DNA of 64,000 bases from Propionibacteriaceae bacterium P6A17 (GTDB taxonomy: Bacteria; Actinomycetota; Actinomycetes; Propionibacteriales; Propionibacteriaceae): assembly GCA_000619965.1 (NCBI GenBank), contig JHVD01000006.1, positions 124,001 through 188,000 on the forward strand, written 5' to 3'. This document shows, in pieces, positions 1 to 64,000 of the stretch. How positions within the stretch are numbered: position 1 is the stretch's first letter; each line of letters opens with the position of its first letter. A program made the translations under genes and the position numbers. Below the pieces are notes generated by a model. It did not search any database. It had not been told where the DNA came from and saw nothing but the letters and a program-made list of their open reading frames with translations.

Positions 1-377
1 AACGACTGCCCCTTGGCGGAGATGTGCGAGAGCGGGTAGGCCGTGAACCAGACGGAGGCCTGCTCGACGGCGGCCCTCGGGTCGGGCTTGGCGAAGGCGT
101 TGGCCCACATGAGGTGATCGCCCGCGAGCTGCCGAGCGAGCCTCGTCGCGTCGGCCAACATGGACTGTTCCTCGAGCCACTCGACGTAGGCCCGGTTGCG
201 CCCGTCGGCCTCGAAGGGCGGCGGGGGCAGCGTGTCGTCGGCCGACGCGTTCCTGCGCGCGCGAGGACGAAGCTTGGCGGGGCGCGCGGCGAAGCGCTGC
301 TGGTCGAAGCTGAGCTCCGTCGTGAGGTCGTCCTCGGTGAGCTCGTCCGGGGTGGGGGAATCGTTCGTGGCGGTCAC
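1..377 (-). CDS. N-terminal part of a probable GH13-type glycosidase / trehalose-synthase-like protein (partial, runs off the window edge)
   Basis: An open frame enters from the left edge and begins at a GTG at 375-377, with a GAGAGG stretch just before it. About 125 residues are visible: an acidic, Pro-rich leader, then a helical stretch (VEWLEEQSMLADATRLARQL) and a segment reading MWANAF...SVWFTAYPLSHI. I recall this N-terminal pattern from long actinobacterial GH13 alpha-amylase/trehalose-synthase-like proteins, but no catalytic motif is inside the window. The enzyme name is therefore inference from the N-terminus. That the frame is coding is well supported by its length and codon use. Confidence 0.5.
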   Translation of the reverse strand, partial: MTATNDSPTPDELTEDDLTTELSFDQQRFAARPAKLRPRARRNASADDTLPPPPFEADGRNRAYVEWLEEQSMLADATRLARQLAGDHLMWANAFAKPDPRAAVEQASVWFTAYPLSHISAKGQS

Positions 378-420
378 CTCTCAAGGCTAGCCAAGTCTGG
401 CGGGGAAGGTGGGAGGTGGC

Positions 421-930
421 CTACCGTGGCCGGCGGTGGGCGACGAGCGTCTCCATGCGTCCGTCGGAGCGCGGGGCGTCGAACCACAGGCCTGCGACGA
501 AGCCGTTGCGTTCCAGCACCCGAATCGACGCGTGGTTGCGGTGGTTCGGGCAGGCGACGATGCCCGTCGCCTCCGGGAAGACCCAGATCGCGAGCTCCGC
601 GAGCTGCGCGATGAGCTGGGTGCCGAGGCCCCGACCGACGAGTTCGGGCTCGCCGATGCAGAAGTCGATGCCGACGTCGTCGACGTCGGCCGGGATCACT
701 CCGCCGGGCGGGAGATCGCGTACCCGGAACACATCGGCGAACCCGATGTCGTGGCCCTCGTGGTGCACGACGAGCATCCGCACGCCCGACGGGTCGTCCA
801 GGCGGGGTCCGAATCGCTCGAGGGCCTCGTCGAGCGTGAGTTGTGGAAACCAGCGTCTGGCGGCGGGGGACTGCTGCCAGACGATCAGCCGGGGAAGGTC
901 GTCGCGGCGCATGGGACGGAACGTGAACAC
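421..930 (-). CDS. GNAT family N-acetyltransferase (AAC(6')-like)
   Basis: This 169-residue protein is close to a single GNAT domain in length. The acetyl-CoA binding loop is visible as GRGLGTQ at residues 99-105, after an acidic beta-4 strand (VGIDFCIGEPE). The C-terminal part contains NHASIRVLERNGF, the usual alpha-4/beta-6 region. It starts at GTG 930 with a good GGAGGT Shine-Dalgarno about eight bases upstream. The layout resembles aminoglycoside 6'-N-acetyltransferase-type GNATs, but the substrate cannot be read from sequence; ribosomal-protein or small-amine acetylation is equally possible. It is transcribed away from the alpha/beta hydrolase at 1048. Confidence 0.8.
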   Translation of the reverse strand: MFTFRPMRRDDLPRLIVWQQSPAARRWFPQLTLDEALERFGPRLDDPSGVRMLVVHHEGHDIGFADVFRVRDLPPGGVIPADVDDVGIDFCIGEPELVGRGLGTQLIAQLAELAIWVFPEATGIVACPNHRNHASIRVLERNGFVAGLWFDAPRSDGRMETLVAHRRPR

Positions 931-1047
931 GGCAGATACCTCCGTTCCGGTCGGCTTGGCGGGTGGTCCGGTGGTCGAACCCGGCGTGCCGGGGTCGATA
1001 CCGCGACGGTACTAGGCTGGCGACGGTTTCGAGAAAGGGAAGACATC

Positions 1048-1944
1048 ATGCCTGGCAAGCGCCGTGGGAAGCCCGCCGTCTCGCTGTTCGGGGAGGGAGT
1101 GGCGATGCGCACCATCCGAGCGGGTTTCGGGCTGGGGGAGCGCGTCGCTCCGCGACTGGTGGCGCCACTCGGGCAGCGGCTGTGGTTCCACGTGCCCCCG
1201 GCGCCGCCCTATCCCCGCCGCGAACGCGGCTTCGACCCGGGCGAGCTGCTCGACGTGCGCCTGAACGGTCGGCACCTGGCGACGCACGCGTGGGGGAGCG
1301 GCCCCACCGTGCTGCTCGTGCACGGCTGGTCCGGGTGGTGGCAACAGCTCGGCCTCTACGTCCAGCCTCTCGTCGAGGCCGGGTTTCGCGTGGTGGCGGT
1401 GGACATGCCCAGCCATGGCGACTCGGGCCGGGGTCGATTCGGGCGAGGCTACTCGGGGGTCCCGGACTTCGCCGACGGCGTGGAAGCCGTCGCGCAACAG
1501 GTCGCCGACGGGCACCTGCACGCGATGATCGCGCACTCTGCGGGCTGCGTCGGCGTCGCAATCGCGCTGACAAGGGGCATCACCGCCGAACGCGTGGTAT
1601 TCATCTCGCCTTCGGTCTCCGGCGAGGACCAGCTCGAGTTCGTCGCGAAGCGTCTGGGCTGGGGGCCGCGCACGACCCGTGCAGTCACGGACTACGTCGC
1701 GCATCGATTCGCGCTGGACATGTCCAACTACAGCCTCGAGCGGTTCGGCTCGTTCGACCTCGACCTGCCACCCGCGCTGTTCTTCCACGATTGGGACGAC
1801 GACTCGACGCCGCCGCACGGCACCATGCGGCTCGCGCAGATGTGGACCGGGTCGCGGGTGGTCCACACCAACGGACACGGTCATTTCCGCATCATGTGGG
1901 AACCCGACGTGATCCAGGAGGCGGTCTCGTTCATCGCCGGCTGA
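1048..1944 (+). CDS. Alpha/beta hydrolase
   Basis: This 298-residue cytosolic alpha/beta-hydrolase fold protein has the oxyanion-hole motif VHGWSGWW (residues 91-98), the strand VVAVDMPSHGDSG (116-127) and the nucleophile elbow AHSAG with Ser164. A loop FFHDWDDDST near 246-254 probably gives the acid, and His277 or His279 in TNGHGHF the base, so the triad looks complete. The start is ATG 1048 with GAAAGGGA upstream. Reading further upstream in frame would cross the divergent GNAT promoter region and is unlikely. Substrate unknown. Confidence 0.82.
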   Translation: MPGKRRGKPAVSLFGEGVAMRTIRAGFGLGERVAPRLVAPLGQRLWFHVPPAPPYPRRERGFDPGELLDVRLNGRHLATHAWGSGPTVLLVHGWSGWWQQLGLYVQPLVEAGFRVVAVDMPSHGDSGRGRFGRGYSGVPDFADGVEAVAQQVADGHLHAMIAHSAGCVGVAIALTRGITAERVVFISPSVSGEDQLEFVAKRLGWGPRTTRAVTDYVAHRFALDMSNYSLERFGSFDLDLPPALFFHDWDDDSTPPHGTMRLAQMWTGSRVVHTNGHGHFRIMWEPDVIQEAVSFIAG

Positions 1945-2106
1945 CGGTGGGTCCCGTCGCGGGGCCCGACGGGGCATCTTCGGCGACACCTTCGGGACAG
2001 TCCTGCCAGACCGGGGGCCTGCTCGGCTGCCCAATAATGACATAATGTTGCTTATCGGACTTTTACGGCAGTGCGCCTCAGACGGGCCAAGGGCCGCTCA
2101 GCGCAC

Positions 2107-3051
2107 TCAGTGCACCCAGCCGCGGCGCGCCGCCTGGACGCCGAGTTGGAACCTCGATTGGGCCTCCAGCAACTCGCTGAGATCGGCGACGCGACGAGCA
2201 GCCGTTCGCTGGCTGACGCCCATCTCGCGCGCGATGGCCTGATCGGTCAGCCCGCGCGAGAGCATGCCGATGAGCTGCAGGGTCTCGGAGGTTGGTTCCT
2301 CGACGAGCTGCTCCGAGTCCTTCCTGCGTTGGCGCAGGCTCACGGGCATCGCCTGCTGCCACCAGCGGTCGAACATGCCGTGCAACAGCGCCACGAGAGC
2401 CGCCAGCAGCACGCGACGCGCCATGATGGGTCCCTCCGGCCCCGGTGTCACCAACAGCGCTTCCTCGCCGTCGCGCAGCAGCATGCACAGCGGCAGCTGC
2501 TGGATGATCCGCACCTCCGGGCCGCCGGCGACGGCACGTTCCACCTCCTCCGCGCCCCGGGACTCATGGAGTGCGCCCTCGTCGAAGATGATCCGCATCT
2601 CCACGCCCCGGTTGGTCGCGTCCTCCCGAGCCTCGGCGAGCTCCCCGGTGATGAGCGGGCCGCATCCGCGGACGCCGTCCCATATGGAGACCCTTCCGCG
2701 GGCGTTCTTCAGGAGCAGCGCCGAGGCGTCGCGGATCTCCTCGGGGTCGAGGATGCTGTGGATCCTGCCGCGGTTGTCCCCCTCGATCGCGCTGTCGAGG
2801 AGGTTGGCCACGAGCTGGAGCCGCTGCGACTGGGAGTCGAGGGCGTCGGCGCGCGTCCGCAACGCCTGGCTGTAGCGCGTCAAGCCGGTCTCATCGTCGT
2901 CGTAGGGTTCGCCGATGCGTCCCTGCTCGAGCAGCGCGCGCGCCACGGGATCGAGGCTGGCACTCTGCCCCCTGAGGAAGTCGAGAATGGATTCCCAATC
3001 GTTCCCCACCCAATCGGGGGTGTCGCTGCCGTCCGGTGCCATGGCGGCCAT
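2107..3051 (-). CDS. LuxR/HTH-type transcriptional regulator with a phospholipase-D-like sensor region
   Basis: About 314 residues. The N-terminal half has short helical segments including LARARALLEQ-like runs. The middle (LLKNARGRV...MRIIFDEGAL...VRIIQQLPLCMLL) resembles the PLD-like ligand-binding fold seen in TrmB/LuxR-type regulators. The C-terminus carries an HTH (LIGMLSRGLTDQAIAREMG followed by SQRTAARRVADLSELL), like a LuxR DNA-binding domain. Two nearby ATGs (3051 and 3042) are possible starts; neither has a strong Shine-Dalgarno. It faces phoX across a 189-base divergent gap, but nothing shows that it controls it. Confidence 0.7.
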   Translation of the reverse strand: MAAMAPDGSDTPDWVGNDWESILDFLRGQSASLDPVARALLEQGRIGEPYDDDETGLTRYSQALRTRADALDSQSQRLQLVANLLDSAIEGDNRGRIHSILDPEEIRDASALLLKNARGRVSIWDGVRGCGPLITGELAEAREDATNRGVEMRIIFDEGALHESRGAEEVERAVAGGPEVRIIQQLPLCMLLRDGEEALLVTPGPEGPIMARRVLLAALVALLHGMFDRWWQQAMPVSLRQRRKDSEQLVEEPTSETLQLIGMLSRGLTDQAIAREMGVSQRTAARRVADLSELLEAQSRFQLGVQAARRGWVH

Positions 3052-3240
3052 GCTAGCGCCGCAATTTCGATCACCGCGAAGGGTCCCACTCCAATGGACC
3101 GACCAAGCTTGTCGACGCCCAGTCGCTCCGAGTGTTCGTTGAACGTTCATCCGAAGTTCACGCGATCCTGCCCAAGCCGACCACCGCGGATCGCTTGGAT
3201 GTGTGCCAGTCCATCCTCACCAGGAAAGGTCGATCTCTCG

Positions 3241-5352
3241 ATGATCCGCAAGCTGCTCCCCTTCCTCGAAGCCCCCGTCCACGGCAACAGGTCCTCGCTC
3301 ACGTGCCGCATGAAGTGCGGCGACGCCTGCTTCCACGACGTGCCCAACGAGTCCACGAACGAGTACTTCGCCGACGTCGTGGCCACTGCGGTGTCCCGTC
3401 GCGGGTTCCTGCGCGCCGGGGCGGTCATCGGTGCCGCCACCGCGTTCGGTTCGCTGATCGTCGGTCCCCAGGGGCGCCCCGCCCTCGCGGCGCCGAAGGC
3501 CCTCGGCTTCGAGCCCATCGCACCATCGACGGCCGACGTCGTCGCGATCCCCGAGGGCTGGACCCAGCAGGTCGTCATGCGCTGGGGCGACAAGCTGTTC
3601 TCCGCGGCCCCCGACTTCGACCCCCACCATCAGACGCCCAGCGCGCAGGCTCAGCAGTTCGGCTACAACTGCGACTTCCTCGGCTTCTTCCCGCTCGATG
3701 CGGACCACGAGGTCATGATGGTCAACCATGAGTACACCGACGAGTACATCATGTTCCCCAACTTCGACAAGGACGTCGTCGACGCCAACCAGGTCGACGT
3801 CGCCCTGGCCGCGCACGGCCTGTCGGTCGTCGTCGTGGAGAAGGAAGCCGGCACGGGCCGCCTGACTCCCGTCGTCGACCACCCCCTCAATGCCCGTCAC
3901 ACGGGCGACTCGACGTTCGCGCTCACCGGCCCCGTCGCGGGCCACGAGCTCGTCCGTACCACCGAGGATCCGTCCGGCACGACCGTGCGCGGCACGCTGA
4001 ACAACTGTGCGGGTGGGCTCACGCCGTGGGGCACCTGGCTCTCCGGGGAGGAGAACTTCAACCAGTACTTCGCCAACGCCGAGCAGGCCCCGACCGAGGC
4101 ACAGGTGGCCGCCCACGCCCGCTACGGCATCCCCAAAGGCGCCACGGAGCGCCACTGGGAGGAGGTCCACGACCGCTTCGACATCGCCAAGGAGCCCAAC
4201 GAGATCCACCGCTTCGGCTGGGTCGTCGAGATCAACCCGTGGGCGCCCGACGAGGCTCCCCGCAAGCGCACGGCCCTCGGCCGATTGAAGCACGAGGCCG
4301 GCACCGCCGTCGTCGCCAGCGACGGGCGCGCCGTCGTGTACTCCGGCGACGACGAGCGCTTCGACTACCTCTACAAGTTCGTCTCCGACGACAAGGTCCA
4401 GCGCACCGGGACGCTCGCAGACCAGGCCCGGGCCAACGCCAAACTCCTGGACGCCGGCACGCTCTACGTCGCCCGGTTCACCGCCGAGGGCGACGCGCTC
4501 GCGGGCGAGCTCGACGGCCAGTGGGTCCCGCTCGTGCACAGCGCGGGCGACACGGCGACGTCGTTCGTCGAAGGCATGTCCGGTGAGGAGGTGCTGCTGT
4601 TCACCCGTCTCGCGGGCGACAAGGTGGGCGCCACGAAGATGGACCGCCCCGAGGACGTCGAGACCAGCCCGGTCAGCGGCAAGGTCTACATGGCCCTCAC
4701 CAACAACACGCGGCGCACCGAAGACGCCGTCGACGCCGCCAACCCGCGTTCGTCGAACAAGCACGGTCACGTCATCGAGTTCACCGAGCTGGGCGGCGAC
4801 CCCACCGCACGCGAGTTCAAGTGGAGCATCCTGCTGCTGTGTGGCGACCCGCAGGATCCGGGCACCTATTTCGGCGGCTACGACAAGTCGCAGGTCTCCC
4901 CCATCTCCTGCCCCGACAACGTCACCTTCGACCCCGCGGGCAACCTGTGGATCTCCACCGACGGCAACCAGCTCGGCGCCAACGACGGCCTCTACGAGGT
5001 CGTGGTCGAAGGCGCCGATCGCGGCCGCGTGCGCCAGTTCCTTGCCGTGCCCCACGGCGCCGAGTGCTGCGGCCCCTGGGTGACCGACGAGCGCGTCAAC
5101 GTCGCCATCCAGCACCCGGGCGAGACCGATGACTCCACCTTCGAGTCGCCGAGCTCCCACTGGCCCGACGGCGGTGAGTCGATCCCCCGCCCGTCCATCG
5201 TGAGCGTGTGGCCCAACGTCGTCCAGGAGCCGTCGGAGAGCCCGACGTCCACCCCGGCGCCCTCCGCCTCGCCGACTGCCGTCGTGACGGCGCCGGTCAG
5301 CCCGGCTCCGGGTGGAGGCTCCAAGCCCGGCCTGCCCAGCACCGGGCGCTGA
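3241..5352 (+). CDS. PhoX-family (DUF839) secreted phosphatase with Tat signal
   Basis: This 703-residue protein matches the actinobacterial DUF839/PhoX family, calcium- and iron-dependent alkaline phosphatases folded as a beta-propeller. A twin-arginine signal is visible (SRRGFL at residues 52-57, followed by a hydrophobic stretch and an Ala-rich cleavage region near 82-84). Family landmarks include CAGGLTPWGTWLSGEEN and DNVTFDPAGNLWIST. Start ATG 3241 has AGGAAAGG upstream. The C-terminus is a Pro/Ser/Thr linker ending in LPSTGR directly before the stop, without the hydrophobic segment needed for sortase anchoring. It is likely exported folded and released, or held loosely at the cell surface, for phosphate scavenging. 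Confidence 0.88.
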   Translation: MIRKLLPFLEAPVHGNRSSLTCRMKCGDACFHDVPNESTNEYFADVVATAVSRRGFLRAGAVIGAATAFGSLIVGPQGRPALAAPKALGFEPIAPSTADVVAIPEGWTQQVVMRWGDKLFSAAPDFDPHHQTPSAQAQQFGYNCDFLGFFPLDADHEVMMVNHEYTDEYIMFPNFDKDVVDANQVDVALAAHGLSVVVVEKEAGTGRLTPVVDHPLNARHTGDSTFALTGPVAGHELVRTTEDPSGTTVRGTLNNCAGGLTPWGTWLSGEENFNQYFANAEQAPTEAQVAAHARYGIPKGATERHWEEVHDRFDIAKEPNEIHRFGWVVEINPWAPDEAPRKRTALGRLKHEAGTAVVASDGRAVVYSGDDERFDYLYKFVSDDKVQRTGTLADQARANAKLLDAGTLYVARFTAEGDALAGELDGQWVPLVHSAGDTATSFVEGMSGEEVLLFTRLAGDKVGATKMDRPEDVETSPVSGKVYMALTNNTRRTEDAVDAANPRSSNKHGHVIEFTELGGDPTAREFKWSILLLCGDPQDPGTYFGGYDKSQVSPISCPDNVTFDPAGNLWISTDGNQLGANDGLYEVVVEGADRGRVRQFLAVPHGAECCGPWVTDERVNVAIQHPGETDDSTFESPSSHWPDGGESIPRPSIVSVWPNVVQEPSESPTSTPAPSASPTAVVTAPVSPAPGGGSKPGLPSTGR

Positions 5353-5366
5353 CCCCATCGACGAAT

Positions 5367-5395
5367 CAGGGGCGGACCATCGCGGTCCGCCCCTG
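5367..5395. terminator. Intrinsic-type hairpin between convergent phoX and lpdA
   Basis: A perfect 12-bp stem (CAGGGGCGGACC at 5367-5378 pairing with 5384-5395) around a 5-base loop lies between the two converging stop codons. There is no T-tract, as is common in high-GC actinobacteria. It could end transcription from both sides. Confidence 0.75.
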
Positions 5396-5423
5396 ACGTC
5401 TGTCCTCCCCCGAGGGGGGAAAC

Positions 5424-6824
5424 TCAGAAGTTGATCATGTGCCCCGCGATGCCCTCCGCGGCCTCCTTGATGGCCTCGGACAGCGTCGGGTGGGCGTGGA
5501 CGACACGACCGATCTCGTCGGCGGTCAGGTCGTAGGCCTGCGCCAGCACGAGCTCGGGCAGGAGCTCGGTCACGTCGGGCCCGATCATCGACGCGCCGAG
5601 GATCTCGTTGTACCGGGCATCGGCGACGATCTTCACGAAGCCGACGCCCTCGCCCAGCCCCCACGCCTTGCCATTGGCGGCGAACGGGAACTTGGCCACC
5701 TTGACGTCGTAGCCCTTCTCGCGCGCCTGGTCCTCCGAGTAGCCGAACGACGCGATCTGCGGCTGGCAGTACGTGGCGCGCGGGATCATGTCGTAGTTGA
5801 GCGGCTGGGTCTCGGCGCCGGAGATCGTCTCGGCGGCGACGACGCCCTGCGCCTCGGCCGTGTGGGCCAGCATGAGCTTGCCGGTGCAGTCGCCGATCGC
5901 GTAGATGCCGGGGACGTTGGTGCGCATGTAGTCGTCGATGGCGATCGCGCCGCGGTCGGTCAGCGCCACGCCGGTGTTCTCCAGCCCGTAGCCCTCGGTG
6001 CGCGGGGCGAAGCCGATGGCCGACAGGAAGCGGTCGGCCTCGAGGACCTGCTGCTCTCCTCCCTTGGCGGGGCTCACGGTGACACGCACGCCGGCGCCGG
6101 TGTCCTCGATGCGTTCGACCTTGGTGGAGGTGAGCAGCTTGATGCCGAGCTTCTTGTACGCCTTCGCCAGCTCCGCGGAGATCTCCTTGTCCTCCGTCGG
6201 GACGATGCGGTCGAGGAATTCGACGATCGTCACGTCGCAGCCGTACTGGCTGAGCACGTAGGCAAACTCGGTACCGATGGCCCCGGAGCCGCCGATGATG
6301 ATCGACGACGGCACCTGATCGGCGAGGATCTGCTCCTTGTACGTCACGACGTTGGTGGAGGTCTGCGTGCCCGGGAGCATCTTCGTGGTGGCACCGGCTG
6401 CGATGATGCAGTTGTCGAACGTGACCTGCTGCTTGCTGCCGTCATCGGCGGTGACCTCGATGGTCTTGGCGTCGACGAAGGTGCCCCAGCCGTGCAGCTC
6501 CTGGATCTTGTTCTTCTTCATGAGGAAGTGGATGCCCTTGGTCATCCGGTTGGAGACCTGGCGGCTGCGCGAGAAGGCCTTGCCGTAGTCGAGGGTCACG
6601 TCACCGCTGATGCCGTAGGTGCCGGCCTCCTTGGTGATGATGTGCGCGATCTCCGCGTTGCGCAGGAGCGACTTCGTCGGGATGCAGCCGACGTTGAGGC
6701 ACACGCCTCCCCAGTACTCCTTCTCGATGATGGCCACCTGCTGGCCAAGCTGTGCAGCGCGAATGGCGGCGACGTAGCCACCGGGGCCGGCGCCGAGGAC
6801 AACCGTGTCAAAGTGAGAGCTCAT
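5424..6824 (-). CDS. lpdA: Dihydrolipoyl dehydrogenase (E3)
   Basis: This 466-residue flavoprotein is the E3 subunit of 2-oxoacid dehydrogenase complexes; it reoxidises dihydrolipoamide with NAD+. The FAD-binding GAGPGGY (residues 11-17), the redox-active disulfide CLNVGC (42-47) followed by PTKSLL, an internal NAD-binding GSGAIG, and the C-terminal HAHPTLSE catalytic-dyad region are all present. The start is ATG 6824 ([11 protein letters not shown]); an in-frame extension upstream lacks homology. No E1 or E2 gene is adjacent, so it is a stand-alone lpd locus. Confidence 0.95.
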
Positions 6825-6910
6825 GGGCCCAACTCTAGCCCCAGCGGCTGGAGAGTGGCACGATGCGCGAGTGCTTTCGAAGCGTTGTCCCGGACAGTAG
6901 ACTGCGGGGA

Positions 6911-8446
6911 ATGAGCGCCACGAGTGAGTCCATCGGACGGCTGATCCGCGAAGCAAGAGACGCCAAGGGCTGGTCCCAGCAGGAGTTGGCAGACGTCCTG
7001 GAGACGCCCATCGGTGTGGTCGAGCGCATCGAGACCGGGCAGCAGAACATCTCGCAGAGCACCATCGAGGCCCTCGCCTCGTCGCTGAACCTGCCAGTGC
7101 TGCGGGCGATCACCGAGGGCTCGATGAATTTCCGCATCGAGGGCCCCACGACGCTGTCCGGCGAGATCGAGGTGCGCACGTCGAAGAACGCGGCGGTGGC
7201 CCTGCTGTGCGCCTCCCTGCTGAACCGCGGCACCACCACGCTGCGCGGCATCGCGCGCATCGAGGAGGTCGACCGGATCAGCGAGGTCCTGCGATCGATT
7301 GGCGTGGACCTCACCTGGCACGACGGCGACCTCGTGATCCGCCGTCCCGAGCTCCTCTCCCCCGAGACCATCGACAAGCGCGCCGCCCGTCGGACCCGCT
7401 CGATCCTCATGTTCCTGGGCCCGCTGATGCACGAGTTCGACGAGTTCCGGCTCCCCTACGCCGGCGGTTGCGACCTGGGTGCCCGCACGGTGCACCCGCA
7501 CATGGCCGGCCTGGGCAAGCTCGGACTGTCCGTGCTCGCCACCGACGGTGAGTACCAGGCCAGCGTCGCCAAGGACGGGGCCGACGAGCACCACGTCACG
7601 CTCATCGAGCGCGGCGACACCGTCACCGAGAACATCATCATGGCGGCGGCCCGCACCCCCGGTACCACCGTGATCCGCAATGCCTCCGGCAACTACATGG
7701 TCCAGGATCTGTGCTTCTTCCTCCAGCGCCTGGGCGTCGGCATCGAGGGCATCGGCACCACCACCTTGCGCATCACCGGCGTCGACACCATCGACGAGGA
7801 TGTGGAGTACGAGATCTCGGAGGACCCGATCGAGGCGATGAGCCTGCTCACCGCGGGAATCGTCACCAAGTCGGAGCTCACCGTGCGGCGGTGTCCCGTG
7901 GAGTTCCTCGACGTGGAACTCGCCGTCCTCGACGAGATGGGCCAACGGCTCGACATGTCGCCGGTCTACCTGAGCCGTAACGGCAAGACGCGGCTGGTGG
8001 ACATCACCCTCCACCCCTCGACGCTGCACGCCCCCTTGGACAAGATCCATCCGATGCCGTTCCCCGGGCTCAACATCGACAACCTGCCGTTCTTCGCCGT
8101 GATCTGCGCGGCCGCCGAGGGGCAGTCGATGATCTACGACTGGGTCTACGACAACCGGGCGATCCACTTGCAGAAGCTGGGCGAGCTCGGCGCAAACGTG
8201 CAGGTCATGGACGCGCACCGGCTGCTGGTCATCGGCCCGACGCGGTGGCGCGGGCGCACCGTCGAGACTCCCCCTGCGCTGCGGCCTGCGGTGTGTCTCC
8301 TGCTCGCGGCGCTCGCCGGGCGCGGCGTGACCAATCTCATGGACGTCTACGTCATCAACCGCGGCTACGAGGATCTCCCCCAGCGGCTCAACAAGCTCGG
8401 TGCCAACATCAGCGTGTTCTGGGGCGAGCCGGACGACGAGGACTGA
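6911..8446 (+). CDS. HTH (XRE) domain fused to a MurA-like enolpyruvyl transferase domain
   Basis: 511 residues. Residues 6-66 form an XRE/Cro-type HTH ([20 protein letters not shown], then a second helix pair). From residue 73 the protein follows the EPSP-synthase/MurA fold: KNAA at 92-95, GGCDLGAR with the MurA-type Cys at 187, and Arg458 in ALRPA. The MurA FPTD motif that holds the catalytic Asp is replaced by FPGLNID (384-390). Established MurA enzymes add enolpyruvate to UDP-GlcNAc. Whether this one is an enzyme or a substrate-sensing regulator is open. Start ATG 6911; GGGGA abuts it, so the transcript may be near-leaderless. Confidence 0.85.
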
Positions 8447-8479
8447 CGAAGAGATGGCGCGCGATCCGATGAAGGCACG

Positions 8480-9262
8480 ATGAGTCCCATGGCGGCCGAC
8501 GTCACCCCTGCGTTCCTCGCCCCCCGGTTCATCGCCATGGCGCATCGGGGAGGCTCCTTCCTGCCCGCCAACCTCGGCATCGAGAACACGCTGAGGGCGT
8601 TCCGCAATGCGGTGGACCTGGGCTTCGACTATCTCGAGACCGACGTGCATCTCACCCGCGACGGGGTGCTGGTCGCCTTCCACGACGACCATCTTGCGCG
8701 GGTCACGGACTTCGACGGGCGCCCCGGCGACCTCACGCTGGCGGAGCTGAAGCAGCTTCGCGTCGGGGACCGGGAGGAGATCCCGACGCTCGACGAGCTG
8801 TTCGAGGCGCTGCCGGGCATCAAGTTCAACATCGACATCAAGGACCGCAACGCGACGGTGCCCCTGTCGCGGACGCTGGATCGGCATGGCGCCCACGACC
8901 GCGTGTGCGTGGCGTCCTTTTCCGCGAGGCGCCTCCACGAGTTCCGCCGCCTGCAGCCGCGCGTCGTCACGGCGGCGTCGCCGCGGTCGGTGGCGGCCCT
9001 CGCCTCCGGGATCGTGCGTACCGCCGGCAACGTCTACCAGGTGCCGCCGAGGCGCCGCGTCGGCTTCGTCAACTGGGAGATCGTGACGCCCAAGCACATC
9101 GAGCTCGCCCACCGGGCCGGCCGTCGCGTCCATGTGTGGACGATCGACGACGAGATCGCCATGCACCGGCTCATCGACTGGGGCGTCGACGGCATCATGA
9201 CCGACCGCCCGGATTTGCTGAAAGCGGTGCTGCGCATGCGTGGGATGTGGTCTACTCGGTAG
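8480..9262 (+). CDS. Glycerophosphodiester phosphodiesterase
   Basis: This 260-residue protein has the GDPD TIM-barrel signature: AHRGG (residues 21-25), ENT (35-37), ETDVH (53-57) and FHDD (67-70). These supply the general acid/base histidines and the metal-binding Glu/Asp pair. FNIDIK and the C-terminal VHVWTID...GVDGIMTDRP complete the family pattern. It hydrolyses glycerophosphodiesters to glycerol-3-phosphate and an alcohol. There is no signal peptide, so it should act in the cytosol. It lies 33 bases after the HTH-MurA-like gene and may share its transcript. Confidence 0.92.
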   Translation: MSPMAADVTPAFLAPRFIAMAHRGGSFLPANLGIENTLRAFRNAVDLGFDYLETDVHLTRDGVLVAFHDDHLARVTDFDGRPGDLTLAELKQLRVGDREEIPTLDELFEALPGIKFNIDIKDRNATVPLSRTLDRHGAHDRVCVASFSARRLHEFRRLQPRVVTAASPRSVAALASGIVRTAGNVYQVPPRRRVGFVNWEIVTPKHIELAHRAGRRVHVWTIDDEIAMHRLIDWGVDGIMTDRPDLLKAVLRMRGMWSTR

Positions 9263-9272
9263 CGACCGTTGG

Positions 9273-9298
9273 GGAACCTTTCGCCGTCGTCGTTCGTT
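9273..9298 (+). promoter_or_regulatory. Candidate SigR/SigH-type ECF promoter for rbpA
   Basis: GGAAC at 9273-9277 and GTT at 9296-9298 are separated by exactly 18 bases. This matches the GGAAT/C-N18-GTT consensus of the disulfide-stress sigma factors SigR (Streptomyces) and SigH (mycobacteria). The -10-like element is 22 bases from the rbpA start. In Streptomyces rbpA is a known SigR target, so position and gene agree. Confidence 0.7.
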
Positions 9299-9319
9299 TC
9301 CCCGGGTGAGGAGGTAGCC

Positions 9320-9661
9320 ATGGCAGACCGTGCATTGCGGGGAGTCGGACTCGGCTCCAAGACCTTTGAGGATGAGCAGGGCATCGAGTTCGCCGAGCGT
9401 CAGACGTTGGCGTTCGATTGCCCGAACGGACACCACTTCGAGGTGACGTTCGCCATCGAGGCGGACCTGCCCACGCAGTGGGAGTGCAAGAAGTGCGGCA
9501 AGATGGCCGTGCGTTCGGATGGCGTCGTCGGCGAGGAGAAGGAGGCGAAGCCGCAGCGCACCCACTGGGACATGCTGCGTGAGCGCCGTTCCCTGCCCGA
9601 ACTCGAGGACATCTTCAAGGAACAGCTCACCAAGATGCGCGAGGGCGAAGGGACCTACTGA
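9320..9661 (+). CDS. rbpA: RNA polymerase-binding protein RbpA
   Basis: This 113-residue actinobacterial transcription factor stabilises the RNA polymerase-sigma(A) open complex. Zinc-binding residues Cys34, His38, Cys56 and Cys59 sit in the core domain (FDCPNGHHF ... ECKKCG). The C-terminal helix HWDMLRERRSLPELEDIF is the sigma-interacting domain. Start ATG 9320 follows a GAGGAG Shine-Dalgarno. The stop overlaps the 3' end of the convergent fxsA gene by seven bases. An ECF-type promoter just upstream suggests induction by thiol/oxidative stress. Confidence 0.96.
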   Translation: MADRALRGVGLGSKTFEDEQGIEFAERQTLAFDCPNGHHFEVTFAIEADLPTQWECKKCGKMAVRSDGVVGEEKEAKPQRTHWDMLRERRSLPELEDIFKEQLTKMREGEGTY

Positions 9662-10173
9662 CCCCGAGCCTCGTCGTCGATGACGGTCCCCTCGATCACG
9701 AGGGGGCCGTCTGTCGTCTTCGTGGGCTCGGAGACGACCTCGCCCTCGATCACGACGGAGTCGGGGTGGGCGGCGTCGATGCGGCTGCGGGCCGAGTCGA
9801 GCCGTCGGCCGAGGAACTTGCGAATGGGGGCTTGGGTGGGCGGAAGCGCCAAGAGCACGCCGGCGACGTCGGACACGAACCCCGGAAGGAGCAGCAGGAG
9901 GCCGCCCAGCACGGCGAGCGCCGTCGAGCCCGCCTGTTCGGGGGCCCGGATGCCCGTCGCGATGGACTCTCGCAGGCGCCCGAGCGATCTGCTGCCCTCA
10001 TGTGCCAGCACCCACAGGCCGATGAACGAGGTGGCGGCGAGCGCCACGACCGTCCACCAGCTGATCGCCTTCGCAACGAGCACGACGACGGCCACCTCCG
10101 CGGCGGCCCAGGCGACCATTCCGAGCGCGCCCAGCCACACCCGGCGACGGTGGCGGTCCATGGATTCAGCCAC
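9655..10173 (-). CDS. fxsA: FxsA family membrane protein
   Basis: 172 residues with three or four hydrophobic helices in the first 110 residues. The family-typical segment LLLLPGFVSDVAGVLLALPP lies near residues 96-115. FxsA was named for suppressing F-plasmid exclusion of phage T7 in E. coli; its normal role is unknown. The C-terminal 60 residues are soluble and acidic. The start is GTG 10173, with GGAGG ten bases upstream, and it overlaps the ppm1 stop by eight bases, so it is translated from the lnt-ppm1 transcript. Confidence 0.88.
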   Translation of the reverse strand: MAESMDRHRRRVWLGALGMVAWAAAEVAVVVLVAKAISWWTVVALAATSFIGLWVLAHEGSRSLGRLRESIATGIRAPEQAGSTALAVLGGLLLLLPGFVSDVAGVLLALPPTQAPIRKFLGRRLDSARSRIDAAHPDSVVIEGEVVSEPTKTTDGPLVIEGTVIDDEARGQ

Positions 10174-10924
10174 GGCGGAACAGCCTCCGGAGCTGGCCGA
10201 CGCGGTGCCGGATGCCCCATCCCGTGGTGCGCAGCAGCGCCTCGACGACGATGTCCCGGCTCATCTTCGAGTCGCCGAACTCGCGTTCGACGAAGTCGAT
10301 GGGGACCTCGACGACGGTGAACCCGTTCTTCAGCGCCCGCCAGACCATGTCGATCTGGAAGCAGTATCCGGCGGAGGCGACGTCGGACAGTCGCATCCCG
10401 CGCAGCGTCTCCGCGCGGTAAGCATTGAATCCGCCAGTGGCGTCCTTGACGGGGATGCCCAGCATGAGCCGCGTCCACAGTGAGCCGCCGCGGCTGATGA
10501 ATTCCCGCGCCCACGGCCAGTTGACGACGCTACCGCCCGGCACCCAGCGGGACCCCTTGACCATGTCGGCGCCCCTGCCGATGGCCTCCAGCAGGCGCGG
10601 AAGTTGCTCGGGCTGGTGGGAGCCGTCGGCGTCATGGGAGACGAGCACGTCGTAGCCCTGCGCGAGCCCCCACTCGAAGCCGGCGAGGTAGGCGGCGCCG
10701 AGGCCCTCCTTGCCGGCGCGGTGCAGCACGTGCACGTGGTCGTCGGCGGCGCTCATGCGATCGGCGATGGCGCCGGTGCCGTCAGGCGAGTTGTCGTCGG
10801 CGACGAGCACGTGGGCGTCGGGCACGGCCTTGCGCAGACGCGTGACGATCGACTCGACGTTCTGCGACTCGTTGTACGTGGGGACGATGACGAGCACCTG
10901 GCCGATGCGCGGGTCAACCGCCAT
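10166..10924 (-). CDS. ppm1: Polyprenol monophosphomannose synthase (GT2 family)
   Basis: This 252-residue GT-A glycosyltransferase transfers mannose from GDP-mannose to polyprenol phosphate, the mannose donor for lipomannan and protein mannosylation at the membrane. Visible motifs are VIVPTYNE (12-19), DDNSPDG (43-49), the metal-binding DAD (98-100) and a C-terminal VEREFGDSKMS characteristic of Dpm1/Ppm1. There is no transmembrane tail. Its start overlaps the end of lnt by 11 bases. In Mycobacterium tuberculosis the two activities are fused in one Ppm1 protein, so the linkage is expected. Confidence 0.93.
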   Translation of the reverse strand: MAVDPRIGQVLVIVPTYNESQNVESIVTRLRKAVPDAHVLVADDNSPDGTGAIADRMSAADDHVHVLHRAGKEGLGAAYLAGFEWGLAQGYDVLVSHDADGSHQPEQLPRLLEAIGRGADMVKGSRWVPGGSVVNWPWAREFISRGGSLWTRLMLGIPVKDATGGFNAYRAETLRGMRLSDVASAGYCFQIDMVWRALKNGFTVVEVPIDFVEREFGDSKMSRDIVVEALLRTTGWGIRHRVGQLRRLFRRG

Positions 10925-12455
10925 GGGACACCTCTTTCGATGACGTTCGTTCCAGTCTAGCCCGCCGCCTCCCGGCGCAGGCCGCGACGATGAGCGCGGC
11001 GACGGTGAGCCCCGTGGCGCCGCGCGCGAGGCCGGGGCCGACGGTGACCGCCGGGGTCACCTGGTAGCGCAGGGGCACGTCGACGATCCTCGACGCCCCG
11101 AGGAACTCGTCGGTCGCCTCGAGGAAGCGCCCCTTGGTGTCGACGCTGCCGGAGATCGAGTTGAGGGTGGAGACGACCACCTCGCGACCCAACTCGCGTG
11201 CCCGCACGCGGTTCATGGCCTGCTGCTGCGGCACCTGCCACGTGCCGGCGTAGGTGTTCTCGTTGGACTGCGAGACGATCACGTTCGATCCGGCGGTGAC
11301 GACGTCGTAGACGGTGTCGTCGTAGGCGAGCTCGAAGCAGATGATGTCGCCGACGAGCAACGACGGGTAGCGCTGCGTCGGGGCCTCCAGCATGCCGGGC
11401 GTCTCCCCCGGCACCGACTGGCGGCCGATCATGCGCAGCATCGGGATGCGCGGCAGCAGGAGTTCCCGGAATGGGATCCACTCGCCAAAGGGCACCAGGT
11501 TGCGCTTGTGGATCATCGACACCGGACCCTGCGTGGGCGTCCACCAGATGCCGGTGGTCTGCCTCGAGTCGGGGGGATCGTCGGGCAGGGTGACGGCGCC
11601 GACGAGCACCGGCGCATCCGCCAGTCGCGTCGCGAGGTCCACCTGCCGGCGGGCGCGCTCGTCGCGCAGCGGGTCGTGGTCGGAGGCCGACTCGGGCCAC
11701 AGCACGAAGTCGACGTCCCGCCCGCCGCTCCTGGCCTCTGCCATCGCCAGGATCGTGGCGCTCAGCGCGTTGTTCGTGACGGCACGCGCGTAGTTGCGGC
11801 CCCCATACTCGTGCCGGTTGACCCCGGGCTGCACCACGGCGACGGTGACCCGCTGTTCGGGTGCGCCGAGCGGCACGAGCGACAAGCCGGCCCCCAGCGC
11901 GAACGCCACGGCGAAGGCGCCGACCCCGAGCACCCACCGCCTCGACAGCAGGAGCTGCGACAGCCAGGCGACGAGCAGCCCCACCCCCGAGGCGCCCAGC
12001 CACGGCAGAAAGCCGGCGAGCGGCTGGTCGATCGTCGTGAACCCGAGCCGATTCCACGCGAAGCCGCCGAAGGGCCACTTGCCCGACACGAACTCGGTGG
12101 CGACCCAGGCGAGCGCGACCCACGCCGGCCACAGACGCAACCGGACGAGCTCACGCACTGCCACCGCGAGCAGCGCGAACCACAGCGACGAATAGGCGAT
12201 GAGTCCGACGGCCACGGCCGGCCCCAGGACGGAGATCCAGTGGATCGTCAGCGTGTTGAGCGCCAGTCCCGCAAGGTAGCCGTAGCCGAGGGCTCCCCGT
12301 CGGGTGCGGCCCGTCATGATCCATGTGAACGCCGCGACGCCGACGAACACCAGCGGCCACCACCCCAGCGGCGGCTGGCCCGCACCCAGGGCGAGGCCTG
12401 CGAGGATCGCCAGCAGGGGCGTCACGCCACGGGGGAGGTCAGGTCGGCGAATCAC
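10914..12455 (-). CDS. lnt: Apolipoprotein N-acyltransferase
   Basis: 513 residues. The first ~190 residues hold several hydrophobic helices, followed by a nitrilase-like periplasmic domain. The catalytic triad is readable as Glu in LWPESASDHD, Lys in IHKRNLVPFGEW and Cys in DIICFELAYDD. It N-acylates the lipid-modified cysteine of lipoproteins. I chose GTG 12455 because it gives a short N-terminus directly before the first helix; longer in-frame starts run into the divergent exonuclease gene. First gene of lnt-ppm1-fxsA. Confidence 0.93.
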   Translation of the reverse strand: MIRRPDLPRGVTPLLAILAGLALGAGQPPLGWWPLVFVGVAAFTWIMTGRTRRGALGYGYLAGLALNTLTIHWISVLGPAVAVGLIAYSSLWFALLAVAVRELVRLRLWPAWVALAWVATEFVSGKWPFGGFAWNRLGFTTIDQPLAGFLPWLGASGVGLLVAWLSQLLLSRRWVLGVGAFAVAFALGAGLSLVPLGAPEQRVTVAVVQPGVNRHEYGGRNYARAVTNNALSATILAMAEARSGGRDVDFVLWPESASDHDPLRDERARRQVDLATRLADAPVLVGAVTLPDDPPDSRQTTGIWWTPTQGPVSMIHKRNLVPFGEWIPFRELLLPRIPMLRMIGRQSVPGETPGMLEAPTQRYPSLLVGDIICFELAYDDTVYDVVTAGSNVIVSQSNENTYAGTWQVPQQQAMNRVRARELGREVVVSTLNSISGSVDTKGRFLEATDEFLGASRIVDVPLRYQVTPAVTVGPGLARGATGLTVAALIVAACAGRRRARLERTSSKEVSHGG

Positions 12456-12492
12456 GCGTGGAAGCCTACCCAAGGTGTGCGAGCATGGCTGC

Positions 12493-13383
12493 ATGAGCAC
12501 GCTGATGGCCGTTGACACCCCCTACCTCTACTTCCGCGCGTACTTCGGCGTGCCCAAGCGGTTCCACTCCGCAGACGGCCGGCCCACCAACGCGGTGCGC
12601 GGCGTCTGCGACTTCCTGACCCTCCTCGTCGAGCGCTACTCGCCAGACGAGCTCGTGTGCACCTGGGACGAGGACTGGCGCCCGGCGTGGCGGGTCGACC
12701 TCGTGGGCAGCTACAAGGCCCATCGCGTCGACGAGCGCGGCGAGGAGACCGTCGAGGAGGAGCTCGCCCAGCAGGTGCCGTGGATCCGCGAGGTGCTCGA
12801 CGCCGTCGGCGTGCCCGTCGTGGGCGTGCCGGGCGCGGAAGCCGACGACGTGATGGCCACGCTCGCCCACCTGCACGACGGGGACACGCTCGTCGTCACC
12901 GGGGACAAGGACCTCTTCCAGCTCGTCGACGAGCGCACGCGCGTCGCGTACGTGGCGAAGTCGGTGGCGAACCATGAGCTGCTCGACCAGGCCGCGGTGC
13001 TCGCCAGGACGGGCGTGCCGGCCGAGCGCTACGTCGACTTCGCCGTGCTGCGCGGCGATCCCTCCGACGGGCTGCCCGGGGTGGCGGGCATCGGCGAGAA
13101 GACGGCCGCCGGGCTCGTCGCCCAGTACCCGACGCTGGGGGCGATGATCGAGGCCGCCGACGATGCGACGTCGGCGATGAAGCCCGCGGTGCGGCGCGCC
13201 CTCGACTCGGCGCGGGACTACGTCGGGCCGGCCTCGAAGGTGGTGACGGCGCTGACCGATCTCCGGCTGCCAGGCATCCAGCGCGGCGCCGTCGACGAGG
13301 AGCGCGTGGAACGGCTGGCCGTCGAGCTCGGCCTCGGGCGCTCGCTACGACGACTGGCGCAGGCGCTCGTCGCGATGCAGTAG
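12493..13383 (+). CDS. 5'-3' exonuclease (PolA N-terminal domain family)
   Basis: This 296-residue stand-alone FEN-type nuclease is similar to the N-terminal domain of DNA polymerase I. The metal-binding acidic clusters are visible (AEADDVMATLAHL, VTGDKDLFQL), and the helix-hairpin-helix DNA-binding region reads SDGLPGVAGIGEKTA. Start ATG 12493 reads MSTLMAVDTPYLYFRAYFG, with the first catalytic Asp near residue 8. The 3' end overlaps the convergent metW gene by 39 bases. It probably acts in RNA-primer or flap processing alongside a separate PolA. Confidence 0.93.
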   Translation: MSTLMAVDTPYLYFRAYFGVPKRFHSADGRPTNAVRGVCDFLTLLVERYSPDELVCTWDEDWRPAWRVDLVGSYKAHRVDERGEETVEEELAQQVPWIREVLDAVGVPVVGVPGAEADDVMATLAHLHDGDTLVVTGDKDLFQLVDERTRVAYVAKSVANHELLDQAAVLARTGVPAERYVDFAVLRGDPSDGLPGVAGIGEKTAAGLVAQYPTLGAMIEAADDATSAMKPAVRRALDSARDYVGPASKVVTALTDLRLPGIQRGAVDEERVERLAVELGLGRSLRRLAQALVAMQ

Positions 13384-13959
13384 GTACAGGGCGGAGCTGC
13401 CGACGAGATTCGACAGCAGGTTGCCCGCGCGATGCCGGTGGCCATGCGGGTCGAGGGTGATGCGGCGGTCGATGCGCAGCCCCATGCGCGTGAACAGCGG
13501 CTCGAGGTCGCTCAACGACGTGTAGTGCAGGTTCGGGGTATCGAACCACTCGAACGGGAGGTCCTTCGAGATCGGCATGCGTCCGCGCAGGAGCCGCAGA
13601 CGGTTGCGCCACAGCGCGAAGTTGGGCATCGAGACGATGGCGTGGTGCGCGATGCGCCGGATCTGCGAGAGCACCTCGGTGGGCCGGTGCACGGTCTGCA
13701 GGGTGCGCGAGAGGATCACCACGTCGTAGGAGTCGTCGTCGAACTCCCCCAGCTCGTGGTCGATGTCCAGCTCGATGACGTTCACTCCGCTGCGGATGGC
13801 GGCGATCACCTCGGCCGGCTCGATCTCCACACCCGTGCCCGTACAGCCCTTGGCCATGAGGCGACGCAGGAGGGCCCCGTCGCCGCAGCCCAAGTCCAGC
13901 ACCCGCGAACGCTCGGGGACGAGCTTCGCGATCAGGTCGAAGTCGGCGCGTGCGTTCAC
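13345..13959 (-). CDS. metW: Methionine biosynthesis protein MetW
   Basis: 204 residues. A class I SAM-methyltransferase fold is shown by VLDLGCGDG (residues 20-28) and VVILSRTLQTVH. MetW homologs are encoded beside metX and are needed for, or enhance, homoserine acylation in several bacteria. GTG 13959 follows GGGAGG with good spacing, and its GTGA overlaps the metX stop, so translation is coupled. The tail end overlaps the convergent exonuclease gene. Confidence 0.92.
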   Translation of the reverse strand: MNARADFDLIAKLVPERSRVLDLGCGDGALLRRLMAKGCTGTGVEIEPAEVIAAIRSGVNVIELDIDHELGEFDDDSYDVVILSRTLQTVHRPTEVLSQIRRIAHHAIVSMPNFALWRNRLRLLRGRMPISKDLPFEWFDTPNLHYTSLSDLEPLFTRMGLRIDRRITLDPHGHRHRAGNLLSNLVGSSALYLLHRDERLRQSS

Positions 13960-15065
13960 AAGGCCTCCCAGGCGCGGTCGAGGAACGCCCGCACGGTGTC
14001 GTGGTAGTCGGGTATCTCGAGCAGGAAGGAGTCGTGTCCCCACGGGGAGGCGATCTCCCGGAACGACACCGGCTGACGGGCGCGCTCGAGGTGGCGCACG
14101 ATCCGTCGCGAGTCCTTCGTCGAGTAGCGCCAGTCGGAATCGAAGCTCATCACGAGGAAGCGCACAGGGCTGCGGCCGAGCAGCGCGCAGGCGTCGTCGT
14201 TCGAGAGACAGTCGAAGTAGTCCATCGCCCGCGAGAGGTACAGGTAGCTGAGCGCATCGAAGCGGGACAGGAACTTCTGCCCCTGATGCTCCAGGTAGCT
14301 CTCGACGGCGAAATCGACGCCGAAGTTGCGGCTCAATTCGCCGCGCTGCGCCTGCCGGCCGAACTTCTCGCCGAAGGCCTCATCGGACAGGTACGTGATG
14401 TGCGCCATCATGCGCGCGACGGACAGTCCGCGATCCGGCGCGGTGCCGCGCTCGTGGAAGCGTCCGCCGTGGAACTCCGAATCGCGCATGATCGCGTGCC
14501 TGGCCACCGCAGAGAAGGCGATGTTCTGCGCGGTGAGCCGGGAGGAGGCGGCGACGATGATCGCGTTGTCCATGTCCTCGGGGTGGTGCAGGGCCCAGTC
14601 GAGCACCTGCATGCCGCCCAGCGATCCGCCCACGCACGCGGCCCACCGGGTGATGCCCAGGTGCTCGCCCAGCCGGCGGTGCACGGTGACGAAGTCGGAG
14701 ACGAGCAGCAGCGGGAAGTCGAGCCCGTAGGTCTCCCCCGTCGCCGGATCGATGGACGAGGGCCCCGTCGTGCCGGCGCAGCCGCCCAAGAGGTTGCTCG
14801 CGACGACGAACCAGCGGTCGGTGTCGATTGGCTTGCCGGGGCCGATCATGTTGGCCCACCAGCCGGGCTTGCCGTCGGCGTGCTCGCCTGCGGCGTGCGC
14901 GTCGCCCGTGAGCGCGTGGCAGATGTAGACCGCGTTGGAGCGGTCGGCATTGAGGGTGCCGTAGGTCTCGTAGGCGACGTCGACCTCCGAGAGGGTGCCG
15001 CCGGAGACCGTGTGCAGCGGGTGCGCGGCGTCGTAGAGTCGCGCGGACTTGGGCTCGACGATCAC
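13956..15065 (-). CDS. metX: Homoserine O-acetyltransferase
   Basis: 369 residues from GTG 15065 (a longer in-frame start at 15101 lies inside the upstream gene). It is an alpha/beta-hydrolase-fold acyltransferase that makes O-acetyl-L-homoserine from acetyl-CoA. HALTGDAH (50-57) is the oxyanion region, the nucleophile Ser148 sits in VGGSLGGMQ, the acid is in the SFDSDW segment and the His in SPWGHDSF near the C-terminus. Third gene of ybjN-EI24-metX-metW. The product would feed the O-acetylhomoserine sulfhydrylase encoded divergently, which carries a stop codon here. Confidence 0.94.
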   Translation of the reverse strand: MIVEPKSARLYDAAHPLHTVSGGTLSEVDVAYETYGTLNADRSNAVYICHALTGDAHAAGEHADGKPGWWANMIGPGKPIDTDRWFVVASNLLGGCAGTTGPSSIDPATGETYGLDFPLLLVSDFVTVHRRLGEHLGITRWAACVGGSLGGMQVLDWALHHPEDMDNAIIVAASSRLTAQNIAFSAVARHAIMRDSEFHGGRFHERGTAPDRGLSVARMMAHITYLSDEAFGEKFGRQAQRGELSRNFGVDFAVESYLEHQGQKFLSRFDALSYLYLSRAMDYFDCLSNDDACALLGRSPVRFLVMSFDSDWRYSTKDSRRIVRHLERARQPVSFREIASPWGHDSFLLEIPDYHDTVRAFLDRAWEAL

Positions 15066-15072
15066 CGCGACA

Positions 15073-15867
15073 TTATCCCGCCTCGCCCAAGGGCATCCCA
15101 AGCGGGTCGTCGTCGCCGTCCAGCCTGTGGACGAGCAGGGTGCCGGCGACGACGCCCACCGGTATGACGACGACCGACAGCACGGGGATCAGGCAGGCCA
15201 GATAGACGGGGAACGCGCACGACAACGAGAGCAACGGCTGCCCGTCGATGCGCCGACGACGCTCGTCGAGGCTCCAACCGCGGGCGTCGCCGGCGAACGC
15301 CGACAGCTCGATGGCGAGCGCACGGGAGCCGCGATAGGCGCCGAACACCGCCGCCGCGAGGCCGCCCACGACGGGGATGAGCCCCAGCAAGAAGGCGAGC
15401 GCGGCGGTCTTCAACGCGGAGGCGAGCATGCGCGCGGCGTCGCCGAGGCCCTTGCCGATCTCCTCCCCCAACGTCCGATTCGGCGCCTCGACGAGTGTGC
15501 CCATCCTGCGCTCGGTGTCGCGCCAGATGCGCTCGTGGAAGGGGGCGCCCAGCGCGAGCGTGAGGGTCACGAAGCTCAGGATGCACAAGACGATGAGGGC
15601 GACGTCGAGCGCCAGCGCGAGCGTGATGCGCACGGTCTCGCTGGCCCACAGCGGCCAGCCGTCGGCGAACCCCGTCATGGCGGATGCAAACCCGTAGGTG
15701 TGCGGCACCACGAGGAACACCACCAGCGTGAGCAGCGCGCCGACGATGAGCGCTGGCGCGGCGCTGAGCGCCATCGCCCCGGGGCGCGAGAGCCACGACT
15801 TCAGGCCGGCTCCGAAGAGTCGTGCGCCGTCGGGAATGTCGCGGACGTTGGCCTGCACTGGCCTCAC
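15073..15867 (-). CDS. EI24/CysZ-like membrane protein
   Basis: 264 residues with four to five hydrophobic segments (for example ALIVGALLTLVVFLVV, VALIVLCILSFVTLTLAL, AFLLGLIPVVGGLAAAVFG). The family includes CysZ, a sulfate permease in proteobacteria, and eukaryotic EI24. Position in one overlapping operon with metX and metW makes a role in sulfur supply plausible, but transport has not been shown from sequence. The GTG 15867 start overlaps the ybjN-like stop as GTGA. Confidence 0.82.
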   Translation of the reverse strand: MRPVQANVRDIPDGARLFGAGLKSWLSRPGAMALSAAPALIVGALLTLVVFLVVPHTYGFASAMTGFADGWPLWASETVRITLALALDVALIVLCILSFVTLTLALGAPFHERIWRDTERRMGTLVEAPNRTLGEEIGKGLGDAARMLASALKTAALAFLLGLIPVVGGLAAAVFGAYRGSRALAIELSAFAGDARGWSLDERRRRIDGQPLLSLSCAFPVYLACLIPVLSVVVIPVGVVAGTLLVHRLDGDDDPLGMPLGEAG

Positions 15868-16397
15868 TCGACCGGCTGCACCGGCTGATCCGGCTCCTCG
15901 TCGAGGGGCTCGGGCTCGTCTTCGGGCAGGCCGTGGGCGAACTGTTCGTCGAGGAAGGCGTAGTAGTTGAGGGCACAGGTGACCGCGACCTGCACGTCGT
16001 TGACGAGCTGCTGGTCGGTGACGCCGAATTCATAGTCGTGCAGGTAATCCGCGCCGAACAGGACGCCGCCGGCGCCGTCCTCGAAGCACAGGGCGCGCGG
16101 GAACGGCTGCGCCGCGTTCCATTCGTTGACCGCGACGAGCGCCTGCGGCCACTCGTCGGCCGGCACGAGGCCCCGCCAACGCGTGTGGAAGGAGAAGGCG
16201 ATCTCCTGTCCCTCGGGGCCTGCGAGCCGGAACCAGCAGGGATTGCCGTCGAAGCCGGCGACGAGGTCGCCATCCTCGTCGACGACGTGGGCCACCTCGA
16301 GGGTCTCCAACGTCGCGACCAGTCGCTCGTTGGTGAGCGGTGCGAGCGTGGCGGCGTCGGCCGCGTAGGGGTTCTCGATGTCGCCGAAGATGGGCAT
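15864..16397 (-). CDS. YbjN domain-containing protein
   Basis: About 177 residues from ATG 16397; a second ATG five codons upstream at 16412 is possible. The protein resembles YbjN/type-III-chaperone-like single-domain proteins: an N-terminal helix (LVATLETLEVAHVVDEDGDL), beta strands with FRLAGPEGQEIAFSF, and ALVAVNEWNAAQPFPRA. The last 25 residues are acidic and Pro-rich. No enzymatic motif is visible. It is the first gene of the ybjN-EI24-metX-metW operon. Confidence 0.75.
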   Translation of the reverse strand: MPIFGDIENPYAADAATLAPLTNERLVATLETLEVAHVVDEDGDLVAGFDGNPCWFRLAGPEGQEIAFSFHTRWRGLVPADEWPQALVAVNEWNAAQPFPRALCFEDGAGGVLFGADYLHDYEFGVTDQQLVNDVQVAVTCALNYYAFLDEQFAHGLPEDEPEPLDEEPDQPVQPVE

Positions 16398-16567
16398 CCA
16401 AGCTCCGTTCACAAAGGGGGCGTCCCCCGGTCGGGGCGCATGCCCAGCCTACCGAAGCGCTGCCGACGGCGGTCCGCGGACGGGGAATCGATCGGCGCAG
16501 CCCGGCGTTACAGTGCATGGACGGCCGCACGGCGGCTGCCGCCCCACCCCTCGAAGGAGCCTCGCCC

Positions 16568-17860
16568 ATGCCACTGCATCTGGAAACCCTTGCCGTCCGA
16601 GCCGGCCAAGAGCAGCCCGACCCGGCCACCGGAGCCCGGGCCGTACCGATCTACCAGACCACGTCGTACGTCTTCGACGACACCGAGCACGCGGCGGACC
16701 TGTTCGCACTGCGCAGACCGGGCAACATCTACACCCGCATCACCAACCCCACCCAAAGCGTGCTCGAGGAGCGCGTCAACGCGCTCGAGGGCGGTGTCGG
16801 TGCGCTGGCGACGGCCTCGGGCGCGGCGGCGATCACGTACGCGGTGCTGAACCTCTGCGGGGCGGGCGACAACGTCGTGGCCCTGTCCACGCTCTACGGC
16901 GGCACGTTCGCGCTGCTGGCGCACACCCTGCCGCAGTTCGGCGTCGAGGCGCGCTTCGTCGACCCGACGAAGCCCGAGGAGCTGGCCGCCGTCGTCGACG
17001 ACCGCACGAAGGCGGTCTTCGGCGAGACGATCGGCAACCCGGCCATGAACGTCATCGACCTCGACGCCTGGACTGCGGCCGCGCACGCCCTCGGCCTGCC
17101 CTTCGTGCTCGACAACACCGTCGCCACACCGATCCTCACCCGCGCGAAGGACCACGGCGTCGACATCATCGTGCACTCCGCGACGAAGTACCTCGGCGGG
17201 CACGGCACCACCTTGGGCGGCGTCATCGTCGACGCCGGCACTTTCGACTGGAGCTCCCATGCGGAGCGATTCGGCAACCTCACCGCACCGGATCCGGCCT
17301 ACCACGGCACCATCTGGACCGAGGCCGCGGGCTAGGCAGCGTTCATCGTGCGGGCGCGCACCGTGATGCTGCGCAACACGGGGGCGGCCATCTCGCCGTT
17401 CAACGCCTTCCTCCTGCTCCAAGGCATCGAGACGCTGGCCCTGCGCATGGAACGACACAGCGACAACGCACTGCAGGTGGCGCGCTTCCTCGAGGCGCAC
17501 GACGCTGTCGCCTGGGTCAACTACCCCGGGCTGGAGTCCAGCGCGAGCCATGAGATCGCCAAGCGAGTCCTCGACTCGGGTCTCTTCGGCGGCATCCTGT
17601 CCTTCGGGCTCAAGGCGGGCCGAGACGGCGGCTCCGCCTTCGTCGAGTCGCTCGAATTGTTCAGCCATCTGGCCAACATCGGCGACGTGAAGTCGCTCGT
17701 GATCCACAACGCCTCCACCACGCACTCGCAGCTCACCGACGAGGAGCTCGCCCAGGCCGGGGTGCCGGCAGAGATGGTGCGGCTGTCGATCGGCATCGAG
17801 CACGTCGATGACCTGATCGCCGATCTGGAGCAGGCGCTGGCGAGGGTCTCCGGCCGCTGA
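16568..17860 (+). pseudogene. metY: O-acetylhomoserine sulfhydrylase (metY) interrupted by an in-frame TAG
   Basis: Reading through, this is a 430-codon Cys/Met-metabolism PLP enzyme that would make homocysteine from O-acetylhomoserine and sulfide. The PLP lysine is Lys207 in HSATKYLGG. Codon 256 (17333-17335) is TAG; the same frame continues at once with AAFIVRARTVMLRNTG and runs with full homology to 17860. There is no frameshift. The start is ATG 16568, with AAGGAG upstream. As written the product would be 255 residues and lack the C-terminal domain. An internal restart at GTG 17348 is unlikely to give activity. It is divergent from the metX operon. The cause may be mutation, readthrough or a base-call error. 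Confidence 0.88.
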
Positions 17861-17884
17861 GCGCAGACCGTCGCCCGCGCCGTC

Positions 17885-20470
17885 TCAGAGTGCGACGCGG
17901 GCGGCGGCCCCGACGTGGAGGTAACGGTCCGGCTGGCAGGTGAGCAGGATGATCTGGGCGTCTCGGCCCACTCGCCCGAGCGCGAGCCCCATGGTCTTCA
18001 GCCGCTCCGGGTCGGCGAAGCCGAGGGCGTCGTCGAGGATCACGGGGGCGCCGTCGTCCACATCGACCAGTTGCGCACAAGCGAGCCTGCCCAGCAGGGC
18101 GAGCTGTTCCTGGGCCCCGCTGGAGAGCTGGTCGAACGCGACGGTGCGGTCGTCGAGCGTGCGCGAGACGATGCTCAGATCCGGCCCCACCTCCACCTCG
18201 AAATCGGCCCCGAACACGAGGCGGCCGAGTGCGGTGACGCGCTCGCGGAAGGGGGCGACGTAGCGGGATTGCACGGCTGCCCGATGGCGCTGGATCGTCT
18301 CGTGCAGGAGCTGGGCCGCCGCCGCCGCGCGCGTGGCCCGCTCCGACCGCTCGTCGGCGGCTGCCAGCGCGGCCTCGGCCTCGGTGAGCTGGTCGAACAA
18401 CCCTTGCTCCGCCCGGTCGGCCAGCAGCGCCTCGACCCCCGCGAGCGCGGCCCGCGCATCCTCGATCGCTCGCTGGACGGACTCCAGCGTGCCGCGGGCA
18501 TTGGTCAATCGCGCCTCGACGGTGTCTGGCTCGGCCTGCGTCAGCTGGTTCGCCGTCGACGCGACGAGCGCCTCGGCCTCCACGAGCACCGACCGGGACT
18601 GGTCCCGCTGCGAAGCGAGGGCGTCGTCGGAGGTGGCGCTGCGCGCGGAGTCGAGGCGGGCGGATTCGCGCTCGGCCCGGGACTTCGCGTCCTGGGCCGC
18701 GTGTCGGGCGACGGCCAGCCGGCTCGTCTGCCGCGCGGCGGCGTCGCGTTGCCGGTCATTCTCGCGGCGTGCCTCGCCCAGCGCCTCCGCCGCAGCATCG
18801 TGCGCCCGCTGCGCCTCGGCCCATCGCGCCTCGAGCGTCGGCACGTCCTCGGCGGGCGGGTCGTCGTCGCCCAGTTGGACGCGCGCCGCCTCCCACTGCG
18901 CCTCGAGCGTGTGGAGCTCGTCGCCGTCGAGCACGTGTCCGAGCTCGAGCTCGGCCTCGCGCTGCGCCGCTTGCGCCTTCAAGCGACGGTCGGCCGCGCT
19001 ACGGGCCTCCGCCATGGTGGCCATTCCCAGCTTGTCCAGGGCTTCGTCGAGCGCGGTCTGCGCCCGTTCGGCCGCCGCATCGAGCTGGGAGCGTGCCGCC
19101 CCGGGCGAGATGCGCACGGACACGACCCCCTCGACGTCGATCCGGACCTCGTCGAGCACGGGTGCGACGTGACGGCCGTCGGTGAGGGCGGCCCCGTCGA
19201 GGAGCACCGGGGCCTGGCCGAGGGTCTCCACCTCGACGACGGGGGCTGCGGCCTCGCGCGCGGCCCGGGTGGCGCGGACCTCCGATTCGAGGTCCTCCAG
19301 CGTGCGCAGCGTGTCTGCCGTGACCGGCTCGGACTCGACCTGGGCGACGAGCTCCCGCCGACGCGCCTCCGCGGCCCGGGCCCGTTCGAGACGCGACGTG
19401 AGCGTCGTGAGCTCCGCGGCCGCGCGGGCCTGGGCCAATGCGCGGCCCACCGCGCGGAACTCGTCGCCGCTGGAACCGTGCGCCGCCTCTGCAGCCGCCA
19501 GGGCCTGCGCGGCGACGCCCAGCCTGTCGTTGACCGCCTTGCCGAGGGCCTCCGCCTCCGCGAGGTCCGCGGTCGTGGCGTCCTGCAATTGCTGCGCCGC
19601 CTCGCCGGCGCGGACCAGATCCTCCCTCGCTCGGAGGCGCTCCTCGGCGAGCGCGTTGGCCTCGCGCGCCTGCTCGCAGCGTCGCAGGGCATCCTGGGCG
19701 GCTGAGCGCAGCCCCTCCAACGCCTGCCACGCTGCGCGCGAACGCTGCTCGTTGTCCGTCGCTTCCGCGAGCTGGGAGCGCAGGGCATCGAGGCGGGCCT
19801 GGGCACCGCGGTGCTGCTCGGTGAGCTCGTCTACCTTGCGGCTCTCGGCACGCAACCGTGCCACTTCGGCGGAGCGCTCGGCGACGGCGTCGGCGAACTG
19901 GCGGTGCTCGCCCGTCTTCTTGCCGGTGGCGGTGAACCATCGGGCGTACTCGCTGGCGATGCGTGCGGCGAGCTCGTCGCCGCCGTCTCCTGCCGGGTCG
20001 TCGCCGAGGGCGCGCTGGAGTGCGGTGAGGTCCGCCATCGACGCCTGCGCGAGGGATCCGCCCTGCTGTACCTCGAGCGCGTCCAACAGTCCGACGTCCA
20101 CCGTCTCGGAGAGGATGGCCTCGAACCGCTCGTGCGCCTCGAGCCCGGTGTACTGGGCACGCGTGGGCTCGAGCACGGCGAGCTCGGTGTAGGGCTGCTT
20201 CAGCCACCGTTTGGCGTAGCGGAGCCGATAGGGCCCCGTCGACAACTCGAGCACCACCTCAGGGCCGGCGTCGCGGTGCACGGGCTTGACAGCCTTCACC
20301 CGTCCGGCGGACGACGAATCCTTCGTCGTCCGCAGCAGGCGGATGGCTTCGGTGATGGACGACTTGCCCACCTCGTTGGGACCCTCGACGACGGTCACGG
20401 CGTCGTCGAAGCGGACGGTGCGCTCCTCGACTCCCCGGAAGTTGCGCAGCGTGATCGAGTGGAACCTCAT
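17885..20470 (-). CDS. SbcC/YhaN-like SMC-type ATPase
   Basis: 861 residues. Walker A is GPNEVGKSS (30-38) in a RecN/SbcC-type N-terminal ATPase half. The middle 600 residues are Ala/Glu/Arg-rich and strongly coiled-coil in character. The C-terminal half has a signature-like FDQLSSGAQEQLALLGRLA and a Walker B VILDDALGF. It should pair with the nuclease encoded just upstream as an SbcCD/Rad50-Mre11-type complex acting on DNA ends or hairpins. Its ATG overlaps the nuclease stop (ATGA). Full-length SbcC is usually about 1000 residues, so this is the shorter YhaN-like form. Confidence 0.85.
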   Translation of the reverse strand: MRFHSITLRNFRGVEERTVRFDDAVTVVEGPNEVGKSSITEAIRLLRTTKDSSSAGRVKAVKPVHRDAGPEVVLELSTGPYRLRYAKRWLKQPYTELAVLEPTRAQYTGLEAHERFEAILSETVDVGLLDALEVQQGGSLAQASMADLTALQRALGDDPAGDGGDELAARIASEYARWFTATGKKTGEHRQFADAVAERSAEVARLRAESRKVDELTEQHRGAQARLDALRSQLAEATDNEQRSRAAWQALEGLRSAAQDALRRCEQAREANALAEERLRAREDLVRAGEAAQQLQDATTADLAEAEALGKAVNDRLGVAAQALAAAEAAHGSSGDEFRAVGRALAQARAAAELTTLTSRLERARAAEARRRELVAQVESEPVTADTLRTLEDLESEVRATRAAREAAAPVVEVETLGQAPVLLDGAALTDGRHVAPVLDEVRIDVEGVVSVRISPGAARSQLDAAAERAQTALDEALDKLGMATMAEARSAADRRLKAQAAQREAELELGHVLDGDELHTLEAQWEAARVQLGDDDPPAEDVPTLEARWAEAQRAHDAAAEALGEARRENDRQRDAAARQTSRLAVARHAAQDAKSRAERESARLDSARSATSDDALASQRDQSRSVLVEAEALVASTANQLTQAEPDTVEARLTNARGTLESVQRAIEDARAALAGVEALLADRAEQGLFDQLTEAEAALAAADERSERATRAAAAAQLLHETIQRHRAAVQSRYVAPFRERVTALGRLVFGADFEVEVGPDLSIVSRTLDDRTVAFDQLSSGAQEQLALLGRLACAQLVDVDDGAPVILDDALGFADPERLKTMGLALGRVGRDAQIILLTCQPDRYLHVGAAARVAL

Positions 20471-21597
20471 CGGCTACCCCCTGCCAGTCGATACAGGAGT
20501 GCGAGCGCATCCTGGGCGGTGCGCGCCTCGTCCCCATCGCCCGCCGCGACGCCTGCGAGCTCCTGCAGTGCTGATTGCGCGAAGCCGGTGAGCCCGAGGT
20601 CGGAGAAGTCACCGTCGGCCGGCAGCACCGCGACGTCGTGGTGCCGCTCCCAGTGGGCCAGCTTGGCGAACAGCTCGGCGCGCTCCTCGATCACACGCTC
20701 CAGCTCGGCGTAGTCGGCGGTGGAGAGCGTGCCGCGCAGCACCAGCCACAGCGCGGTGCGGGCCTTGTCATCCATGGCGTCGAGGCGCTCGGCGAGGCGC
20801 AGGACGTCGTCGGGCCCGGCCAGCTCGGCCTCGAGCACGCCGAACGCCCACGTGCCGACGTGCACGGGCTCCACGCGGGGTGGCTCATCGGGGACGACGT
20901 CGATCACGAGCGCATTGCCGGGCTCCGTCTCAGTGCGGTCGGTGACCTCGGGGGTGCCGGGATACCAGATGCCGGGCGCAACCTCGGTGGTCGAGTGCCG
21001 GTCGCCAACGATCGCGACGTGAATCTTGCCGTCGTCGATGGCGCGGCTGAGCGCGGGCACGTCGATGACCGCGGGATTGTCGCGGTCTGGGCTGAGCGTG
21101 GAGACCGCCCCGTGCCCGACGAGCACCCGCACGACTCCGTCCTCGGCTGGGGCGAGCTGAGCGCAGGCCTCCCCCATCAGGTCCGTGAGTGGGCGCTTCG
21201 ACCGCCACGGCGCGCCGACGACTTGCGCGCCCTCCACCACGGCGAACGGCGCGGCGTCGCGCAGCACGTGGACGTGCGCCGGACGACGGTCGACGAAGGA
21301 GGGCGCGTCGTAGATCGACGACGCGTCGAGCGGATCGTGGTTGCCGGGGACGAGCACGACGGGGCACGGGTAGTCCCTCAGCGCCTCGAAGGTGCGCGAG
21401 ACCACGCGGCGGTCGAGCTGGTTGGATTCGAAGATGTCACCCGCGACGACGACGAACGCCGCCTCACGCTCGCGTGCCAGCTCCCCGATGTGCCGCACGG
21501 CGTCGAAGCGGGCCTGCCGATAGCGGGGCCGGGCATCGTCGTCGAGATAGTGAGCGGTCATGCCGAGCTGCCAGTCGGATGTGGCGATGAAGCGCAT
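20467..21597 (-). CDS. SbcD/YhaO-like metallophosphoesterase (DNA exonuclease subunit)
   Basis: 376 residues. Calcineurin-like phosphoesterase motifs are present: TSDWQLG (6-12), GDIFESN, PGNHDPL and GDRHST. Motif I has Gln where SbcD has His (DWHLG); YhaO-type actinobacterial proteins often show DWQLG, so this fits the subfamily. Start ATG 21597 follows GAAGGAGGG. It forms an overlapping two-gene operon with the SMC-type ATPase at 17885-20470. Confidence 0.87.
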   Translation of the reverse strand: MRFIATSDWQLGMTAHYLDDDARPRYRQARFDAVRHIGELAREREAAFVVVAGDIFESNQLDRRVVSRTFEALRDYPCPVVLVPGNHDPLDASSIYDAPSFVDRRPAHVHVLRDAAPFAVVEGAQVVGAPWRSKRPLTDLMGEACAQLAPAEDGVVRVLVGHGAVSTLSPDRDNPAVIDVPALSRAIDDGKIHVAIVGDRHSTTEVAPGIWYPGTPEVTDRTETEPGNALVIDVVPDEPPRVEPVHVGTWAFGVLEAELAGPDDVLRLAERLDAMDDKARTALWLVLRGTLSTADYAELERVIEERAELFAKLAHWERHHDVAVLPADGDFSDLGLTGFAQSALQELAGVAAGDGDEARTAQDALALLYRLAGGSR

Positions 21598-21656
21598 ACG
21601 ACCCTCCTTCGCGCACGAGCCTAACAACCCCCTCAGACAGTTTTCGACGCCTCCGG

Positions 21657-22147
21657 TCAGCCGCGCGTGACGCGCAGGTCCATCGCATCGTAGGGTCCGG
21701 CCTGCACCTCGACGCCCTCCGGCGCCATCGCGAGCGCCTCCTGCGGAACCACGTTGCGCATGACGACCCGCAGCTGGTCGGTGCCGAGCGTGACCTCGAC
21801 GTCCCACCCCCACGTCTCGAGGTAGGTGGCATGGAGGCTGGTGAGCGCGCCGTCGCGTCGGCCGCTGAGCGTCATGGGGCCGGGGCGCTGGTGCCAGGAA
21901 TCCATCAGCCAGCCGGCCACCGCCCCGTCCTCGTCCTCGCTGGCGATGACGAGCAGCCCCTGCTGGGGGCCATCCGAGGGATGCTGCCAGTCGTAGGCCA
22001 GGCTGCTCGCCCAACCCCCGGCGGCCCCGCGATCGTTGCCCGCGCGGGACCGACGGCCATCTCGTCGGTCGGCATGAGCCGGAACCCGCAGGTGCCGGTG
22101 AGTTCGACGCCCTCGAGCGCGGCGCGGAGGTCGTTCCAGTCGGTCAT
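21657..22147 (-). pseudogene. DUF1579-like protein with a one-base frameshift
   Basis: From ATG 22147 (GGAG six bases upstream) the frame gives about 43 residues ending ARATIAGPP, then goes off into an unrelated frame. In the next frame the sequence reads GGWASSLAYDWQHP, continues through LLVIASEDEDGAV and DSWHQRPGPM, and ends at 21657. Joined, the parts make one ~163-residue protein of the DUF1579 type. The shift falls in a C5 run at 22015-22019 of the + strand and would be cured by one extra C. Either real inactivation or a homopolymer miscall. Confidence 0.75.
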
Positions 22148-22188
22148 GTGTCGCTCCATCCGTTGATCGGGCAACAGCCTACGGCCGT

Positions 22189-22707
22189 TCAGCGCGGCGC
22201 GCCGTCGTCGAGGAGGAGTTGGAGCATGGCGAGGTCCAGCCACTGCCCGAACTTCACCCCCACCTGGTGGTGCACCCCGACGAGGGTGAAGCCCAGTCGC
22301 TCGTGGAGCGCGATCGAGGGCAGGTTGTCCGCGGTGACGGCGGCGACCATGGCGTGCAGGCCCGCTTCCCGGGCGAGCTCGATGAGGTCCAGGAGCAGTG
22401 CCCTCCCCACTCCCCCGCCCCGGCGGTCGGACCGCACGTAGATGGAGTGCTCGACGCTCAAGCGGTAGCCGTCGAAGGCCCGCCACGGGCCGTAGGAGGC
22501 GTAGCCGATGACCTCGTCGGCGTCCACTGCGACCCGGACGGGGAATCCCGCGGCCCGCCGGTCGGCGAGCCAGCGAGCGCGGTCCGCTTCGTCCACGGTG
22601 CGCTCGTTCCAGATGGCGGTCGTGTGGACGACGGCATCGTTGTAGATGGCGACGATGCCCTTGAGGTCCTCGTCGCTCGCGTCGCGAATGTGCACGGTGG
22701 CTCCCAC
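22189..22707 (-). CDS. GNAT N-acetyltransferase, phosphinothricin-acetyltransferase (Pat/Bar) type
   Basis: 172 residues covering the whole Pat-like GNAT domain: IVAIYNDAVVHTTAIWNE at the N-terminus, GYASYGPWRAFDGYRLSVEHSIYV-type strands, RRGGGVGRALL for acetyl-CoA binding, and LHERLGFTLVGVHHQVG at the C-terminus. Members acetylate phosphinothricin, methionine sulfone/sulfoximine or other amino compounds. The exact substrate is not readable from sequence. It lies 42 bases downstream of the DUF1579-like gene's start on the opposite side, on the same strand. Confidence 0.85.
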   Translation of the reverse strand: MGATVHIRDASDEDLKGIVAIYNDAVVHTTAIWNERTVDEADRARWLADRRAAGFPVRVAVDADEVIGYASYGPWRAFDGYRLSVEHSIYVRSDRRGGGVGRALLLDLIELAREAGLHAMVAAVTADNLPSIALHERLGFTLVGVHHQVGVKFGQWLDLAMLQLLLDDGAPR

Positions 22708-22804
22708 AGGTTCGGCCGCGTCGCGGCAACGGCACCCCGGCGCACTGCGACGAGGCGATGCTCCCTAGCATGAGGGCGTTCGAGCGAGTGGGAGCGTGAA
22801 GTCC

Positions 22805-23671
22805 ATGGACGAAGTGCGGGAGGCATCCCGGGCGACGAGGGTGTTATTCGTTGCGGCTGCGGCGGTGATGTGGGGCGCGATCGTGCTCGGTTCGGTGGTG
22901 TGTGCCACGGACTCAAGCGCCGCCTGCCCGAACTGGCCGGGCTGCTACGTCGGGCAGATCACCCCCAAGGCGGAGCTCAACCCCATCCTGGAGTGGGTGC
23001 ACCGGCTGGTGGCCATCTCCTGCGCACCGCTGCTGCTCGCCGCGGGCGTCGTCGGGTGGCGTTCAAAGGATCCGCTGGTGAAGTGGCTGCCCTGGGTGAG
23101 CCTGTGTGGCGCCTTCATCGCCGGCGTGCTCGGCATGCTCACCGTCAAGGTGGGCATCTCGAAGGGGCTTGCAGCGTTCGACCTCGGGGCAAGCCTCGTG
23201 GGGCTCATCGCCATCACCATCGCCACGGTCTGCGTGCTGCGCGCACCCCGTCGAGTGCACCGGGGTGTCGAACAGACGGCAGGCTGGGCAGCAGTTGTCG
23301 CGCTGTTCGTGTTCCATGTCAGCAGCATCATCGTGGCTGGTCCGGGTTCGCTCACCCGCTGTGTGAGCTGGCCGGTGTGGCGCACCCTCGACGTCGACGG
23401 CGCCGTCGGGGCGCAGTGGCTGCGACTGGTGCTCGGGGCCGTGGCGGTGCTGGCGGTGGCGGCCACCGTCGTGCTCGCGGTGAGAGACCGGGGCACGCGG
23501 CTGCCGGCGGTGGTCGTCGGGGTGCTGGCGCTCGTCGAGCTCGTCATGGGGCCGACGGTCATCGCCGCCGGTGCAGCGATGACGGTGAAGGCGTGGTATG
23601 CCGCGATCGCGGGAACGATCCTGACGGGCACCGTCTGGATCGCGTCGCTCGCCACGTTCCACAAGGGCTGA
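22805..23671 (+). CDS. COX15/CtaA-family (heme A synthase-like) membrane protein
   Basis: About 288 residues and seven or eight hydrophobic helices. The CtaA signature is visible as DSSAACPNWPGC with a conserved Cys pair in the first loop, followed by EWVHRLVAI with a heme-ligand-type His. A second half repeats the four-helix layout with weaker His conservation. CtaA converts heme O to heme A. I chose ATG 22805 because GGGAG lies about ten bases upstream; a GTG at 22796 is the alternative. No ctaB or cytochrome oxidase gene is nearby. Confidence 0.8.
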   Translation: MDEVREASRATRVLFVAAAAVMWGAIVLGSVVCATDSSAACPNWPGCYVGQITPKAELNPILEWVHRLVAISCAPLLLAAGVVGWRSKDPLVKWLPWVSLCGAFIAGVLGMLTVKVGISKGLAAFDLGASLVGLIAITIATVCVLRAPRRVHRGVEQTAGWAAVVALFVFHVSSIIVAGPGSLTRCVSWPVWRTLDVDGAVGAQWLRLVLGAVAVLAVAATVVLAVRDRGTRLPAVVVGVLALVELVMGPTVIAAGAAMTVKAWYAAIAGTILTGTVWIASLATFHKG

Positions 23672-23714
23672 GGGCACCCCGAACCGCCGACGGGCCGAGG
23701 GGTATCGTCGAGGC

Positions 23715-24053
23715 ATGCGTATCGCGATTCCCGTCACCGAAGACGAACAGGTTGCCCACGGTTGGGGGCGCGCACGGGACTTGGCCATCGTCGACGCCTC
23801 CGGCGGCGGCATCGACGAGTGGACCGTGGTCCACGTGGGCTGGGACGAACTGCACGACGAAGGCACCCACGGCTCCCACCATGCGCGCATCGTGCGCTTC
23901 TGCAGGGAGCACGAGATCACCGATGTCATCGTCGACCACATGGGTCAGGGGATGGTGAACACCCTCACGAAGCTTGGACTGCGGCTGCACCAGACCACCC
24001 TCGGCGACGCGCGCGAATCCGTCGAGGCCCTGTTGGACGCCGACACCCTGTAG
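23715..24053 (+). CDS. NifX/NifB-type dinitrogenase iron-molybdenum cofactor biosynthesis domain protein
   Basis: 112 residues of the Nif11-unrelated NifB/NifX fold: MRIAIPVTEDEQVAHGWGRARDL at the start, a His-rich middle (HDEGTHGSHHARIVRF), then ITDVIVDHMGQGMVNTLTKLGL. The family binds metal clusters, but stand-alone copies occur in many bacteria with no nitrogenase and their role is unknown. There are no nif genes here. It follows the ctaA-like gene by 43 bases and may be co-transcribed. Confidence 0.8.
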   Translation: MRIAIPVTEDEQVAHGWGRARDLAIVDASGGGIDEWTVVHVGWDELHDEGTHGSHHARIVRFCREHEITDVIVDHMGQGMVNTLTKLGLRLHQTTLGDARESVEALLDADTL

Positions 24054-24123
24054 CCCCCGCACTCGCCTGCCCGCGTGGCGCGACGTGGAAGAATGGGCGT
24101 CGAATCGAACAAGGAGTACGCGA

Positions 24124-24591
24124 ATGACGCTCGAGCAGCAGATCCACGACGACATGGTCGCGGCCATGCGCGCCAAGGACAAGACCCTCACCACCACTCT
24201 GCGGATGGCAATCGCCGCGCTGAAGAAGGAGAAGGTGGCCGGCGACGTCGCGCGCGAACTGACCCCTCAGGAGGAGGTGGCGGTCCTCCAGCGCGAGGTC
24301 CGCGCACGCAAGGACTCGGCCGAGGCCTACACGCAGGGCTCCCGTCCGGAACTCGCTGCCGCGGAGCTGGCCGAGGCCGAGGTCCTCGGCAAGTACCTCC
24401 CGGCGATGCTCACCGACGAGGAGCTTGACGCGCTCGTCGCTGACGCGCTCGCCGCTGCCGAGGCGGCGGCCGGGGAGAAGCCGACGATGCGCCAGATGGG
24501 TCAGATCATCAAGGCCGTCAATGCGCAGGCCAGCGGACGCGCGGAGGGGGCGGCCGTTGCAGCAAAGGTGAAGGCCGCGCTCGCGCGCTGA
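24124..24591 (+). CDS. GatB/YqeY domain-containing protein
   Basis: 155 residues, almost all the YqeY domain: LEQQIHDDMVAAMRAKDK, LRMAIAALKKEKVA, a central RKDSAEAY and C-terminal GQIIKAVNAQASGRAEG. The same domain forms the tail of GatB in the Asp/Glu-tRNA amidotransferase and binds tRNA, but the free form has no settled function. Start ATG 24124 follows AAGGAGT. A strong hairpin follows at 24604-24648. Confidence 0.92.
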   Translation: MTLEQQIHDDMVAAMRAKDKTLTTTLRMAIAALKKEKVAGDVARELTPQEEVAVLQREVRARKDSAEAYTQGSRPELAAAELAEAEVLGKYLPAMLTDEELDALVADALAAAEAAAGEKPTMRQMGQIIKAVNAQASGRAEGAAVAAKVKAALAR

Positions 24592-24603
24592 ACTTCGGAC
24601 CTG

Positions 24604-24648
24604 CCGTGGGCCGGGCGACGAGATGGATCACCGTCGCCCGGCCCACGG
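24604..24648. terminator. Bidirectional hairpin terminator between yqeY and mmcQ
   Basis: Perfect 17-bp stem (24604-24620 with 24632-24648; arm begins CCGTGGGCCGGGCGACG) around an 11-base loop, between convergent genes. It also marks the left flank of the erm island. Confidence 0.8.
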
Positions 24649-24649
24649 A

Positions 24650-25037
24650 TCATTGGGCGCGATGCCCGAATCGCTCCGGGTTGACCGGGCGCCGGGCGCG
24701 CGGGAGGTGCTCGATGACGAGCAGATAGGACTCGGTGACCAGCTCGTCGACCTGCTGATCGGTCAGAGTGCCGCCCGGGTGCACCGTGATCCAGTGCCGC
24801 TTGTTCATGTGGTAGCCGGGGGTGACATCGGGGTGTTCCTGCCGCAGTGCCCGACTCTCGTCCGGATCCGACTTGATGACGACGATCGGCTCGCCGGTGA
24901 CCTCGGTGAGCAGCATGAAGACCTTGCCGCGCACCTTGTAGACGTCCCAGTCGTCCCCGAATGGGTGGCCGAGCTCTTGCCCCGGGCAGCTCGTCGGCGC
25001 GTGCCCGTGCGCGCTGGAACAGCCTGTCGTGGTCCAT
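24650..25037 (-). pseudogene. MmcQ/YjbR-family protein with a one-base frameshift
   Basis: The N-terminus starts at ATG 25037 (MDHDRLFQRARARADELPG) and then leaves its frame. Skipping one base restores QELGHPFGDDWDVYKVRGK and continues through VFMLLTEV, HMNKRHWITV and LVTESYLLV to the stop at 24650. Together they give a normal ~128-residue MmcQ/YjbR DNA-binding-like protein. The extra base lies in the C4 run at 24980-24983. If real, the gene is broken next to the erm island. A restart at 24934 would give only the C-terminal 94 residues. Confidence 0.78.
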
Positions 25038-25407
25038 CGCGTCCTCCTCCCTGCGTTCGACGTCCCGCCCCGGGGCGCGACCGCCGCGGTGTGCGTCGTC
25101 GTGCTCAGCCTACGAGCACCTGCGCGGGGTGTGGGGAGCGGGCAGGCGTCTGGCCCGTGGCGCTGCTCGAATGGCGCGAGTGCGGCTGGGATGCCCGGGG
25201 TGGAGGCTCGGGATACAAGCTCGGGTCGGTGGCGGGCTCAGGCCCATGCCGGTGTCCACGGGGACACCAAGCTCAGGGATTCAATCCACGCCCCAACCCC
25301 ACTCCCCGAGCCCCCAGCGGGCCCCTGGTGATACGGATCTGCGCGTCTTTGTCGCCCAACGGGCTATTGGGTCGCCGACTGGCGCAGGGTCGCCTACGCT
25401 GTTTGGC
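25038..25407. other. 370-bp gap without a recognisable gene
   Basis: Open frames crossing this stretch lack start signals and resemble nothing I know. It contains the upstream region of the erm leader peptide, so the erm promoter must lie in its right part, but I could not pick out a convincing -35/-10 pair. The left part may be the junction between backbone and island. Confidence 0.4.
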
Positions 25408-25452
25408 ATGTTGGTTTACGGCACTGCTTCGCTGCGTCTGCGCAGCCGCTGA
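25408..25452 (+). CDS. Erm leader peptide (14 codons) with RLR stalling motif
   Basis: The short frame encodes MLVYGTASLRLRSR. Its sequence is close to the leader I recall for corynebacterial erm(X) (MLISGTAFLRLR...). RLR-type leaders stall ribosomes in the presence of macrolides and switch on the downstream methyltransferase. It ends 102 bases before the erm start, and hairpin-forming sequence lies between the two. It is too short for normal gene calling, but position and motif support it. Confidence 0.75.
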   Translation: MLVYGTASLRLRSR

Positions 25453-25528
25453 CGGCGGCGAGCACCCTCCACAGGTTGTGGCTCCCGCCCCCGGTGATCA
25501 CGGCCGGGCGGCGTTCTCAGCGTGCCCG

Positions 25529-25549
25529 GCTCCGCAACAACCAAGGAGC
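25529..25549 (+). promoter_or_regulatory. Shine-Dalgarno-sequestering hairpin of the erm attenuator
   Basis: GCTCC (25529-25533) can pair with GGAGC (25545-25549), the core of the erm ribosome-binding site. Upstream, GGTTGTGGCTCC can compete for both ACAACC and GGAGC, which would give alternative folds as in translational attenuators. Pairing is read by eye and not folded computationally. Confidence 0.5.
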
Positions 25550-25554
25550 AAACA

Positions 25555-26370
25555 GTGCCTACCCATCGCGGTGGCCGTCATGAGCACGGCCAGAACTTCC
25601 TGACTGACCCATCCATCATCGCCACGATCAGGCGGCTCGTCGCCGCCACCGAGGGTCCGATCATCGAGATCGGCCCCGGTGACGGAGCGCTCACCTCCCC
25701 GCTCGCCCAGCTCGGGCGACCGGTCACGGCCGTCGAAATCGACACCCGTCTCGCCCGACGCCTGGCCCAACGGGTCCCGCCGCACGTGCAGGTTGTCGCC
25801 GACGACTTCCTGACCTTCCGGCTTCCCACGTCTGCGCATGTGATCGTCGGCAACCTGCCGTTCCACCAGACCACTGCCATGCTGCGACGCATCCTGCACA
25901 CCGATGCCTGGACCGATGCCATCGTGCTCGTGCAATGGGAAGTTGCGCGACGCAGGGCAGGCGTGGGCGGTGCCACCATGATGACCGCGCAATGGGCACC
26001 GTGGTTCGAGTTCGATCTGCACGGCCGGGTCCCGGCCCGAGCGTTCACCCCACGTCCGGGCGTCGACGGCGGGATCCTCACCCTCCATCGCCGCGAACAC
26101 CCGCTGGTGTCCCCGGCGCGCAGAATCCAGTTCCAGACATTGGTGCATCGGACCTACACCGGGTCAGGGCGGGGGCTCGCCGACATCCTCGCACGCTCCA
26201 GCGCACTCGGTACGCCGCAAGTCGCGCGCTCATGGCTGCAACGCCACGGCATCCAGGCGGCCGCGCTGCCGAAGGACTTGCCCATCGAGGCTTGGGTGGA
26301 CTTGTTCGAGTCCACGGGAGCCTCGCCGCCGCGCCGTGCGGGCACACGGTCCGGAAGGTGCCGTCGATGA
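25555..26370 (+). CDS. erm(X)-like: Erm(X)-like 23S rRNA (adenine(2058)-N6)-methyltransferase
   Basis: 271 residues. The Erm family di-methylates A2058 of 23S rRNA and gives macrolide-lincosamide-streptogramin B resistance. Seen here: GRHEHGQNFL at 7-16, SAM-binding EIGPGDG (38-44), acidic VEIDTRLARRL, DDFL, and the NLPFH catalytic motif (100-104), then QWEVARRRAGVGGATMMTAQW, which is the erm(X)-type segment. The basic tail RSGRCRR is also typical. GTG 25555 follows AAGGAGC. A leader peptide precedes it and an AraC-type gene overlaps its stop. Probably acquired with the island. Confidence 0.93.
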   Translation: MPTHRGGRHEHGQNFLTDPSIIATIRRLVAATEGPIIEIGPGDGALTSPLAQLGRPVTAVEIDTRLARRLAQRVPPHVQVVADDFLTFRLPTSAHVIVGNLPFHQTTAMLRRILHTDAWTDAIVLVQWEVARRRAGVGGATMMTAQWAPWFEFDLHGRVPARAFTPRPGVDGGILTLHRREHPLVSPARRIQFQTLVHRTYTGSGRGLADILARSSALGTPQVARSWLQRHGIQAAALPKDLPIEAWVDLFESTGASPPRRAGTRSGRCRR

Positions 26371-26846
26371 GCCGCGCACCGTCGAGGCCGGGCCGACCCC
26401 ACCCGGAAACGACTACCCAAGTGGCACCGAGCCAGAGCGCCGCACGCCAGGCGGCATGGCTGCTCGACCAGCATCCCGCACGGCCATGGCGACTTCGGGA
26501 TCTGGCCGACGAGGTGCACCTGTCGACGTCGCAACTGGGCAGGGCTTTCACGCAGCGATTCGGGATGCCACCGATGCAGTATCTGGCTCGGGCCCGGGCG
26601 CAGCGCCTGGCATGGCTCTTGATGGAGACCGACCTTCCGATCGGGGTCGCCATGGCCGAGGTCGGGTGGCGCAGCCGCGGCCACGCAGCGCGGCAGTTCG
26701 CGGAGCTCATGGGCGTCTCCCCCAGCGAGTTTCGGTCGCAGCTCCGCGCCCGCGCGGGCAGGCTCCCCGCTACCTGGGAGGCTCTCGCGGCGAAGGGGGG
26801 ACGGCCCGATCCATCTCCGGACAGCCAGCGGCGCCCCGGAGAATAG
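26367..26846 (+). CDS. AraC-family HTH regulator
   Basis: 159 residues. Two HTH units are visible: WRLRDLADEVHLSTSQLGRAFTQRFG-type helix pair, then GVAMAEVGWRSRGHAARQFAELMGVSPSEFR, the standard AraC DNA-binding domain. There is no N-terminal ligand-binding domain, so it is the short (MarA/SoxS-size) form. ATG 26367 overlaps the erm stop (ATGA), so it is translated with the resistance gene. It may control the island or its own operon; no operator was identified. Confidence 0.82.
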   Translation: MSRAPSRPGRPHPETTTQVAPSQSAARQAAWLLDQHPARPWRLRDLADEVHLSTSQLGRAFTQRFGMPPMQYLARARAQRLAWLLMETDLPIGVAMAEVGWRSRGHAARQFAELMGVSPSEFRSQLRARAGRLPATWEALAAKGGRPDPSPDSQRRPGE

Positions 26847-26935
26847 GCGGCTGACCGGCGCCTGGGCTGGACACTCCCCGGCGTGCCATCGCACCCTTGG
26901 TGTACTTCATCGTCGCAGTGCTGACGTTGACGATC

Positions 26936-27618
26936 GCCCAGGGGGCGGTGGTGGAACTGGTCGACGTGGTCGTCCAGCTCGGCGGCCACGGCTCACCTTC
27001 ATCACCGCTGACGCCCTCACCATGAAGGTCCGTGAGAGCGGCCGCGTCATCAACACGGTCGTGATGCTCGCGACCGGCGTCAACGCCGACGAGCACCGCG
27101 AAGTCCTCGGCCTGCGCGTCGCAACCACCGAGACCGGCCCGGCCTGGCACGAGTTCTTCGCCGACCTGGTCGCCCGCAGCCTGACCGGGGCCCGGCTCGT
27201 GACCTCCGACGCCCAGCGGTCTGCGACCAGCCCCACACCCACGCCGTCCACACCCAATTCGACCGGCTCCTCGACTACACCAGCGACAAGCTCCCCGCCG
27301 TCACCGACCACCTCGACCACGCCCGGGCCGACATCCTCGCCTTCACCACCTTCCCCGACCGAGGTCTGGCACCAGATCTGGTCGAACAACCCCACCCAAC
27401 GCCTCAACCGGGAAATCCGCCGCCCCACCGATTCCGTCGGGATCTTCCCCAACCGAGCCGCGATCGTCCGCCCCATCGGCGCCGTCCCGGCCAAGCAAAC
27501 CGACGAACAGGCCGAAGGACGCCACCACCTCGGCCTCGAAATCCTCGCCAAGAACCGCAAGACCCCCATCACCAACCAGCCCGAACAGCACACCACCATG
27601 CCCGCACTCGCCAGCTAA
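26936..27618 (+). pseudogene. Scrambled IS256-family (mutator-type) transposase remnant
   Basis: On the + strand FITADALTMKVRESGRVINTVVMLATGVNADEHREVLG (from 26998) and the C-terminal IWSNNPTQRLNREIRRPTDSVGIFPNRA are IS256-type. Between TSDAQR and HTQFDRLL the core with the catalytic residues is deleted, and the middle runs in a different frame (27219-27360). Just upstream, 26936-26989 encodes the preceding transposase segment (AAELDDHVDQFHHRPLG) on the opposite strand, so a piece has been inverted. The element cannot make an active transposase. Confidence 0.75.
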
Positions 27619-27780
27619 CCCCGCCCTGCAGGATCGCCAACGGCTACACCACTACCCGGGACTTGACCCGGGATCAACCGGAGAGGTTGCGATCCTGCCG
27701 GAGCGCAGCAGCCGCAGAAGGGGTCAGGGAGGTCAAGAAGATGGGCTTGTGATGACCGGATCGAATGTCACCAACTGGAT

Positions 27781-27810
27781 AGTCCCGGAAACACTTGTGT
27801 TTCCGGGACT
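27781..27810 (-). terminator. Terminator hairpin 3' of tRNA-Pro
   Basis: Perfect 14-bp stem AGTCCCGGAAACAC / GTGTTTCCGGGACT with a 2-base loop, seven bases beyond the 3' end of the tRNA gene. Strong candidate terminator for the tRNA transcript, and a boundary between the tRNA and the island. Confidence 0.8.
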
Positions 27811-27816
27811 TCTCGG

Positions 27817-27890
<74 letters not shown>

Positions 27891-27962
27891 ATGGATTTTC
27901 GATCCGAGGATGAACTCTAGCGCAGCCTGGTCAGTGGCGCCAATCGACGCCGTCGCTACTTG

Positions 27963-29204
27963 TCAGAACAGGATTTCGCGACGCACCGGCTTGGCGCGGA
28001 CGAGCTCCCGGCCCGCCCGGTAGGACGCGACGACGGGGGCGTCGAAGGCCAAGGCCTCAGTCCAGTCGGGCGCGTCGAGAACGATGAAGTTGGCCGAATT
28101 GCCGACGGCGATGCCGTAGTCGTCGAGGTGCAGGGTGCGGGCCGCGTTGTGGGTGATGAAGCGATAGGACTGCTCGATCTCGCTGCGCCCCATCATCTGG
28201 GTGACGTAGAGACCGTTCAGGACGACGTCGCGCAGGTTGCCGGTGCCCAGCGGATTCCAGGGATCGACGATGTCGTCCTGTCCAAAACTGACGTTGAGCC
28301 CGGCCTCCGTAAGCTCCTTCACCCGGGTGACGCCCCGTCGCTTCGGATAGGTGTCCATTCGGCCCTGCAGGTGCGTGTTGACCAGCGGGTTGGAGACGAA
28401 GTTGATGCCGCTCATCGACAGCAGTCGCAGCAGCCGGATGAAGTAGGCGTTGTTGTAGCTGTGCATGGCCGTCGTGTGCGAGGCCGTGACGCGCTCGCCG
28501 ATGCCTGCCTCGTAGGCACGCGCCGCCAGCGTCTCGAGACCTCGGGAGGCCTCGTCGTCGATCTCGTCACAGTGCACGTCGATGAGGAGCCCGAACTCCA
28601 ACGCCAGTTCCACCGCGAAGTCCAGGGAACTGACCGAGTATTCCCTCGTGAACTCGAAATGCGGGATCGCGCCGATCGCGTCGACGCCCATCTCGGCCGC
28701 GCGCCGCATCAGGGCGCGCCCATCGGGGAACGACTCGATCCCCTCCTGCGGAAACGCGACCAACTGCAGGGTCACGTCGTCGCGCAGCTCCTCACGCAGC
28801 TCCAACAGGGCACGCAACGCGGTGAGCTCCGGATCGGTGACGTCGACGTGGCTTCGCACGTACTGGATGCCGAAACCCGCCTGCTGACGGACCGCGCGTC
28901 GGACACGCTCCTTCACATCCTCGACGGTGAGCGTGCGCTTGCGCTCGCTCCACACCTGGATGCCCTCGAACAGGGTGCCCGACTCGTTGTACCTCGGCTG
29001 CCCCGCGGTGAGCGCCGAATCCAGATGTACATGCGACTCGATGAACGGCGGCAACGCCAACCGACCGCCGTGATCGATGACCCGCTCCCCCCGACGCGCC
29101 TCGAGGCCGGGCCCGATCTCCGCGAAGCGGCCACCCTCCACGCGAAGATCGCAGGGCGTCGTCGCGGACTCCACCCGGACATTGCGGACGAGCAGGTCGG
29201 TCAT
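27963..29204 (-). CDS. codA: Cytosine deaminase / amidohydrolase
   Basis: 413 residues of the amidohydrolase superfamily. The metal-binding HVH is in ESHVHLD (56-62). VDVHCDEIDDE and TASHTTAMHSYNN supply further His ligands, and SFGQDDIVDPW holds the catalytic Asp in the cytosine-deaminase form. It converts cytosine to uracil for pyrimidine salvage. Its ATG overlaps the stop of codB (ATGA), so uptake and deamination are coupled. Close relatives deaminate other N-heterocycles (creatinine, isoguanine), so the substrate is likely but not certain. Confidence 0.88.
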   Translation of the reverse strand: MTDLLVRNVRVESATTPCDLRVEGGRFAEIGPGLEARRGERVIDHGGRLALPPFIESHVHLDSALTAGQPRYNESGTLFEGIQVWSERKRTLTVEDVKERVRRAVRQQAGFGIQYVRSHVDVTDPELTALRALLELREELRDDVTLQLVAFPQEGIESFPDGRALMRRAAEMGVDAIGAIPHFEFTREYSVSSLDFAVELALEFGLLIDVHCDEIDDEASRGLETLAARAYEAGIGERVTASHTTAMHSYNNAYFIRLLRLLSMSGINFVSNPLVNTHLQGRMDTYPKRRGVTRVKELTEAGLNVSFGQDDIVDPWNPLGTGNLRDVVLNGLYVTQMMGRSEIEQSYRFITHNAARTLHLDDYGIAVGNSANFIVLDAPDWTEALAFDAPVVASYRAGRELVRAKPVRREILF

Positions 29205-30451
29205 CGCGCATGCACCGCCTTCTGGATGCGCGACCCGACGAGGTACACGACCAGCGCCGTCGCCATCGCGTTGATCGACGTGATGCCCCAGTCCACAGTC
29301 CACCCGACGATGGCTCCGGCCAGCACCCCCGCGACCGACCCCCAAATCACCTTGTAGCGGGGTCGCTCACCGCCGTCGGCGTAGTGCCAGGAGCGGGAGA
29401 AGTAGTCGGCGATCAGGATCGCGCCGATCGGAGGCAGCGTCGCGTTCAGGAACGACAACCAGCCGACGAAGTTGTCGTAGAGCCACAGTGCCAGGACCGT
29501 GCCCAGCGCACCCGCGACGAGCACCAGCGGCTTCTTGTCGAGCTTGCTGATGTTCGCGAACCCCAGACCGGTCGTGTACAGCGCGTTGTTGTTCGTCGTC
29601 CAGATGTTGGCTCCCAGCACGATCAGCGCGGGAACGGCCAATCCTTGGGCGATCATCACGTAGAAAATGTCGTCCTTGCCGGTCATCGCCCCACCGACCG
29701 CACCGAAGCTGAACATCAACGTGTTGCCGATGAGGAAGGCGATGACGGTCGTGACCACTGCGGAACGCGTCGTCTTCGCGAAGCGGGTGAAGTTGGGTGT
29801 GGCGGAGCCACCGGAGATGAAGGAGCCGACCACAAGCCCCACCCCCATCATCAGCGGCATGCCGGAGCTGGCGGCGAAGATCTTCGACAGTCCCCCACCC
29901 TCGGTGGTGGCGAGCACCATCGAATACGTTCCGAGCAGCGCGATCAACGGCACGGAGACGAAGCTGACGATCTCGATGGCCCTGATGCCGAAATAGGCAG
30001 ACGCGGTCATCAGGGCGCCGGCGACGAGCACGATGGGCCACGCCCCGATACCCAGCAGCTCCCCGGTGGGGATCGCGAACATCGCGACGCCCACCCCGAA
30101 CCAGCCCATCTGGGTGAACGAGATCAGCGCCGACGGCAGGAAGCTGCCGACGGACCCGAATGCCTGGCGCGCGAGCAGGTCGAAGCCCATGCCCGTCCTC
30201 GCGCCGATGTAGCCGAGCGCGCCGGTGTAGATGGCCAGGATCACCCCGCCGATGGCGACGGCAGCGACGAAGCCGCCGAGGTCGAGCCCGTTGCCGAGCT
30301 TGGCCCCGACGGACATCGAGGCCGAGAAGAAGGTGAACCCGAGCATGACGAAGCCGACGGCCCAAAAGGACCGTCGGCTTCCTGCCGGGACGGCTTCGAG
30401 GGAGAAATCCTCGTCGCGTGGCGTGCTGGTCGAATCGCTGTCGGTGCTCAT
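29201..30451 (-). CDS. codB: Cytosine permease
   Basis: 416 residues with about twelve hydrophobic helices, of the NCS1 nucleobase:cation symporter family. Features include GARTGMGFDLLARQAFG in the first third, SFTQMGWFGVG, a central SATPNFTRFAKTTRSAV and TTNNNALYTTGLGFANI, as in CodB. Upstream gene of the two-gene codBA operon. The partner deaminase supports cytosine as substrate. Confidence 0.9.
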   Translation of the reverse strand: MSTDSDSTSTPRDEDFSLEAVPAGSRRSFWAVGFVMLGFTFFSASMSVGAKLGNGLDLGGFVAAVAIGGVILAIYTGALGYIGARTGMGFDLLARQAFGSVGSFLPSALISFTQMGWFGVGVAMFAIPTGELLGIGAWPIVLVAGALMTASAYFGIRAIEIVSFVSVPLIALLGTYSMVLATTEGGGLSKIFAASSGMPLMMGVGLVVGSFISGGSATPNFTRFAKTTRSAVVTTVIAFLIGNTLMFSFGAVGGAMTGKDDIFYVMIAQGLAVPALIVLGANIWTTNNNALYTTGLGFANISKLDKKPLVLVAGALGTVLALWLYDNFVGWLSFLNATLPPIGAILIADYFSRSWHYADGGERPRYKVIWGSVAGVLAGAIVGWTVDWGITSINAMATALVVYLVGSRIQKAVHAR

Positions 30452-30545
30452 CGCGTCCCTTCCGGTGGTGCCTGCAAAGTGCCTGCACAGTATTCCGGCG
30501 GATTCCGCGACGGCAACCGGCGATCCCCCCGTCCGCCAGCTGGAC

Positions 30546-30992
30546 TCAGTCCTCCTGGGACTGCTCGATCTGCTCCGTCACGATGCGCTGCTCGCCCGAG
30601 CGCGTGACGGCCACCTTCCTCGGCTTCGCCTCCTCCGCGACGGGGATGACGATGGTCAGGACCCCGTCGGAGTAGTCGGCGGTGATGCGATCGAGCGCCA
30701 CGCCGTTGCCCAGCGTGAGCTGGCGGGCGTAGGTGCCGGAGGAACGCTCACGCACCAGCCACTCGACGCCCTCCTCGCGCACGGGCGCCTTGCGCTCTGC
30801 GCGAATCGTCAGCGTCCCCTCCTCCACATCGATGTCGATCGTCTCAGGGTCCACGCCCGGGAGATCGATCCTGGCGACGAAGTGCTCCTTGCTCCGGGTG
30901 AGATCCATGGGCATCGCGGAACCGGTGGGTACCCGCATCGCGCTGCTGAGGGCGCGGCTGAACTCGCGGAACGGATCGTAGTACTGCGACAT
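30546..30992 (-). CDS. hsp20: Hsp20/alpha-crystallin small heat-shock protein
   Basis: 148 residues. An alpha-crystallin domain runs from about residue 35 to 130 (FVARIDLPGVDPETIDIDVEEGTLTI ... GVLTIVIPVAEEAKPRKVAV). It is an ATP-independent holdase. The start is ATG 30992 with AGGAGT upstream. The promoter region carries a HAIR-like inverted repeat at 31012-31032, so HspR-type heat-shock control is likely. Confidence 0.92.
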   Translation of the reverse strand: MSQYYDPFREFSRALSSAMRVPTGSAMPMDLTRSKEHFVARIDLPGVDPETIDIDVEEGTLTIRAERKAPVREEGVEWLVRERSSGTYARQLTLGNGVALDRITADYSDGVLTIVIPVAEEAKPRKVAVTRSGEQRIVTEQIEQSQED

Positions 30993-31011
30993 GTTGACTC
31001 CTGTTGGCCAC

Positions 31012-31032
31012 GTTGAGCCGACTTGGCTCAAC
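31012..31032 (-). promoter_or_regulatory. HAIR-like (HspR) operator upstream of hsp20
   Basis: The perfect inverted repeat GTTGAGCC-GACTT-GGCTCAAC contains TTGAGC-N7-GCTCAA, the spacing of the HAIR element CTTGAGT-N7-ACTCAAG. A second, inverted copy of the half-sites (GCTCAA...TTGAGC) is at 31053-31072. Reading towards hsp20, TAGACT preceded 17 bases earlier by CTCAAC is a possible promoter embedded between the two. Confidence 0.65.
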
Positions 31033-31120
31033 TCTTGCCTTCAGTCTAGCACGCTCAATTCAAAAGTTGAGCAGAGGACGCTCAATCCCTTCGGAATGAC
31101 TGCTGGTGCGAGCAACGCGA

Positions 31121-31151
31121 ACGCCCCGCCTCCAGGGTAGAGACGGGGCGT
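31121..31151 (-). terminator. Hairpin terminator after der
   Basis: ACGCCCCG (31121-31128) pairs with CGGGGCGT (31144-31151) across a 15-base loop, 13 bases beyond the der stop codon. No T-tract. Confidence 0.5.
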
Positions 31152-31163
31152 CGGAGGGGTGCC

Positions 31164-32519
31164 TCAGCGTTCGCTGCGCTTGCTGCGGGCCCGAACCTCG
31201 ACGTGTACCGGCGAGCCGCGGAACCCGAAGTCCTCGCGCAGGCGCCGCTCCACAAACCGCGTGTACTGCGGATCCATCTGGCCACTGGTGAACAGCACGA
31301 ATGTGGGTGGGCAGTTGTGCGCCTGGGTGCCGAAGAGGATGCGAGGCTGCTTCCCGCCCCGGACCGGATGCGGGTGCGCCGCGGCCAGACGTCCGAGGAA
31401 GGAATTGAGCTTGCCCGTCGAGATCCGCGTCTCCCAGCCCTCCGCCGCCTCCTCGATGGCCTTCGAAAGCTTGTCGACGTTGCGGCCCGTCAGCGCCGAG
31501 ATGTTGACGATCGGCGCCCACTGGAACGCCACCAGATCGCGCTCCACCTCGCGCTCCAGGTAGCGGCGACGCTCCTCGTCGGTGAGATCCCACTTGTTGA
31601 ACGCAATGACGAGCGCACGACCACCCTCCTCGATCGAGCTCAAAATGCGCAGGTCCTGATCGGTGATCGGTTCGGAGGCGTCGATCACGAGGATGCAGAC
31701 CTCGGCGCGCTCGATGGCGGCCTGCGTGCGCAGGCTGGCGTAGTACTCGTGCCCCGACGCCTCCTTGACGCGACGACGAATGCCCGCGGTGTCGATGAAG
31801 TGGTAGACATTGCCGCCCACCTCGACGATCTCGTCGACCGGATCGACCGTGGTGCCCGAGACGTCGGAGACGACGGAGCGCTGCTGACGGGCCAGGCGGT
31901 TGAGCAGCGACGACTTGCCGACGTTGGGCTTGCCGACGATCGCCACTCGCCTCGGACCCGACTCCTGCACCTCCGGAGTGCGCGGCGCATCGGGCAGGAC
32001 GTCGAGCACTGCGTCGAGCAGGTCCCCCGAGCCGCGGCCGTGCAGCGCCGAGACCGGGTACGGCTCCCCCAGCCCCAGATTCCACATCGTCGCAGCCATC
32101 GATTCGTGACGCTGATCGTCGACCTTGTTGGCCGCCAACACCACCGGCTTGCGGCTCCGGCGCAGGACCCGCACCACCGCCTCGTCCTCGTCGGTGGTGC
32201 CCACGGTGGCGTCGACGACGAACAACACCGCGTCAGCGGCGGCAATGGCAAGCTCGGCCTGCTCGGCGATCTGTGCAGCCATGCCCTTGCCATCCGACAC
32301 CCATCCACCAGTGTCGACGACGATGAAGTCCCGGCCATTCCAGTTGGCGTCGTAGGACACCCGGTCCCGGGTGACCCCCGGCTGGTCCTGCACAACCGCG
32401 GCGCGTCGCCCCAGGATACGGTTGACGAGCGTCGACTTGCCGACGTTCGGGCGCCCGACGACCGCAACCACGGGCTTGATCTGGGTCTCCTGGGACAGGT
32501 CGAAGATCTCGTCGGACAC
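31164..32519 (-). CDS. der: Ribosome biogenesis GTPase Der
   Basis: 451 residues with two tandem GTPase domains: GRPNVGKST (22-30) with DTGGW (69-73) and NKVD (131-134), then GKPNVGKSS (196-204) with DTAGI and NKWD. The C-terminal KH-like domain includes [11 protein letters not shown]. Der acts in 50S subunit assembly. I chose GTG 32519, which follows AAGGAGC. In many actinobacteria der directly follows cmk; here an ABC-F gene on the other strand lies between them. Confidence 0.96.
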
Positions 32520-32604
32520 GGGGCGCTCCTTGGGGCTAGCTTGGCGACCGCCCAGTCTATCGGTTAGAGTCGACGGCACCTATTGTCGACGATTGGACAC
32601 CCCG

Positions 32605-32628
32605 ATGGACCTCGCTCCGCGCGCCTGA
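32605..32628 (+). CDS. Possible 7-codon upstream leader frame of the ABC-F gene
   Basis: ATG at 32605 opens MDLAPRA and stops 48 bases before the ABC-F start. Short leaders control several antibiotic-responsive ABC-F genes. Here there is no clear Shine-Dalgarno and no recognised stalling motif, so the claim rests on position only. Confidence 0.25.
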   Translation: MDLAPRA

Positions 32629-32676
32629 ACCGCCGTCGAGCACCCGCTCCGGCGCAGCCCATTTCGCAGGAGCACC

Positions 32677-34203
32677 ATGTCCATTCGCCTTTCCGACCTT
32701 TCCTTCTCCTTCGACGCGCACGCCGAACCCCTGCTGCGCGACGTCTCCTTCTCCCTCACCGCCCACGCAACGGGCGTCGTCGGCCGCAACGGGTCCGGCA
32801 AGTCCACCCTGCTGCGCCTCATCGCCGGCGACCTCAAGCCGACGGCGGGCTCAGTGCACGTCGACGGGCGTGTCGCCCGACTGCGTCAGGACCTCCTGCA
32901 CGCCGACGAGCGCACCGTCGCGGAGATGCTCGGCATCGACGAAACCCTCGCCGCACTACGCCGTATCGAGCAAGGCTCCATCGACGCCCGCGACTTCGAC
33001 CTCGTCAGCGATCGATGGGACATCGAGGCGCGCGCTGTGGCACTGGTCGCCGCGCGGGTCCCGTCGCTGTCCCAGTCCGACGTGCTCGCCCGCCCCGGGC
33101 GTACACTCTCCGGCGGCGAGCTCGGGCAACTCGCGCTCGTCGCGCTCGAACTGGAAGGAGCGTCGATCGCGCTGCTCGACGAACCCACCAACAACCTCGA
33201 CGCACGCTCGCGCGCAGCGCTCTACGCAGCGATCGCTGCCTGGCCCGGCCAAGTGGTGGTCGTCTCCCACGACCGCGCGCTGCTGGGCTTCATGGACGAG
33301 ACCGTCGAGGTGCACGGCGGCTCGGCTCGCCTCTACGGCGGCGACTACGAGTTCTACCTCGCCGAGCGGGAGATCGCCCGGGCGGCGGCACTCCGGGAGG
33401 TCCGCGACGCCGAGGGCGCGCTGCGGGTCGAGCGCAAGGACTTCGCCCACGTCGTACAGACCACCCAGCACCGCGCCGCGAGGGCGAAGAAGAAGTTCGG
33501 GCCCGAGGGCAGCGGAATCAGCGACCCGACGGCCAAGCGCGCAGCCGAGGCGCGCCGCGCGCAACGCGTGAAGCAGGCCGCAGCCGAGGTGCGGCTTGCG
33601 CGCGAGCGGCTGGCGCAGGCTGAACGGCAAGTCCGGACCGACGCGTCGATCCGCATTCCGGCCATCGATCCCGGCGGAGCGCGCGGACGGCTGCTCGCCA
33701 CTGTGGAGTTGCCCGGACGCCACGTGCCCGTCGGGGGCGGCGATCGCATCGCGATCCTCGGCAACAACGGCGTGGGCAAGACCACGCTCCTGCGCAGGAC
33801 CGTGGACGCCGCCGTCACCCGTCGGGTGGGGGTGTTGGATCAACGGCTGGACCTGCCCGCGGGGACCGTCTTCGACGCCGTCGCCTCCGGCGCACCGGAT
33901 CGACTCCCCCACGAGACCCACGAACTGCTCGCCAGATTCCTCATCAGGGGCGAGATGGTGCATCGGGACGTCTCGACGCTCTCGGGCGGGGAGCGCTTCC
34001 GCGTCACTCTGGCGCGCGTGCTGCTGGCCGACCCGCCCCCGGAGCTGCTCGTGCTCGACGAGCCCACCAACAACCTCGACATGGATTCGGTGGATCAACT
34101 CGTCGACGCGCTCACCACCTACCGGGGCGCTCTGCTCGTCGTGAGTCACGACTCCGACCTCCTGGAACGCCTCGCGATCGACCAAGTGATCGAATTGGGC
34201 TGA
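32677..34203 (+). CDS. ABC-F family ATP-binding cassette protein
   Basis: 508 residues with two ABC ATPase domains and no membrane segment. Domain 1: GRNGSGKST (36-44), LSGGELGQ, LLDEPTNNLD. Then an Arg/Lys/Ala-rich linker helix. Domain 2: GNNGVGKTT, LSGGERFR, VLDEPTNNLD. ABC-F proteins bind the ribosomal E site; some (ARE type) protect against antibiotics, others are housekeeping translation factors. The short linker and acquisition-like position fit a resistance-type member, but this is inference. ATG 32677 follows CAGGAGC. Confidence 0.88.
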   Translation: MSIRLSDLSFSFDAHAEPLLRDVSFSLTAHATGVVGRNGSGKSTLLRLIAGDLKPTAGSVHVDGRVARLRQDLLHADERTVAEMLGIDETLAALRRIEQGSIDARDFDLVSDRWDIEARAVALVAARVPSLSQSDVLARPGRTLSGGELGQLALVALELEGASIALLDEPTNNLDARSRAALYAAIAAWPGQVVVVSHDRALLGFMDETVEVHGGSARLYGGDYEFYLAEREIARAAALREVRDAEGALRVERKDFAHVVQTTQHRAARAKKKFGPEGSGISDPTAKRAAEARRAQRVKQAAAEVRLARERLAQAERQVRTDASIRIPAIDPGGARGRLLATVELPGRHVPVGGGDRIAILGNNGVGKTTLLRRTVDAAVTRRVGVLDQRLDLPAGTVFDAVASGAPDRLPHETHELLARFLIRGEMVHRDVSTLSGGERFRVTLARVLLADPPPELLVLDEPTNNLDMDSVDQLVDALTTYRGALLVVSHDSDLLERLAIDQVIELG

Positions 34204-34204
34204 A

Positions 34205-34352
34205 GCCTCACCGCGTCTCGATACGCGGGCGATGCCCGCTACTCGACGAACGGGGGGCACCACGGCCCGCCGACCCAGTCGGCTGACCACGACACCGCGC
34301 CCCCTGATGGTTGAGCAAGCGCCGAAGGCGCGCCGTCGAAACCCGGTGAGGC
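34205..34352. repeat. 148-bp palindromic REP/MITE-like element
   Basis: Terminal inverted repeats GCCTCACCG (34205-34213) and CGGTGAGGC (34344-34352) bracket two small hairpins (GCGGGCGATGCCCGC and GCGCCGAAGGCGC) and the motifs TCTCGATACGCG...CTACTCGAC and TGGTTGAGC...GTCGAAACC. I recall similar motif pairs as dispersed intergenic repeats in actinobacterial genomes. It carries no gene. Confidence 0.6.
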
Positions 34353-34425
34353 CCCCAACCCACCTGCAGCACGTCCTGACACCAGGACAATGCCCGCTAC
34401 TGGCGATGAGTAGACCGCCCGAGCG

Positions 34426-35076
34426 TCAGACAGCCGGCAGCAGCTCCTCGATACGGGCGACGACCTCGTCGGGAAGGATGAACGTCGAGTCGATCACGAC
34501 GACCCCCTCCGCAGCATCCGTGAAATTCGAGACCGTGGAGTCGTCACGGTCACGACGCAGCACCTGGTCCGTCACCGCGGCGCGGTCGGCCTTCCCGGCC
34601 AGCTCCGCCTCCCTGCGGGCCACCCGCGCCGCAGGGTCCGCGACGAGCAGCACTCGCACATCCGCGTCCGGCGCCACCACGGTCGTGATGTCACGCCCCT
34701 CGACGACGATTCGCCGGCGGTGCTCGTCGATGATGCTGCGCATGCGGTCGGTGAGTGTGCGGCGCACGTCGAGGTTCGTCGCCACCCGGGACACCGCCGC
34801 GGAGATGCGCGGCTCACGGATCTCCGCGGTGACGTCACGGCCGTTGATGGTCAGGCGGTTGCCGTCGGCGCTGGTGTCGATCACCAGGTCGGCACCAGCC
34901 ACGTACGCGGCGACGGCATCGTCCGCGATGCCTTCTGCGAGCACCCCGGCGGTCGCGGCACGATACATGGCGCCCGTGTCGAGATAGGCCAACCCGTGTC
35001 GCTCGGCAAGCAAACGTGCCGTGGTGGACTTGCCCGACCCGCTCGGGCCATCGATGGCGATCAGCAGCGAATCCAT
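34426..35076 (-). CDS. cmk: Cytidylate kinase
   Basis: 216 residues. P-loop GPSGSGKST (10-18), DTGAMYRA (33-40), CMP-site region GRDVTAEIREPRISAAVSRVA, and VVEGRDITTVV (122-132) are all canonical. It phosphorylates CMP/dCMP. It is the last gene of prcB-prcA-tyrA-cmk and begins three bases after the tyrA stop codon. Confidence 0.96.
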   Translation of the reverse strand: MDSLLIAIDGPSGSGKSTTARLLAERHGLAYLDTGAMYRAATAGVLAEGIADDAVAAYVAGADLVIDTSADGNRLTINGRDVTAEIREPRISAAVSRVATNLDVRRTLTDRMRSIIDEHRRRIVVEGRDITTVVAPDADVRVLLVADPAARVARREAELAGKADRAAVTDQVLRRDRDDSTVSNFTDAAEGVVVIDSTFILPDEVVARIEELLPAV

Positions 35077-35079
35077 GAC

Positions 35080-36156
35080 TCAACCCTTCCTGGCCGCGCT
35101 TGCGGCGACCCAACCCTTCGTCTCGAGCGTGCCGACGAGCTGTTCGGCCACCTCGGTGTCGATGACGATCGTGAGGTAGCCGACCTCGCGCACGGGGTCG
35201 TGGCGCAGCTCGAAGTCCTCCACGTTGAAGCCGGCGTCGCCGATGTCGGTGAACAGCCTCGCCAGTGCGCGCGGCTCGTCGGGGATCTCGACGGTCAGCT
35301 CGCTCACGTCCAACGGCTCCGCGCCGTGCTTGACGAGCAGCGCCTTCGCCCCGGCCTGCCCGAGGGACAGGAACGACTCGAGCCGCTGCGGGTCGTCGAG
35401 CACGCCCATGAGGTAGCGCAGGTCGTCGGCCACCTGGTCGAGCTCGACGCGGATGGCGCTGCTGTTGGCGGTGATGATCTGCCGCCACAGGCCCGGATCG
35501 GAGCCAGCGATGCGCGTCACGTCCTTGATGCCCTGACCCGCGAGCCGGAGATGCTCGCCGGGCACGGCCCGCAGGTGGGAAGCGGTGAGGATGCTCATGA
35601 GGTGCGGCACGTGGCTGACCTGGGCGACGGCCTCGTCGTGATGCAGCGGATCCATCTGCACCACCCTCGCGCCCGAGCGTCGAGCCGCATCGACGACGAC
35701 CGCCACGGCCTCGTCGGTGTTGCCGGAGACGGGGGTCACCACCCAGGTGCGGTCGACGAACAGCGATCCGCTCGCGGTCAGAGGGCCGGTGAACTGCGAG
35801 CCGGCCATTGGGTGCGACGGGACGTAGCGCCCCGCCAGCTCCGGGACGGCACGTTGCACGGCCTCCACGATCGAGGACTTCACGGACCCGACGTCCGTGA
35901 CCACCGCCCGCGGGTAGCGGTGCAGTGCGTCCACCACCACCGCGGGGATCGACGACGGGGGTGTCGCGACGACGACGAGGTCGACGTCGTCCGCGCCAGG
36001 CAGCCCAACCCGCCCGGCACCCAATCCAGCCGCGACGACGGCGTGCGCGCCCACCGCGTCGGAGAGGACCACGTCGCATCCGCTCGCAGTGAGCGCGAGC
36101 CCCAGCGAGGTGCCGACGAGGCCCGCGCCGATGATGAGCACCCGGGGGTCAGCCAC
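35080..36156 (-). CDS. tyrA: Prephenate dehydrogenase with ACT domain
   Basis: 358 residues. NAD-binding GAGLVGTSLG near the N-terminus (residues 8-17), VVVATPPSSIP, SHPMAGSQFTG in the prephenate site, and QGIKDVTRIAGSDPGLW. A C-terminal ACT domain (about 285-350; VEIPDEPRALARLFTDIGDA) should give tyrosine feedback control. GTG 36156 follows GGAGG and overlaps the prcA 3' end by eight bases. It catalyses the NAD-dependent step to 4-hydroxyphenylpyruvate. Confidence 0.94.
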   Translation of the reverse strand: MADPRVLIIGAGLVGTSLGLALTASGCDVVLSDAVGAHAVVAAGLGAGRVGLPGADDVDLVVVATPPSSIPAVVVDALHRYPRAVVTDVGSVKSSIVEAVQRAVPELAGRYVPSHPMAGSQFTGPLTASGSLFVDRTWVVTPVSGNTDEAVAVVVDAARRSGARVVQMDPLHHDEAVAQVSHVPHLMSILTASHLRAVPGEHLRLAGQGIKDVTRIAGSDPGLWRQIITANSSAIRVELDQVADDLRYLMGVLDDPQRLESFLSLGQAGAKALLVKHGAEPLDVSELTVEIPDEPRALARLFTDIGDAGFNVEDFELRHDPVREVGYLTIVIDTEVAEQLVGTLETKGWVAASAARKG

Positions 36157-36832
36157 GAAGGAGTCCCTCCAGCTCGTCGCCCTCGATCCGGCGGAACGTC
36201 CGACGGCGCCCGGCACGCCGATCCAGGAACCCGACCTCCACCTGCGCGGCGCCCAGCCCGGTCCCGGGCCGCAAGCCCCGGGCGAGGGTGCGCAGTGCCT
36301 CACCCACGCCGACGTCGCCCGAGAGACCCTCCCCCACGGCCTCGACGATGCGCTCCGGCTCCCCGCCGATCACCGTGAAGGTGCGCTCGTCGGTGATCAC
36401 GCCGTCGTAGGAGATGCGGTAGAGCACGTCGTCGGAGGGCTGTTGCCCGAGCTCGGCGACGATCAGCTCCACCTCGTAGGGCTTCTCCACCGACGAGGCA
36501 AACGTGGTGCCGAGGATCTGCGAGTAGGCGCCGGCGAGGCTACGGGCGGTGACGTCCGTGCGGTCGTAGGAGTAGCCGCGCAGGTCGGCGTGCCGGATTC
36601 CCGCCACCCGAAGCATCTCGAACTCGTGGTAGCGCCCCACCGCGGCGAAGCCGATCCGGTCGTGGATCTCGGAGACCTTGTGGAGCGTCGTCGAGTGGTT
36701 CTCCGCGACGAACAGAACGCCGGCGTCCAGCTTGCACACGGCGACGGACCGCCCGCGCGCGATGCCCTTGCGTGCAAACTCGGCACGGTCGAGCATGAGC
36801 TGCTCCGGCGGCACGTACATCGGCATGCTCAC
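36149..36832 (-). CDS. prcA: 20S proteasome alpha subunit
   Basis: 227 residues. MSMPMYVPPEQLM matches the gate-forming N-terminus of bacterial PrcA. GIARGRSVAVC, ENHSTTLHKVSEIHDRIGF and YSYDRTDVTARSLAGAYSQ follow the Mycobacterium PrcA pattern. I chose GTG 36832 because its GTGA overlaps the prcB stop. PrcA forms the outer rings of the core particle and docks the Mpa/ARC ATPase. Confidence 0.94.
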   Translation of the reverse strand: MSMPMYVPPEQLMLDRAEFARKGIARGRSVAVCKLDAGVLFVAENHSTTLHKVSEIHDRIGFAAVGRYHEFEMLRVAGIRHADLRGYSYDRTDVTARSLAGAYSQILGTTFASSVEKPYEVELIVAELGQQPSDDVLYRISYDGVITDERTFTVIGGEPERIVEAVGEGLSGDVGVGEALRTLARGLRPGTGLGAAQVEVGFLDRRAGRRRTFRRIEGDELEGLLRG

Positions 36833-37632
36833 AGCACCGCTCCCTTCGGCCCGCCAAAGCGCTCCGCGCGTCCGGCGACGATGCGCGCGGCAAGGTCGCG
36901 GACCTCCTCGTCCGACCAGCGCCGCACCCCGTCGGCGGAGGCCTGCATCACGACCGGCATGATGCCGCGGGTGAGGTCGAGCCCCGACGTGGCGGCGTCG
37001 TCGTCGGCCGCATCGAAGAGCGACTGCAGCAGAGCGGCCACGGCGGTGTGCTCGTCGGCATCCGGGTCGTGGAGCTTCTTCAATGCGCCGCGCGCGTACG
37101 CGGCCCCCGATCCCAGCGCCGCGTACCGGTGCTCCTCGTAGCGGCCGCCGGTGCCGTCGTAGGTGTACATGCGTCCGCGTGCGGCCCGCGGGTCCCACCC
37201 GACGAACATCGGCAGCATCATGAGCCCCTGGAGCGCCTGCGGGAAGTTGGCCCGCAGCAGGGCGGAAAGCCGATTGGCCTTGCCGTCGAAGCTGAGCGGT
37301 ACCCCCTCGATCTTTTCGAAGTGCTCGAGCTCCACCTGGAACAGCCGCACCATCTCCGTCGCGAGTCCGGCCACGCCGGCGATGCCGACGATTGTGTGGT
37401 CGTCGGCGCCGAAGACCTTCTCGATGTCGTGCAGCGCGATGACGTTGCCGACGGTGGCCCGCCTGTCGCCGACCATCGCCACGCCGCCGGCGTAGCGGGC
37501 GGCGACGATCGTCGTCCCGTGGGGAGCCGAGGGGTCGATGGGTGCCCCGAGCCGGGGCACCCCGGGGAGCTCCGCAAACGACGATCCTCCGCCGCCACTG
37601 GTGCCGCCCAGCAGGTCGTGCAGCGAATTCAC
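36829..37632 (-). CDS. prcB: 20S proteasome beta subunit
   Basis: 267 residues. A ~40-residue propeptide precedes HGTTIVAARYAGGVAMVGDRR, where the first Thr after Gly becomes the N-terminal nucleophile on self-cleavage; Lys and Asp partners follow. GVPLSFDGKANRLSALLR and AADDDAATSGLDLTRGI match the family. GTG 37632 follows AGGAGGGAG. In mycobacteria prcBA follows pup; here neither pup, dop, mpa nor pafA is adjacent. Confidence 0.94.
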   Translation of the reverse strand: MNSLHDLLGGTSGGGGSSFAELPGVPRLGAPIDPSAPHGTTIVAARYAGGVAMVGDRRATVGNVIALHDIEKVFGADDHTIVGIAGVAGLATEMVRLFQVELEHFEKIEGVPLSFDGKANRLSALLRANFPQALQGLMMLPMFVGWDPRAARGRMYTYDGTGGRYEEHRYAALGSGAAYARGALKKLHDPDADEHTAVAALLQSLFDAADDDAATSGLDLTRGIMPVVMQASADGVRRWSDEEVRDLAARIVAGRAERFGGPKGAVL

Positions 37633-37650
37633 CGGGAACTCCCTCCTAGA

Positions 37651-38013
37651 ATGACTTCCATGATGCGTGTGGTGCCGTTGGCAATCGATCTCGTCCTCGT
37701 GCTGGTCTTCGCCGCCGTGGGACGCGCCAGCCACGGTGAAGGCCTCTCCGGCATCCTAGTCACCGCGTGGCCGTTCCTGCTGGCCTGCCTGCTCGCTTGG
37801 GTCGTCATCGCCGCGCTCGGCGACCAAGGCCACGGACTGCGCGCCGCCACCGTCTCATGGCTGGTCACCTGGCTGGGCGGCATGGCCATCCGCGTGGCGG
37901 CCGGAGGCACTGCGCAAGGCGCGTTCGTCGTCGTGGCAGGGGCCTTCCTGGCGCTCGTGCTCTACGGCTGGCGGCTGCTGCGCCTCGCCGTGCGCGGCCG
38001 GCGCACCGCCTAG
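37651..38013 (+). CDS. DUF3054 family membrane protein
   Basis: 120 residues with four hydrophobic helices (LAIDLVLVLVFAAVG, AWPFLLACLLAWVVIAAL, a central GMAIRVAAGG, and AFVVVAGAFLALVLYGW), the DUF3054 layout. No function is known. It begins 18 bases from the divergent prcB start; in-frame ATGs at 37651, 37660 and 37663 are all possible and none has a clear Shine-Dalgarno. Its 3' end overlaps trmI on the other strand by 159 bases. Confidence 0.8.
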   Translation: MTSMMRVVPLAIDLVLVLVFAAVGRASHGEGLSGILVTAWPFLLACLLAWVVIAALGDQGHGLRAATVSWLVTWLGGMAIRVAAGGTAQGAFVVVAGAFLALVLYGWRLLRLAVRGRRTA

Positions 38014-38904
38014 CCGTTCGGGAATGTTGCGCGGACGCGGGCCGACGTAGTCCGCTCCGTAGGCGCCGGGTGCGGGGCGCCGCTTCCGCATGGGCGCGAC
38101 CTGCCCTGGGGCGAGGCGCTTCGAGGTCAGCAGGAAGCCTGTGTGGCTGGAGGTGGCGTGACCGGGGCGGATGGCGAGCCCCTCGGCATGCCAGTCCCGC
38201 ACCGTCGTCTCCGTCATGACCGGCTCGGTGAAGCCGCCGTGGGCCCGCAGCGTGTCGGCCACACGCCCCAGCTGGGTGGTCGTGGCGACGTAGCAGCACA
38301 GGATGCCGCCAGGGACCATGCGTTCGGCGACCACGTCGACGCACTCCCACGGGGCCAGCATGTCCAGGATGGCGCGATCGATGGGGTCGTCGGTGATGGA
38401 CTCGACGAGGTCGCCGACGGTGAGCGTCCAGGAGGGATGCTCGGTGCCGAGGAAGGCGTCGACGTTGCGCGCGGCCACCTCCGCGAACTCGGGGCGCCGC
38501 TCATAGCTCATGAGCCTGCCCTCGGGGCCGACGGCTCGCAGCAGCGCGAGTGTGAGCGCACCCGAGCCGACGCCCGCCTCCAGGACCCGCGCCCCGGGGT
38601 AGATGTCGGTCCACATCAGGATCTGGGCCGCGTCCTTGGGGTAGATCACGGCCGCCTCGCGCGGCATCGAGACCATGAACTCGTTGAGGATCGGCCTGAA
38701 GGCGAGCCATTCCATCCCGCCCACCGAGCGCACGACGACGCCCTCGGGCCCCCCGATGAGGTCGTCGTGGGACACGGCGCCATTGGTGGTGTGCCACACG
38801 GCCCCATCACGCAGGACGAGGGACTTGCGGCGCCCCTTCGTGTCGGTGAGCGTCACCCTCTCCCCCGCTTGGAGGGGGCCGCGTCGTACTCCGGCGAAGG
38901 TCAT
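37855..38904 (-). CDS. trmI: tRNA (adenine-N1)-methyltransferase
   Basis: 349 residues. TrmI makes m1A58 in the T-arm of tRNA. An N-terminal OB-like domain (GERVTLTDTKGRRKSLVL) leads into the Rossmann methyltransferase with VLEAGVGSGALTLALL and ILDMLAPWE, close to Rv2118c. Rv2118c is about 280 residues; the extra C-terminal ~55 residues here are Arg/Glu/Ala-rich and antisense to DUF3054, so they may be non-conserved. The ATG 38904 overlaps the HAD stop (ATGA). Third gene of metH-HAD-trmI. Confidence 0.93.
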   Translation of the reverse strand: MTFAGVRRGPLQAGERVTLTDTKGRRKSLVLRDGAVWHTTNGAVSHDDLIGGPEGVVVRSVGGMEWLAFRPILNEFMVSMPREAAVIYPKDAAQILMWTDIYPGARVLEAGVGSGALTLALLRAVGPEGRLMSYERRPEFAEVAARNVDAFLGTEHPSWTLTVGDLVESITDDPIDRAILDMLAPWECVDVVAERMVPGGILCCYVATTTQLGRVADTLRAHGGFTEPVMTETTVRDWHAEGLAIRPGHATSSHTGFLLTSKRLAPGQVAPMRKRRPAPGAYGADYVGPRPRNIPERLGGAPAAHGEAQQPPAVEHERQEGPCHDDERALRSASGRHADGHAAQPGDQP

Positions 38905-39590
38905 GCGTGGTCTCTCAGTCGTTCGTGGATGGCCCGGAGCTCGGCGAGCCCGGTCGTGCGCAGGGCATCGGGGCTGACGTGCAGCCTCGGGTGCGCGGGA
39001 AGGACGGCTTCCGAGGGTACACCGACGACGAGCCCTCCGGCATCCAGCCCTGCCCGGGTGCCCGGCACCGAGTCCTCGAGGATCAGCGCATCCAGTGGGT
39101 CCACGCCCAGCCGCGCGAAGGCCTGCAGGTAGCCTTCCGGGTGCGGCTTGGGGTGGGCGACGTCGTCGGAGGTGATGAGGAACTCGAAGATCGACGGCAG
39201 TCGGCTGCGTGCCGCGTCGAGAATCTGCCCGTTGCTGGCGGTGACGAGGGCGCAGCGGATGCCCGCCTGCTCGAACTCGGCGAGGAGCCGGAGGACGCCG
39301 TCGAGATAGGGCAGCTCCGCGGACGCCACCCGGCCGGCGACGCGCGCGTGCAGTTCGTCGAAGAACCAGCCCACCCGCTCGGGCAGGCCCGCCGCGTCGG
39401 CCATCATCTGCGCGGAGATGCGGGCGCTCTGGCCCGTCATCTGCCGCATCTGCTCCTCGCCCCACTCGACCCCGAAGTCCAGCATCATCTGTTGCTCAGT
39501 GCTCGCCCAGATGGGCTCGGTGTCGACGAGTGTCCCGTCGTAGTCCCACACGACGGCCTGCAGGCCGCCCGATCGCTCGCTGCTGCTCAC
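38901..39590 (-). CDS. HAD-family phosphatase (beta-phosphoglucomutase-like)
   Basis: 229 residues. HAD motif I is DYDGTLVD (16-23), with nucleophile Asp16 and acid Asp18. Motif II lies in LVTASNG, and motifs III/IV in HPKPHPEGY and LILEDSVPGTRAGLDAG. A helical cap domain is inserted after motif I. The substrate is not evident. GTG 39590 overlaps the metH stop as GTGA, so it is translated from the metH message. Confidence 0.9.
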   Translation of the reverse strand: MSSSERSGGLQAVVWDYDGTLVDTEPIWASTEQQMMLDFGVEWGEEQMRQMTGQSARISAQMMADAAGLPERVGWFFDELHARVAGRVASAELPYLDGVLRLLAEFEQAGIRCALVTASNGQILDAARSRLPSIFEFLITSDDVAHPKPHPEGYLQAFARLGVDPLDALILEDSVPGTRAGLDAGGLVVGVPSEAVLPAHPRLHVSPDALRTTGLAELRAIHERLRDHA

Positions 39591-42500
39591 GCGCTGAAGT
39601 ACTTCGCTTCCGGGTGGTGGACGATGATGGCGTCGGTCGACTGCTCCGGGTGGAGCTGCAACTCCTCGCTCAGCGCGACGCCGATTCGTTGCGGCTCGAG
39701 CAGCCGCACCAGGGCGATCCGGTCCTCCAGATCGGGGCACGCGGGATACCCGAACGAATAGCGGGAGCCGCGGTAGCCCTGCTTGTGGATGGCCTCGTCG
39801 ATCGTGCGCTCCTGCGCGGCGTAGCCCAGCTCGGCACGCACGCGCCAGTGCCAGTACTCTGCCAGCGCCTCCGTCAGCTGCACCGACAGCCCGTGGAGCT
39901 CGAGGTAGTCGCGGAAAGCGTTGGCCTCGAACAGCCGATTCGTGGCGGCAGCGACCTCGCCGCCCATCGTCACCAGTTGCATGGGCAGCACGTCCGGTCC
40001 GAGCCGGGCGGCTTCGTCGGCGTCGCGGAAGAAGTCGGCGAGACACAGGCGCCGGTCGCGGCGCTGACGGGGGAACGTGAACCTCGCCACCTCACGCGAC
40101 GGCTCGTCGGGGGCGCCGACGATGAGCGTCTCGCCCTCCGAGTGGCAGGGGAAGTAGCCGTAGACCACCGCGAAGTTGGCGAGCTGCTCGGTCTTGATAC
40201 GGTCGATCCACATGCGCAGTCGCGGCATCGCCTCCTGCTCGACGAGCTCCTCGTACGAGGCGCCCTCGCGGGTGGGTTTGAGCCCCCACCTGCCGACGAA
40301 CGTGGCCCGGTGATCGAGCCATTCGAGGACGTCCGCGAGCTTGATGCCCTTGACGACACGGGTGCCCCAAAACGGCGGGGCCGGCACGTCGACGCCGCGG
40401 GCGACGTCGGACCGGAGACCCAGTTCGGGCTCGGCGATCTCCACCAGCGATCCCCGCGCGGTGACTCGTCGCGGCTTGCGTTCCGGCAGGGAGGCCCCCT
40501 CCTCGCCGCGTTTGACCGCCATCACGGCATCCATGAGCGCGAGCCCCTCGAAGGCGTCGCGTGCGTAGCGAACTTCGCCGTCGAAGAGGTCTGCGAGATC
40601 CTGTTCGACGTAGGCGCGCGTGAGCGCTGCCCCGCCCAGCAGCACGGGATACTTCTCGGCCAGTCCCAGCCGGTTGAGCTCCAGGAGGTTGTCCTTCATG
40701 ACGAGCGTCGACTTCACCAGCAGGCCGGACATGCCGATGGCATCCGCGTCGTGCTGTTGGGCGGCGTCGACGATGGCCTGGATGGACTGCTTGATGCCGA
40801 TGTTGATGACCGTGTAGCCGTTGTTGCTGACGATGATGTCGACGAGGTTCTTGCCGATGTCGTGGACGTCGCCGCGCACCGTGGCGAGGACCAGGGTGCC
40901 CTTGCCCGCGCCTTCCGACTTCTCCATGTGCGGCTCGAGGTAGGCGACGGCCGCCTTCATCGTCTCGGCGGACTGCAGCACGAACGGCAGTTGCATGCGT
41001 CCGGAGCCGAACAGCTCCCCGACCACCTTCATGCCTGCGAGCAGGTCGTCGTTGATGATCGCGAGGGCATCCTTCGTGGCGAGGGCCTCGTCGAGATCAG
41101 CTTCGAGGCCCTTGGCCTCGCCGTCGACGATGCGTCGCTGCAGCCGCTCGCCCAACGGCAGCGCGGCCAGCTCGGCCGCGCGCGACTCACGCGCCGACTT
41201 CGCGGTGACGCCCTCGAACATCTCCAGGAAGCGCGCGAGCGGATCGTAGGTGTCGCGGCGATCGTGAATCAGGTCCAGCGCGACGCGGCGCTGCTCGTCG
41301 GGGATGCGTTCGATCGGCAGGATCTTCGCCGAGTGGACGATGGCCGAGTCGAGCCCGGCTTGGACGCACTCGTGCAGAAAGACGGAGTTCAGCACCATGC
41401 GCGCGGCGGGGTTGAGGCCGAACGAGACGTTGGAGACGCCGAGCGTGGTGCGCACGCCGGGATACTTCGCCTTGAGCAGGCGGATGGCTTCGATGGTCTC
41501 GAGCGCGTCCCGACGCGTTTCCTCCTGGCCGGTGCCGATCGGGAACGTCAGGCAGTCGACGAGGATGTCGCCGACGCGCATCCCCCAGTTGCCGACGAGG
41601 TCGTCGATCAGTCGCGACGCGCAGCGCACCTTCCACTCGGCGGTCCGGGCCTGGCCCTCCTCGTCGATGGTGAGCGCCACGACGGCGGCCCCGTGCTCCT
41701 TGACCAGCGGCATGATGCGTCCGAAGCGGCTGTCGGGTCCGTCGCCATCCTCGTAGTTGACCGAGTTGATGACACAACGTCCCGCCAGCCGCTCGAGGCC
41801 AGCGCGCAGCACGTCGGGCTCGGTGGAGTCGAGCATCACCGGGAGGGTGACGGCGGTGGCCAGCCGGCCGGCGATTTGGTCCATGTCGCGCACGCCGTCG
41901 CGCCCGACGTAGTCGACGCAGAGGTCGAGCAGGTGGGCGCCGTCGCGTGCCTGCGCCTTGGCGATGTCGATGCAGTCGTCGAGCCTGCCCTCCAGCATCG
42001 CCTCGCGGAAGGCCTTCGAGCCGTTGGCGTTGGTGCGTTCCCCGATGCTGAGGTAGCTGGCGTCCTGGCCCAGGGGTACGTCGACGTAGAGCGAGCCGAC
42101 CGCCTCGTCGACGACAACCTCCCGCTTGGCGACGATCCGGCCCGAGTAGCGATTCGCGAGCAGGCGGATGTGCTCGGGCGTGGTGCCGCAGCAGCCACCG
42201 ACGAGCCCCAGGCCGTACTCGTCGAGGAAGGTGCCGAGCGCGTCGGCGAAGGGTTCGGGCTTCAGCGGGTAGACGGCGCCGTCGGGGGTCAGTTCGGGAA
42301 GTCCGGCGTTCGGCATCGCGACGATCACCCCCTGGAAGCGCTGCGCGAGCTGGCGCAGGTGCTCGCTCATCTCGCCTGGGCCGGTGGCGCAGTTGAGGCC
42401 GATGGCGTCGACGCGCAGTGCCTCGAGCGCGACGAGCGCGGCGCCGATTTCGGAGCCGAGCAGCATGGTGCCGGTGGTCTCGACCGTGACGTTGACGAGG

Positions 42501-43057
42501 ATCGGCAGGTCGACGCCGGCGGCCGCCCGGGCGCGCTTGGCTGCGATGACTGCGGCCTTGGCCTGCAGAAGGTCCTGCGATGTCTCGATCAGGACGGCGT
42601 CGATGCCGCCTCGCAGCATGGCTTCGACCTGCCGCTGGTACGCGTCGCGGATGTCGGCGAAGCTGATGTGGCCGAGCGTGGGCAGTTTCGTCCCGGGCCC
42701 GATGGAGCCCAGCACGAACCGCGGCTTGTCGTCGTATGCGTCAGCGACGTCGCGTGCGATGCGCGCAGCAGCCTCGGCGAGTTCCTCCAGTCTGTCGACG
42801 ATGTCGTATTCCCCGAGCGCTGCGAGGTTCGCGCCGAACGTGTTGGTCTCGATGCAGTCGGCGCCCGCGTCGAGGTAGGCGCGGTGGATGTGCGCGACGA
42901 CGTCGGGGCGAGTGACGTTGAGGACTTCGTTGCAGCCCTCGAGCCCCTGGAAATCGGTGTCGACCTGGAGGTCCGTGAACCTCTGCAGCATGGTCCCCAT
43001 GGCCCCGTCGGCCACGAGTACCTGCTTGCCGAGAACGTCCCTGAACGAAGTTGCCAT
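39587..43057 (-). CDS. metH: Cobalamin-dependent methionine synthase
   Basis: 1156 residues with all four modules. Homocysteine-binding: zinc ligands Cys223 and Cys289/Cys290 in GGCCGTTPEH. Pterin-binding: YLSIGERTNANGSKAF and LDLCVDYVGRDG. Cobalamin cap and Rossmann: DVHDIGKNLV, with the His that ligates B12, then GMSGLLVKSTLVM. The C-terminal AdoMet-binding reactivation domain includes FPACPDLEDR-like GYPACPDLEDR. Start ATG 43057. It depends on homocysteine, so a broken metY would need another route to supply it. No cobalamin riboswitch fits in the 94-bp upstream gap. Confidence 0.96.
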   Translation of the reverse strand: MATSFRDVLGKQVLVADGAMGTMLQRFTDLQVDTDFQGLEGCNEVLNVTRPDVVAHIHRAYLDAGADCIETNTFGANLAALGEYDIVDRLEELAEAAARIARDVADAYDDKPRFVLGSIGPGTKLPTLGHISFADIRDAYQRQVEAMLRGGIDAVLIETSQDLLQAKAAVIAAKRARAAAGVDLPILVNVTVETTGTMLLGSEIGAALVALEALRVDAIGLNCATGPGEMSEHLRQLAQRFQGVIVAMPNAGLPELTPDGAVYPLKPEPFADALGTFLDEYGLGLVGGCCGTTPEHIRLLANRYSGRIVAKREVVVDEAVGSLYVDVPLGQDASYLSIGERTNANGSKAFREAMLEGRLDDCIDIAKAQARDGAHLLDLCVDYVGRDGVRDMDQIAGRLATAVTLPVMLDSTEPDVLRAGLERLAGRCVINSVNYEDGDGPDSRFGRIMPLVKEHGAAVVALTIDEEGQARTAEWKVRCASRLIDDLVGNWGMRVGDILVDCLTFPIGTGQEETRRDALETIEAIRLLKAKYPGVRTTLGVSNVSFGLNPAARMVLNSVFLHECVQAGLDSAIVHSAKILPIERIPDEQRRVALDLIHDRRDTYDPLARFLEMFEGVTAKSARESRAAELAALPLGERLQRRIVDGEAKGLEADLDEALATKDALAIINDDLLAGMKVVGELFGSGRMQLPFVLQSAETMKAAVAYLEPHMEKSEGAGKGTLVLATVRGDVHDIGKNLVDIIVSNNGYTVINIGIKQSIQAIVDAAQQHDADAIGMSGLLVKSTLVMKDNLLELNRLGLAEKYPVLLGGAALTRAYVEQDLADLFDGEVRYARDAFEGLALMDAVMAVKRGEEGASLPERKPRRVTARGSLVEIAEPELGLRSDVARGVDVPAPPFWGTRVVKGIKLADVLEWLDHRATFVGRWGLKPTREGASYEELVEQEAMPRLRMWIDRIKTEQLANFAVVYGYFPCHSEGETLIVGAPDEPSREVARFTFPRQRRDRRLCLADFFRDADEAARLGPDVLPMQLVTMGGEVAAATNRLFEANAFRDYLELHGLSVQLTEALAEYWHWRVRAELGYAAQERTIDEAIHKQGYRGSRYSFGYPACPDLEDRIALVRLLEPQRIGVALSEELQLHPEQSTDAIIVHHPEAKYFSA

Positions 43058-43151
43058 GCGGGCTACCCTACCGATCACGGCAACGGTGGACGATTCACGC
43101 GCCACCGGCTGGACGGGTCGGGTCCCGCGACGACCGCGCTAGGCTGGTGCA

Positions 43152-43985
43152 ATGCAGTTCGAGCCCCTCACGGATCTTCGTGACCCGGCCGTCGTGATCG
43201 CCTTCAGCGGCTGGAACGACGCGGGCAGTGCCGCGAGCGACCTCGTCGAACGACTGGTCGACTCGCTGCCGGGCGATGAGATCGAGCCCATCGACGACGA
43301 GACCTACTTCGACTTCCAGGCCACGCGCCCCTTCCTCCGACGCGAGGCCGACGGGCCCTGGATCCAGTGGCCGTCGATTCGCCTGCGCCGGCTGCGCCAC
43401 GACGCACGAGACATCATCGCCGTCATCGGTCCGGAGCCGAGCTTGCGTTGGCGTAGCTTCTGCCGCGAGCTCGTCACACGGTTGAGCGAGCTTCGACCGA
43501 CCATCGCCATCACGCTCGGCGCCATGCTTTCAGACATCCCGCATTCGCGTCCGTTCCCGACGGGTCTGTACGCCGCGAGCGAGGAGCTGCAGGAGCGCCT
43601 CGGCTTCGAGAGCTCTGACTACACCGGGCCCACGGGCATCGTGGGTGTGCTCGGCCAAGCACTGGCCCAAGCCGGCATCCCGACCGCGGCGCTGTGGGCC
43701 TCGGTGCCCCACTACGTCGCGAACCCTCCGAATCCGAAGGCCCAGCTGGCGCTCCTGACGCGCCTCGAGAGTGCGCTGCAGATCACGCTCGACCACGGCA
43801 AGCTCGAAGAGCAGTCGGGGGAATGGTTGCAGGCCGTGGACCAGCTCGCAGCCCAGGACCCCGACATCCAGCACTACATCGAGCAGCTCGAGGAAGCGCG
43901 CGACAAGGAGGTCGTCGAAGAGCTCTCCGGCGACAGGATCGCTGCGGAATTCGAGCGGTATCTTCGCGGGCGACACGACCGCTGA
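43152..43985 (+). CDS. PAC2 family protein
   Basis: 277 residues of the PAC2 (proteasome assembly chaperone-like) fold. N-terminal DPAVVIAFSGWNDAGSAASD and middle PTGIVGVLGQALAQAGIPTAALWASVPHYVA are diagnostic. Actinobacterial PAC2 proteins are widespread; a link to proteasome assembly is known for eukaryotic relatives but unproven here. The C-terminal ~70 residues are helical and acidic. It is transcribed divergently from metH. Confidence 0.9.
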   Translation: MQFEPLTDLRDPAVVIAFSGWNDAGSAASDLVERLVDSLPGDEIEPIDDETYFDFQATRPFLRREADGPWIQWPSIRLRRLRHDARDIIAVIGPEPSLRWRSFCRELVTRLSELRPTIAITLGAMLSDIPHSRPFPTGLYAASEELQERLGFESSDYTGPTGIVGVLGQALAQAGIPTAALWASVPHYVANPPNPKAQLALLTRLESALQITLDHGKLEEQSGEWLQAVDQLAAQDPDIQHYIEQLEEARDKEVVEELSGDRIAAEFERYLRGRHDR

Positions 43986-44207
43986 GCCTCATCGGACGCA
44001 TTGCGCAACATCGCCTTCGGGCCCGGCGCCAGGGCTGAATTGCAGGGTACGTGATGACGCTGCCACGTCTCGCGAGCGCTGCCGCTGTTGAGCTGCCGAC
44101 TGGGGTACTTGAGGTTTGGGGCGGTTCGCACTGGTGTCCGGCGCATCAACGCCCTCTGTCGCAGACGACATCCTTGCTCGTAAGGCCTCCGTCAGAGGTT
44201 GCGAACA

Positions 44208-44237
44208 ACCGGTTGGCCATCAGGACGGCCAACCGGT
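44208..44237. repeat. Perfect 11-bp inverted repeat ACCGGTTGGCC...GGCCAACCGGT
   Basis: Arms at 44208-44218 and 44227-44237 with an 8-base spacer, about 106 bases before the Shine-Dalgarno-supported start of the lactococcin-like gene. It may be a protein-binding site or a small hairpin. Confidence 0.7.
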
Positions 44238-44262
44238 CAAACTCTTCACCCAATCGGTCAAA
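44234..44262 (+). promoter_or_regulatory. Candidate dimer-binding direct repeats CGGTCAAA x2, 21 bp apart
   Basis: CGGTCAAA occurs at 44234-44241 and 44255-44262, spaced by two helical turns, each within an AAYCGGTCAAA 11-mer. Tandem sites at this spacing suit a response regulator bound on one DNA face. A response-regulator fragment lies downstream at 45448. Confidence 0.45.
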
Positions 44263-44317
44263 ATCGACTCGGATCGGACGTGGCACTCCCCCATGCCTCC
44301 TAGCCTGACCACCAGAC

Positions 44318-44632
44318 ATGCCTGTCTATGAGGAGGTCCATCATGTCCACAAGAAGCTCACTGCTGCCGCATTCGGCGTCGTTCTGACGGTCGCATGCAC
44401 AGGCGCCGCATCTGGGATCGCCGTTGGGGGCGGCCAGTGGAGCTACGGAACCAGTCTGGCCGGGGTCGCTTATTCGAACTATTACCACCCGAGCAACTGG
44501 CACGGGTCGAGCGTGATGGTCGAGGCAGACGTCGTCCGAAGCCCTTGCACCGCCCCCAAGTCGACCGCGAAGGCTTCCAAGTGGCGGACGCCGTGGGATG
44601 AGGTGCATGTCTACTATCGCACCTCGTGCTGA
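44318..44632 (+). pseudogene. Lactococcin 972-like bacteriocin precursor, start region frameshifted
   Basis: The frame encodes a hydrophobic signal (KKLTAAAFGVVLTVACTGAASGIA) and a mature part VGGGQWSYGTSL, SNYYHPSNWHGSSVM and VHVYYRTSC, matching the lactococcin-972 domain (VGGG.W at the mature N-terminus, YYH..., final YYR.C). The strong AGGAGG at 44331-44336 serves ATG 44343, but that ATG opens a different frame that stops after 14 codons; one added base would join MSTR to LTAAAFG. Without it translation must begin at ATG 44318, which has no Shine-Dalgarno. Lactococcin 972 inhibits septum formation via lipid II. Confidence 0.7.
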
Positions 44633-44698
44633 GCCGATCCGGTGGATCCTGATCAGACCGCATTGCACCTCGACTCGATTCGGTGAAGGGACGGTTTC

Positions 44699-45460
44699 GT
44701 GCTTCGGATTCTGATCCGCCTGACGAGTGTCGCCTTCGGGCTACTCGTGGCCGTTCTCTCTTGGCTCACGGTCTCCATGGTGCAGTTGTCGCTGCCCTTG
44801 GGTTCCCAAGAGGGTGCCGTGGTGCTTGCCTCGCAGACATCGCTGGGCCGGGAGAGTTGGATCGCAGGGTTGGATCGCATCGCTGCGGAGACGAGCACGG
44901 ACATCTTTCTCATGGCTCCCGGCCAGGAGGACTACTTGGGCCGACGTGACATCTTCCGATTCGGCCCAGCCCAAGGCCAGGCGTCAGCCCACTGGTTGAT
45001 GCCCGGCCTTGAGGGCCCCGTCCGCCCTTCGCAGGAGCTAGGCGAGACGAGCCTCAACACCAGCTATGCCCTGCGAGGTCCCGCCCAAGGGCGAGCGGCA
45101 GTGAAAGACTGGATGGCTTCAGCAGGAATTCGGACCAATTGGAACACCTATCACTCGACCCTGGTGTCTATGTCCTTGGTAGGGCTGCCAATTCTCGTCT
45201 ATGCCTCCACCCTGGTGCTGCTCTCGACGGTGGTGATGAGCTGGTATGCACAACGAGCGCGTTCTCGGGCAGTGCGGGTCATCAGCGGCATGTCCGGCTC
45301 GCGCCTCCAGTTGCAGGACCTGGTGGGATTTGCCCGAGACTTCCTGCCTGGATTGGTAGTGACCCTCGCTCTGGTCATGGCGGCACTTGCCGTGTGGAAG
45401 GGGCTGCCTGCCTCATCTGCCGTCGGTGCTGGCACGCTGCTGTCGACGAGCCCCAGTTGA
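44699..45460 (+). pseudogene. Truncated DUF1430-type bacteriocin-associated integral membrane protein
   Basis: 253 codons from GTG 44699. An N-terminal membrane helix (LTSVAFGLLVAVLSWLTVSMV), an extracytoplasmic region, then further helices (LVGLPILVYASTLVLLSTVVM, FLPGLVVTLALVMAALAVW) correspond to the first third of the DUF1430 family, usually about 650 residues. The frame breaks near 45440, where response-regulator sequence begins, and stops after LLSTSPS. In intact lactococcin-972 loci this protein and an ABC ATPase follow the bacteriocin gene and act in export/immunity; the ATPase is missing here. Confidence 0.65.
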
Positions 45461-45813
45461 TTCACAGGGCCCTGTCCATGGGTGCGCAGGGATTCTTGTT
45501 GAAGAGCACACCACCGTCGGTGATGATGGATGCGATCCGCTCAGCGGCAATCGGAGTGGGTGTCCTCTCCGAGGAGCTGCTCCGCGAGTTGACACCCCCG
45601 CTGCCAGAAACATCGGGGAGGATCGTGTTGTCCGAAGGTGAGCTGAGTGTTCTCCGACTGCTTGTCGATGGCTTGTCGAACGCCGAAATCGCGCACAAGT
45701 TGCACTGGTCGGAATCGACGGTCAAAGCTCGACTGGCAAGCGCCTCGGTTCGGCTCGGCACCCGCAGTCGCGTGTCGACCGCGGTACGAGCCGTACAGCG
45801 CGGACTCGTGTGA
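45448..45813 (+). pseudogene. 3' fragment of a NarL/LuxR-type response regulator
   Basis: The sequence reads EPQLIHRALSMGAQGFLLKSTPPSVMMDAI (end of a receiver domain) and then a complete LuxR HTH (LSEGELSVLRLLVDGLSNAEIAHKLHWSESTVKARL). The phosphorylation half of the receiver is missing; its place is taken by the truncated membrane-protein gene. It has no start signal of its own. Probably the regulator of the bacteriocin locus before a deletion fused the two. Confidence 0.75.
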
Positions 45814-45836
45814 CCCGACCTGCGCGGGTCCATCGC

Positions 45837-46226
45837 TCACAGCTTCTCTCGGAAACGCACGTCGTGGAGCGCCTGCTCGACGAGGTGCACCGCGCGCAGG
45901 ATGCGTCGTAGCCGAGACTCCTCCGTGTGCAGCACGTCGACGGCCCGCGATGCCGTGCCTGCATCGATGCGCTCCCCCAGCTCGGCCCGAAGCCGGGACG
46001 CGGCCGTGGTGGTCGCTGCGAGCTGCGCCTCGACGTGCGCATACGCGAGCCTGGCGAGCACGACAGGGTGCCTGCGCAGCACCGGGTAGCCCCGGTACTC
46101 CGGTGGGCACACATCGAGGAGGAATGCCTCGGCGGACTGTAGCCAACCCTCTGAGCCGGGAGGGCGCACCGATCCAGGCCACCCCGGCGGCACGTACACC
46201 CGAATCACAGCTTCATCATCGAACAT
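45837..46226 (-). CDS. Conserved actinobacterial hypothetical protein
   Basis: 129 residues from ATG 46226. The sequence (VYVPPGWPGSVRPPGSEGW, LLDVCPPEYRGYPVLRRHPVVLARLAYAHV) is followed by an Ala/Glu/Arg-rich pair of long helices with coiled-coil character, and ends VEQALHDVRFREKL. I recognise the pattern from actinobacterial hypothetical proteins but know no function. No motif for catalysis is visible. Confidence 0.6.
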   Translation of the reverse strand: MFDDEAVIRVYVPPGWPGSVRPPGSEGWLQSAEAFLLDVCPPEYRGYPVLRRHPVVLARLAYAHVEAQLAATTTAASRLRAELGERIDAGTASRAVDVLHTEESRLRRILRAVHLVEQALHDVRFREKL

Positions 46227-46276
46227 ACGTCCTATTGAACTGTCGGCCTCCGACAGAATCAATCCCTCTCCCGGCC

Positions 46277-46366
46277 GCCAGGCGTGACTGGTTGCGATCC
46301 AGATCGCTCCCGCTCGGCGCGTCGCTGCCCCGGACGGCATCTGGACAGCAACCAGTCACGCCTGGC
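46277..46366. repeat. Long inverted repeat (28-nt arms, 2 mismatches)
   Basis: GCCAGGCGTGACTGGTTGC (46277-46295) is exactly inverted at 46348-46366, and the pairing resumes after two mismatches (TCCAGAT/ATCTGGA), leaving a 34-base loop. It lies between the hypothetical gene's start and the acnA terminator. Could be a small mobile-element remnant or a structured RNA. Confidence 0.7.
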
Positions 46367-46376
46367 AGCCGAAGAC

Positions 46377-46419
46377 GAACGGAGGGCCGACCCGCCAGTG
46401 GCGGGTCGGCCCTCCGTTC
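46377..46419 (-). terminator. Strong hairpin terminator after acnA
   Basis: Perfect 20-bp stem (46377-46396 with 46400-46419, arm GAACGGAGGGCCGACCCGCC) with a 3-base loop, 21 bases downstream of the acnA stop. Confidence 0.85.
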
Positions 46420-46440
46420 GTGACGTATGACTGCGCCAGA

Positions 46441-49113
<2,673 letters not shown>

Positions 49114-49129
49114 CGCTCTCCTTAAGCGG

Positions 49130-50266
49130 CTACATGGATACGCCCCCAAGGGTAGCGCTAGTGGCCGGGGTCAGTGTCGCAACGCACTCGATGTGGTGGG
49201 TCTGCGGAAACAGGTCGAAGGCCTCGACGCGCTCCACGCGGTATCCGCTGGCTTGGAACAGCCCGAGATCGCGCCCGAGCGCCGCGGGATCGCAGGCCAC
49301 ATAGGCGATTGCGCGCGGGGCCCGCTTCGCGACCGCAGCGACGACCTCGCGCCCAGCACCCTTGCGCGGAGGGTCGAGCACGACGATGTCCGCCCGGCCG
49401 GGCAGGCGGTCCAGCATGCGCTCCATCGGTGCGGCCTCGAATCGAGCCTGCGGCACGTTCCCCCGGGCCAGCGCCACGGCCCGACGGTCGAGCTCCACCC
49501 CCCGCACGCGCGCCCCGGCGTCCACGAGCGCGCCCGCGAACAGACCCACCCCGCAGTAGAGGTCCAGTGCGTCGTCGCCCTCGCGCGGCTGCAGGGCGCG
49601 CAGGACGGCGTCGACGAGCGTGTCCGCCGCCTGGGGATGGACCTGCCAGAATCCGCCGGCCGCCACCTGGAAGCTCCGCCCGGCGGCATGCTGCGCCAGG
49701 TGCTCAGGTCCCGAGACCACGCGATTGTCGGCGAGGATGCTCACCTGCCGTGCTCCCTGGACCACGCCCACTTCGCGCGCTCGTGGCGCGGGAAGTGGCG
49801 CCGGGACCGAGGCGATGCGGCACCCCTCGTCGGGCAGGAGGACGGGTTCGTTGCTGCGTCGGCCGCGCATGGCCAGCTTCCCGTCGACCGACAGGTAGCG
49901 CATCCGGGTACGCCAGCCCCACAGCGGTTCGACCGGCTGCACCGTCTTGTCCCACTCGATGCCCGCGAGGTGGCGGAGCTGCTCCGCGACGACGCGGCGC
50001 TTGAGCTCGAGCTGCAGCGCGGGGCTGGCGTGCTGCCAGTCACAGCCCCCGCAGCGATCGGCGATCGGGCATGGAGCCGCGACGCGCTGCGGGTGCGCCT
50101 CGAGGACCCGGGTCACCAGGGCTCGGTCGAAACGCTTGCCACGCTCGGTGATCTCCACCTCGACCCGTTCGCCGGGGAGCCCACCGGCACAGAAGGTGAC
50201 CTTGCCGTCGATGCGCGCCACGACCCATCCCCCATGGGCCACGTCTCCCAGGACCGTCTCCGTCAT
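49130..50266 (-). CDS. TrmA/RumA-family 23S rRNA or tRNA (uracil-5-)-methyltransferase
   Basis: 378 residues from ATG 50266, which has GAGGAAG upstream (ATG 50278 four codons earlier is the alternative). An N-terminal TRAM-like segment, a Cys cluster [12 protein letters not shown], a SAM site [21 protein letters not shown] and the catalytic-Cys motif [10 protein letters not shown] are present. The Cys cluster suggests an iron-sulfur RlmD/RlmC-like enzyme. Neighbouring ceoB/ceoC is a common actinobacterial arrangement. Confidence 0.9.
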
Positions 50267-50331
50267 AGCTTCCTCCATGTGCCACGAACCGCAGCGACTT
50301 GATAGCGTGGAACAGATCCTAGGAGTTGGAA

Positions 50332-50994
50332 ATGCACATCGTGATCATGGGCTGCGGTCGCACCGGTTCGATGCTGGCGCGCGGACTCGAACAGCGTGGG
50401 CATTCGGTCGCGGTCATCGACATGTATGCGGAGGCCTTCGCACGCCTCGGCAGCCAGTTCAAAGGCCTCACCGTCAAGGGCGTGGGCTTCGACCGTGAGG
50501 TGCTCGAGGCCGCAGGGATTCGCCAGGCGGGCGGCTTCGCTGCCGTCTCGAGCGGCGACAACTCCAACATTCTCGCGGCCCGCGTCGTGCGTGAGATCTA
50601 CCGCGTGGAGAACGTCGTGGCACGCATCTACGACCAGGGCCGCGCGCAGGTCTATGAACGCCTCGGCATCCCGACGGTAGCCCCCGTCCGATGGACGACT
50701 GGCATGGTCATGCGCCGACTCCTGCCCGAAGGATCCGAGCCCGTCTGGCGGGACCCGTCGGGGCAGGCGCGCCTGCTGCAGGTGGCGGTGCACCGGGGGT
50801 GGGTCAACCGTCGGATCAAGGAGCTGCAGCAGGCCGCAGGCTGCGTCATCCCCGTCATCACTCGGCTCGGCACGGGCATTGTCCCGACCGAGCACACCGT
50901 CTTCCAGGACGGCGATCTCGTGTTCGCCGCCTGCGAACTCGAGCAGACATCCAACGTCGAGCTGGTGCTCGGCAACCCACCGAAGGGGCTGTAG
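50332..50994 (+). CDS. ceoB: TrkA-family potassium uptake regulator (CeoB-like)
   Basis: 220 residues. An N-terminal RCK/TrkA-N Rossmann domain (MHIVIMGCGRTGSMLARGL) and a C-terminal TrkA-C region make a cytosolic K+ channel regulator. VRWTTGMVMRRLLPEG follows the nucleotide-binding domain. ATG 50332 has AGGAGT upstream. It stands three bases before ceoC, and the pair should form a hetero-oligomeric gating ring. The membrane pore (TrkH/Ktr) is not in the window. Confidence 0.9.
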   Translation: MHIVIMGCGRTGSMLARGLEQRGHSVAVIDMYAEAFARLGSQFKGLTVKGVGFDREVLEAAGIRQAGGFAAVSSGDNSNILAARVVREIYRVENVVARIYDQGRAQVYERLGIPTVAPVRWTTGMVMRRLLPEGSEPVWRDPSGQARLLQVAVHRGWVNRRIKELQQAAGCVIPVITRLGTGIVPTEHTVFQDGDLVFAACELEQTSNVELVLGNPPKGL

Positions 50995-50997
50995 TCC

Positions 50998-51711
50998 ATG
51001 TTGGTCTCCATCGCAGGGGCGGGTCAGGTCGGCCGCTCGATCGCCCGCGAGCTCATTGCTGGCGGCCACCAGGTGACGCTCATCGAGCGAGACGGCAGCG
51101 CCATCAAGCAGGACAAGGTGCTGGGCGCCCAGTGGCTGCACGCTGACGCGTGCGAGCTGGCCAGCCTGGAAGAGGTGGGGCTTGACAAATTCGACGTCGC
51201 CATCGCCGCGACGGGCGACGACAAGGCCAACCTGGTGCACTCGCTGCTGGCCAAGACCGAGTTCGGAGTGCCCCGCACCGTCGCCCGCGTCAACCATCCC
51301 GGCAACGAGTGGCTGTTCGACGACCACTGGGGCGTCGACGCGGCCGTCTCGACGCCACGACTGATGGCGGCCCTCGTCGAGGAGGCGGTCGAGGCCGGCA
51401 ACCTGGTGCGGATCCTCTCGTTCAACGAGTCCTCGACGCATCTGTCCGAGGTGACGATCCCCGCGGAGTCGCGGCTGATCGGTCGGGCCATCGGCGAGCT
51501 GGAGGTGCCCGAGGACGTGGCCCCCGTCGCGCTGGTACGCAAGAACCATCCACAGGCGCCGCGCATCGACGAGCGACTGCGCGCCGGGGACAAGCTGTTC
51601 TTCCTCACGCCGTACGCTTCGGAGATGGACTTGGCAAGCCTGTTCGAGTCCGATCCCGACGAGGAGGTGGAGGCTCAGTCGTCGGGCAGCACCGAGAACT
51701 CGGGGTTGTAG
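50998..51711 (+). CDS. ceoC: TrkA-family potassium uptake regulator (CeoC-like)
   Basis: 237 residues. MLVSIAGAGQVGRSIAREL is the TrkA-N dinucleotide motif, with the acidic strand end in LIERD. TGDDKANLVHSLLAKTEFGVP and the C-terminal TrkA-C part (ESRLIGRAIGELEVPEDV) complete the protein. The Ser-rich tail overlaps the convergent OB-fold gene by 37 bases. It forms the ceoBC pair with the preceding gene. Confidence 0.9.
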   Translation: MLVSIAGAGQVGRSIARELIAGGHQVTLIERDGSAIKQDKVLGAQWLHADACELASLEEVGLDKFDVAIAATGDDKANLVHSLLAKTEFGVPRTVARVNHPGNEWLFDDHWGVDAAVSTPRLMAALVEEAVEAGNLVRILSFNESSTHLSEVTIPAESRLIGRAIGELEVPEDVAPVALVRKNHPQAPRIDERLRAGDKLFFLTPYASEMDLASLFESDPDEEVEAQSSGSTENSGL

Positions 51712-52019
51712 AGCACGAGCTCCCCGTCGATGCGCGCGAGCCTGCCGCGGGCCGTAACGGTGGCGCCCTCGTGCAGGCAGTCGATCGTGCGACGGCCCAT
51801 CCAGACGAGCCGCACGTCACCCGTCGTGTCGGTGAGGTGCGCCTCGAACCAGCCCGTGCCCGTGTTCACTCCGAGGTGCGTCACCGTGCCGCCCACCTCG
51901 ACGCGCGAGCGCGGGGCGCAGTCGGCGATGCGGGTGCACCTCGTCGCGTCCCGGCGCGGTGAGCGTTCGGGTTCGGCCAGCAGCCACCTGCGGAAGCGCT
52001 CGCCCAGCTTGCTCGGCAT
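51675..52019 (-). CDS. OB-fold nucleic-acid-binding domain protein
   Basis: 114 residues. After a basic N-terminal helix (GERFRRWLLAEPERS) an OB-fold follows: VEVGGTVTHLGVN, FEAHLTDTTGDVRLVWMGRR, GATVTARGRLARIDGELVLYNPEFSVL. Related to the OB domain of RecG/ssDNA proteins. It sits directly after the DUF3710 gene (ATG 52019, DUF3710 stop at 52022), a pairing usual in actinobacteria. Role unknown. Confidence 0.85.
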   Translation of the reverse strand: MPSKLGERFRRWLLAEPERSPRRDATRCTRIADCAPRSRVEVGGTVTHLGVNTGTGWFEAHLTDTTGDVRLVWMGRRTIDCLHEGATVTARGRLARIDGELVLYNPEFSVLPDD

Positions 52020-52021
52020 GG

Positions 52022-52762
52022 TCAGCCCTGCGCCTGGGGTTGTTCGGGCAGCTTGAACGGGATCACCGCTCCTGGCGCCACGGGCGCGTCCCCGCGCCGG
52101 ACGACGAGGTTCGCGAAGAATTCCTCGATGGCGATGGTGGCGTCCTCGTCGTCGGGCTCGAGCGCGGCCTTGCCGAAGACCACACCGCGGACCACCCACG
52201 ACGGCCCCTCGGCGAACCAGGTGCGTGTGATCTGCATGCCGACGTTGCCGTTGGCGTCCTGCACGGGCACGGCGCGGAGGATCTCCGTGCCGAAGGGGCC
52301 CTTGCGGATGGTCATGCGCATGCCCTGCACGGACCGCGTCGCCGCGATCATCTCACGTCGCACCTCGGGAATGTAGGCGCTGCGCGAGGGAGCGCCGAAG
52401 ACGGCCACCTCGATGCCGGACTTGCCGTCCTGCACGAGCAGCGCCTGCGGCACCTGCTGCTTGTTGACCTGGAGCTGGAGGCTCATGCCCTCGAATGGGG
52501 TCACGATGAGGGGCCCGAGGTCCAGGCGCTGCACGTCGTCGGCGTCGAGGTCCACCTCGGCGATGTCGAAGGGGCCCTCCTCCCGGTCGAAGGCCTCGTC
52601 CCAGGCGAGCCACTGCGCCTCGGCCTTCTCCATCGCCTCGTCGGCCTCCGACGTCGCGTCGCCGGCGCCAGCGTCGTCGGCGGTGGCCACGTCGGTGTCC
52701 TCAACGGCCACGTCCTCGACGACCGCCTCGGCCTCCTGGCGCTTCCTGCGTCCAAAAATCAC
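52022..52762 (-). CDS. DUF3710 domain-containing protein
   Basis: 246 residues. A basic start ([10 protein letters not shown]), an acidic low-complexity stretch of about 45 residues, then the DUF3710 domain ([21 protein letters not shown] ... [16 protein letters not shown] ... [12 protein letters not shown]). Function unknown; strictly actinobacterial. The ATG overlaps the dut stop by four bases. Part of a dut-DUF3710-OB-fold operon. Confidence 0.9.
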
Positions 52763-53202
52763 TGCTCAGCTCCACTCAACAACTGGCTTCCACCAGTAGA
52801 ACCATAGCCACCTTCCGCGCGCACCGTCTCATCGAGCCGATCGACCTCGACGAAGCGAGCGGTGACGAACGGGACGATCACCAACTGGGCGATCCGGTCC
52901 CCCGCCTTGATCTCGATGGGGGTGTGCCGGTCGTGGTTGATGAGGCACACCCTGATCTCTCCACGATACCCACTGTCGATGATGCCGGGAGCGTTCACGA
53001 TCCCGAGCCCGGTGCGCGCCGCCAGCCCACTACGAGGAGTGACCATCCCGACGGTGCCCTCCGGCAACGCGACGCGCAGGCCCGTGCCGACCAGGCGACG
53101 CTCCCCCGGGGCGAGCGTCACGGACTCGCCAGCGGTGAGGTCGGCGCCGGCATCGCCGGGACGTGCATATGCGGGCGCGGGCCCGATGTGCCGAACCTCC
53201 AC
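52759..53202 (-). CDS. dut: dUTP diphosphatase
   Basis: 147 residues, trimeric dUTPase type. Motif 1 PGDAGADL, motif 2 [12 protein letters not shown], motif 3 [11 protein letters not shown], motif 4 [10 protein letters not shown] and C-terminal motif 5 GGYGSTGG are all visible. It removes dUTP from the nucleotide pool and makes dUMP. The GTG 53202 start lies directly after the DUF3093 stop. Confidence 0.96.
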
Positions 53203-53203
53203 G

Positions 53204-53632
53204 TCAGCCCTCCGCGATCGAGGCGACGGCCGCAGCGAACTCCTCCGGGCGGCGGGTGGAGACCACCCAGCTCGGGCGGGGGTCGGCCGGGTCGGCCAAG
53301 GTGATCCGCACCTTCTGCTTGACGTACGAGCGCAGCACCAGGTGCGCGTCTCCGTCCTCGACTCCCCGCAGCTCGCCGTCGTCGACGCGCGCCCCCGCGA
53401 GGTAGCGGCCCTCGATCCGGTAGCGCCCGACGGTGAGCGTGTCGTCTGCGATGCGGATGCGCAACGTGTACCCCACGAGCCCCACGACGATCACCCCCGT
53501 CGCCACGCCGACGATCGCCCCCGCCACCAAGGGGTCGAGGTAGGCGTACACCGCCACGGCCAGCGACGCGAGAAGCCCCAAGGCGATCAGCCACCACGTC
53601 CACGGCACCGGAAGTCGTTCTTCGTAGGTCAC
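53204..53632 (-). CDS. DUF3093 family membrane protein
   Basis: 142 residues from GTG 53632. Two hydrophobic helices near the N-terminus ([21 protein letters not shown] and [21 protein letters not shown]) are followed by a soluble beta-rich part ([45 protein letters not shown]). Standard partner of dut in actinobacteria; function unknown. Confidence 0.88.
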
Positions 53633-53680
53633 GGCCGCAAATCTATCCCCTGTGGGCAATAATGACACCCAGGAGGACAC

Positions 53681-53986
53681 ATGAAGCTCACGGAGAAAGT
53701 CATCTGGAACGTCTACTCGGGCCTGCTCGGCGCGATGGCGACGCTCGTCGCGCAGAAGCTCATCACGTTGGCCTGGGAGGCAGCCACCGGCGATGAGCCG
53801 CCGGACCCGAACGATCCCGAGACGCCGGCATTCCAGGCCGTCGTGTGGGCCGCCGCGAGCGGATTGGGCGTGGGGGTGACCCAGATCATGATGAACCGCT
53901 TCGTCCAGCGCCGCTGGAGCACGTCGATGGGCCACGCAGCGCCGGGCAAGCTCGGCAATCTGCTGGACCTCAAGCGCAAGAAGTAG
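53681..53986 (+). CDS. DUF4235 family membrane protein
   Basis: 101 residues with two helices (IWNVYSGLLGAMATLVAQKLI and AVVWAAASGLGVGVTQIMMNRF) and a basic C-terminus (LLDLKRKK). It fits DUF4235, small actinobacterial membrane proteins without known function. ATG 53681 follows CAGGAGG. It is divergent from DUF3093 and ends at a strong hairpin. Confidence 0.85.
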   Translation: MKLTEKVIWNVYSGLLGAMATLVAQKLITLAWEAATGDEPPDPNDPETPAFQAVVWAAASGLGVGVTQIMMNRFVQRRWSTSMGHAAPGKLGNLLDLKRKK

Positions 53987-53993
53987 GCAGATG

Positions 53994-54035
53994 ACGACGG
54001 TGGGGTGGGCGCTTGATCGCCCACCCCACCGTCGT
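53994..54035. terminator. Bidirectional hairpin between DUF4235 and DUF4193 genes
   Basis: Perfect 18-bp stem (53994-54011 with 54018-54035, arm ACGACGGTGGGGTGGGCG) and a 6-base loop between convergent genes. Confidence 0.85.
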
Positions 54036-54061
54036 GCTCGGGGGAATTCGCCAGCGGCGGC

Positions 54062-54358
54062 TCAGACGCAGTCGACGCAGAACTGTTGCCCGTCGCGCGT
54101 CTCGGCGAGCTGTGACTGCGACTTCACGAGGTAGCACGCTGCGCAGGTGAACTCGTTGGCCTGACGCGGGAGGACCCGCACGGTGAGTTCTTCGTGCGAC
54201 AGGTCCGCGCCGGGCAGCTCGAACGATTCCGCGGCCTCGACCTCGTCCTCGTCGACCTTGCCCGAGTTCTGGTCGTTGCGGCGGGACTTGAGCTCCTCGA
54301 TGGAGTCTTCCTGCAATTCCTCTTCGCTCTTGCGTGGGGCGTCGTAATCCGTGGCCAT
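54062..54358 (-). CDS. DUF4193 domain-containing protein (zinc-ribbon-like)
   Basis: 98 residues. An acidic N-terminal half (KSEEELQEDSIEELKSRR) leads to CAACY ... CVDC, two Cys pairs spaced about 20 residues apart that could bind zinc. DUF4193 is a conserved actinobacterial gene near sigA/dut with unknown function. Start ATG 54358. Confidence 0.9.
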   Translation of the reverse strand: MATDYDAPRKSEEELQEDSIEELKSRRNDQNSGKVDEDEVEAAESFELPGADLSHEELTVRVLPRQANEFTCAACYLVKSQSQLAETRDGQQFCVDCV

Positions 54359-54499
54359 GACCGTCCTTCGTGATGGGTGCTCGCGCATATTGTTATCACA
54401 CCTGTCAAGCCGGGCAACTGCACGCTTGCCCGGTGCCGGGGCCGACGCTGGTAGATTGGCCCGGAACAGGTCGACCGCGCGCCCCGAGGAACCCAATCG

Positions 54500-55501
54500 A
54501 TGAACAGTGCACTCTCTCCCCGCGAGATTCAGGCCCGCATCCGGGCCGGCGCGTCCCTCGCGGACGTGGCCGAGGAAGCAGGCGTCGACCCCGCCAGCAT
54601 CGAGGGCTTCGCCACCCCCGTGCTCGCAGAGCGCGAATTCGTGGCGTCGAGCGCCCTGTCCTCCACCATCCGGCGCCGCGGCGAGTCGTCGCATCGCAGG
54701 CTGGGTGAACTGATCGGCGAGCGGCTGCAGCACCGAGGCATCGACGCGGACGCCATCGCCTGGGACGCCTGGCGGCAGGAGGATCTGCGCTGGCGCGTCG
54801 TCGGGAAGCTCGCCGACGAGTCGGGCGCGCGGGTCGCCGAGTTCGTGTTCGACAACAAGGCGCGCTTCAGCGTGGCCGACAACGCCGACGCGCGGTGGAT
54901 GATCGGCGAGCAACTGCCCGACGCGACCGCCGACGAGGAGAACACCGTCGATCTCGACGACGAGCTCGCCCTGCTGCGCGCCACGGCGGAGAAGCCGTCC
55001 CTCCCGGACGCTCCCGGCGACGACGTGCCCGACGCCGACGCCATGCACGACGACTACGAGGACACGAGCTCGCTCGATGCGCTCTACGACATGCTGAGCG
55101 GCATCAGCGAGGACTCGGTGCGCATCTACACCGGCTTCGACCAGCCCGCGTTCGCCGACGGGCAGGCCCCGACCGTCGCCCCCGACGACGGGGGGCTTGA
55201 GAAGACGGAGCCGGAGGTGGCCGTCGACGCTGCCGGAGGCGAGCCGGGTCCGGGCGAGGCACCGACGCGCGCCTCCGGCCCGGTCGAGGCCGAGCCCGCG
55301 ACCGTCGCCGAGCCGGAGGCCACCGACTCGAAGGACGCGGAGCCCAAGGGGGAGGAGCCGAAGGTCACCGAACCGGTGCAGGACTCGCTGGTCGACGACG
55401 TCGAGGGGGAACCGGCGCCGAAGCCGAAGGCCCGCAAGCGTCGCGGGCGAGCCCAGGTGCCCTCCTGGGACGAAATCATGTTCGGCGGCCCGTCGAACTG
55501 A
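54500..55501 (+). CDS. sepH: Septation protein SepH
   Basis: 333 residues. The N-terminal domain (ALSPREIQARIRAGASLADVAEEAG, then DLRWRVVGKLADESGARVAEFVFD) is the DUF3071/SepH domain with an HTH-like part. Known SepH binds FtsZ and promotes its assembly at septa in Streptomyces and mycobacteria. The C-terminal 200 residues are acidic, Pro/Ala-rich and end in a conserved-looking RRGRAQVPSWDEIMFGG, which is typical of the family tail. Confidence 0.93.
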   Translation: MNSALSPREIQARIRAGASLADVAEEAGVDPASIEGFATPVLAEREFVASSALSSTIRRRGESSHRRLGELIGERLQHRGIDADAIAWDAWRQEDLRWRVVGKLADESGARVAEFVFDNKARFSVADNADARWMIGEQLPDATADEENTVDLDDELALLRATAEKPSLPDAPGDDVPDADAMHDDYEDTSSLDALYDMLSGISEDSVRIYTGFDQPAFADGQAPTVAPDDGGLEKTEPEVAVDAAGGEPGPGEAPTRASGPVEAEPATVAEPEATDSKDAEPKGEEPKVTEPVQDSLVDDVEGEPAPKPKARKRRGRAQVPSWDEIMFGGPSN

Positions 55502-55513
55502 CGTGCGTGTGGA

Positions 55514-56173
55514 TCAAGTCCAGGAGTCGTTGTCGAAGGGCAACGGATCCGGCGAGAGCGTCGCCTTCGCCATGGCCTTCGTCACCTTGCGCCGGTGGTG
55601 CAGCCGGCAGAGCACCTCGTAGCGCACCTCCCCGTCGGTGCCCTCCACGGTGTCGCCGACGACCACCTGTGAACCCTCGGTGACCATCTCACCGTCGACC
55701 GTACGCGCGTTGTGTGTGCCCCTGTTGCCGCACCAGCAAAGCGGGCCCAGGGGCAGCGTCTCGGTGCGGTCGGCCAGCTCCACGAGCCGCTGGGAGCCCG
55801 GGAACAGCTTCGTTCGGAAGTCGGCGAGGATGCCGAAGGCGTAGACGTCGATCTGCAGCTCGTCGACAATGCGCGCTAGCTGATCGATCTGTTCAGAGCG
55901 GTAGAACTGCGCCTCGTCACAGATGAGGTAGTCGACCCGCTTGCCCGTGGTGAGCTCGCGAATGATGAACGTCCAGAAGTCGAACTCGTCGTCGACCTCG
56001 AGAGCCTCGCGTGACAGGCCGAGTCTGGACGTGACCGCAGGCCGGCCCGAACGGTCCTGGCGGGTGAACAGCCGCCCCTTGCGACCGTGCTGGGACTGTG
56101 TGTAGTCCATCTGCAGCGCGAGGGTCGACTTGCCACAGTCCATCGGGCCGGTGTGGAACACCAGTTCGGCCAT
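55514..56173 (-). CDS. tdk: Thymidine kinase
   Basis: 219 residues, type II TK. P-loop GPMDCGKST (9-17), DEAQFY with the catalytic Glu, lasso region, and zinc-type Cys in LCWCGNRG and VLCRLHH. It salvages thymidine. The 3' ends of tdk and sepH face each other 12 bases apart, and there is no hairpin between them. Confidence 0.95.
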   Translation of the reverse strand: MAELVFHTGPMDCGKSTLALQMDYTQSQHGRKGRLFTRQDRSGRPAVTSRLGLSREALEVDDEFDFWTFIIRELTTGKRVDYLICDEAQFYRSEQIDQLARIVDELQIDVYAFGILADFRTKLFPGSQRLVELADRTETLPLGPLCWCGNRGTHNARTVDGEMVTEGSQVVVGDTVEGTDGEVRYEVLCRLHHRRKVTKAMAKATLSPDPLPFDNDSWT

Positions 56174-56248
56174 CGTCGGTCCTCTCGTCTCAGCGGGGGC
56201 CGCGTGGCGCGGCCATGGGCGAATGCGTGCTTCGGTGCGGGCGGGACG

Positions 56249-57367
56249 TCACCGGCGTCCCCCGACGGCCAACAGCGGCACGAGCAACTCGTCGGGGGTG
56301 AGGGACCCGTGCATGCCGACGAGCGTGAATTCCTTGGCGAAGGCCGTAGACATCACCGCCCAGTCGTCGCGCATCGCCACCAGCACGTCTCCGATCCGGG
56401 ACGCGGTGCGACGCGTCACCTCCGCGCCGAACCAGCCCGCATCGATGGCTTCCTCCCTGCGCACGACGAGCGCCCGCTCCCCCAGGTGCCTCGCCCACGA
56501 CGCGGCGAGCGAGCGGGGGTCGTCGCCGTACAGCTGCCGCAGACGGCCCTCGCCGGCGATGTGGGTGAAGCCGGCGAGCGTCGGCTCCTCCTCCGCGACG
56601 ATGCGACGTGCCAGGGGAACGTTGACCATGCCGTGGTCGCCGGTGACGAGCAGGCAGACGTCGTCGCCGGTGAGCGCGGCCAGCCCGGCCGCGAGGTCGT
56701 CGGCGGCTTCGAGCTGCTCGAGCCACTGCCAGGACCCCACCCCGTGGGTGTGGCCGGCGTGGTCCAGGAGCCGCTGGTAGCAGTAGACCACGTCGTGGCC
56801 GGCGAGCGCTTCGGCGACGCAGGCCACCGTCGCGTCCACGTCGGTCTCATCGTCGGGGCGGGCCACCAGGCGGGTGCCCGCGAACGCCGTCTGCGTGAGC
56901 GCGCTGCCCTCGAAGCGGGCGAGCGTCACGGCCGCGCTGGGCCGGCCCGCGTCGACGAGCTGTTCGAATCTCGTGCTCACCTGCCGGAAGCTCGGGATGT
57001 CGTCGCGGCCCCGCTCCCAGGTGAGCGCGTTGATGACCGCCCCGACTTCGGGATCGAGGAATGTGTAGCCGACGACGCCGTGCTGCCCCGGCGGCACCCC
57101 GCAGCCCAGGGAGGACAGCGAGCAGGCCGTCGTCGAGGGCACCGAGCAGGTGAGGATGCGGGCCTCATAGGACGCGAGGCGCTCGGCGTGGCTCGCGTGG
57201 GACCGCAGGATGTTCCAGCCGAGCCCGTCGACCATCAAGACGACGTACTTGTGCGCCGCGGGAATCTCGATCCTGCCAGCGCTTCCCTCGAGCCGTGACA
57301 TGATGCTGGGCAGCACATTGCACAAGGCGTCGTCGCCGTAGCGCGGTGCGACGAACTCCTCCGTCAC
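56249..57367 (-). CDS. Alkaline phosphatase superfamily protein (nucleotide pyrophosphatase/phosphodiesterase type)
   Basis: 372 residues. VVLMVDGLGWN supplies a metal-binding Asp, PSTTACSLSSLGCG the Thr nucleophile region, DHAGHTHG and GDHGM further metal ligands. No signal peptide, so it is probably cytosolic. Actinobacterial members sit beside sepH and DUF5998, as here. Substrate unknown. GTG 57367 overlaps the DUF5998 stop as GTGA. Confidence 0.9.
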   Translation of the reverse strand: MTEEFVAPRYGDDALCNVLPSIMSRLEGSAGRIEIPAAHKYVVLMVDGLGWNILRSHASHAERLASYEARILTCSVPSTTACSLSSLGCGVPPGQHGVVGYTFLDPEVGAVINALTWERGRDDIPSFRQVSTRFEQLVDAGRPSAAVTLARFEGSALTQTAFAGTRLVARPDDETDVDATVACVAEALAGHDVVYCYQRLLDHAGHTHGVGSWQWLEQLEAADDLAAGLAALTGDDVCLLVTGDHGMVNVPLARRIVAEEEPTLAGFTHIAGEGRLRQLYGDDPRSLAASWARHLGERALVVRREEAIDAGWFGAEVTRRTASRIGDVLVAMRDDWAVMSTAFAKEFTLVGMHGSLTPDELLVPLLAVGGRR

Positions 57368-57927
57368 GCGACCGCCCCCTGCAGCAGCCCGGCGAATTCC
57401 GTCAGCTTGCGCAGGCTCTCCGAACCATCGGCATCGTGGCTCATGCGCACGCTGTAGTCGTCGGCAGTGGTCTCCCCCTGATAGCCGTGGTCGGCGTCGC
57501 ACGTCGGGTCGCTGCATCGCGACGGGCTGAGGTCGAGCCGGCTCGTCGTCCCCCACAGGATCGTCAGCCACGCCTCCGTCAGCCTGGCCCGCGCGGAGTC
57601 CGCCTCGCCGATCGTCGTGCTGAGCGCCACGGAGCTGATGGCCGACAGGCGGATCACCTCGGTGGTGACCAGCGCCTGCCGGACTTCGGCCTCGTCGGCG
57701 TGGCAGATCACCAGCGCACCCTCGACGAGGACCAGCACCGTCAGATGGCGCAGCACCTCGTGGCCCGCGAACGTGGCTTCGCGATGGACGAGATGCCCCA
57801 GCACCGGCCGCTGCCCCACCGCAGCCGCCAACGACTGCGTCACGGTCCCCGGAAAGAGGCCGCAATCCGCCACCTCGGCGAGCAACGATCCGGGCAACGT
57901 CGTGGGGGCTTCGCGGCGGCTGATCAC
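57364..57927 (-). CDS. DUF5998 family protein
   Basis: 187 residues from GTG 57927. LPGSLLAEVADCGLFPGTV, GHLVHREATFAGHEVLRHLTVLVL and a C-terminal CSDPTCDADHGYQGETTADDYSVRMS match the DUF5998 family, found only in actinobacteria. Two Cys in the CSDPTCDADH segment could bind metal. Function unknown. First gene of the two-gene operon with the phosphodiesterase. Confidence 0.85.
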   Translation of the reverse strand: MISRREAPTTLPGSLLAEVADCGLFPGTVTQSLAAAVGQRPVLGHLVHREATFAGHEVLRHLTVLVLVEGALVICHADEAEVRQALVTTEVIRLSAISSVALSTTIGEADSARARLTEAWLTILWGTTSRLDLSPSRCSDPTCDADHGYQGETTADDYSVRMSHDADGSESLRKLTEFAGLLQGAVA

Positions 57928-57981
57928 CTGCCCATCATAGGCACGTTCCGCACGTCGACCGACACCGAGTAGGTTGGACCC

Positions 57982-59016
57982 ATGCGTACCCGGCCTTTCA
58001 TCGGCGCCCGCGTCGAGGACCGCCTGAACTCCGTGCTCAACCGCGTCCTGCGACGTCGTGGTTGGCAGGAGTCCATCCGCCCGTACATCGGCTACGGCAC
58101 CAGCGAGCAGATCCGGGTGCTGGCACGGGTCGTCCTCGAGCCGCCCAGCAACCTCGGCATCGTGCAGGCCGCGAGCGCGCTCCTGTACCGACGCGGTTGG
58201 CGCAACTTCATCGCGGTGTCCAAGGTCGACGCGCGGGTGCTGCTGCACATCGGCGACGCGCGCGTCGAGGTGCAGGCCGACCGCGGGGGGTACGTCGACG
58301 TCCGGGTGAAGAACCCCGGCCTCGATCCCGGCTGGCATGCCATCACCGTCGAGGGTTCCGACGGCGCCTCCGCGGTTGCCCAGGTGCAGGTGGTGGCCGA
58401 CGAGACGACGTTCGGCATCGTCTCCGACATCGACGACACCATCTTGTCGACGTGGCTGCCCCGGCCCTTCCTGGCGGCCTGGAACTCCTTCGTGCTCACG
58501 GAGCAGGCGAGACAGGCGGTGCCCGGCATGGCCCGCTGGTACCAGCGGCTCTTGCAGGCCCACCCGGGAGCGCCCCTCATCTTCGTCTCGACCGGCGCGT
58601 TCAACACGTTCCCCATGATCCGACGGTTCCAGCAGCGCCACGGCATCCCCAAGGGGGCCATGCTGCTGACCGACTGGGGACCCACGAACACCGGCTGGTT
58701 CCGCAGCGGCACCGACCACAAGCGCTCCGCGCTGCGTGAGCTCGCCCGCGACATGCCCCAGATCCGCTGGCTCCTCGTCGGCGACGACGGACAGCACGAC
58801 CCGGAGCTCTATGCCGAGTTCGCCGAGCTCCAGCCCGACCACGTGCTCGCCCGCGCCATCCGCCAGCTCGCGCCCGGGGAGGCGGTCCTCGCCCACGGCA
58901 TCCGGCTCGAGTCCTCGGAGCTGGGCTGGAATCCCGAGATCGCCCCGGAGTTTCGTGCACCCGACGGCGACGGATTGGCCGATAGGCTTGCGCAGTTGGA
59001 CATCATCGACTTCTAG
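57982..59016 (+). CDS. App1-family phosphatase-domain protein
   Basis: 344 residues. The HAD-like DxDxT core is SDIDDTI (near 150), followed by FVSTGAFNTFPMIRRF-type and LLVGDDGQHDPELY segments as in the DUF2183/App1 family. Yeast App1 is a phosphatidate phosphatase; the bacterial substrate is unknown. The N-terminal half is a beta-rich domain (VEVQADRGGYVDVRVKNP). It precedes parC by nine bases and could be co-transcribed with it. Confidence 0.9.
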   Translation: MRTRPFIGARVEDRLNSVLNRVLRRRGWQESIRPYIGYGTSEQIRVLARVVLEPPSNLGIVQAASALLYRRGWRNFIAVSKVDARVLLHIGDARVEVQADRGGYVDVRVKNPGLDPGWHAITVEGSDGASAVAQVQVVADETTFGIVSDIDDTILSTWLPRPFLAAWNSFVLTEQARQAVPGMARWYQRLLQAHPGAPLIFVSTGAFNTFPMIRRFQQRHGIPKGAMLLTDWGPTNTGWFRSGTDHKRSALRELARDMPQIRWLLVGDDGQHDPELYAEFAELQPDHVLARAIRQLAPGEAVLAHGIRLESSELGWNPEIAPEFRAPDGDGLADRLAQLDIIDF

Positions 59017-59025
59017 GAGGCTGGC

Positions 59026-61470
59026 GTGGCCAAGGCCGACGACGACATCGTCGACGAGGAGCACATCGTCGACATCGACGTCACCGCGGAGATGGAGGCC
59101 AGTTTCCTCGAGTACGCCTACTCCGTCATCTACGCGCGCGCCCTGCCGGACGCCCGGGATGGGCTGAAGCCCGTCCAGCGTCGCATCCTGTTCTCGATGG
59201 GCGAGATGGGGATCACGCCGGAGAAGTCGCACGTGAAGTGTGCGCGGGTGGTCGGGCAGGTCATGGGTGCGCTGCACCCGCACGGCGACGGCGCGATCTA
59301 CGACGCGCTGGTCAGGCTGGCGCAGCCGTGGAGCATGCGGCTGCCGCTCGTCGACGGGCACGGCAACTTCGGATCGCTGGACGCCGGACCCGCGGCCATG
59401 CGATACACGGAGTGCCGCATGGACCGGCCCGCGACGGCCATGATCGAGAGCATCACCGAGGACACCGTCGATTTCCGGCCAAACTACGACGGCAAGGAGC
59501 TGGAGCCCGAGGTGCTCCCCTCCGCCTTCCCGAATCTGCTCGTCAACGGCGCCACCGGGATCGCTGTGGGCATGGCGACGAACATCGCCCCGCACAACCT
59601 GGTGGAGGTCGTCGGCGCACTCAAGCAGCTCATCCGCAACCCCGGGGTCGGCACCGAGCAGCTCATGCAGCACATCCCCGGGCCCGACTTCCCCGGCGGC
59701 GGAAAGATCGTCGGACTCGACGGCATCCGCGACGCCTACGAGACGGGGCGCGGCACCTTCCGCATCCGCGCCACGGCGCGGGTGGAGAAAGTGGGGCCGC
59801 GCAGGCAGGGCATCATCGTCACCGAGTTGCCGTACATGGTGGGCCCCGAGCGGATCATCGAACAGATCAAGAAGGCCGTCGGCACGAAGAAGCTGATCGG
59901 TATCCACGACGTCAAGGACCTGTCCGACCTGGAGCGCGGGACGCGCCTGGTCATCGAGGTGAAGAACGGCATCAACGCCGACGCACTGCTCGAGCAGTTG
60001 TACAAGCAGACGAAGCTGGAGGACACGTTCGCGATCAACGCCGTGGCGCTCGTCGAAGGGCAGCCCAGGACGCTGTCGCTGAAGGAGATGCTCGAGGTCT
60101 ATCTGGCGCATCGCCGGGGAGTGATCGAGCGGCGCACCCGGTTCCGCCTCGGCAAGGCCGAAGACCGGCTGCACCTCGTCGAGGGCCTCATGATCGCGAT
60201 CGTGGACATCGACGACGTCATCGCGATCATCCGAAGCTCCGAGGACGCCGCCGAGGCGCGTGCGAGGTTGATCGGCGCGTTCGACCTCACCGAGATCCAG
60301 GCCAACTACATCCTCGACATGCAGCTGCGGCGGCTGACGAAGTACTCCACCATCGAGCTCGAGCGCGAGGCGAGCGAGCTGCGCGATCGCATCGCCGCCC
60401 TGCAGGAGATCCTCGACGACCCCGCCCAGTTGGACCGGGTGCTCGTCCGCGAGCTGGACGACATGGCCAAGACCTACGGCACCCCGCGACGCACCGTCCT
60501 GCTCGCCGGGGCCGGCACCTCCGTCGCCGCCGCTGCTCCGCTGGAGGTCGAGGATGTGCCCTGCCGGGTGCTGCTGAGCGGAACGGGCCTCGTCGCACGC
60601 GTCGACGCCGTCGAGCTGCCCGCACCATCCGGCCGGGCCGCGCACGACGTGATCGTCTCGTCATGCATCACCTCGGCCAAGGGCGCCTTCGGCGTCGTGA
60701 CGAACCGGGGACGCCTGCTGCGGGCCGAGGCCATCGAGCTGCCGACGATCCCGGTGTCGGCGCAGGCGCCCAATCTGCAGGGCGGATCGCCCGTCGACGA
60801 GCTCTGGACGCTCGACCGCGGCGAGCGGGTCGTCGCCTTCGTCTCCCTCACCGCGGATTCCCCGACGATCGCCCTCGGCACCCGCGAGGGCACCGTGAAG
60901 CGGGTGAAGCCGGAGATCCTCGGCAAGGACTCGTGGGAGATCATGCGCCTGGCCGACGGCGATGAGATCGTCGGTGCGGGTGAAGTGTTCGACGAGTCGG
61001 CGCATCTCGCGTTCGTCACCTCCGATGCCCAACTGCTGCACTTCGCGGCGGCGCTCGTGCGGCCCCAGGGGCGCTCCGGCGGCGGCATGGCCGGCATCAA
61101 ACTGTCTTCGGGCGCCCGAGTGCTCTGGTTCGGCGTCGTGGATGCGGCCCGCGACGACGTGGTCACCGTCTCCGGGGCCTCCCAGTCGCTGCCCGGCACC
61201 GAGGCGGGGGCCGCGAAGGTCACCGCGTTGTCCGAGTACCCGACGAAGGGGCGCGGCACTGGCGGGGTGCGGTGTCACCGCTTCCTGAAGGGCGAGGACA
61301 CGCTGCTGCTCGCGGGCATCGGCCTCGCACCCCTGCGGGCCTGTGCGGCCTCGGGCAGCCCGGTACCGTTGCCTGTGGAGCACGGGCGTCGTGACGGCTC
61401 CGGCACGCCGCTCGCGCAGCCCGTCACCGCCGTCGCCGGAGTCCTGCCCCATCAGGACGAATCGGAGTAG
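59026..61470 (+). CDS. parC: DNA topoisomerase IV / gyrase-type subunit A
   Basis: 814 residues. The catalytic Tyr127 lies in AMRYTECRM; ARALPDARDGLKPVQRRIL and MGALHPHGDGAIYDALVRLAQPW are the quinolone-resistance region. The coiled-coil and the C-terminal beta-pinwheel (TREGTVKRVK) follow. The companion B subunit lies convergently 541 bases away. I call it topoisomerase IV because gyrBA normally stays near dnaA, which is not here; this is inference. GTG 59026 follows CTAGGAGG. Confidence 0.88.
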   Translation: MAKADDDIVDEEHIVDIDVTAEMEASFLEYAYSVIYARALPDARDGLKPVQRRILFSMGEMGITPEKSHVKCARVVGQVMGALHPHGDGAIYDALVRLAQPWSMRLPLVDGHGNFGSLDAGPAAMRYTECRMDRPATAMIESITEDTVDFRPNYDGKELEPEVLPSAFPNLLVNGATGIAVGMATNIAPHNLVEVVGALKQLIRNPGVGTEQLMQHIPGPDFPGGGKIVGLDGIRDAYETGRGTFRIRATARVEKVGPRRQGIIVTELPYMVGPERIIEQIKKAVGTKKLIGIHDVKDLSDLERGTRLVIEVKNGINADALLEQLYKQTKLEDTFAINAVALVEGQPRTLSLKEMLEVYLAHRRGVIERRTRFRLGKAEDRLHLVEGLMIAIVDIDDVIAIIRSSEDAAEARARLIGAFDLTEIQANYILDMQLRRLTKYSTIELEREASELRDRIAALQEILDDPAQLDRVLVRELDDMAKTYGTPRRTVLLAGAGTSVAAAAPLEVEDVPCRVLLSGTGLVARVDAVELPAPSGRAAHDVIVSSCITSAKGAFGVVTNRGRLLRAEAIELPTIPVSAQAPNLQGGSPVDELWTLDRGERVVAFVSLTADSPTIALGTREGTVKRVKPEILGKDSWEIMRLADGDEIVGAGEVFDESAHLAFVTSDAQLLHFAAALVRPQGRSGGGMAGIKLSSGARVLWFGVVDAARDDVVTVSGASQSLPGTEAGAAKVTALSEYPTKGRGTGGVRCHRFLKGEDTLLLAGIGLAPLRACAASGSPVPLPVEHGRRDGSGTPLAQPVTAVAGVLPHQDESE

Positions 61471-61479
61471 GCTCGGCCT

Positions 61480-61971
61480 GTGAGCTTCGACGATCTCCTG
61501 CAGGCCAACCGCGCATACGCGGAGCATTTCCCCCACGGCGGTTTCGACGGCAAGGCCCGCCGGGGCGTCCTCATGGTCACGTGCATGGATTCACGCATCG
61601 ACCCGCTGGATCTCATCGGGCTCGGCCACGGTGACGCGAAGATCCTGCGCTCCCCGGGCGGTCAGGTGTCCGAGTCGATGCTGAACGGCTGCATCTTGGG
61701 CGTCCACCTGCTGGGAGTGGAGCGGATCATGGTGGTCCCCCACACGAAGTGCGCCATGGCCTCCGGCACGGACGCCAACATCCGCCAGGTGATCGCCGAA
61801 CGCAGCGGCCTCGACACCACTTGGGTGAGCTTCGGGGCCACGCCCGACCAGGTCAACAGGCTCGGCGAGGACGTCGCGAAGATCCGCAATCACCCCCTGC
61901 TGAAGGACCGCTGCGAGGTGGGCGGCTTCATGTACGACGTCGACAGCGGGCTGCTCGAACAGTTGCTGTGA
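61480..61971 (+). CDS. Beta-carbonic anhydrase
   Basis: 163 residues. Zinc ligands Cys35, His88 and Cys91 (TCMDSR 34-39 with the Asp37/Arg39 dyad, PHTKC 87-91) define a beta-class carbonic anhydrase. The short length and the MVVPHTKCAM segment fit the small actinobacterial (Rv1284-like) type. It interconverts CO2 and bicarbonate. GTG 61480 lies nine bases after the parC stop; it may use the parC transcript. Confidence 0.93.
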   Translation: MSFDDLLQANRAYAEHFPHGGFDGKARRGVLMVTCMDSRIDPLDLIGLGHGDAKILRSPGGQVSESMLNGCILGVHLLGVERIMVVPHTKCAMASGTDANIRQVIAERSGLDTTWVSFGATPDQVNRLGEDVAKIRNHPLLKDRCEVGGFMYDVDSGLLEQLL

Positions 61972-62011
61972 CGGCGCGGCGCACCGGGCGGGCGCCGGCC
62001 GTCAGGCCAGC

Positions 62012-64000
62012 TCAGGCGTCGATGCGCTCCTGGTCGAGCGTGTAGGCATTGTCGACGATGAACTCCTTGCGGGGGGCGACGTCGTTGCCCATCAGGATCT
62101 CGAACACCCGCTCGGCGGCCTCCATGTCGTCGACGGTGATCCGCCGCAACGTGCGGTGCTTCGGGTCCATCGTCGTCTCCTTGAGCTGCGACGCGTCCAT
62201 CTCGCCAAGTCCCTTGTAGCGCTGCGGCTCCTTGAAGGCCTGGCCCTTCTTCGTCAGTTCCGCCATCTTGCGCTGGTACTCGGCGTCGGAATACGTGTAG
62301 ATGTACTTGTCGTAGCCGCGCTTCGGCTTGATGAGCTCGAAGCGGTGCAGCGGAGGCACGGCTGCGTAGACGCGCCCCGCCTCCACCATCGGACGCATGT
62401 AGCGGAAGAACAAGGTGGCGAGCAGCGTGCGGATGTGCGCGCCGTCGGAGTCGGCGTCGGCCATGAAGATGACCTTGCCGTAGCGGATGCTGTCGAGATC
62501 GAACGAGCGCCCGGAGCCCGCGCCCACCACCTGGATGATCGACGCGCACTCCGCGTTCTTCAACATGTCGCCGATGGACGCCTTCTGGACGTTGAGGATC
62601 TTGCCGCGGATGGGCAGCAGGGCCTGGAATTCGGAGTTGCGCGCGACGTTCGCGGTGCCGAGCGCGGAGTCGCCCTCGACGATGAACAGCTCAGTGGCCT
62701 CGACGTCGGTGCTGCGGCAATCCTTCAGCTTCGGCGGCATCGACGACGACTCCAGCGCCGTCTTGCGACGCTGGACCTCCTTGTGGTGGCGTGCTGCGAC
62801 ACGGGTGCGCGAGGCGTTGACCACCTTCTCCATGAGCTGCCGCGCCACCGTGCGCACCGCAGGCTTGCTCGACTGCAGGAACTCCGAGAACTCCTGCTCG
62901 ACGATCTTCGCCACCAACCGCGCCACCGGCGGGGTGCCCAGCACCTCCTTCGTCTGGCCCTCGAACTGTGGCTCCGCCAGGCGCACGGTCACGACGGCGG
63001 TGAGGCCCTCGAGGCAGTCGTCCTTGACGACCTCCTCCCCCGCCTTCAGGATGCGGGTGCCGTCGAGGGATTTCACGAACGCCTTGGTCAGTCCACGCTC
63101 GAACCCTGCGACGTGGGTGCCGCCCTTGGGCGTGGCGATGATGTTGACGAACGACTTCAGCATCGTGTCGTAGCCGGTGCCCCAGCGCAGGGCGATGTCG
63201 ACCTCCAAATCACGCTCCACATCCGTGGGCGTCATGGCGCCGTGCTCGTCCAGCATCGGCACGGTCTCGACGAAGGTGTCGTGGCCCTGGATGCGCAGCA
63301 CTTCCGTCACCGCCGGGTCCGGCGCGAGGTAGTCGGCGAACTCGGCGATGCCGCCCAGGAACTGGAACTCCTCCCTCGTGGGCTCATCGCCGCGCTGGTC
63401 GTCGACGACGATCATCAGCCCGGGGACGAGGAATGCCGTCTGCCGGGCCCGATCCTGCAGGTGCCTGAGGCTGAGCTCGGCGTCGGCGAGGAAGATCTGG
63501 CGGTCGGGCCAGTAGCGCACGCGCGTACCGGTGACCTTGCGTGCCACCTTGCCCACCTTGCGCAGACCACTGTGCGGTGTGAAGGGTGCGTCGGGACCCT
63601 CGCCGTCGAACACGCCGGGCACGCCGCGTCGGAAGGACATCTCCCACGTCACGCCGCCACGGTCCACCTGCACGTCGAGCCGCGCCGAGAGCGCGTTGAC
63701 GACGGAGGCGCCGACGCCGTGGAGGCCTCCGGTGGCCTTGTACGACGAGTTGCCGAACTTGCCGCCCGCGTGCAGCTTCGTGTAGACGACCTCGACACCG
63801 GTCAGGCCGGTCTTGGGTTCGATGTCGACTGGGATACCGCGCGCTTGGTCACGCACGACGATCGACCCGTCGCGCTCGAGGACGACCTCGATGTGCTCGC
63901 CGTAGCCGGAGAGTGCCTCGTCGACCGAGTTGTCGATGATCTCCCAGAGGCAGTGCATGAGGCCGCGGGTGTCCGTCGAGCCGATGTACATGGCCGGGCG
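62012..64000 (-). CDS. parE: DNA topoisomerase IV / gyrase-type subunit B (5' end outside the window)
   Basis: At least 663 residues are visible, entering from the right edge within RPAMYIGSTDTRGLMHCLWEI. GHKL ATPase parts: EIIDNSVDEA, VRDQARGIPVD, GGLHGVGASVVNALS. TOPRIM: VEGDSALGTA and FMADADSDGAHIRTLL. C-terminal KGLGEMDASQLKETTMDP is canonical. An in-frame Met at 63991 is internal, so the true start lies beyond position 64000. It converges with parC and the carbonic anhydrase gene. Confidence 0.93.
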   Translation of the reverse strand, partial: RPAMYIGSTDTRGLMHCLWEIIDNSVDEALSGYGEHIEVVLERDGSIVVRDQARGIPVDIEPKTGLTGVEVVYTKLHAGGKFGNSSYKATGGLHGVGASVVNALSARLDVQVDRGGVTWEMSFRRGVPGVFDGEGPDAPFTPHSGLRKVGKVARKVTGTRVRYWPDRQIFLADAELSLRHLQDRARQTAFLVPGLMIVVDDQRGDEPTREEFQFLGGIAEFADYLAPDPAVTEVLRIQGHDTFVETVPMLDEHGAMTPTDVERDLEVDIALRWGTGYDTMLKSFVNIIATPKGGTHVAGFERGLTKAFVKSLDGTRILKAGEEVVKDDCLEGLTAVVTVRLAEPQFEGQTKEVLGTPPVARLVAKIVEQEFSEFLQSSKPAVRTVARQLMEKVVNASRTRVAARHHKEVQRRKTALESSSMPPKLKDCRSTDVEATELFIVEGDSALGTANVARNSEFQALLPIRGKILNVQKASIGDMLKNAECASIIQVVGAGSGRSFDLDSIRYGKVIFMADADSDGAHIRTLLATLFFRYMRPMVEAGRVYAAVPPLHRFELIKPKRGYDKYIYTYSDAEYQRKMAELTKKGQAFKEPQRYKGLGEMDASQLKETTMDPKHRTLRRITVDDMEAAERVFEILMGNDVAPRKEFIVDNAYTLDQERIDA

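Follow-up and report, generated by a model that had tools for sequence, protein, structure and literature searches.

A conserved erm–araC unit in Propionibacteriaceae with an RLR leader peptide and an upstream box: a candidate self-amplifying, drug-inducible resistance operon

The window analysed here is a stretch of 64,000 nucleotides from the 2.73-Mb genome of Propionibacteriaceae bacterium P6A17 (contig JHVD01000006.1, positions 124,001 to 188,000). It holds, all on the + strand and in this order, a 21-bp box, a -10-like hexamer, a leader ORF with an RLR motif, erm and araC (Table 1). The box and the hexamer are additional to the elements described in an earlier note on this DNA. YqeY and YjbR-type genes lie on the 5' side of the unit. 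On the 3' side, a Mutator-family transposase fragment (27022–27618) adjoins it, followed by a gene for tRNA-Pro (27815–27890). We found no repeats flanking the unit that were convincing as insertion marks, and an Rfam scan gave no match at the unit and one tRNA within the window.

Table 1. Features of the unit, with positions counted from the first letter of the window.
Feature	Position	Strand	Basis
21-bp box GATACGGATCTGCGCGTCTTT, proposed AraC site, 78-58 nt before leader ATG	25330..25350	+	conservation over loci
-10-like hexamer TACGCT, 7 nt before leader ATG	25395..25400	+	TAnnCT in 16/16 loci
Leader peptide MLVYGTASLRLRSR, RLR motif, 14 codons	25408..25452	+	ATG 25408, stop ending 25452; conserved
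Leader arm GCACTG, can pair with erm start region	25421..25426	+	helix 1, 99% of cells paired
Post-leader hairpin, 5' arm CGGCGAGC, one bulge	25456..25463	+	helix 3, 100% of cells paired
Post-leader hairpin, 3' arm GCTCCCG	25481..25487	+	helix 3
GCCGGGC, 5' arm of further hairpin	25503..25509	+	helix 2, 100% of cells paired
GCCCGGC, 3' arm of GCCGGGC hairpin	25524..25530	+	same motif upstream of pAP2 erm(X)
GCTCC, arm pairing with Shine-Dalgarno	25529..25533	+	helix 4
GGAGC, erm Shine-Dalgarno and 3' arm of local hairpin	25545..25549	+	sequence, consensus fold
CAGTGC including erm GTG start, partner of leader arm GCACTG	25553..25558	+	consensus fold, pairing probability
erm, predicted 23S rRNA adenine methyltransferase, 271 aa; GTG start at 25555 with AGGAGC ahead	25555..26370	+	NCBIfam Erm23S_rRNA_broad 273 bits (cut-off 212); Pfam RrnaAD
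GGAAGG, Shine-Dalgarno-like site of araC, inside erm	26353..26358	+	sequence; junctions of 17 loci
araC, single-domain AraC-type regulator, 159 aa	26367..26846	+	Pfam HTH_18 74.5 bits, cut-off 33.6

The erm product scores well above the cut-off of the curated broad Erm model, which bears out its earlier assignment to the Erm family, and we predict that it is an Erm methyltransferase. The narrower label given in the note, 'erm(X)-type', does not hold. Identity to full-length plasmid Erm(X) is 55–56% (58% over an 80% piece), ruling out an Erm(X) allele; none of the allele-level Erm models listed reached its cut-off, and no Erm(X) model was among the matches. The araC product matches AraC-type HTH models only. 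By sequence it is of the AraC/XylS single-domain type, predicted to lack an N-terminal ligand domain, and a sequence search of solved structures gave seven closest chains, all AraC-type DNA-binding domains and none of them MarA.

The araC start codon overlaps the erm stop as ATGA, as the note had pointed out, and this junction is kept in all 17 distinct erm–araC loci that we collected (L and G numbers denote loci and genomes; L045 equals L013, and L047 equals L109). The araC gene is intact in 15 of the 17 loci, L013 having an in-frame stop and L109 a shortened gene; the 14 intact copies besides that of the window encode 110–159 aa. In G006, a second, diverged AraC gene directly follows the erm-linked one (L006/L121:8155-8562).

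Erm proteins at E 1e-50 or better were found in 14 of the 39 genomes of the genus, at 15 loci. Leader, box and araC are present at 14 of these loci; the exception, L015 (Erm 49% identity), is without box and araC. At the same level, 44 of the 391 genomes of the order have an Erm, in 47 places. Outside the genus, the unit occurs in another genus of the family (L046, in G265) and in G226 (L047), the latter identical to Nocardioides sp. QY071 plasmid pCHL, with its shortened araC. A separate scan located it in Actinomyces gerencseriae (L044). Because the same order recurs in the genus, in another genus of the family, on a Nocardioides plasmid and in A. gerencseriae, the arrangement of leader, erm and araC is not due to chance. 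On the Nocardioides plasmid (L109:3775-5031), where erm is open, the box has three mismatches, and transposase genes flank the unit on both sides. G035 has two different erm–araC units (L005/L016), each with leader and box.

Judged by coordinates, 14 of the 47 places in the order had neither an AraC (E 1e-20) nor a box (≤2 mismatches) adjoining. A scan of the class (394 genomes) for Erm at an E value of 1e-80 or better yielded 16 genomes besides that of the window, and neither araC nor box was seen in any of them. We also compared 35 other Erm loci of at most 63% identity (L015, L048-L062, L112-L114, L130-L145), among which L054/L055 and L114/L137 look like near-copies. No adjacent AraC was seen at any of the 35, the contigs of L053 and L132 ending <300 nt from erm, and the best match to the box within 450 nt upstream had 6–8 mismatches in every case. 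L052 has a weak AraC match ~750 nt off erm. L048, with an Erm 63% identical, has a leader, MLVLGTASLRLRRR, and is without AraC and box. G119, which lies outside the 35, has an Erm 51–53% identical, then a full-length AraC ~34 nt on; the box is missing at its erm leader, and weak boxes are present at the araC end.

In a tree of 34 rows, all 15 intact AraCs linked to erm group together as a single clade (support 96/92; 98% of 200 bootstrap trees), and a single origin of the erm–araC pairing is supported by these sequences. One six-member group is set apart in both the AraC and the Erm tree; the Erm tree is otherwise poorly resolved. For the 45 pairs (of 105) with usable dS, median dN/dS was 0.29 in araC and 0.21 in erm, with maxima of 0.49 and 0.30, respectively; purifying selection acts on both. 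Synonymous divergence was greater in araC than in erm for 39 of the 45 pairs, and by a factor above 1.5 in 21 of them, and hence the two genes may not share their entire history: units may have swapped their erm genes, or araC may be the faster-evolving gene.

Control of erm by a leader is usually described as a translational switch. The window has what such an attenuator calls for, a short ORF with an arrest motif lying ahead of erm. This ORF, already recognized in the note as a 14-codon RLR leader, is conserved: a related leader peptide of 13–14 aa is present in 16 of the 17 loci, while in L047/L109 the frame stays open and runs on. The peptide is also akin to the leader annotated for Erm(X) on pAP2, MLISGTAFLRLRSNR. 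ErmD-type leaders have the Arg-Leu-Arg arrest motif in common with it, in a different peptide. With ErmDL, a telithromycin toeprint places Leu7 of the RLR motif in the P site, and RLR is dispensable for stalling with erythromycin, according to the passages available from PMC8298421; given the latter result, the inducer cannot be told from the motif alone. In the part of PMC3350403 available, it is suggested that the erm(X) leader might act through erythromycin-inducible translational attenuation.

We folded the RNA between leader and erm by consensus, using 18 aligned sequences (17 distinct). Four helices were kept, with 97–100% of cells paired: leader with erm start, a hairpin of the RLR codons, the post-leader hairpin and the Shine-Dalgarno hairpin. 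GCCGGGC/GCCCGGC makes a fifth helix, which overlaps the Shine-Dalgarno hairpin. These conserved helices agree with the proposal of attenuator-like RNA ahead of erm, and the local hairpin said to hide the erm Shine-Dalgarno is among them, 25529-25533 being paired with 25545-25549 in 100% of cells. The note further proposed that an upstream stretch, GGTTGTGGCTCC (25474-25485), competes for the same bases. The stretch exists and its GCTCC could pair with GGAGC, but the consensus fold pairs it with 25456-25463 instead. A GGTTGT/ACAACC alternative helix was set aside, with only 78% of cells paired.

Ensemble folding was done for 19 sequences in three states, one of them with leader nt 1-47 blocked. 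GGAG stayed paired throughout, with an openness of 0.00–0.24 in all 19 sequences and all three states. The fold check suggested in the note thus turned up, in silico, no structure that frees the Shine-Dalgarno, and its exposure as the switch is unsupported. The start codon behaved differently. Blocking the leader raised its openness by at least 0.2 in 14 of the 19 sequences (from 0.00 to 0.26 in the window), hardly changed it in L007, L046 and L047, and lowered it in L044 and erm(X). With the leader blocked, openness was at most 0.44 everywhere except L044 (0.48; more open when free), and part of the opening is built in, because the block covers the leader arm.

Pairing probability for the leader/start-codon helix was 0.99–1.00 in 11 of 14 sequences and 0.37–0.83 in the other three. 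Shuffling the leader codons weakens this pairing. When they were permuted in 14 sequences (5 near-copies dropped), the original was matched by 0–3 of 40 permutations in 11 sequences and by 10–15 of 40 in L044, L048 and erm(X). Covariation is thin because the sequences are too alike: there is one double change, 28 of 500 shuffles were as good, and the score of 0.043 is nearly equalled when the alignment is slid by 3 columns (0.041). The full-length RNA folded 1.5 sd below shuffles (14/200 as good), and the RNA past the leader only 0.6 sd below (51/200). On these models, attenuation by release of the start codon is more plausible than by release of the Shine-Dalgarno, and a stalled ribosome could break the leader/start-codon helix in most sequences.

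The box, with the consensus GATACnnATCTnCGCrTCTTy, is matched with at most one mismatch in 16 of the 17 erm–araC loci, L109 being the exception. Over 12 distinct loci, the majority fraction is 0.90 in the box and 0.75 in the -10 region, with 0.50 far upstream and 0.57 between box and -10. Spacing is nearly fixed as well. Fifteen of 16 loci have 44–46 nt between box end and -10, and L014 has 35 nt, about one helix turn less; the -10 hexamer precedes the leader ATG by 7 nt in 15 loci and by 6 nt in L016. Since the -10 hexamer lies only 6–7 nt ahead of the leader ATG, the transcript is probably leaderless. No promoter with both hexamers was found in 25200-27000.

We then looked for the box in the 391 genomes of the order. 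All 11 exact matches lie before these erm leaders. There were 8 one-mismatch matches, 4 at erm leaders and 4 outside erm loci (L126-L129). At ≤2 mismatches the count was 63, compared to 6 for the reversed control; 15 of the 63 lie at these erm leaders, 1 at the end of an orphan araC and 47 elsewhere. Codon usage may be the cause of the excess of two-mismatch matches elsewhere. In the genome of the window, ≤3 mismatches gave the erm box and two weak sites only. One caveat here is that the box marks one clade, and hence the erm loci with both box and araC do not count as phylogenetically independent cases.

Related AraC proteins outside the erm-linked clade are mostly longer, with open frames of ~300 residues or more, and several belong to elements that also encode Prim-Pol and ArdC N-terminal domains together with a MobF relaxase (229 bits, cut-off 100). 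We built a model of the box from the erm loci and ran it on 16 loci of such AraCs (139.5 kb). It gave 10 sites above 12 bits (1, 0 and 0 in resampled sequence), 13 above 10 bits (0, 2 and 0) and 16 above 8 bits (3, 0 and 5). Of the ten sites above 12 bits, nine are no more than ~60 nt from where an araC gene ends, and one lies ~225 nt before ardC. The second recognition helix reads SRGHA(A/S)R in 9 of the 16 AraCs, and a box lies at the gene end in 7 of these 9 (L080 and L081 are without it) and in none of the 7 AraCs with other helices. This comparison leaves aside the near-copies L084 and L092, and its Fisher P value of 0.003 is descriptive only, as the grouping was drawn after seeing the data and the rows are related. 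Three more AraCs fall outside the count of 16: a 12.6-bit site lies close to the ends of two identical short ones that follow MFS genes (SRGNAAR), and no box site is present for the second AraC of G006.

The agreement between helix and box, along with the sites at araC ends, offers the best, though indirect, support for the view that AraCs of this family read the box. The geometry differs from that of the erm loci, as the boxes of the elements lie behind araC. Tandem boxes behind orphan araC genes beat most control windows in only three of the 16 loci (L078, L082 and L083, with at most 7 of 200 controls as good), and we therefore do not claim them for all.

We lean, with moderate confidence, towards the unit being a self-amplifying, drug-inducible resistance operon in which AraC activates its own promoter. 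Transcription would start at or beside the leader ATG, to judge from the -10 hexamer. In the drug-free cell, the leader would be translated or left folded, and RNA pairing would keep the erm start closed. A macrolide would stall the ribosome at the RLR codons, breaking the leader/start-codon helix and allowing translation of erm, which the ATGA overlap would pass on into araC. Since AraC is a short protein without a ligand domain, its amount would act as its signal. AraC would then bind the 21-bp box, centred ~68 bp before the start, and activate a promoter that has no good -35.

MarA/SoxS-type activators likewise have two HTH motifs and no ligand domain, and they bind an asymmetric site of ~20 bp. 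The AraC of the window resembles them in this, but it is encoded inside the operon proposed as its target. CTnDOT tetQ-rteA-rteB provides a parallel for the layout, with a drug-sensing attenuator before a resistance gene and regulators downstream in one operon; it has TetQ where the window has Erm and a two-component system where the window has AraC, and no element genes were found in the window. A further close system is erm(X) with its leader peptide, known from corynebacterial and Trueperella plasmids. On pAP2, a similar leader with the RLR motif follows a -10 hexamer at a distance of 7 nt, the inverted repeats GCCGGGC/GCCCGGC and CTCC/GGAG precede erm(X), and the transcript looks leaderless as well. 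The pAP2 unit differs in having TATAAT as the -10 and in being without box and AraC gene, besides the divergence of Erm given above. The unit is real and conserved, its leader part is of a known kind, and what is new is the proposed feedback through AraC and the box. A search of the open-access literature brought up no paper on an erm–araC unit, and AraC does not occur in the passages available from PMC8914350.

A regulator that binds the box could also act in the opposite sense. AraC might repress its own operon, a negative feedback limiting Erm and the cost of rRNA methylation; box, coupling and conservation fit this equally well, and sequence does not tell activation from repression. Most single-domain AraC proteins are activators, however, and the box lies upstream of the expected -35 rather than over the promoter. 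The near-fixed distance between box and -10, departing only once and then by about a helix turn, and the failure to find a promoter with both hexamers also argue against repression, which we consider unlikely. That AraC plays no part in erm regulation, being a passenger behind erm, with the box a plain promoter element, seems least probable to us. L013 retains the box with one mismatch in spite of the in-frame stop in its araC, and L109 has a shortened araC beside an open erm, as a passenger would allow; in L109, however, the box is altered too. The ATGA overlap in all 17 loci, a dN/dS of ~0.3 and the copies of the box at araC genes outside the erm-linked clade likewise speak against a passenger.

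It might instead be that araC mainly serves the mobile elements from which the unit came, where resistance cargo, AraC and ArdC region would be wired together for the regulator to act on element genes, and that the copy in the window is a remnant whose local role is minor. In L115, L118, L119 and L120, homologues stand between resistance-type cargo (Erm, ABC-F-like, MFS) and genes for ArdC-N, Prim-Pol and MobF relaxase; the boxes there lie at the araC end, ahead of ardC, and the window is without a match to these element genes. Against this, the box of the erm-linked clade keeps almost the same position ahead of the erm leader, and purifying selection on araC extends to L121-L124 and L044, where the 6–16 kb examined gave no element-gene match. 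We regard this explanation as quite unlikely. An extension of the self-amplifying operon would join the two functions: where the unit still sits in a conjugative-type element of the MobF/ArdC kind, the same drug-stalled leader might lead AraC to switch on both its own operon and the ArdC region. We offer this as speculation, with the chances against it.

If the self-amplifying operon is real, a conserved regulator made from the same switch and acting at a conserved candidate site in the operon's promoter would supplement attenuation with feedback at the level of transcription, and induction could be faster, stronger and possibly bistable. If AraC were also to drive the ArdC region, one antibiotic-stalled leader would trigger both resistance and a step in the establishment or transfer of the element. 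The wider AraC family adjoins several resistance-type cargos directed at ribosome-targeting drugs in mobile elements, MFS–AraC pairs on E. coli and Salmonella plasmids included.

On E. coli plasmid pN56338-1 (L110:4063-7545) and Salmonella plasmid p34514-2 (L148:3063-5375), from pork/turkey, an MFS gene is followed by an AraC gene of the wider family. The MFS protein of L110 is nearest the Lmr(A) lincomycin-efflux model (451 bits, below the cut-off of 850), and a stretch 64% identical to the ArdC-type protein of L120 follows araC. The ~120 nt between araC and ardC look conserved by eye in L078, L082, L091, L111 and L110 (TAGTCCGGTAnGGACTCGTCGGGTTC...); an Rfam scan of four loci with this stretch gave no match attributable to it. 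In L118 (2985-19501), an element of the MobF/ArdC type, a resistance-type cluster includes erm–araC and a second short AraC. This cluster also has a gene nearest the TlrC/CarA-type ABC-F proteins (396 bits, cut-off 800), GNAT-like and TetR-like genes (labels from the L120 copies), and a partial MFS gene beside a Mutator transposase. L091 carries, at 2976-3128, a match to the ALIL pseudoknot (RF01497) of 54.9 bits, the gathering score being 50.
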